21,093 nt of DNA. Origin: a virus. The notes beneath the pieces were generated by a model. It was not told where the DNA came from and did no database searches. It worked only from the letters and a program-made list of their open reading frames with translations. This document shows positions 1 through 21,093 of the stretch, one piece after another (the first letter of the stretch is position 1; every line of letters begins with the position of its first letter). The stretch is taken from positions 1 to 21,093 of IMG/VR virus record IMGVR_UViG_3300032093_001005; one strand, written 5' to 3'. Position numbers and translations under genes: made by a program.

Positions 1-154
1 CAGTTGAACTAGCAACTATTTGAGTTGTGCTTAACTCTCTACAAGCAAAGCCATTTACAGTTACTCCTTGATTTATAGAACCATTGAAATAGTATTGCTT
101 ATTTGTGTCGTACTTATATAATACTATGTTCGTTCCATTTATTACTGATGCCAT
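1..154 (-). CDS. Tail-tube-like protein, N-terminal 51 residues (partial)
   Basis: An open frame starts at an ATG at 154 and runs off the left edge, so only 51 N-terminal residues are visible. The first residues, MASVINGTNIVLYKYD, resemble the start of the major tail protein encoded at 4892-5326, which has IFNGTNLVVLVG; both then continue in a beta-strand pattern with a small polar turn. I infer a second tail-tube-fold protein in the distal tail or baseplate region. It lies 19 bases after the distal-tail protein gene and probably belongs to the same late operon. The leader is AT-rich with no Shine-Dalgarno sequence, as for the other genes here. The match covers only about 12 residues, so the family assignment is tentative; the reading frame itself is well supported. 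Confidence 0.6.
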   Translation of the reverse strand, partial: MASVINGTNIVLYKYDTNKQYYFNGSINQGVTVNGFACRELSTTQIVASST

Positions 155-173
155 TATTTATAAGTTATATATT

Positions 174-2141
174 TTATAGATTTATATTAAAGTTTAGATT
201 CCAGAAAGGACCAAGTTGACCTACATCTGTGATATAATTAGGAACTAAGACTAACAAAGAATCGTCATAATATATTTCAATTAGTTGTAATGAGTTTGTT
301 TCATCTGCATAAGGAGATAAAGTAAGCCTATTAGCAGTAAACTTTTTACCATTATAGCTTAAACTACCTGTACTAGAATCAGTAACAGTAAATACTTTAT
401 CTAAATATACATAGCCATTTGTTCCTTTTATAGCCCCTAAGTCAGCCTCAAGAGTTGATATGTTTCTTTGGTATATTTTTATATATTGAGTTGCTAAAAA
501 ACCTACTGGTAAGATATTACCTACAATCAAACCAATATCAAAGAAATTCCAATTCTTTAAGAATACACCTGAGCTGTCAAATAAAGAACCATAAGTTAAA
601 ATCTGTTGTGATGTATTAACTGGATATATTTGACCATAAGGTTGTTCAAAAACCTCAACTGTACTTTTATCAGGAGATGTGCTATTTTGTATAACAGCAT
701 ACTTAACTTCCGTTTCCCCCTGTACTAGCTTAAAGTTTCTTAATAATGTAGAACCAGAATCACATCTTACTTTTACATTTATATAACCCATTAAAAATTG
801 CTTTAATGCAAAATTTGAATAAAACGGAGGTATTTGTAAAGTAAATGTATCATAATTATTTACTTCAGTAGCAGCAGGGAAAGTAATATAAGTATTTGAT
901 GATGTCTGCCAATCTCCACTATTATCTAAGTATTTATTCCCAGCACCAGTATCTAATAAAGCAATTTGTATTTTAATGCTAGTAGTGTTTCTATGCTGAC
1001 AACTAAAAGTGATTGGCACACCTCCCATATAAGGAGTGTACAAATATTGTGTAAGTATTTGTAATATTTCTAAATCAGCAATACCATTACCAGCAGTTAA
1101 GCTATAATCATTAAATTGTTGATCTGTTGCTTCTACGACTGTTGCTGCTGCTGTGCCTGTTAAGGTAGTTCTCCATCCAGTTGCTGATATATTAGGTGCA
1201 GTACCAGATATAATCTTTAAGTCAGCATTATGTAAAAGATTAATAGGACTTCTATATTCACTTCTTACTTGTATATCAAAGAAGCCTTTTCTCAGTATTT
1301 TAGTTTGAGAGTTATTAATAAAGTGAACATTGTTACTTGTATAAGGTGCAATGTTAATAGTATTATTAAGTACACCTGATGATGCTACAGTTATTGTAGA
1401 TGCTCCAATTGCATATCTTGTAAAGTATCTTGTAGATGCAGCAGTTTCCATAGTTGCTGATATATACCAATCTCCATTAGCTTGGTACATTCTACAGTTA
1501 AACGTTTTAAGTATATTTTCTAGTATAACATAATAACTAACTCCTACAAAATCTCTTGGATATTGATATATCTGACTAAAAGGTTCATTTGCTACATTAT
1601 CAGTCCTATCAACCATGCCATCAGCATAAAACGAACAAGCTATGTTAAGATATAAGTCTGAAGGATATGCTAAATATCTTAAACCTTCAGCAATTACTTC
1701 AAGATGTTGTTTCAAATAGTTAATACTATTACTTACTACAAATTCTTGATCTTGTAAAAATGATATACCATCTATAGCAATTAGAGATGATTGTGATATA
1801 CCTGTAGAGAATCCTACTTCTGAATAGTCATTAAATAAATAACCTCTCCAGATAACTGTAGAACCTTCTTTTAATAATACATAGTATAATCTAGCGTTAG
1901 ATGATAATACGTTTGGATATTGATTGTAGTCATCTTCAGTTTCAAGTATAAATGAGAATTGCAACTGAGTTGATATGATAGCAGGATATGGATATTCGTT
2001 TGATGAATTAGGTTGTAAACTTATAGATGTAGGTATGTATGTTTTTACACTACCTGTATAATCCTCTTGATATATTTCAATAACTTGAGAATTACCATTT
2101 TTAAGTATCTGACTTAATGTATATCTTAATCCGTATGCCAT
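174..2141 (-). CDS. Distal tail / baseplate hub-like protein
   Basis: A 655-residue protein encoded directly after the tape measure gene, the usual place for distal tail, hub or tail-associated receptor-binding proteins. Residues 1-240 look like a hub/Dit-type beta domain: residues 97-102 (IWRGYL) are followed by an acidic strand and AIDGISFLQD, and near 205-228 there is a segment of the kind ILENIL..F.CR.YQ..GDWYI seen in baseplate hub proteins. From residue 301 (NLLHNADLKI) to about 480 the pattern, including ISATGW, resembles the jelly-roll carbohydrate-binding modules of tail proteins, so host-surface glycan binding is plausible. The C-terminal part (480-655) is beta-rich without a recognised motif. 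Its ATG overlaps the tape measure stop by one base (TAATG at 2141). Placement in the tail tip is secure from context; the exact role is inferred. Confidence 0.7.
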   Translation of the reverse strand: MAYGLRYTLSQILKNGNSQVIEIYQEDYTGSVKTYIPTSISLQPNSSNEYPYPAIISTQLQFSFILETEDDYNQYPNVLSSNARLYYVLLKEGSTVIWRGYLFNDYSEVGFSTGISQSSLIAIDGISFLQDQEFVVSNSINYLKQHLEVIAEGLRYLAYPSDLYLNIACSFYADGMVDRTDNVANEPFSQIYQYPRDFVGVSYYVILENILKTFNCRMYQANGDWYISATMETAASTRYFTRYAIGASTITVASSGVLNNTINIAPYTSNNVHFINNSQTKILRKGFFDIQVRSEYRSPINLLHNADLKIISGTAPNISATGWRTTLTGTAAATVVEATDQQFNDYSLTAGNGIADLEILQILTQYLYTPYMGGVPITFSCQHRNTTSIKIQIALLDTGAGNKYLDNSGDWQTSSNTYITFPAATEVNNYDTFTLQIPPFYSNFALKQFLMGYINVKVRCDSGSTLLRNFKLVQGETEVKYAVIQNSTSPDKSTVEVFEQPYGQIYPVNTSQQILTYGSLFDSSGVFLKNWNFFDIGLIVGNILPVGFLATQYIKIYQRNISTLEADLGAIKGTNGYVYLDKVFTVTDSSTGSLSYNGKKFTANRLTLSPYADETNSLQLIEIYYDDSLLVLVPNYITDVGQLGPFWNLNFNINL

Positions 2142-4183
2142 TATGCTAAGCTAATATTTTGTCCTTTAAGATTAGATGCCTTTTGTGCTCTGTTTGTAGC
2201 CAATAATAAATCTTGTCCTCTAAGTACAAATGTACCACCTCCTCCTCCACCAATCATTGATTTTAATTTATCTAAAGGTGCAATAACCTCAGGATTGTTT
2301 TGAGCACCTGGATATTCCCCTACAAGACCCATAGTCGGTCCTGATACTATACCACCATTAGCAAATGCTGTAGCTTTTTTATCGCTTAATTTATTCTTTA
2401 AAGCAGATCCTGCTGCAACTGCTGCAATGCCTGCAACAAGTGCTGCTGGCCATGTACCAGGATTCTTAAATAACTCAGCAACTGCACCATTAGTTACAGC
2501 ATAAGCAATCAGTGCTTTACCTATTGATGATAAAGCATCTGCTAATATTGTACCTAATTTTGTAAAATCAAACTCCTTACCTGACATTAATTCTCCTAAT
2601 TGTTCTCCAAATGCTGTCAGCATATCAATATTTAATTGATTGAATGTGCTTTGTAGTGTTTGACCTAACTGCTCTAATGGATCAACTAAGCCACCCATTC
2701 CAGCTTCTAAATTCTTAATAGCATTAGTATATTCAACAGTAGATACATTAGTGGCATCTAAGGCAGCTTTTTTCTCTTTGAGCTTATCTATAGCTAGTTG
2801 ATAAGCTTCTTTTTGTGCATTATAATTACCTCTTGTAGCCTTTAATGTTTGCTGTAATTCGGTATTAACATTTTTAATATTCTCATTGTTTAAATCAGAA
2901 TTTATCTTTTTAATGCCATTAGCTATATCTTCTCTATTCTTTAATATTACTTTAGCTATATCAGCTTCTATCTTTTCATAATCCTTAGTATTTTTTTCTG
3001 CAATAGCCATTAAAGCTCTACCTTCTTCTTGAATATTTATCTTTTTTTGAAGAGCAAAGTTTTTTCTAATTATTTCAATTTGTGCAGCAGTCTTTCCTTC
3101 TATCTCAGCCCTCTTAACAGCTAGTCTTTCTTCTTCTGCTATGATTTCAGCACCATATTTATAAAATAAATATAAATCGTCTTTATAATATTTTTGTTGC
3201 TGCTTAAGTAATTCTAAGTTATTTGTATCTATTTCAACCTTAGGTGGCTTAACTGTATTTACCTTTTCAAAAGGATTAATACCTTGTTTTTTATTAACCT
3301 GATCTAAAGTGCCCTCTAATGACCTTATCATTGTTTCTGCTTGACTTATTTCTAATGCCATAGCAGGTAAATCATCATATCCAAATAAAGTTTTTAATAA
3401 TCCAGGACTTCTTTTTTGTATTCCTTTAGCTAATTCATATTTTTGCTTTTGCTCTAATACTTTATTTTGTAATTCTGATAAGTTTTTAGAGGTAACTTCT
3501 TGTAAGTTTTGTTTTCTTAATGCCTCTGTATATAATTTTACAGGTATGATAGCTTCTTCAATAGTACTTATTTTGTCAGCTTCTTCCTTGTTTACACCAG
3601 ATAAAACCTTTTTTATTTCCTTTAAAGCGTTTAATCTTACTGTTTCAGAATTACTATAATTTAAACCTACTCTAATTAAACTTTCTAGGTTATTCTCTTC
3701 AGCAGTTGTTGAATTTACAGCCTTTCTTAACTCGTCATTAGCATTTTTAAGACTTGTAGTAAAATCATCTGTAGATTTTTTAGCTCCAAATATTCCCATA
3801 TCGTAAGCTGTAACTGCTGCCGTTAAAGCAGAAAATGCAACCATAGCAGGACCAGCAATACCAGCAATACTACCAGCTAATGCAGGTAAGTTATTTTGAA
3901 TACCCCTAAATCCAAAAGGTAAATCCTGTATTACTAAGGCTAGATTATTCCATTGTATATTAGATTGCCTTACAGAATTTCCTGTTTTTGTTGCTGCTCT
4001 TCCTGCATTTCCTAAAGCTCTTTCTGCACCATTAATTGATGCTTCAGCCTTATTCATCTCATCGGCAAACATTTTTACATCTTTACCTAGAACTCTACTT
4101 AATGCATCAGACATAGCCTTAGCATTCTTATTAAACTCAGTAAGGTCTAGGTTAATATTGACTTTTATATTCTGATCAGCCAT
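2141..4183 (-). CDS. Tail tape measure protein
   Basis: A 680-residue protein that sets tail length and is expelled through the tail during DNA delivery. Visible features are an N-terminal polar helical region, a hydrophobic segment at about residues 99-131, a long Lys/Glu-rich coiled-coil-like region from about 140 to 500, and a second hydrophobic Ala/Gly-rich stretch at about 551-595. Near the C-terminus comes FANGGIVSGP (607-616), followed by VGEYPGAQNNPEVIAPLDKL, a block very common at the C-terminus of phage tape measures. At about 1.5 angstrom per residue (a known rule of thumb) the tail would be near 100 nm. The gene overlaps the upstream chaperone frame by 8 bases and the downstream gene by one. 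The identification is strong. Confidence 0.92.
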   Translation of the reverse strand: MADQNIKVNINLDLTEFNKNAKAMSDALSRVLGKDVKMFADEMNKAEASINGAERALGNAGRAATKTGNSVRQSNIQWNNLALVIQDLPFGFRGIQNNLPALAGSIAGIAGPAMVAFSALTAAVTAYDMGIFGAKKSTDDFTTSLKNANDELRKAVNSTTAEENNLESLIRVGLNYSNSETVRLNALKEIKKVLSGVNKEEADKISTIEEAIIPVKLYTEALRKQNLQEVTSKNLSELQNKVLEQKQKYELAKGIQKRSPGLLKTLFGYDDLPAMALEISQAETMIRSLEGTLDQVNKKQGINPFEKVNTVKPPKVEIDTNNLELLKQQQKYYKDDLYLFYKYGAEIIAEEERLAVKRAEIEGKTAAQIEIIRKNFALQKKINIQEEGRALMAIAEKNTKDYEKIEADIAKVILKNREDIANGIKKINSDLNNENIKNVNTELQQTLKATRGNYNAQKEAYQLAIDKLKEKKAALDATNVSTVEYTNAIKNLEAGMGGLVDPLEQLGQTLQSTFNQLNIDMLTAFGEQLGELMSGKEFDFTKLGTILADALSSIGKALIAYAVTNGAVAELFKNPGTWPAALVAGIAAVAAGSALKNKLSDKKATAFANGGIVSGPTMGLVGEYPGAQNNPEVIAPLDKLKSMIGGGGGGTFVLRGQDLLLATNRAQKASNLKGQNISLA

Positions 4184-4472
4184 TTTGCTTTATTGGTTTT
4201 GCGTTTTCGTATTTTTTAAGCACTTCACTCAACTCATCGTTGGTCATTACTCTTTGCTTCACAAAGTTACGATTATCACAATCAAGTGATAAAAGTTCAT
4301 TGGGATTTACTTTTTTACCTTTAGGCAATTGAATATTAATTAAAAGAGTGGTCTGCCATCTTATCTTTACCCATTCTTGCTCTTCTTTATGTCGATAACC
4401 ATACCATACAAAATCTAGCTCTGCCATCGTCATATCCCAAAACAAATGGGGAAGCACTTGGCACTCCCCCAT
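4176..4472 (-). CDS. Tail assembly chaperone, C-terminal (gpGT-like) frame reached by -1 frameshift
   Basis: This frame is probably not an independent gene. It is open upstream of the ATG at 4472 as far as the A-run at 4503-4511, where the preceding chaperone gene ends. A -1 slip there joins residue 122 of the upstream protein to 109 residues encoded from 4505 to 4179, giving a fusion of about 231 residues. The downstream portion begins LEWIDIERYTMGECQ and contains DMTMAELDFVWYGYR, matching the helical T domain that follows the G domain in phage lambda gpG/gpGT-type pairs. Such proteins bind the tape measure and recruit tail tube subunits. The gene sits immediately before the tape measure, overlapping it by 8 bases, exactly as expected. 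Initiation at the internal ATG is possible but unlikely to be its main use. Confidence 0.8.
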   Translation of the reverse strand: MGECQVLPHLFWDMTMAELDFVWYGYRHKEEQEWVKIRWQTTLLINIQLPKGKKVNPNELLSLDCDNRNFVKQRVMTNDELSEVLKKYENAKPIKQNG

Positions 4473-4498
4473 TGTATATCTTTCAATATCAATCCACT

Positions 4499-4870
4499 CT
4501 AATTTTTTTTTACCACATCTTTATTTGCTTTCTTAGTAGTAGTTTCTTCTAGTCCACTATTTAAGCTTTCGGTTAATGCAGCCATTACTTCTTGGAACTT
4601 TTTGCCACCTATGCCACCCATGTCGTCAATCCAGTCACATACTTCTAAGTCTGTGAACTTTGGAGTAATACCTTCTTTGTGTAAAGGGTATTCGGCAGCA
4701 GCTATAAATAAATTGCTTATAGCATCAAGTGATTCAGATCCGCTTAAAGCATCACCAATATCTGATGGACCAATGCATTGAAGTTGACAGAATCTTTTTA
4801 AAGACCATGTACAAAACCTCATAGGTATTTTAGACCCATCGCTAAGGGTTAGTTCGTAATGTCCTCTCAT
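4499..4870 (-). CDS. Tail assembly chaperone (gpG-like)
   Basis: A 123-residue protein between the major tail protein and the tape measure, the conserved place for the shorter tail assembly chaperone. It begins with a beta-hairpin (MRGHYELTLSDGSKIPMRF) followed by helices rich in Leu and Asp, and ends in a Lys-rich tail, DVVKKN, encoded by the A-run. The last codons read GTA AAA AAA AAT TAG, so the ribosome crosses a slippery A_AAA_AAA heptamer just before the stop; slipping gives the longer gpGT-like product. By analogy with lambda, the short form should be made in excess over the fusion. Neither form is normally retained in the virion. The role is assigned from position, size and the frameshift; primary-sequence similarity in this family is low. 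Confidence 0.82.
   Translation of the reverse strand: MRGHYELTLSDGSKIPMRFCTWSLKRFCQLQCIGPSDIGDALSGSESLDAISNLFIAAAEYPLHKEGITPKFTDLEVCDWIDDMGGIGGKKFQEVMAALTESLNSGLEETTTKKANKDVVKKN
4503..4511 (-). promoter_or_regulatory. Programmed -1 ribosomal frameshift site (A9 run, A_AAA_AAA heptamer)
   Basis: Nine consecutive A residues on the coding strand give the canonical heptamer A_AAA_AAA in the zero frame at 4511-4505. After a -1 slip, decoding continues as AAA TTA GAG TGG and remains open for 109 codons. A GC-rich imperfect hairpin (GGGGAGTGC CAA GTGCTTCCCC) begins about 33 bases downstream; that is farther than usual stimulators, so its part is uncertain. Confidence 0.8.
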
Positions 4871-4891
4871 ATTTTGGTGTTTTTGGTGTTA

Positions 4892-5326
4892 TTATGCGTT
4901 AGTAGCCTGAGTCAATACTCCTTGTCCTGTAAAAGAAGCAGAGTAAGTAACTGGAGATTCCATATCAGCAGTGATGTCTAAGCTTTCTACAAATGCAGAA
5001 CCAGACCAGATTAAATCACCTACTATTGGAGTACTACCATTAACTGTAGTAAACTTAACTGTAACTACACCTCTTCCGTTTAGAGCAGAGAAAATATCTC
5101 CTACTACATAGTTTGTACCTGTTGGTTCAACTGTAGTAAGACCATCTGTAGTTAAAGACCAAGAACGCAAACCTGCGATTTGATCAGCCCATCCACCGCT
5201 TGATTTAGTTGTTGCATCTGGTAAGTCAGCACTTACTGATAAAGAGCAAGATGTAGAGTGAGCTACAACTTCAGTTCCTACTAGAACTACTAGGTTTGTA
5301 CCATTAAAAATTCCTGTTGTTGGCAT
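4892..5326 (-). CDS. Major tail protein (tail tube), TP901-1-like
   Basis: A 144-residue protein predicted to form the stacked rings of the tail tube. The pattern is typical of TP901-1-type major tail proteins: an N-terminal strand IFNGTNLVVLVG, then a polar segment CSLSVSADLPDATTK with the acidic and Thr-rich character of the family, SSGGWADQIAGLRSWSLTTDGL (the block GGW..QI.G.RSWS is characteristic), and a C-terminal half with SLDITADMESPVTYSASFTG. It lies between the tail terminator gene and the chaperone genes. A stretch of two ACACCAAAA repeats follows it before the chaperone start. The identification is confident from both motif and position. Confidence 0.9.
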   Translation of the reverse strand: MPTTGIFNGTNLVVLVGTEVVAHSTSCSLSVSADLPDATTKSSGGWADQIAGLRSWSLTTDGLTTVEPTGTNYVVGDIFSALNGRGVVTVKFTTVNGSTPIVGDLIWSGSAFVESLDITADMESPVTYSASFTGQGVLTQATNA

Positions 5327-5345
5327 TTTATTTTATTTTAATTTT

Positions 5346-5774
5346 TTATAATATTTGAGTTACAAAATGATTCATTGTGATTACTCTTCTAAAGATATAA
5401 GCTTCGTCTATATAATCAAATGTAGCAAAGTTTGTACCCATGACACGAGTAACTATTTTAAAGTCAGGAGAAGCACTTGGGTAATCAGGTACATTAACGC
5501 CTATGATCCCTAACAATTCGTTAGCCCACTGGTCTACCGATTTCTGCCCTACTTCACCTGACTTATTGGTTTTATAAACAATATCAAACTGTATAGTGAC
5601 ATCAAAGTTATAACTCTGTTTGTCGCTATTTTCAACTGATGTTTGACTGCTTATAATTAGAAAGGGAGGGTTAACTGTATCAGGTGCAATAGTATCATAA
5701 ACACCCAAAGAAAAACTTTGTGATGCTAACTTATCTACATAAGCCTTTCTTATAGCTAAACCGCAATCTTTCAT
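5346..5774 (-). CDS. Tail terminator / tail completion protein (DUF3168-like)
   Basis: A 142-residue protein, placed directly before the major tail protein gene, where the tail terminator (lambda gpU or SPP1 gp17-like) lies. It has an N-terminal helix followed by an alternating beta pattern, including PPFLIISSQTS and VTIQFDIVYKT, then a helix with QWANELLGIIG and a final strand pair RRVITMNHFV. This order matches the small alpha/beta fold that caps the tail tube and joins it to the head completion proteins. Its ATG shares one base with the stop codon of the small upstream gene (TAATG at 5774). The assignment rests on size, predicted fold pattern and position rather than on a catalytic motif. 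Confidence 0.75.
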   Translation of the reverse strand: MKDCGLAIRKAYVDKLASQSFSLGVYDTIAPDTVNPPFLIISSQTSVENSDKQSYNFDVTIQFDIVYKTNKSGEVGQKSVDQWANELLGIIGVNVPDYPSASPDFKIVTRVMGTNFATFDYIDEAYIFRRVITMNHFVTQIL

Positions 5775-5926
5775 TAAGCTTCTGTTTCCTCTTTTACTTC
5801 CTCAGGATTTTGCTCTTGAGCAAGTTTTGATAAGAACTGGGTTAAAGGTAAACCATATTTAGTTGGCATTTCTTGAATAAACGCATCTAATTGTTTTACC
5901 TGCTCTTCGTTTAATGTAATTGTCAT
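5774..5926 (-). CDS. Small hypothetical protein in the head-tail cluster (50 aa)
   Basis: A 50-residue frame starting at ATG 5926 (MTITLNEEQVKQLDAFIQEM) and ending in a TAA that overlaps the next start by one base (TAATG). It is helical and strongly acidic at the C-terminus (PEEVKEETEA), with no known domain recognised. The tight coupling to the tail terminator gene and filling of an otherwise empty 186-base interval argue that it is translated. A match to the Bacteroidota -7 element (TAAATTTG) lies just upstream, but no -33 element is visible. Function unknown; a minor assembly factor is possible but not shown. Confidence 0.65.
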   Translation of the reverse strand: MTITLNEEQVKQLDAFIQEMPTKYGLPLTQFLSKLAQEQNPEEVKEETEA

Positions 5927-5960
5927 GGTATTGATTTTGTACAAATTTAACGAAATATAT

Positions 5961-6428
5961 TTATATCTTTATCTTCTTTATTCTATCTAGCATTTTGACT
6001 AATAATTCATCAGTAGAGTTAAATAAAAAAGGGTCAGAATTCCTTAGTTGCTTCCTTTTGCCTCTTCCTATAAAAGATTCCGCATAATTAGATATACCTG
6101 GATTACTTAGTATTTTATAAGCTGTATTGGGGTTTTGACCTGTGCCAAATTCTACATAAGGTGCATAATTGATTAAATGACCTTTACTATTGCTTACATT
6201 AGATAAACCAGCTTTAATCACAGAAGATCCATTAGAAAGCTTAGTTGCTCTTATTGAGCTTCTTAAAGCACTTGTATCAACTGCAACCCTGCTTTTAGCT
6301 TTATTCTCAATTTCTACTGCTGTTTCATAAATTATAGTAGATGCCTCTTTAAATAGAATCTGAGGAGCTTCATCTAGCTTTTTTTTTACATATTCAAAAC
6401 CTTGAACATTTATTTTAAATTTCCCCAT
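5961..6428 (-). CDS. HK97 gp10-like head-tail / tail component
   Basis: A 155-residue protein with the recognisable HK97-gp10-like pattern: an N-terminal helix region (EYVKKKLDEAPQILFKEAS), VDTSALRSSI in the middle, and the diagnostic YAPYVEFGTG near residues 88-97. Proteins of this family sit at the head-tail junction or on the tail end of siphoviruses, after the head closure protein, as here. Lys/Arg-rich stretches at GKRKQLRNSD and the C-terminal KKIKI are unremarkable for the family. The ATG overlaps the preceding stop by one base (TAATG at 6428). The family assignment is strong; the exact location in the virion is inferred from homologues. Confidence 0.88.
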   Translation of the reverse strand: MGKFKINVQGFEYVKKKLDEAPQILFKEASTIIYETAVEIENKAKSRVAVDTSALRSSIRATKLSNGSSVIKAGLSNVSNSKGHLINYAPYVEFGTGQNPNTAYKILSNPGISNYAESFIGRGKRKQLRNSDPFLFNSTDELLVKMLDRIKKIKI

Positions 6429-6748
6429 TATTTAAGAGTTGAACATCCTATAAGGAAATACCTATTATTATCACCTTCATCAATAACTGAATTAATGTTA
6501 TAAAGGTTTGATTGATAAGATATTACAAGTTTATTTGTAAATATCTTTGAAGTAGTATATCTAATTCTAAAAGTAATATCATCGCTTATATTATCTTTTC
6601 CTGCTATATCTGACCTGTCATTTGTATTCCTAGACATCTGAGCCCAACAAGTGTAATAGTCTACCAAAGTAGTTACTACACCACCAGCTCCATCAGAAGC
6701 ATTAGATTGACTTTGGAAAGTAATTCTATTGTGTAGTTTACCTATCAT
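6428..6748 (-). CDS. Head closure protein (head-tail joining, SPP1 gp16-like)
   Basis: A 106-residue protein typical of phage head closure proteins: start MIGKLHNRITFQSQS, then DGAGGVVTTLVDYYTCWAQM, then a strand TFRIRYT and a C-terminal NLYNINSVIDEGDNNRYFLIGC. The sequence of elements (RITFQ, DGAGG, WA.M, TFRIRYT, Y.I..V.D...N) is characteristic of the head-tail joining family that seals the portal after packaging. The gene is coupled on both sides by one-base TAATG overlaps and lies between the connector and the gp10-like gene, the conserved order. Identification is confident. Confidence 0.88.
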   Translation of the reverse strand: MIGKLHNRITFQSQSNASDGAGGVVTTLVDYYTCWAQMSRNTNDRSDIAGKDNISDDITFRIRYTTSKIFTNKLVISYQSNLYNINSVIDEGDNNRYFLIGCSTLK

Positions 6749-7293
6749 TATAAAATAACGTTTATGCGTTTAAATGGCTTCATTAGCTCGTATGCGGTCA
6801 GCAAATTAGCTGATGGCTTAGTAGCCTCAACCGATGACTCTCTGTACTCGTATAGGTCTGAAACCATCTTTAAAAGGGCAGTCTTCATTGTTGTAGGAGT
6901 AGTAGCATAACCACAAGTGTAAGTAAACCTAAACTCGTTATTATAGATGCTAGTCATGTATACCTTTTTGGTAGTTTCGCCAAGAACTTGATATTCACCA
7001 ACTGCCATTGAAACCCATGCAGTATAATCCCAATATTCTACTAATGATATATTATTTGTAGGAACATAAGGTAATTCTATAAAGTCATCTACATAAGCTA
7101 CAACTCTTAAAGTTCTAGGAGTCATTGCAACTCCTGCATATTGCTCAAGTCTTGTTTGAGCTGTATTGATTAAAGATGTAATCAAAGTATCATCTTCGCT
7201 GTAATCTACTCTAAGGTAATTCTTAGCTTCCGCTAAAGTAACCACTGTGGCTGAAGGTGCTACTGTGGTTGTAATATCTCTTACTATTTGCAT
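6748..7293 (-). CDS. Head-tail connector protein (HK97 gp6-like)
   Basis: A 181-residue protein that should form the adaptor ring under the portal. The N-terminal block VTLAEAKNYLRVDYSEDDTL followed by ITSLINTAQTRLEQYAG is the signature of the gp6-like connector family (helix, D-E-D-T turn, long helix). The middle contains the strands IELPYVPTNNISLVEYW, and the C-terminal part has FTYTCGYATTPTTMKTALLKMVSDLYEYRE, the second conserved helix. It is the first gene after the intrinsic terminator that follows the capsid gene, and a promoter-like element lies 17-49 bases upstream. Family membership is confident. Confidence 0.9.
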   Translation of the reverse strand: MQIVRDITTTVAPSATVVTLAEAKNYLRVDYSEDDTLITSLINTAQTRLEQYAGVAMTPRTLRVVAYVDDFIELPYVPTNNISLVEYWDYTAWVSMAVGEYQVLGETTKKVYMTSIYNNEFRFTYTCGYATTPTTMKTALLKMVSDLYEYRESSVEATKPSANLLTAYELMKPFKRINVIL

Positions 7294-7309
7294 TATGCCA
7301 TTGTTTTTA

Positions 7310-7342
7310 CAAAAATAACTAAAATATAGCGGACATAAAAAA
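7310..7342 (-). promoter_or_regulatory. Candidate promoter for the head-tail and tail genes
   Basis: On the minus strand a T-run (7342-7337) is followed after 19 bases by TATTTTTG (7317-7310), an exact fit to the Bacteroidota -7 consensus TAnnTTTG with a T-rich -33 region. The T-run is also the U-tract of the terminator just upstream. Transcription would begin about 10 bases before the connector ATG. Sequence-based prediction only. Confidence 0.4.
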
Positions 7343-7365
7343 GGAGGCAGTTTGCGGCTGCCCCC
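7337..7365 (-). terminator. Intrinsic terminator after the major capsid gene
   Basis: On the minus strand GGGGGCAG (7365-7358) pairs with CTGCCTCC (7350-7343) around a 7-base loop, with one G-T wobble, and is followed by six T (7342-7337). It lies 24 bases after the capsid stop codon. It probably lowers transcription between the abundant capsid message and the less needed connector genes. Confidence 0.85.
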
Positions 7366-7388
7366 TTGTATTTTAGATTAATCTAGGA

Positions 7389-8555
7389 TTAAGCTACGTT
7401 ACCGAAATCTCCGTATACAAACGCACTGTTGTAGTAGATAGGGAATGCAATACGAGCTTCAACTCTCACAGTAATCAAGTTCTTTTGGAAGTTATCGCTA
7501 TCCATTTCAGAGAACTGAACAGAGATACCTTGATTTTGCATGATTTGAGCACCCATAGCCCAGTCACCTACTAAAAACTTATCAGCAGCGATTGCTGTAG
7601 ATTGGAATACAGGGATACCAGCAATAGTTAAAGAACCATCAGTAGTAACAACTGTAGAACCTGGAAGGCTATAAGCAGAGTTAGTATTCTTAGTGTTCAT
7701 GATAGCAGCCCAATCAGTTGGGTTGATTAAGATACCATTAGCAGAATAGTTACCAGCAGAAACCTGTGCAATAGCTTGTACTAATTGCTCAACGTCAACT
7801 GTAGCAGCACCACTGAAAGCAGCAGCGTTAATAGTCAAACCAGTTAAGTTTGGAGCTGTACCGCTACCATTCAATAACTGAGCATCTTCAGCTAATAAAT
7901 ACTTCTCTAACAAACGAGCTTGTAAGAAAGAAGTCATAGCAGGAACGTCATCTAACATTTGACGAGAGATTCTTACGAAACCAGCGATGTACTGAGCAGG
8001 AGCATCAGTCATTGTGATATCGAAATCGATTTGAGCTTTAGCAGAACCTTGAGTTTGAGGAGCTGCATCACCTTCACCACCTGTTTCCTTAGGGAAAGTA
8101 AATAAACCTGTAGAAATAGTTCCTACTGGTAATAAACTTCTCAAATGCACCTTACGAGAAGGAAGAGCATATACTTGAGGAGCATATTGTCTTTGGATAT
8201 CACCAGTTAAGTTAACTGCTTCTGTCATGTTACCTACTGCCTTAGTGTCTAATACAAAGCCAGAACGCTTTACTTCACCACGACCTAATTTTGCGATGCT
8301 GTCAGCATTCTTTTCGATTGCGTCAGCAAGAGTTACGTTAAACCCTTTTACTTGATTTTCGTTCATTGTCTTACGATTGTTTTTTGCCTCTAATTTGTCA
8401 GCAGCATCTTTTACTACAGCAACTTGAGATTTTAATTCTTCTAATTCTGATTTTAAACTGTCTACCGCTACTGCGTTATCAGCTTTTAATGTTTCGATAG
8501 CACCGTTTACTTCGGTTTTAACGCCTTCGAAAGCACTTTTGATTTCTTCTACCAT
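7389..8555 (-). CDS. Major capsid protein (HK97 fold)
   Basis: A 388-residue protein that builds the icosahedral shell. Residues 1-65 are a charged coiled coil (MVEEIKSAFEGVKTEVNGAI and onward), corresponding to the scaffolding delta domain that the prohead protease removes in HK97-like phages. After about residue 100 the mature domain shows family features: SRKVHLRSLLPVGTISTGLF, then IDFDITMTDAPAQYIAGFVRISRQMLDD, AQLLNGSGTAPNLTGL, the ILINPTDWAAI block, and GIPVFQSTAIAADKFLVGDW with a C-terminal VRVEARIAFPIY. All are typical of Phage_capsid proteins. The gene is coupled to the protease gene (TAATG at 8555) and followed by a terminator. Very confident. Confidence 0.95.
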   Translation of the reverse strand: MVEEIKSAFEGVKTEVNGAIETLKADNAVAVDSLKSELEELKSQVAVVKDAADKLEAKNNRKTMNENQVKGFNVTLADAIEKNADSIAKLGRGEVKRSGFVLDTKAVGNMTEAVNLTGDIQRQYAPQVYALPSRKVHLRSLLPVGTISTGLFTFPKETGGEGDAAPQTQGSAKAQIDFDITMTDAPAQYIAGFVRISRQMLDDVPAMTSFLQARLLEKYLLAEDAQLLNGSGTAPNLTGLTINAAAFSGAATVDVEQLVQAIAQVSAGNYSANGILINPTDWAAIMNTKNTNSAYSLPGSTVVTTDGSLTIAGIPVFQSTAIAADKFLVGDWAMGAQIMQNQGISVQFSEMDSDNFQKNLITVRVEARIAFPIYYNSAFVYGDFGNVA

Positions 8556-9319
8556 TAGTTGAAAATTTTAAATGATTTTAAATAATTGTTCACCTCTACT
8601 TCAATAGAAACCATCGGGTCTTCCTCTTCCTCCAATGCTTCTTCTTCTGGCATTTCGACTGTGCCTTCAGATGATAGTTGCGGTTGTTCTTCAAGGTCGA
8701 CTGACTCTTCATCTTCCATCTCAGCAAGATATTGTTGTAATTGCTTAAGTTTAAGTTCCAACAATTCAAATGTTTCATCAGTAAAGTGACCATTTCTTAA
8801 AGACTTGATAGTTTTACCCATCTCATCTACAAGAACAGACTTTATTTGACTCTTCACTCCTACTGTTGGTGTATTTGCGTTTGCACCCCACAATACTGAA
8901 CTACCCTCAAACAATTTAATTTCATTGATTTCGTTATAGCCTGACTTTGCTTGTGACTTGATAGTCTGAAAGCCGATGCTATGTTCTGTGATATGACCTT
9001 CTTTATACAACTCATAAGTATCGTTACCTAATGTTGTATTAGGCATCTTTACTCTAGCCTTTAAACCAAATCCATCTTCCATCATCTCAAATGGTTTAGC
9101 AATTGGTTTCTCGGTTGAATGGTTAAATAAATGCCAGATTCTATTCTTGGCACTAGGTCCGTTTTCTTTTAGGGTTTTAGTGAATGCACCTGGTACAATA
9201 ACATCGCCATCGCTGTCAACATTACCAAACGCAGAATAGTAGACTGTGATAATTCTACCATTATCTTCCATGTCTACTGGAGCACCACTTACCGCTTTCT
9301 TGTTATAAAAGTTACTCAT
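8555..9319 (-). CDS. Prohead protease (S78 family, HK97 gp4-like)
   Basis: A 254-residue serine protease that matures the capsid. Family S78 features are visible: VYYSAFGNVDSDGDVIVPGA at the N-terminus, the His motif HLFNHS (His67, with His63 also nearby), and the Ser motif EHSIGF with Ser114. The region EINEIKLFEGSSVLWGANANTPTV is the usual strand following the active site. The catalytic domain ends near residue 160; the tail from about 195 to 245 is very acidic (clusters of E and D) and probably acts as a scaffold or recruitment segment. It sits directly before the capsid gene, overlapping it by one base. Identification is confident; the role of the acidic tail is inferred. Confidence 0.93.
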   Translation of the reverse strand: MSNFYNKKAVSGAPVDMEDNGRIITVYYSAFGNVDSDGDVIVPGAFTKTLKENGPSAKNRIWHLFNHSTEKPIAKPFEMMEDGFGLKARVKMPNTTLGNDTYELYKEGHITEHSIGFQTIKSQAKSGYNEINEIKLFEGSSVLWGANANTPTVGVKSQIKSVLVDEMGKTIKSLRNGHFTDETFELLELKLKQLQQYLAEMEDEESVDLEEQPQLSSEGTVEMPEEEALEEEEDPMVSIEVEVNNYLKSFKIFN

Positions 9320-9328
9320 ATTTTTTAT

Positions 9329-10168
9329 TTAAGCTATATAAACTGTGCAGCATCTACAGTTGCAGTTATTTACTGCTAACCCTGCTGCATCATGTGCATA
9401 TTGCATTTCTATTAGTCCGTAGTCAGGAGTGTTTACTAGGAATGGTTGATTAACAGGGATTCTTACACCTTTGTTGTCAGGATTCGTTTGTCTATCTAAA
9501 TCCCTGTGCCATAATCTTGGCTTACCACTCTTAGCTGGATATTCAGCAGCTATCCATTGTTTTAATACTGGAATACCTGCTAACTTAACCGCACCTATAG
9601 CACCTGTACTTAATGCCTGATGGCTTTCAGTTCTTGCTATAAGTAAACTCCTTGCGTTATTTATCTTCCCTTCTCTTAGAGTTTGAATAGCCAATGAATT
9701 AACTTCATTTTGTGACAATCCATTCTCACGACCAAACTTTATAACATTCGCTAATATACGAGCTATTTCGTTTTCAGTAGTATTCTCTATGCCTTGCATC
9801 TTTAGTCCGCTAATCGCAGTCCAATAGGATAACATAAATACTAACCACTCATCCAAAATGTTTAAAGGATCAAGGTCAATCTCTTCCGCTTTCTTATTCG
9901 TTTCAAACATCTGTTGGTATCGCATAGCAGTATAACCGCCAGTTGATTCATACAAAGTTCGTAAAATATTATTAATCTTATCGCCAGTGAAAAATCCTGC
10001 ACGATTATTAGTAGCTTGTTCTACCCCTAATGCTTCAACCATTTGTGCAGCTTTATCAAAGTCGGCTTGTAAAGCCTCTTTTATTTTAGGCTGAAACTCT
10101 CTGATTGATTTCCTTGCAATCTTTTGTTGCAAAGCAAACTGCTGTGATGGGTAAAGTATTTTCGGCAT
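9329..10168 (-). CDS. MuF-like minor head protein (SPP1 gp7 family)
   Basis: A 279-residue protein between portal and protease genes, the conserved place of the Mu gpF/SPP1 gp7 minor head protein, which is packaged with the portal and helps DNA delivery. The N-terminal half is helical. The C-terminal half carries the family block: NNARSLLIARTESHQALSTG, then KQWIAAE, LWHRDLDRQT, PDNKGVRIPVNQPF and a final cysteine-rich NCNCRCCTVYIA (268-279), matching the usual pattern of a conserved His/Asp region plus a terminal NCRC motif. No toxin-type fusion follows. The ATG is coupled to the portal stop region (TAATG at 10168) and the protease gene begins 9 bases after its end. Confidence 0.88.
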   Translation of the reverse strand: MPKILYPSQQFALQQKIARKSIREFQPKIKEALQADFDKAAQMVEALGVEQATNNRAGFFTGDKINNILRTLYESTGGYTAMRYQQMFETNKKAEEIDLDPLNILDEWLVFMLSYWTAISGLKMQGIENTTENEIARILANVIKFGRENGLSQNEVNSLAIQTLREGKINNARSLLIARTESHQALSTGAIGAVKLAGIPVLKQWIAAEYPAKSGKPRLWHRDLDRQTNPDNKGVRIPVNQPFLVNTPDYGLIEMQYAHDAAGLAVNNCNCRCCTVYIA

Positions 10169-11904
10169 TATTTAGACGGATCGTACGCCCAATTTTTTAA
10201 TGATATATCTCTTTTAGAAGGACAGCCTTCTGCTGCTGGTTCACCTTGTTCTGCTCCTTTCATTCTGCTCACAAAGCTGATAGTTCTGTTTGCGTCTTCT
10301 GCATCTGCTGAAGTCCAATCTTCTTTCTTCTTAGACAATAGTCTTAGGTTTCTAGTGATAGGGCTTCTGTCAAGTGATGCTTTCTTAGAACACTCTGTAT
10401 TTGACCAGGCTTCTAATTCTGAATAGCTCATGTTGGTAATTGACTTGTACTTTGCGTACACTTCATCTACTTGCTCGTTCTTACTCAAAAAAAAACCTTC
10501 ACTTTTTACAGGTGGCAAATTATAGTCACTTTGTTGTTGTGCATCTCTAGGGTCTTGTAGCATCGTCAACTCGTCTATAGGCAAGTAACCTGCTGGGATA
10601 AATATCTCATCCATTTCAGTTCCTTCCATAGTATCATAACGCATAGCTGCTCTCTTCTCGTTTGGAGTAATCCACCAAGATTGAGAAAGGATAGCACTAA
10701 GCTCTTTCATGTCCTCTTGTAATTCAGGGAATACTGTCAAATCGAAATCGATATAGTAACCTTGACCAATCTCTGTTGAGAAGAATCTATTGAACGCATC
10801 ACGAAGAGCTACTAACTCAGGAAGAACTACTTGAGTCAACATTTCCTTCTTAGCTTCCTTCATGTTGTTATAAGTCTTGTTATCAGGATCGTTAAACAAA
10901 GCAGAGTTCACTCCGTAAACATTACAAAGTTCTCTAAGTGTTACTTTCTCTGATTCTAATAACTGCAAGTCAATAGGACTTAAACCCATGTTAATCCAAT
11001 TCAACTTTGCACCTGCAATCAAAATCTTACCAGCATTCTTTAAGATACCAGCTTGAGTTTTTGTTCCGTACTGATTGTAAAAATCTTCTTTAAGCTTTCC
11101 TGCTGCCTCTGGTCCGAAATCATTTGATTCATCAGCAGACAAGATACCTTTAGGTCCTTGATTCTGTAGCATACCTACTGAAGTGTCCTTAGCATCGTTA
11201 GAACGCTGAACAGTTCTGTAAGCAGCCTGTAAAGGCGACAAACCATATAGTTGATTACCGTTAGTGTCAAAGTAAGGGTTGAAGTATTTTAGATGGATTA
11301 CGTCTTTCGCATCTAATTGATCCCATCCAACTAGCGTAAAAGAATAACCTTCAACCCCATTTATTGTACCATCAGAAATAATGGCAACGTATTGAGATGG
11401 GAGTGTAACAAGTTCAGCAACCTTACCAGACTCTAGTCTATTCGCCCAGATATAAGTGTTACCAGTAATTAGTTTATAACCTACAGCACTCTCGATAAAT
11501 TCAGAGAATGATTGATATTCATTTGGTTTTTCTAGCAAATCGTTTAAAGGTGAATCAGCAATCTCAGCAACTGCTTTTACACGAACTAACTCAGCTTTAG
11601 CAATATCTGTAGTAGATGTTGCATTACTTAGCATTGACTTGTATCTTGCTAATTCTTTTTTGTTCTTTACTTGATAAACATAGAAAGGAACAGTAGAAAT
11701 AGTTTTAGAGATACGTTTGATGATAGCATATACCTCACTATTGTTTTTATAGTCAAGTACAAATTTTTGCTGGTCTAATTCTGGATAAAGTGTTCTTCCG
11801 CCAATCAATCCACCAAAATCAGTAAAAGGATTGTTAAAAGTCACCTTTGGAGCTGCCTTTTGTTGAAAAGGGTTAGCTGCCTTTAGTATGTCCGTTAAAT
11901 TCAC
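10168..11904 (-). CDS. Portal protein with extra C-terminal domain
   Basis: A 578-residue HK97-type portal, the dodecameric ring for DNA entry and exit. The family core spans about residues 45-430: NSEVYAIIKRISKTISTVPF, then SPLNDLLEKPN, LITGNTYIWANR, LVTLPSQYVAII, DVIHLKYFNP, YGLSPLQAAYRTVQ, NQGPKGIL and LCNVYGVNSALFNDP. Residues from about 490 to 578 do not belong to the usual portal: they contain SELEAWSNTECSKKASLD, then WTSADAEDAN, SFVSRM, CPSKRDISLKNWAYDP. Two Cys, several Trp and the ending SLKNWAYDP suggest a discrete small domain of unknown role. Translation appears to begin at a GTG (11904), because no suitable ATG precedes the conserved region. A promoter-like element lies just upstream within the terminase gene end. 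Confidence 0.92.
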   Translation of the reverse strand: MNLTDILKAANPFQQKAAPKVTFNNPFTDFGGLIGGRTLYPELDQQKFVLDYKNNSEVYAIIKRISKTISTVPFYVYQVKNKKELARYKSMLSNATSTTDIAKAELVRVKAVAEIADSPLNDLLEKPNEYQSFSEFIESAVGYKLITGNTYIWANRLESGKVAELVTLPSQYVAIISDGTINGVEGYSFTLVGWDQLDAKDVIHLKYFNPYFDTNGNQLYGLSPLQAAYRTVQRSNDAKDTSVGMLQNQGPKGILSADESNDFGPEAAGKLKEDFYNQYGTKTQAGILKNAGKILIAGAKLNWINMGLSPIDLQLLESEKVTLRELCNVYGVNSALFNDPDNKTYNNMKEAKKEMLTQVVLPELVALRDAFNRFFSTEIGQGYYIDFDLTVFPELQEDMKELSAILSQSWWITPNEKRAAMRYDTMEGTEMDEIFIPAGYLPIDELTMLQDPRDAQQQSDYNLPPVKSEGFFLSKNEQVDEVYAKYKSITNMSYSELEAWSNTECSKKASLDRSPITRNLRLLSKKKEDWTSADAEDANRTISFVSRMKGAEQGEPAAEGCPSKRDISLKNWAYDPSK

Positions 11905-11921
11905 GCTATATATTATTTTTA

Positions 11922-11950
11922 CAAAAGTAACAAATTTTTATGCTATACAA
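11922..11950 (-). promoter_or_regulatory. Candidate promoter before the portal gene
   Basis: On the minus strand TTG (11950-11948) is followed after 18 bases by TACTTTTG (11929-11922), an exact match to the -7 consensus TAnnTTTG with a partial -33 element. The element overlaps the terminase stop region and would start transcription close to the portal GTG. Prediction from sequence only. Confidence 0.4.
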
Positions 11951-13079
11951 CCCACCCTCTTTTAGGTTTCGCATATTTTGTGTATATAGCATACCTCATA
12001 GAGTCCATTAAGTGATCTCGAAACTTCACAGGTTCATCAAGTGTATTACCATCTGTATCGGTCTTCCACTTGTAGTTTTTAATCTCATCAAGCAAATCTA
12101 AGGACTCTGACCTAATATGCAAAGGAAATGATTTTACCTTGTTGATTCCTGCATAAACATCTTTCACAGCACTCTTCAAGTTAAATCCTGCCTTATTCAC
12201 CTCCGAGATGGTTTTCGGTTCAGCAGGGTCGGCATATATCTCCGAGTTTCTATCAAGCCCTAATGACCTCATCCTATCAATTAGTAAAGCAGTCGACATT
12301 TTTGTATCGTAGATTAATTGGTCCACAAACAACTCGCCATCAAAATTCTTAACCCTAACAAGGGCTGTTTGGTTGTTAAAGCCAAAGTCAAGTCCGTAAA
12401 ACACATCTCCTCCATCAGGGAAGTTCCTTCTACGCTTCCAATGCGTATAAATGGTTGCTTGGGATATTGCTCTCTCTCCTAAGCCATAAACTCTCCAATA
12501 TTCATGGTCGGCTGTTTTAAGCCTCTCAATCTCATCTACGATTGATTTTTCAAGAAATGGGTTGTCTTTGTAGGTAGTGATGGTAAAGTCAGCATCTTCT
12601 CTAGGAACAACCTTATCATAAATCCAAGAATAGTAATCCGAAGGGTTATAGTCAATTACAATCTTTTCTGTGGTTCTTAATGCTAACTGCATCCAAGATT
12701 CGTAGTTTACCTCATTCGCCTCGTTTATAAACAAGTAGTTTCTTTTACGACCTCTTATTTTTTGTGGCTGATCGGTAGAGACGAACTCTACGATGTTGCC
12801 TCCTAAGAAGTAAAGATTTTCTGATTTGTTGTGCTTTTCTTCTGAGTATAATCCATATTTCGATAGTATTTCGATAAAGTCTCTCATCACTGAGCCTTTT
12901 ATGGATGGCAACGAGGATCTGCAAATGGTTAGGGTTTTTCCCTTCTCTTGTAATAATTTCACGATAAACCAAGTCAATACATTGTAAGTTTTGCCAGACC
13001 TTGTTCCGCCTTGCATAACTGATATTTTTTTTTGGCTGTTTTGTAGTACTTCGAAGACGATGTTTGTGGTTACATTCAT
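11943..13079 (-). CDS. terL: Terminase large subunit
   Basis: A 378-residue packaging motor ATPase and headful or cohesive-end nuclease. The Walker A motif GGTRSGKT is at residues 24-31, Walker B YLFINE at 115-120 with the catalytic Glu, and the nuclease domain carries its acidic residues at Asp231 (FYGLDFGFNNQTALV), Asp284 (IYADPAEPKT) and Asp359 (DHLMDSMRYAIY). Intermediate conserved pieces such as VIDYNPSDYYSWIYDKVV and TYKDNPFLEKSIVDEIE match the PBSX-type terminase family. At 378 residues it is at the short end for TerL but no motif is missing. The small subunit gene lies upstream, separated by a 204-base gap, and the portal follows. Confidence 0.95.
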   Translation of the reverse strand: MNVTTNIVFEVLQNSQKKISVMQGGTRSGKTYNVLTWFIVKLLQEKGKTLTICRSSLPSIKGSVMRDFIEILSKYGLYSEEKHNKSENLYFLGGNIVEFVSTDQPQKIRGRKRNYLFINEANEVNYESWMQLALRTTEKIVIDYNPSDYYSWIYDKVVPREDADFTITTYKDNPFLEKSIVDEIERLKTADHEYWRVYGLGERAISQATIYTHWKRRRNFPDGGDVFYGLDFGFNNQTALVRVKNFDGELFVDQLIYDTKMSTALLIDRMRSLGLDRNSEIYADPAEPKTISEVNKAGFNLKSAVKDVYAGINKVKSFPLHIRSESLDLLDEIKNYKWKTDTDGNTLDEPVKFRDHLMDSMRYAIYTKYAKPKRGWVV

Positions 13080-13283
13080 AAGACATAGGAAAAAAAATTA
13101 AAAAATTGGTTGTGTGTTTACCATTAGAAAACTTTTGGTTTTATAGGAAGGTAGGGAGGTGTCTATCCTATTTGCTATTTTAAGCCCCATTTAAGCCTTT
13201 CAATTATTAAATGGATACATAGTACTACACATAGGGTTAAAAGCCGTAGAATCGCCTTAAAATGCGTAATAGAGGCATTGTAG

Positions 13284-13841
13284 CTACTCCTCATAGTCAC
13301 CATCTTCATTAATATCCAATAATTCACCCTTATCATGGTTATAAAGTGGGATTTCATCACTTTCTCCTGCCTTGTAAGCAGGTACGACCATTCCTGGCTC
13401 TGTTTGCGTATCAAAGTTGATTATTTCACCTTGAGGTAACGCTTTGTGTTCATCTCCGTCTATTTGTTTCATAATATCTCCAATTTGATTCGGTTTAACT
13501 ACGTTGACTGTAATTTGCTTAACCACATCTCCTTCATGAGCAACCTCAGTCTTTTCGATATATCCTCTTCTCTTGCCTCTAGTCTTCAGTAAGAACATTG
13601 TAGCTAAGGTATCACCTCTAGCAATCCTCTCCATTAGCTTTTGTTCGCCAAAGTCAAGCATTATCTCCTCAGGCTCGATTTCAGCCAATCTCTTAGCAAA
13701 CTCAGGGTCATCCTTCAACCAAGTCTTATACTGCGTTCTACCGACTCCAGAAGCCTCACAAGATATGGTGATATTGCCGAAGTTCTCCTTATAAGCTATG
13801 ATAAAAGCCTCTTTAGCTATTTCCTTGAATTGTGCGTTCAT
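13284..13841 (-). CDS. terS: Terminase small subunit
   Basis: A 185-residue protein upstream of the large terminase. The N-terminal third contains a helix-turn-helix at about residues 23-46 (NITISCEASGVGRTQYKTWL) followed by DDPEFAKRLAEIEPEEIMLDFGEQKLMERIARGDTLATMFLLKTRGKRRGY; the sequence of HTH, DPEFA, GD..A..F.LK..GK..GY is typical of phage terminase small subunits and related DNA-recognition proteins. The C-terminal 80 residues are acidic and probably flexible, and may bind the large subunit. It should recognise the packaging site and load DNA into the motor. It starts at ATG 13841, just after the zinc-ribbon gene stop (13843). Confidence 0.88.
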   Translation of the reverse strand: MNAQFKEIAKEAFIIAYKENFGNITISCEASGVGRTQYKTWLKDDPEFAKRLAEIEPEEIMLDFGEQKLMERIARGDTLATMFLLKTRGKRRGYIEKTEVAHEGDVVKQITVNVVKPNQIGDIMKQIDGDEHKALPQGEIINFDTQTEPGMVVPAYKAGESDEIPLYNHDKGELLDINEDGDYEE

Positions 13842-13842
13842 A

Positions 13843-14040
13843 TTATCTATTCTTTGTTGGTGTGCGTATCGAAATAATGGTAGTAGCTTTCTTCTCTAGG
13901 TTATCATGACCTAACCACTTGCCACAATTAGTGCATTCGAACTGAGTAGTCTTAATTTGACTAAACCAAACATATCCATCAGTCTTAGTACCACATTTAC
14001 AAGTGTACTCTCGTTTGCCGTAAGTATCTTTCATAGTCAT
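13843..14040 (-). CDS. Small zinc-ribbon protein
   Basis: A 65-residue protein, the first of the late operon. It has two Cys pairs, Cys14/Cys16 (CKCG) and Cys36/Cys39 (CTNCGKWLGHDNLEKK), separated by 20 residues including an aromatic strand YVWFSQIKTTQFE, forming a classic rubredoxin-like zinc ribbon. The start is either Met1 or Met3 (14040 or 14034). Small zinc-ribbon proteins of this type often occur near terminase genes in phages, where HNH nucleases are frequent; no HNH histidine motif is present here, so I do not call it a nuclease. A good -7 promoter element lies about 52 bases upstream. Role unknown, nucleic-acid binding plausible. Confidence 0.8.
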   Translation of the reverse strand: MTMKDTYGKREYTCKCGTKTDGYVWFSQIKTTQFECTNCGKWLGHDNLEKKATTIISIRTPTKNR

Positions 14041-14091
14041 TTCTTTAACTTGGTTACGTTATTGCTAAGAGGCTTTACCAAGTGTTAAATT

Positions 14092-14124
14092 CAAATCTAC
14101 AACTTATATTGTAATGTTTAAAAA
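14092..14124 (-). promoter_or_regulatory. Probable late-operon promoter
   Basis: On the minus strand a T-rich -33 region (14124-14120) is followed after 20 bases by TAGATTTG (14099-14092), an exact match to the Bacteroidota -7 consensus TAnnTTTG. Transcription would begin near 14085 and leave a leader of about 45 bases before the zinc-ribbon gene. It is the only exact -7 match I found on this strand between the G-rich tract and the first late gene. Confidence 0.5.
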
Positions 14125-14168
14125 TGTTAAAATCATTGTTTTATATCAGAATATTGGGGGGCACATGG

Positions 14169-14187
14169 GGTATAGTTTTTTTATACC
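14169..14187. repeat. Inverted repeat GGTATA / TATACC (7-base spacer)
   Basis: A perfect 6-base inverted repeat with spacer GTTTTTT in the divergent control region, about 45 bases upstream (minus sense) of the candidate late promoter. It could be an operator for a regulator of the early/late switch, but no binding protein is identified. Confidence 0.45.
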
Positions 14188-14198
14188 GCTAAAAAATA

Positions 14199-14223
14199 GG
14201 GTAGGGGGTGGAGTGGGGGAGGG
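14199..14223 (+). other. G-quadruplex-type G-rich tract
   Basis: The plus strand reads G3-TA-G5-TGGAGT-G5-A-G3, fitting the usual G3+N1-7 rule for a four-layered G-run quadruplex. Additional G runs (G6 at about 14156-14161, G4 at 14167-14170) lie nearby. This is striking in a genome that is otherwise strongly AT-rich. The tract lies on the non-template side relative to early transcription. Confidence 0.5.
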
Positions 14224-14283
14224 CTTTGCTGTTGTAACATTGAAAAAAGTTTATTGGGTAACCTTTCTCCTCTCCTATTTAAC

Positions 14284-14297
14284 ATAATATATATTAT
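14284..14297. repeat. 14-base AT palindrome
   Basis: ATAATATATATTAT is a perfect 14-base palindrome close to the candidate early promoter at 14304. Being pure AT it has low information, yet it sits where an operator would be expected. Confidence 0.3.
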
Positions 14298-14303
14298 ATG
14301 CTG

Positions 14304-14334
14304 TTTGCTCTCTCTTATTCGGTGGATCATTTTG
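14304..14334 (+). promoter_or_regulatory. Candidate early-operon promoter (distal)
   Basis: TTTG (14304-14307), 19 bases, then TCATTTTG (14327-14334): the -33 element and spacing are exact for Bacteroidota and the -7 element differs from TAnnTTTG at one base. It would give a leader of over 300 bases through the AT-rich block before the first early gene. Confidence 0.35.
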
Positions 14335-14410
14335 GGTGGTTTAGGTTGCTAAGTTAGTACGAATAATTTAATGATTGGTTAGGCACTCAGAGGGCAAAAG
14401 TAAAACTACC

Positions 14411-14600
14411 TATCATTATTGTATTAATATATAAACCACTAATTTAATTATAAGTATATTAAATAGCTAATTAAACTAATACTATTAATATAGTATATTA
14501 AATTAAATATTAAATTAGTTATTTAACATTCATTACTAAAATACTTAGTAATTATATATAAACGTTAACAAAACTTTAACAAATAATTTATATTTATTTA
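14411..14600. other. Very AT-rich non-coding block
   Basis: About 190 bases of nearly pure A/T with no open frame of note. It contains two copies of AGTATATTAAAT (14453-14464 and 14492-14503), 39 bases apart, and many TTAAT/TAATT words. It could be a DNA-unwinding region or simply a curved control region; no DnaA box close to TTATCCACA was found in it. Confidence 0.4.
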
Positions 14601-14603
14601 CAA

Positions 14604-14630
14604 TTGTTTTAAATTGTTTACATATCTTTA
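14604..14630 (+). promoter_or_regulatory. Candidate early-operon promoter (proximal)
   Basis: TTG (14604-14606) is followed after 16 bases by TATCTTTA (14623-14630), one base from the -7 consensus TAnnTTTG. It is about 30 bases before the first early gene, a suitable leader length, but the spacing is short. The repeated ATTGTTTT/ATTGTTTA words at 14603-14620 overlap it. Confidence 0.35.
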
Positions 14631-14660
14631 GGATCTATTTATAACTAAAACAAAACAAAC

Positions 14661-14777
14661 ATGGAAACACTAAGCAAAATCTTACTAGTATCTGAACTAG
14701 TTTTATTCACTCTATTCATGGCAAACGTGGGTAGATTATTAATTCACCTTTTAATCGATAACAATGCAAACGATTAG
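14661..14777 (+). CDS. Single-TM miniprotein (38 aa)
   Basis: A 38-residue frame, METLSKILLVSELVLFTLFM and then ANVGRLLIHLLIDNNAND, ending in TAG at 14775. It has one hydrophobic helix of about 20-25 residues and almost no other content, so it should be a small membrane protein. The ATG follows an A-rich leader (AAACAAAC) like other early genes here. The last 14 bases overlap the start of the next miniprotein in another frame. Position as the first early gene suggests an early membrane-directed role (for example superinfection exclusion), but that is a guess. Confidence 0.55.
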   Translation: METLSKILLVSELVLFTLFMANVGRLLIHLLIDNNAND

Positions 14778-14868
14778 CCTATTTGAATTTATCGCCTTAT
14801 TCATTGGTGGTATCTTACTTTACACATTAGCCAAAACAATCTGGCAAGAGTTAACACAATACAAATAA
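14764..14868 (+). CDS. Single-TM miniprotein (34 aa), overlapping
   Basis: A 34-residue frame beginning MQTISLFEFIALFIGGILLY and ending TLAKTIWQELTQYK, with one clear membrane helix at about residues 5-22 and a positively charged C-terminal end. It starts inside the preceding gene (14-base overlap, different frame), implying translational coupling. It is shorter than usual phage holins and has no dual start, so I do not call it a holin. Unknown function. Confidence 0.5.
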   Translation: MQTISLFEFIALFIGGILLYTLAKTIWQELTQYK

Positions 14869-14891
14869 ACAAACCTTTAAACCTTTACACA

Positions 14892-15119
14892 ATGCAAAAC
14901 ATTTTAGACGCAACGCCAAAGGCTACATTTTACATCAATGAATTGAGCTGTGAATTAGCCGAGTTATTTATACAGCATACATACGAACACACATCGCAAC
15001 CGATTTGGCAGCAATGCGAAAATGGTGATATGATTTATACTGATTTTGTACAAGATGAATTTAATAACATATTAGATAAAATAGAAGCCTACTTAGAAAA
15101 TAACAAATTAAACAAATAA
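14892..15119 (+). CDS. Hypothetical early protein (75 aa)
   Basis: A 75-residue acidic soluble protein, MQNILDATPKATFYINELSC at the N-terminus and an ending EAYLENNKLNK. It contains two Cys and several aromatic residues (FIQHTYEHTSQPIWQQ). The ATG lies in the recurrent early-gene leader ACACAATG. No family recognised. It lies within a run of same-strand, closely spaced small genes. Confidence 0.65.
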   Translation: MQNILDATPKATFYINELSCELAELFIQHTYEHTSQPIWQQCENGDMIYTDFVQDEFNNILDKIEAYLENNKLNK

Positions 15120-15130
15120 AACTAAACTCA

Positions 15131-15310
15131 ATGACAAACACAACAACACAAACAGAAACAATATCAAGACGTTTTTTAGTCGAAAAATTAGAGGCTTTAC
15201 AAACAGATGAGTTTGACAGCTCGGAATTAGTTTACTTAACAGATGAGGAACTAATATACAAAATAATTGAAACGGCTGAATATTATCAAAACGAATATAA
15301 CAACCAATAA
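15131..15310 (+). CDS. Hypothetical early protein (59 aa)
   Basis: A 59-residue acidic protein starting at ATG 15131 (MTNTTTQTETISRRFLVEKL) and ending in TAA at 15308. The N-terminus is Thr-rich and the C-terminal part is helical with DEELIYKIIETAEYYQNEY. It fills the gap between the 75-residue and 153-residue genes and has the same leader type. No known domain recognised. Confidence 0.6.
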   Translation: MTNTTTQTETISRRFLVEKLEALQTDEFDSSELVYLTDEELIYKIIETAEYYQNEYNNQ

Positions 15311-15329
15311 ACCTTTTAAACTTAACACA

Positions 15330-15791
15330 ATGACACAAACACAAACAGATTTTGAAATCACAAGAGTTGATTGTGACAACGATGGTAATTCCCGTTACGT
15401 TGTCCACTTTCTTAACTTCATAACAAAACAAGATAAGGCGGAGGCGTGGCTTTTGTCTAAAACTTGCACACCTTTTAATTTTTCAACTCATTATGAGTAT
15501 GAGATTGCCATTAGAAAAGCCCGAACAATTGGAGGCAAAAGATACAAAGCCAAACATTATGGGGGCGGTATTGTCTTTACATCTAACAGCAAACAAGCAT
15601 TGGCGGAATCTATTGCCGAGCTAATGGATGAAACAAAACAAACTTTTTATTTTTCGTTTAATGGTCGACTATTAGGAGCAATCGGCAAAACCCACTTTGT
15701 AACTACAAAGGTAATAGCAGAAAACAAAGAAAAGGCAATCATTGAACTTTATAATAAATACGAACACATCACCAACTTAAAAATCAAATAA
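15330..15791 (+). CDS. Hypothetical early protein (153 aa)
   Basis: The frame is open from 15267, but I place the start at ATG 15330 because it follows the recurrent leader ACACAATG and avoids overlap with the preceding gene. The resulting protein (MTQTQTDFEITRVDCDNDGN onward) is mixed alpha/beta, with KARTIGGKRYKAKHYGGGIVF in the middle and a second part beginning FYFSFNGRLLGAIGKTHFVTTKVIAENKEKAI that could form a small domain. Basic residues are concentrated in the middle. No family recognised; nucleic-acid binding is conceivable. Confidence 0.65.
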   Translation: MTQTQTDFEITRVDCDNDGNSRYVVHFLNFITKQDKAEAWLLSKTCTPFNFSTHYEYEIAIRKARTIGGKRYKAKHYGGGIVFTSNSKQALAESIAELMDETKQTFYFSFNGRLLGAIGKTHFVTTKVIAENKEKAIIELYNKYEHITNLKIK

Positions 15792-15801
15792 ATTAAACAC
15801 A

Positions 15802-16110
15802 ATGAGAAAAATCACTCAAAACACAATCAACGCTTTTTTAAATGATGACCCAATAAAGCAAACAAACACGCAAGTAATAGTAAACGCTAATTTCGGAGAC
15901 CCTCGCACCGAGTTGTATCTATTCGATAATCTAATAGCACAAAAGAGAATCGGGAGCAAAACGATTCAGATAACAAATGCAGGTTGGAAAAGCAGAACAA
16001 CAAAAGAAAGGCTAAATGCATTGCCTAATGTTAGAATACAACAAAAGCAAAAAGAATGGTATCTAAACGGCATCAAATGGGATGGCGAATTTATAACAAT
16101 ACAAAACTAA
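15802..16110 (+). CDS. Conserved-type phage hypothetical protein (102 aa)
   Basis: A 102-residue protein with a compact pattern: an N-terminal MRKITQNTINAFLND, then NTQVIVN, ELYLFDNLIAQKR, then QITNAGWKSRTTKERLNALP and a C-terminal KEWYLNGIKWDG. This series (AFL, LYLF.N.IA, ITNAGW.S.TTKERLN, WYLNG..WDG) resembles small proteins found again and again in phages and plasmids of unknown function. It probably forms a small alpha/beta domain. It sits in the early operon with an 10-base gap from the gene before it. Confidence 0.7.
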   Translation: MRKITQNTINAFLNDDPIKQTNTQVIVNANFGDPRTELYLFDNLIAQKRIGSKTIQITNAGWKSRTTKERLNALPNVRIQQKQKEWYLNGIKWDGEFITIQN

Positions 16111-16116
16111 AATAAA

Positions 16117-16476
16117 ATGAAACCATTAAAGTCAAGTATAAAATTAGAAGCTACTAAATTATTAGATAAATCTATTGAAGCAATTTTTAACACTTTACAT
16201 AAAAAGTATAAAACATCAAGCGGAGATATTTCACCATATCAACAATATTTGATAGATGATATTAAGACGCAACTGATAGACGTTTTTAGTAATCAAGTTT
16301 TTCAAAATATAGATTTAAATAAAATAAATTTAAATGATTTAAACAGAAATGAATTGATAGAGTTAGCTTATTCTTTAGACTGGAACGGTAGCTGGGACGC
16401 TGACGAAGAAGGGCAGCAACCAATAACAAAAGCGGAACTGATAGAGGCAATTAACTCGATTCTACAAGATTATTAA
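16117..16476 (+). CDS. Hypothetical early protein (119 aa)
   Basis: A 119-residue protein that is mostly helical: LEATKLLDKSIEAIFNTLHK, then a polar turn SSGDISPYQQY, and a repeat-like region of Asn/Leu (IDLNKINLNDLNRNELIELA). The end, AYSLDWNGSWDADEEGQQP plus ITKAELIEAINSIL, is acidic with a Trp pair and could contact a basic partner. A tRNA-like sequence follows within 10 bases of its stop. Family not recognised. Confidence 0.6.
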   Translation: MKPLKSSIKLEATKLLDKSIEAIFNTLHKKYKTSSGDISPYQQYLIDDIKTQLIDVFSNQVFQNIDLNKINLNDLNRNELIELAYSLDWNGSWDADEEGQQPITKAELIEAINSILQDY

Positions 16477-16483
16477 AGCCCCC

Positions 16484-16532
16484 TTCCTTTGCCTAAATGG
16501 TAGGTTTATGGGTTCGAATCCCACAAAGGAGC
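16484..16532 (+). pseudogene. tRNA-like element lacking the anticodon arm
   Basis: A sequence of about 49 bases can fold into a 7-bp acceptor stem (TTCCTTT 16484-16490 with AAAGGAG 16525-16531), a short D arm with a standard-looking AATGGTAG loop (16493-16503), and a T arm with TGGG-TTCGAAT-CCCA (16509-16523), the universal T-loop. Only TTT or so lies between D and T arms, so anticodon arm and variable loop are absent. CCA is not encoded. It lies between two early genes. It may be a deletion remnant of a captured tRNA gene, an att-like scar, or a functional tRNA mimic; the data do not decide. Confidence 0.6.
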
Positions 16533-16550
16533 AAACCAAAAACAAAAACA

Positions 16551-16730
16551 ATGAACAAAACAGAGATTTTAAACGCTATCAATAGCGGTTATGAGGTTGT
16601 AAGTGTATGCAATACAAAAAAGTTAATGCTTATAAATGGCAAACTATACTTTGGCATTGTTGGAACTTTTTATTCGATGTCTGTGCAAAATGACAATGAA
16701 TTAAAGTTATATAATTGGAGAATCTTATAA
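16551..16730 (+). CDS. Hypothetical early protein (59 aa)
   Basis: A 59-residue protein beginning MNKTEILNAINSGYEVVSVC. The frame is open further upstream to 16497, but that part translates the tRNA-like sequence and has the typical VRIPQRS artefact; the ATG at 16551 follows an A-rich leader and is the better start. The C-terminal half, KKLMLINGKLYFGIVGTFYSMSVQ, is a beta-hairpin-like pattern. No family recognised. Confidence 0.6.
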   Translation: MNKTEILNAINSGYEVVSVCNTKKLMLINGKLYFGIVGTFYSMSVQNDNELKLYNWRIL

Positions 16731-16754
16731 TTAGTTAATTTTAGCCTAAATAAG

Positions 16755-16767
16755 GCAAGCAACTTGC
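16755..16767 (+). repeat. Small hairpin GCAAG-CAA-CTTGC
   Basis: A perfect 5-base inverted repeat with a 3-base loop in the 239-base gap after the 59-residue gene. It is not followed by a T-run, so it is not a good terminator. Confidence 0.35.
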
Positions 16768-16830
16768 GTTTAAGATTTATACCCTAAACAATATTTAAAA
16801 GGCAAATTTGAGGCTATAAATCGGCTTTAA

Positions 16831-16854
16831 ATGGTATTTTTACCATATTGGTAA
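16831..16854. repeat. Two overlapping palindromes (operator-like)
   Basis: ATGGTA-TTTT-TACCAT (16831-16846) and TTACCA-TAT-TGGTAA (16840-16854) share the central TACCA half-site, giving three alternating half-sites within 24 bases. They lie upstream of the methyltransferase gene. They could be an operator bound by two dimers, or two mutually exclusive RNA hairpins. Confidence 0.5.
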
Positions 16855-16907
16855 GATATGTTAGTTAAAAAGCAATTTTTAGCTATTGTAACCTTTTTTC
16901 AGTTGCA

Positions 16908-16957
16908 TATCCAAAAACCCCATAAAAACCTAACAAAAACCCTATCCAAAAACCCCA
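16908..16957 (+). repeat. Direct repeats TATCCAAAAACCCCA upstream of the methyltransferase
   Basis: The 15-base word occurs at 16908-16922 and 16943-16957, spaced 35 bases. A shorter third copy, TATCCAAAAA, lies on the other side of the methyltransferase gene at 17616-17625. Together with CCTAACAAAAACCC between them they make a C/A-rich block just before the start codon. Confidence 0.6.
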
Positions 16958-16969
16958 CAAAAATCTTTT

Positions 16970-17587
16970 ATGAATGTACTTGAATTATTCGCTGGAAGTA
17001 GATCCATTGGAAAAGTTGCACAAAAACTTTCCTTTAATGTTTACTCAAGCGACATTGAGCAATTTGGTGGCATTGATTATGTTACCGACATCTTAGAATT
17101 TGACGTAACAAAAATCCCTTTTAAGCCTGATATTATTTGGGCGTCTTGCCCTTGCACTGCTTTCAGTGTGGCAGCAATAGGCAAAAACTGGACTAAAGTT
17201 GGAGATGATTACATCCCCAAAAACCCCAGAGCAGACTTTGGTCTTAAACTGGTGCAAAAAACCCTTGAAATTATTGAGCATTTTAACCCTACCTATTTTT
17301 TTATAGAAAATCCAAGAGGAATGCTTAGAAAGATGCCTATAATGAAGGATCTTCCAAGACAAGGCGTTACATATTGTCAATATGGAGATACAAGGATGAA
17401 ACCAACAGACATTTGGACTAACAGTACAAAATGGATTCCAAGACCAATGTGTAAAAATGGCGACCCATGTCATGTAGCTGCACCCAGAGGATCAAAAACT
17501 GGCACACAAGGACTTAAGGGTTCATACGAGAGAAGTAAAATACCAGAAGACCTTTGTTATGAGATACTAAAGTCTTGCATCATTTAA
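16970..17587 (+). CDS. Orphan DNA (cytosine-5) methyltransferase-like protein
   Basis: A 205-residue protein with C5-methyltransferase motifs in order: motif I LELFAGSRSIGKVA (residues 4-17, SAM binding), motif IV with PC at 61-62 (SCPCTAFS, catalytic Cys62), motif VI as ENPR at 113-116 (FFIENPRGMLRK, ENP in place of the usual ENV), and a motif VIII-like QYGDTRMKPTDIW (137-149). It is much shorter than standard enzymes (300 or more residues): no large target-recognition domain is visible, and motifs IX and X are not evident. No restriction nuclease gene is adjacent, so the enzyme is an orphan, probably modifying phage DNA against host restriction. A variant that acts on another pyrimidine substrate cannot be excluded. 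C/A-rich direct repeats surround the gene. Confidence 0.82.
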   Translation: MNVLELFAGSRSIGKVAQKLSFNVYSSDIEQFGGIDYVTDILEFDVTKIPFKPDIIWASCPCTAFSVAAIGKNWTKVGDDYIPKNPRADFGLKLVQKTLEIIEHFNPTYFFIENPRGMLRKMPIMKDLPRQGVTYCQYGDTRMKPTDIWTNSTKWIPRPMCKNGDPCHVAAPRGSKTGTQGLKGSYERSKIPEDLCYEILKSCII

Positions 17588-17668
17588 CAAAATATTAGCA
17601 AAAAACTTCTAAAGATATCCAAAAAACTACTAATTTTACAAAACAATTATAAACAAAACAAAAAACCT

Positions 17669-17866
17669 ATGCACGAATTAATTACACTCAGCTACCAGAT
17701 GAAGTGCGGTATTACTGGCACAATCATCGACAAAGGCGAACAAGCCTATTACAACCATCAGACAAAAACCTGCATTCATCCTGTAGAATACGAAAGGAAC
17801 ATGAGCCAGGTTAAGATTGGTGATTCAAAAACCTACTTTACTAGACTCCAAAAACTTAATAAGTAA
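17669..17866 (+). CDS. Hypothetical early protein (65 aa)
   Basis: A 65-residue protein, MHELITLSYQMKCGITGTII followed by DKGEQAYYNHQTKTCIHPVEY. Cys13 and Cys35 and two His could bind a metal, but no full zinc motif is formed. It is translationally coupled to the following Cys-rich gene (TAATG at 17866). No family recognised. Confidence 0.6.
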   Translation: MHELITLSYQMKCGITGTIIDKGEQAYYNHQTKTCIHPVEYERNMSQVKIGDSKTYFTRLQKLNK

Positions 17867-17982
17867 TGCCATTCTCAACTTGCTGTGGAGCACATACCAA
17901 TTATCCTGAAATAGATATTTGTCCTGACTGCTTAGAACATTGCGATTGGGAAGAGGATGAAGAAGAAGAAACCAATAATTAA
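17866..17982 (+). CDS. Cys-rich acidic miniprotein (38 aa)
   Basis: A 38-residue frame MPFSTCCGAHTNYPEIDICP continuing DCLEHCDWEEDEEEETNN. Cys6/Cys7 and Cys19/Cys22 (CPDC) form a compact zinc-knuckle pattern, with a further Cys26, followed by an acidic tail of E and D. Its start codon overlaps the previous stop by one base. Small proteins with CCGA...CPDCL.HC are frequent in phage genomes of unknown role. The acidic end suggests mimicry of nucleic acid or an interaction with a basic partner (inference). Confidence 0.6.
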   Translation: MPFSTCCGAHTNYPEIDICPDCLEHCDWEEDEEEETNN

Positions 17983-18000
17983 ACAATAAAACAAACAAAC

Positions 18001-18207
18001 ATGAAATTCGAATTTGTACAAGACACAGACTTAATTTTAGGTAGTACAATGTACTACACAAAGCAAGAGGGTATCATCATTAGTGGATCATTTAACAAGG
18101 ATAAGGATGAAGCTTACGCCATCTTTGAAAAGCTAAGTAATGGTATCCCATTAAGGATAACAGAAGTATTAGAAACAAAAATCTATCAAAAACCCTCGCA
18201 AGAGTAA
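18001..18207 (+). CDS. Hypothetical early protein (68 aa)
   Basis: A 68-residue protein: MKFEFVQDTDLILGSTMYYT then QEGIIISGSFNKDKDEAYAIFEKLSNG, a likely beta-hairpin plus helix fold. The start follows an AAACAAACAAAC leader. No family recognised, and no catalytic motif. Its tight spacing with the next gene suggests one early transcript. Confidence 0.6.
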   Translation: MKFEFVQDTDLILGSTMYYTKQEGIIISGSFNKDKDEAYAIFEKLSNGIPLRITEVLETKIYQKPSQE

Positions 18208-18218
18208 AAACTAAACCA

Positions 18219-18458
18219 ATGCTGAAACTAACCCTAGAACAAAAGAAAAAAGGTATCAAAGAAGAGTTTACCTATGTAAACAGTAACGGAAGAATGTCAA
18301 AACAATACACCTATAAAGGGATGTTTATAACATGGGATAACCAAATCCTACATGGCAAATGGTATTACTGGAGAGCAAGTTATTACGCTTCTTTAGATGC
18401 AGCAGTTCAAGGAATAGACAGACATATCAATCACTTTAAAAACACAAACAAATGCTAG
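18219..18458 (+). CDS. Hypothetical early protein (79 aa)
   Basis: A 79-residue basic protein rich in aromatic residues: FTYVNSNGRMSKQYTYKGMF, ITWDNQILHGKWYYWRASYY and a C-terminal helix LDAAVQGIDRHINHF. The fold resembles a small beta sheet with one helix. Its end overlaps the next gene start by 7 bases. No family recognised. Confidence 0.6.
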   Translation: MLKLTLEQKKKGIKEEFTYVNSNGRMSKQYTYKGMFITWDNQILHGKWYYWRASYYASLDAAVQGIDRHINHFKNTNKC

Positions 18459-18649
18459 AGATTACAGATTACAAAAGCCTATTTAAGTATGGCGACATGA
18501 AGAAGATTATGGAAATAACAGGCTATAGTCGTTATGTAATAGAAACAAGACTTAAAAACAATGATTACGAGATGACCGAGTTAATCAAAACATTCTATGA
18601 CAAAAAACTTGAATTACTTAAAAACCAAATATGGGAGCATCAGAAATAA
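18452..18649 (+). CDS. Small helix-turn-helix-like protein (65 aa)
   Basis: A 65-residue protein with the segment YGDMKKIMEITGYSRYVIET followed by RLKNNDYEM, which fits a helix-turn-helix: a short helix, G-Y-S turn, and recognition helix ending in basic residues. The C-terminal helix is Lys/Leu-rich. It overlaps the DnaA-like gene by 19 bases in another frame, so both probably work together or are at least co-translated. The role as a DNA-binding regulator is inferred from the motif only. Confidence 0.6.
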   Translation: MLEITDYKSLFKYGDMKKIMEITGYSRYVIETRLKNNDYEMTELIKTFYDKKLELLKNQIWEHQK

Positions 18650-19005
18650 GCTATTACGTTATGCCAGGACTAAAACACAGAGAGATAAGATTTGAGCAAG
18701 TTATAAGAACGGTATGTGATGTCATGAAAGCTGATAGACTAAAAGTACTTACGCCAAACAGAAGTAAGCAATTAGTTTTTGCTAGGAATATGTGCTACTT
18801 TATTTTTAGACGTTATTTTTCGATGACGTTAAAGGAGATAGGTCAAGCTTTTGACAGAGATCATACTACAATCATACATGGAATCATGACATTCCAAAAC
18901 GATATAGAATGCATCAAGTTTTATAAAACTCAGTTTCAAGAGGTACAACAAACATTAGGATTACATACAAACAACAAAAAACTAAATATTTTAACATTAA
19001 ACTAA
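18631..19005 (+). CDS. Stand-alone DnaA domain IV-like protein
   Basis: A 124-residue protein matching only the C-terminal DNA-binding domain of DnaA. The N-terminal block RFEQVIRTVCDVMKADRLKV corresponds to the first domain IV helix; ARNMCYFIFRRYFSMTLKEIGQAF (51-74) and DRDHTTIIHGI (75-85) match the basic helix and the signature that contacts the DnaA box. The AAA+ ATPase domain and oligomerisation domain are absent, so it can bind origins but cannot assemble like DnaA. It could be a phage replication recruiter or a competitor of host DnaA. The start is at 18631, with Met11 (18661) as an alternative. The domain identification is strong. Confidence 0.88.
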   Translation: MGASEISYYVMPGLKHREIRFEQVIRTVCDVMKADRLKVLTPNRSKQLVFARNMCYFIFRRYFSMTLKEIGQAFDRDHTTIIHGIMTFQNDIECIKFYKTQFQEVQQTLGLHTNNKKLNILTLN

Positions 19006-19010
19006 ACATT

Positions 19011-19208
19011 ATGCTATCATCATTCGCACACTTAAACGAAACAGACAAAAGAATCTTTGTCGCAAAAATCATCCACAACATGAGCTACAGCCAATCAAGT
19101 TTTGAAACTATGGAGGCTATAGTTAAAATGTGGGAACAATATCCAATTAGAAAAGCAACTTTTTTTACACAACAAAATCAATTAACACATGGAACTGCAA
19201 ACAACTAA
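19011..19208 (+). CDS. Hypothetical early protein (65 aa)
   Basis: A 65-residue helical protein: MLSSFAHLNETDKRIFVAKI, then MSYSQSSFETMEAIVKMWEQYP and an Asn/Gln-rich end. Its last 20 bases overlap the next gene. No recognised family. Confidence 0.55.
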   Translation: MLSSFAHLNETDKRIFVAKIIHNMSYSQSSFETMEAIVKMWEQYPIRKATFFTQQNQLTHGTANN

Positions 19209-19866
19209 CACCCAAATTCAAGCACCTAGTTACCAAATGGTCAACAAGGACTCAATGCTTTCTTTATCTAACGAGCTTAAACGCTTTGTAAAGGATGCAC
19301 ACTTAGTATCTAACATTAAGGGTAAGGACTATTGTAACGTAGAAGCCTGGCAGATGGCAGGAGCTTCTCTAGGCTTATTCCCTATCATTACAAGTGTACA
19401 AGACCTATCAAGTGAAACAGAGGTTAAGTACATGGCTACTTGTGAAGTTAGATCGTACCAAGACAATAAGTTAGTGTCAGTAGGTATAGCAATATGCTCT
19501 AACAAAGAGGGTAGCAAAAAATTCTTTGATGAGTATGCTATCTTATCTATGGCACAAACTAGAGCAGTAGGTAAAGCATTTCGTAATCAGTTAGCATGGT
19601 TGATGAAGGCGGCTGGATTCGAGGCGACACCTGCTGAAGAGATGGACTTTGTACATGAAGAGCCAAAAAAAACCTCTAAGCCAGTACAGACAGTTGTAGC
19701 TGAAATCTTAGAAGATGAGCCTACAAGAGAAGAAATAATGATGGAGGTAGCTAAATGTACTAAGGTTAAGCAATTAACTGACACATACTTTACTTACAAG
19801 CAATCATTTGATTCTGATGAAACATTGATGAAGGTATTAAAAATGAAAAAAGAAAACCTAAAATAA
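19189..19866 (+). CDS. Phage protein with SMAQTRA motif, possible recombination/annealing factor
   Basis: A 225-residue protein. Residues 47-150 form a conserved-looking core: DYCNVEAWQMAGASLGLFPI, EVKYMATCEVRSYQDNKLVS, AICSNKEG and FDEYAILSMAQTRAVGKAFRNQLAWLMKAAGFEATPAEEM. The run SMAQTRAVGKAFRN (120-133) recurs in phage proteins of this kind, and the general layout (AWQM..A..LG, Cys-beta strand, Ala/Arg helix) recalls proteins that act with single-stranded DNA. The C-terminal 70 residues are Lys/Glu-rich and probably flexible. The coupled next gene and the replication genes nearby fit a role in DNA recombination or replication. I cannot name a family with certainty; the function is an inference. 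Confidence 0.7.
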   Translation: MELQTTNTQIQAPSYQMVNKDSMLSLSNELKRFVKDAHLVSNIKGKDYCNVEAWQMAGASLGLFPIITSVQDLSSETEVKYMATCEVRSYQDNKLVSVGIAICSNKEGSKKFFDEYAILSMAQTRAVGKAFRNQLAWLMKAAGFEATPAEEMDFVHEEPKKTSKPVQTVVAEILEDEPTREEIMMEVAKCTKVKQLTDTYFTYKQSFDSDETLMKVLKMKKENLK

Positions 19867-19867
19867 A

Positions 19868-20332
19868 ATGAATTTAACATTATTACCAAAAGTAGAACTT
19901 AGTTCTATAGAACCGAACAAATTTGCTATTGAGTTAATCAAGTCGCAGATAGTAGATCACTTTACGCAGACTGGTGAGTCACCATTAGAACTACTTGTTA
20001 AGTCAGAGGCTGTTGTACAGCTTTTAGAAGGCATTAGAGCCGATTTAAAGGAGTTAGTACTAGATGAGCTTAGTAAGTATCCTGGAGGCAAGGCTGAGGT
20101 CTTAGGAAGCGAAATGGCTAAGTTTGAATCAGGTGTTAAGTATATCTATGACCAAGACTATACTTGGAGCAAAATGAATGAAGAAATAGAGTCATTAAAG
20201 TTTGCTTTAAAGGAAAGGGAAAAGATGCTTAGAACATTGCCTATGGCTATGGTTGATCCTGAATCAGGAGAGATGGTCCACCCAGCACCTAGAATAAGTA
20301 CAACAACCTTTAAGATTAGCTTAAAGAAATAA
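19868..20332 (+). CDS. Helical hypothetical protein (154 aa)
   Basis: A 154-residue protein starting right after the preceding stop. It is strongly helical: NKFAIELIKSQIVDHFTQTG, AVVQLLEGIRADLKELVLDEL, and a coiled-coil-like end with NEEIESLKFALKEREKMLRTLP. A C-terminal beta-rich tail STTTFKISLKK follows. In Bacteroidota phages genes of this size often accompany recombination proteins; here an intrinsic terminator directly follows, ending this operon section. No recognised catalytic motif. Confidence 0.65.
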   Translation: MNLTLLPKVELSSIEPNKFAIELIKSQIVDHFTQTGESPLELLVKSEAVVQLLEGIRADLKELVLDELSKYPGGKAEVLGSEMAKFESGVKYIYDQDYTWSKMNEEIESLKFALKEREKMLRTLPMAMVDPESGEMVHPAPRISTTTFKISLKK

Positions 20333-20342
20333 AAATCCTCCA

Positions 20343-20406
20343 CCACCTCAAGATACCAATATTAATAACCTGATAGTAATTTATAAAAAACTTGGGGTGG
20401 TTTTTT
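20343..20406 (+). terminator. Intrinsic terminator with long loop
   Basis: CCACCTCAAG (20343-20352) pairs with CTTGGGGTGG (20391-20400), ten base pairs with one wobble, around a 38-base loop, and is followed directly by six T. It begins 11 bases after the stop codon of the helical protein. The loop is longer than usual for a terminator. Confidence 0.75.
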
Positions 20407-20417
20407 AAACTACAAAC

Positions 20418-20534
20418 ATGAAACAAACGATAATATTTATATACGAGCTTACAAAGTTTGTAATAATATCTATACCACTAGCAATATTGCTATTTGTAAC
20501 ATTAACCATAATTAGTAAATTCAAGAATATATGA
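20418..20534 (+). CDS. Single-TM miniprotein (38 aa)
   Basis: A 38-residue frame MKQTIIFIYELTKFVIISIP and LAILLFVTLTIISKFKNI with a long hydrophobic stretch and basic ends, so a membrane protein. It overlaps the next gene by 4 bases (ATGA), typical of coupling. The gene lies after the terminator; read-through or an unseen promoter would be needed. No family recognised. Confidence 0.5.
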   Translation: MKQTIIFIYELTKFVIISIPLAILLFVTLTIISKFKNI

Positions 20535-20743
20535 TGGAGATTGCAGGATTAGAGAACTCAGTACCAGTGAGGATGATTTATGTTGACGACAAAAGTGAAG
20601 TATTGTTTAAATCTTTAGCTCATGCAGCAAGGAATACAAGAATAACACAAGACTCAATAAAGAAATCACTTAACCCATTACTAAAGAGGAAATTTAAACA
20701 CAATAATAGAGATGTGGTTTTTAGGATAGTAAAGGATAAATAG
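20531..20743 (+). CDS. Small DNA-binding-like protein (70 aa)
   Basis: A 70-residue protein. The region SEVLFKSLAHAARNTRITQD and SIKKSLNPLLKRKFKHNNRD is rich in basic residues and resembles the small NUMOD1/IENR1-type DNA-binding modules (an F.S...AAR..... helix then S..K.L) that usually accompany homing endonucleases; here it stands alone. The start is ATG 20531 or the next ATG at 20534. Its stop codon abuts the candidate promoter of the following RNA. DNA binding is an inference. Confidence 0.55.
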   Translation: MMEIAGLENSVPVRMIYVDDKSEVLFKSLAHAARNTRITQDSIKKSLNPLLKRKFKHNNRDVVFRIVKDK

Positions 20744-20751
20744 TATATTTG
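20721..20751 (+). promoter_or_regulatory. Candidate promoter of the kissing-hairpin RNA
   Basis: TATATTTG (20744-20751) is an exact fit to the -7 consensus TAnnTTTG and starts directly after the stop codon of the 70-residue gene. A T-rich stretch about 20 bases upstream (20718-20722) fits a weak -33. The predicted start point, 20756 or so, coincides with the beginning of the first hairpin. Confidence 0.55.
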
Positions 20752-20755
20752 TCGA

Positions 20756-20838
20756 TGCAAACCGTACTTTGCAGTTAAAACTTATTGCCCGAAGAGGCGT
20801 GGGGGTGTACGGACTCCCGCAAATCTGAGGGCTTTTTT
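20756..20838 (+). ncRNA. Two-hairpin RNA with complementary 6-nt loops (kissing-loop), U-tract end
   Basis: Hairpin 1: TGCAAA (20756-20761), loop CCGTAC (20762-20767), TTTGCA (20768-20773). Hairpin 2: GTGGGGGT (20799-20806), loop GTACGG (20807-20812), ACTCCCGC (20813-20820). The two loops are exact reverse complements. Hairpin 2 is extended by AGA/TCT (20793-20795 with 20824-20826), a tandem G-A/A-G step, and GCCC/GGGC (20787-20790 with 20829-20832), then six T at 20833-20838, the shape of an intrinsic terminator. A promoter precedes it, so it may be an independent small RNA of about 83 nt or a leader attenuator for the replication gene, whose ATG is six bases beyond the U-tract. No known RNA family recognised. 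Confidence 0.6.
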
Positions 20839-20843
20839 ATTTT

Positions 20844-21093
20844 ATGAATACAGGAATGATTGTTAAGAGCAGATCGGCTGAGAAGTTTACTGCTATCGAC
20901 AACGAGATTATTAGGAATGTCGAATTAACATTAGAGGAGAGAGGATTATTAATTTATTTACTAAGCATGAGGCATGATTGGGTGGTTTATAAAACTAACC
21001 TACATGAACGATTAGGTTGCACTAAAGGTCAACTAGACAGAGTTTTTAAGGGATTACAAACAAAGAACTATATCTTGTCTGTAAAGGTTATAA
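20844..21093 (+). CDS. Replication initiator-like protein, N-terminal part (partial)
   Basis: An open frame from ATG 20844 to the window end, 83 codons. The protein starts MNTGMIVKSRSAEKFTAIDN and continues through ELTLEERGLLIYLLSMRHDW, VVYKTNLHERLGCTKGQLDR and VFKGLQTKNYILS, a winged helix-turn-helix (about residues 28-80). This is the N-terminal domain typical of small phage/plasmid replication proteins. Position after the early genes fits an origin-binding or helicase-loading role. The C-terminus and any ATPase or primase domain lie outside the window. Translation would begin six bases after the RNA U-tract. Confidence 0.75.
   Translation, partial: MNTGMIVKSRSAEKFTAIDNEIIRNVELTLEERGLLIYLLSMRHDWVVYKTNLHERLGCTKGQLDRVFKGLQTKNYILSVKVI

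Follow-up and report, generated by a model that had tools for sequence, protein, structure and literature searches.

A compact two-hairpin RNA with covarying complementary loops precedes predicted replication initiator and homing-type endonuclease genes in phages

In copy control of the ColE1 type, kissing takes place between RNAI and RNAII, two different antisense transcripts that pair with each other, and the pRNA of phi29 is an assembling phage RNA whose architecture depends on loop-loop contacts. GOLLD and ROOL are likewise assembling phage RNAs (PMC12286853). In the rep leader attenuators of pT181 and pIP501, an antisense RNA made from the opposite strand drives termination (PMC5703833), while in T4-like phages the homing endonucleases I-TevI, segB, mobE and seg43 (the last from Aeromonas phage 25) are controlled by RNA hairpins (PMC2988022). 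Here, we describe a two-hairpin RNA with complementary loops in a viral DNA of 21,093 nt, the whole of which we call the window. Rfam 15 gave no match at gathering score in the window, nor at E ≤ 10 within 20400–21093, and with the other alleles no match to the RNA and one chance match outside it. The literature searched, mainly open-access, contained no equivalent phage kissing-loop RNA of Bacteroidetes, in line with the first-pass annotation of this DNA, which knew of no family with such a layout.

The features of the locus are collected in Table 1. Two hairpins with exactly reverse-complementary loops, each closed by its own stem, had been proposed, with the second extended downwards by further paired elements as far as a T6 run; sequence and RNAfold agree on both points, and the coordinates proposed were right at every position checked. 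RNAfold recovered exactly these two hairpins (−30.9 kcal/mol, z −2.58, with 2 of 200 shuffles equally stable), leaving the start region 20833–20846 unpaired in the minimum-energy fold, and the opposite strand folded more weakly (z −1.38). Both strands of the window were scanned for two hairpins within 90 nt, with stems of at least 5 bp and loops of 6–7 nt that are exactly complementary; this is the single place found, compared with 0.017 per strand in first-order Markov controls.

Table 1 Positions of the RNA, its promoter element and its flanking genes in the window.
Feature	Position	Strand	Sequence or structure	Basis or remark
Upstream 70-aa gene	20531–20743	+	MMEIAGLE...	No Pfam match; neighbour used as anchor
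−7 element	20744–20751	+	TATATTTG	Bacteroidetes sigma-A type TAnnTTTG; no clear −33 element
Hairpin 1	20756–20773	+	6-bp stem TGCAAA (20756–20761)/TTTGCA (20768–20773), loop CCGTAC (20762–20767)	Fold
Linker	20774–20786	+	GTTAAAACTTATT, single-stranded	Relatives keep AAgAACTTATT (alignment)
Hairpin 2	20787–20832	+	GCCC/GGGC base, G-A/A-G step, AGA/TCT, 3x3 internal loop, upper 8-bp stem	Fold
Hairpin 2, 5' arm	20787–20806	+	GCCC (20787–20790), GA, AGA (20793–20795), GGC, GTGGGGGT (20799–20806)	
Hairpin 2, loop	20807–20812	+	GTACGG	
Hairpin 2, 3' arm	20813–20832	+	ACTCCCGC (20813–20820), AAA, TCT (20824–20826), GA, GGGC (20829–20832)	
Kissing (loop-loop) helix	20762–20767 with 20807–20812	+		Complementarity, and covariation in relatives
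T-rich tail	20833–20843	+	TTTTTTATTTT; T6 at 20833–20838	Terminator-like; between hairpin 2 and start codon
Initiator ATG	20844	+		
Replication initiator (predicted), start	20844–21093	+	MNTGMIVK...	Runs off the window; no Pfam match

The consensus of the Bacteroidetes −7 element is TAnnTTTG (PMC6847099, PMC9723704), and by the numbering determined for Flavobacterium johnsoniae, T-12 to G-5 (PMC6847099), the predicted +1 is 20756, in agreement with the earlier placing of the start at the first base of hairpin 1. This is the only + strand TAnnTTTG outside coding regions between 14 and 21 kb, with no separate operon promoter between the RNA and the ATG, and the element is retained in relatives whose upstream DNA is unrelated.

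Related viral contigs were fetched via proteins from both flanks, via the DnaB helicase and via DNA patterns. At more than 300 fetched loci, comprising 64 distinct full sequences, this two-hairpin layout recurs downstream of a Bacteroidetes −7 element. The common plan, drawn up from 48 and later 64 distinct RNAs, runs from TAnnTTTG through 2–4 nt, hairpin 1 (4–6 bp, loop 6–7), a linker of 12–15 nt near AAgAACTTATT and hairpin 2 (4-bp base, symmetric internal loops, upper stem) to a T-rich tail and the ATG. Fourteen loop pairs were found, and 14 of 14 are complementary over 6–7 bases: CCGTAC/GTACGG, ATGCGAC/GTCGCAT, GTCGGAT/ATCCGAC, ATTGCAG/CTGCAAT, GTTGCAG/CTGCAAC, GTACGAG/CTCGTAC, GGACGAG/CTCGTCC, GTACCAG/CTGGTAC, GTAGGAT/ATCCTAC, GTCGCAT/ATGCGAC, GTCGTAT/ATACGAC, GTCGTTT/AAACGAC, GTGAGAT/ATCTCAC and, by eye in the more distant L387, GTACAAG/CTTGTAC. 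Between several of these pairs, a single compensated base pair is the whole difference. The covarying changes in both loops that the first-pass annotation had proposed to look for among homologues are thus present.

A structure-guided alignment of 22 sequences, with N as padding, had 98.8% of its cells paired and two-sided changes in 22 of 23 pairs; in the kissing helix, 100% of cells were paired and all 7 pairs changed on both sides. Hairpin 1 showed two-sided changes in all six pairs, and the stems of hairpin 2 also covary. The covariation score of the alignment was reached by none of 500 shuffles, and slid versions fell to 33–44% paired. G-U pairs are present in the stems, with none in the kissing helix. 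As the script that selected the aligned rows demanded complementary loops, we tested sets found without that rule. In a pattern scan using the flanks and linker only, all matches except one chance match (L269) have complementary loops. A covariance model that leaves the loops unpaired, so that loop pairing is not scored, returned 43 distinct matches, one cut by a contig end and one a 23-bit chance match; the remaining 41 of 41 are complementary, 40 of them over at least 6 bases automatically and L387 by eye, with the reservation that the training sequences were all complementary and the model may favour their relatives. Homologues with the surrounding genes and no loop complementarity would have spoken against the structure, and in the set anchored on DnaB every complete RNA is complementary; where complementarity is missing (L158, L186 and, by a larger deletion, L131/L132), the whole RNA is gone. 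Covariation and the control scan together rule out chance pairing of the loops. On these comparative grounds the element is a real structured RNA, because its loops change together across relatives, and the loop-loop pairing is near certain.

Bacteroides and Parabacteroides phages have the terminases nearest to that of the window (~35% identity); this and the type of promoter suggest hosts in the Bacteroidota. Such hosts rarely use Shine-Dalgarno sequences. Among cultured phages, searches with the DNA and with the 70-aa neighbour protein found nothing similar, and in bacterial genomes 0 of 30 GTDB pattern matches fit the model, those inspected by eye resembling chance. A search of 397 genomes, all from the family that includes an Aquimarina genome, likewise yielded no model match, a weak result given strict filters and no positive control.

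The ATG that follows the RNA opens a predicted replication initiator, of many unrelated types, or an HNH or GIY-YIG endonuclease, and before these many unrelated genes it lies 10–13 nt, usually 11, from hairpin 2. The initiators, assigned as such from domain and position, include HTH_36/DnaD-like, Lin1244_N and DUF6291 types. One lineage has DnaB directly after the initiator, as in the relative L003, where an initiator of 213 aa is followed by a DnaB helicase identified by Pfam; the other has an HTH_39 winged helix gene upstream and no DnaB directly after the initiator. The location first described as lying before a replication gene corresponds to the head of a predicted initiator-DnaB operon. 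At some loci the first gene is the HNH-like or GIY-YIG endonuclease, and in L084 and L202 an HNH-like gene precedes and overlaps the initiator gene, which places the RNA at the head of an operon. The same allele can stand before unrelated initiators, and the same initiator behind several alleles; these mixed combinations rule out an initiator-specific autoregulation site. Also in the window, the early region at 18631–19002 encodes a small protein carrying the C-terminal DNA-binding domain of DnaA (Bac_DnaA_C).

In L158:2052-2270 and L186:2737-2955, the 70-aa gene is followed by TAA-CAAAAC-ATG of the initiator, with promoter and RNA cleanly absent, and expression can therefore do without the RNA. 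The flanks of L075 and L067 are 97% and 95.5% identical while the RNAs between them are only 52% identical, and the same allele (97.5–100% identical) occurs in unrelated flanks. Together, the empty sites and the allele swaps between flanks indicate that the RNA is optional and is exchanged as a unit. In L110 and L112, contigs of L131 and L132, truncation of the 70-aa gene after residue ~37 leaves it fused in frame to an initiator beginning MAQFY, with loss of the RNA; this fusion is either a real deletion or an assembly error.

Further copies elsewhere in the genome precede NUMOD4+HNH_3 endonucleases (L173:1616, L398:5589), and L286:7122, L357 and L358 appear similar. The second copy in L398 (5589-6152, loops GTGAGAT/ATCTCAC), with its NUMOD4+HNH_3 gene, is placed between terminase-like and portal-like genes, a position that makes RNA and endonuclease look like a mobile insertion. 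In the records with both copies read (L286, L173/G004 and L398), the loop pairs differ within each record, which is an observation and not a test, since two of the three share one combination; G434 is a fourth record with two copies. A different hairpin, CCCCC...GGGGGC with a ~40-nt loop, shares the TTTTTTATTTTATG tail and lies ahead of another gene, a few hundred bases from the two-hairpin RNA (L235:9973-10073, L254:10645-10745, L192, L257).

Ten of the 11 tail nucleotides are T, whereas the 11 nt ahead of the other 29 window genes contain 2.6 T and 6.0 A on average, so that the start region resembles a terminator tract. A simple terminator scan did not call hairpin 2, because only 4 contiguous pairs adjoin the T tract: an intrinsic terminator has an uninterrupted G-C-rich stem and an immediate U tract, whereas here 4 base pairs are followed by internal loops. 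Many homologues start the tail with AC, TC or TA, and no antiterminator pairing was seen. Elsewhere in the window, a terminator-like long-loop hairpin, CCACCACCTCAAG...CTTGGGGTGGTTTTTT, follows a 154-aa gene at 20338–20406.

The reading that we favour, tentatively and a little short of an even chance, is that the element is a promoter-proximal cis leader of ~83–88 nt that limits expression of the gene behind it, probably by ending some of the transcripts at hairpin 2. It is favoured because of the near-fixed distance to the ATG, the position at the head of an operon and the sole promoter-like element, and termination is taken to be partial rather than strong because the scan was negative and many tails begin with AC, TC or TA. 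Transcription would start at hairpin 1 from the Bacteroidetes-type promoter, and the RNA would fold while being made, its two hairpins becoming locked by a kissing helix of 6–7 bp that presumably forms within one molecule. At hairpin 2 and the U-rich tail, a fraction of the transcripts would stop just short of the start codon, and those reading through would give a limited dose of the next protein, an initiator or homing-type endonuclease that is plausibly harmful in excess. Against a leader, the fixed spacing could reflect a cassette copied as a unit. The first-pass annotation had spoken of a self-contained transcription unit, and the near-fixed spacing is as compatible with a leader as with a free small RNA; its suggestion of copy control finds little footing, as there is no antisense promoter and the RNA also precedes homing-type endonucleases. 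TAnnTTTG is absent from the − strand at 19895–21093, and across relatives the opposite strand has it inside 0 of 48 RNAs and within 250 nt downstream in 3 of 48. With an opposite-strand promoter absent, antisense-RNA copy control of the plasmid type is not supported.

That the element instead works in trans, as a small RNA of ~85 nt which finds targets via its conserved linker or internal loop and has the next gene merely downstream, is possible though doubtful: the linker is conserved and the unit is compact from promoter to tail, optional and exchangeable, yet the ATG distance is near-fixed before many unrelated genes and the operon has no separate promoter between RNA and ATG. We consider it unlikely that the RNA is a 5' stabiliser or translation element, a folded mRNA cap that slows decay or sets ribosome access without termination. 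Sequence changes with retained structure are what a shape-only role predicts, the start site is the first base of hairpin 1 and the U tract is uneven among homologues; however, stabilising does not need matched loops, and the T-rich start region differs from the other start regions of the phage. An inverted repeat acting as DNA, bound by protein or serving as a recombination boundary with RNA pairing incidental, would account for cassettes that swap between phages and mark module junctions, and for the lack of G-U pairs in the kissing helix, but it is very improbable given stems that contain G-U pairs and covary as RNA helices, complementary segments that fill loops of exactly 6–7 nt, and an allele that precedes unrelated initiators.

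Sequence alone does not separate an intramolecular from an intermolecular kiss. If loop 1 paired with loop 2 of another molecule, dimers or chains would result, perhaps with a protein, as in assembling phage RNAs. By our estimate a straight stack of ~33 layers is near the reach of the 12–15 nt linker, and a kiss within one molecule would therefore probably require the rod to bend at the internal loops; it can bend there, however, and the conserved length and sequence of the linker fit an intramolecular fold, leaving assembly between molecules improbable. Since the two loops match, a completed RNA could also kiss the nascent hairpin of another transcript and alter its termination, making the RNA its own trans-regulator in a same-allele feedback that scales with genome copy number. 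This is a long shot; if true, the loop pair would be a self/non-self tag, giving copy control without an antisense promoter, and a tag of this kind would account for the large number of alleles, for swaps among near-identical phages and for the differing pairs in two-copy phages.

The element represents a compact class of phage RNA with unusually strong loop-loop covariation, tied to the initiators of two lineages and to homing-type endonucleases. If it acts as a leader, this suggests that phages of Bacteroidota may set the dose of an initiator or endonuclease by a small exchangeable RNA cassette. Its small size and natural alleles offer a test system for the effect of a kissing loop on transcription and translation, in a phylum mostly without Shine-Dalgarno initiation.

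In pT181 and pIP501, a structured leader places a terminator-like hairpin directly ahead of the rep start codon (PMC5703833). The RNA described here is likewise structured and lies before predicted initiator genes, and its hairpin 2 with the T-rich tail, 11 nt ahead of the ATG, may be the counterpart of that hairpin, although the terminator scan was negative for it; in contrast to the plasmid leaders, the RNA has no opposite-strand promoter and carries its complementary loops within one molecule's sequence. As in the T4-like phages, RNA structure stands immediately before a phage endonuclease coding sequence, and as in seg43 the stem is just upstream without covering the ribosome site, whereas the T4-like hairpins mostly hide the Shine-Dalgarno sequence (PMC2988022); here, the start region lies outside any stem of the minimum-energy fold, and two hairpins have matched loops. 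With ColE1 RNAI/RNAII it shares loops of 6–7 nt paired over their full length, but both loops belong to the same transcript. GOLLD, ROOL and phi29 pRNA also have architectures relying on loop-loop pairing, and differ in being far larger, with other secondary structures and gene contexts. The hallmark of kissing-loop RNAs in general, covarying loop-loop complementarity, is present (7 of 7 pairs two-sided, 14 loop pairs). Plasmid rep attenuators, T4-like endonuclease hairpins and kissing-loop RNAs in general are therefore the nearest analogues, and as none of them matches its layout, this is a new RNA family, with a mechanism that probably lies within the known repertoire.
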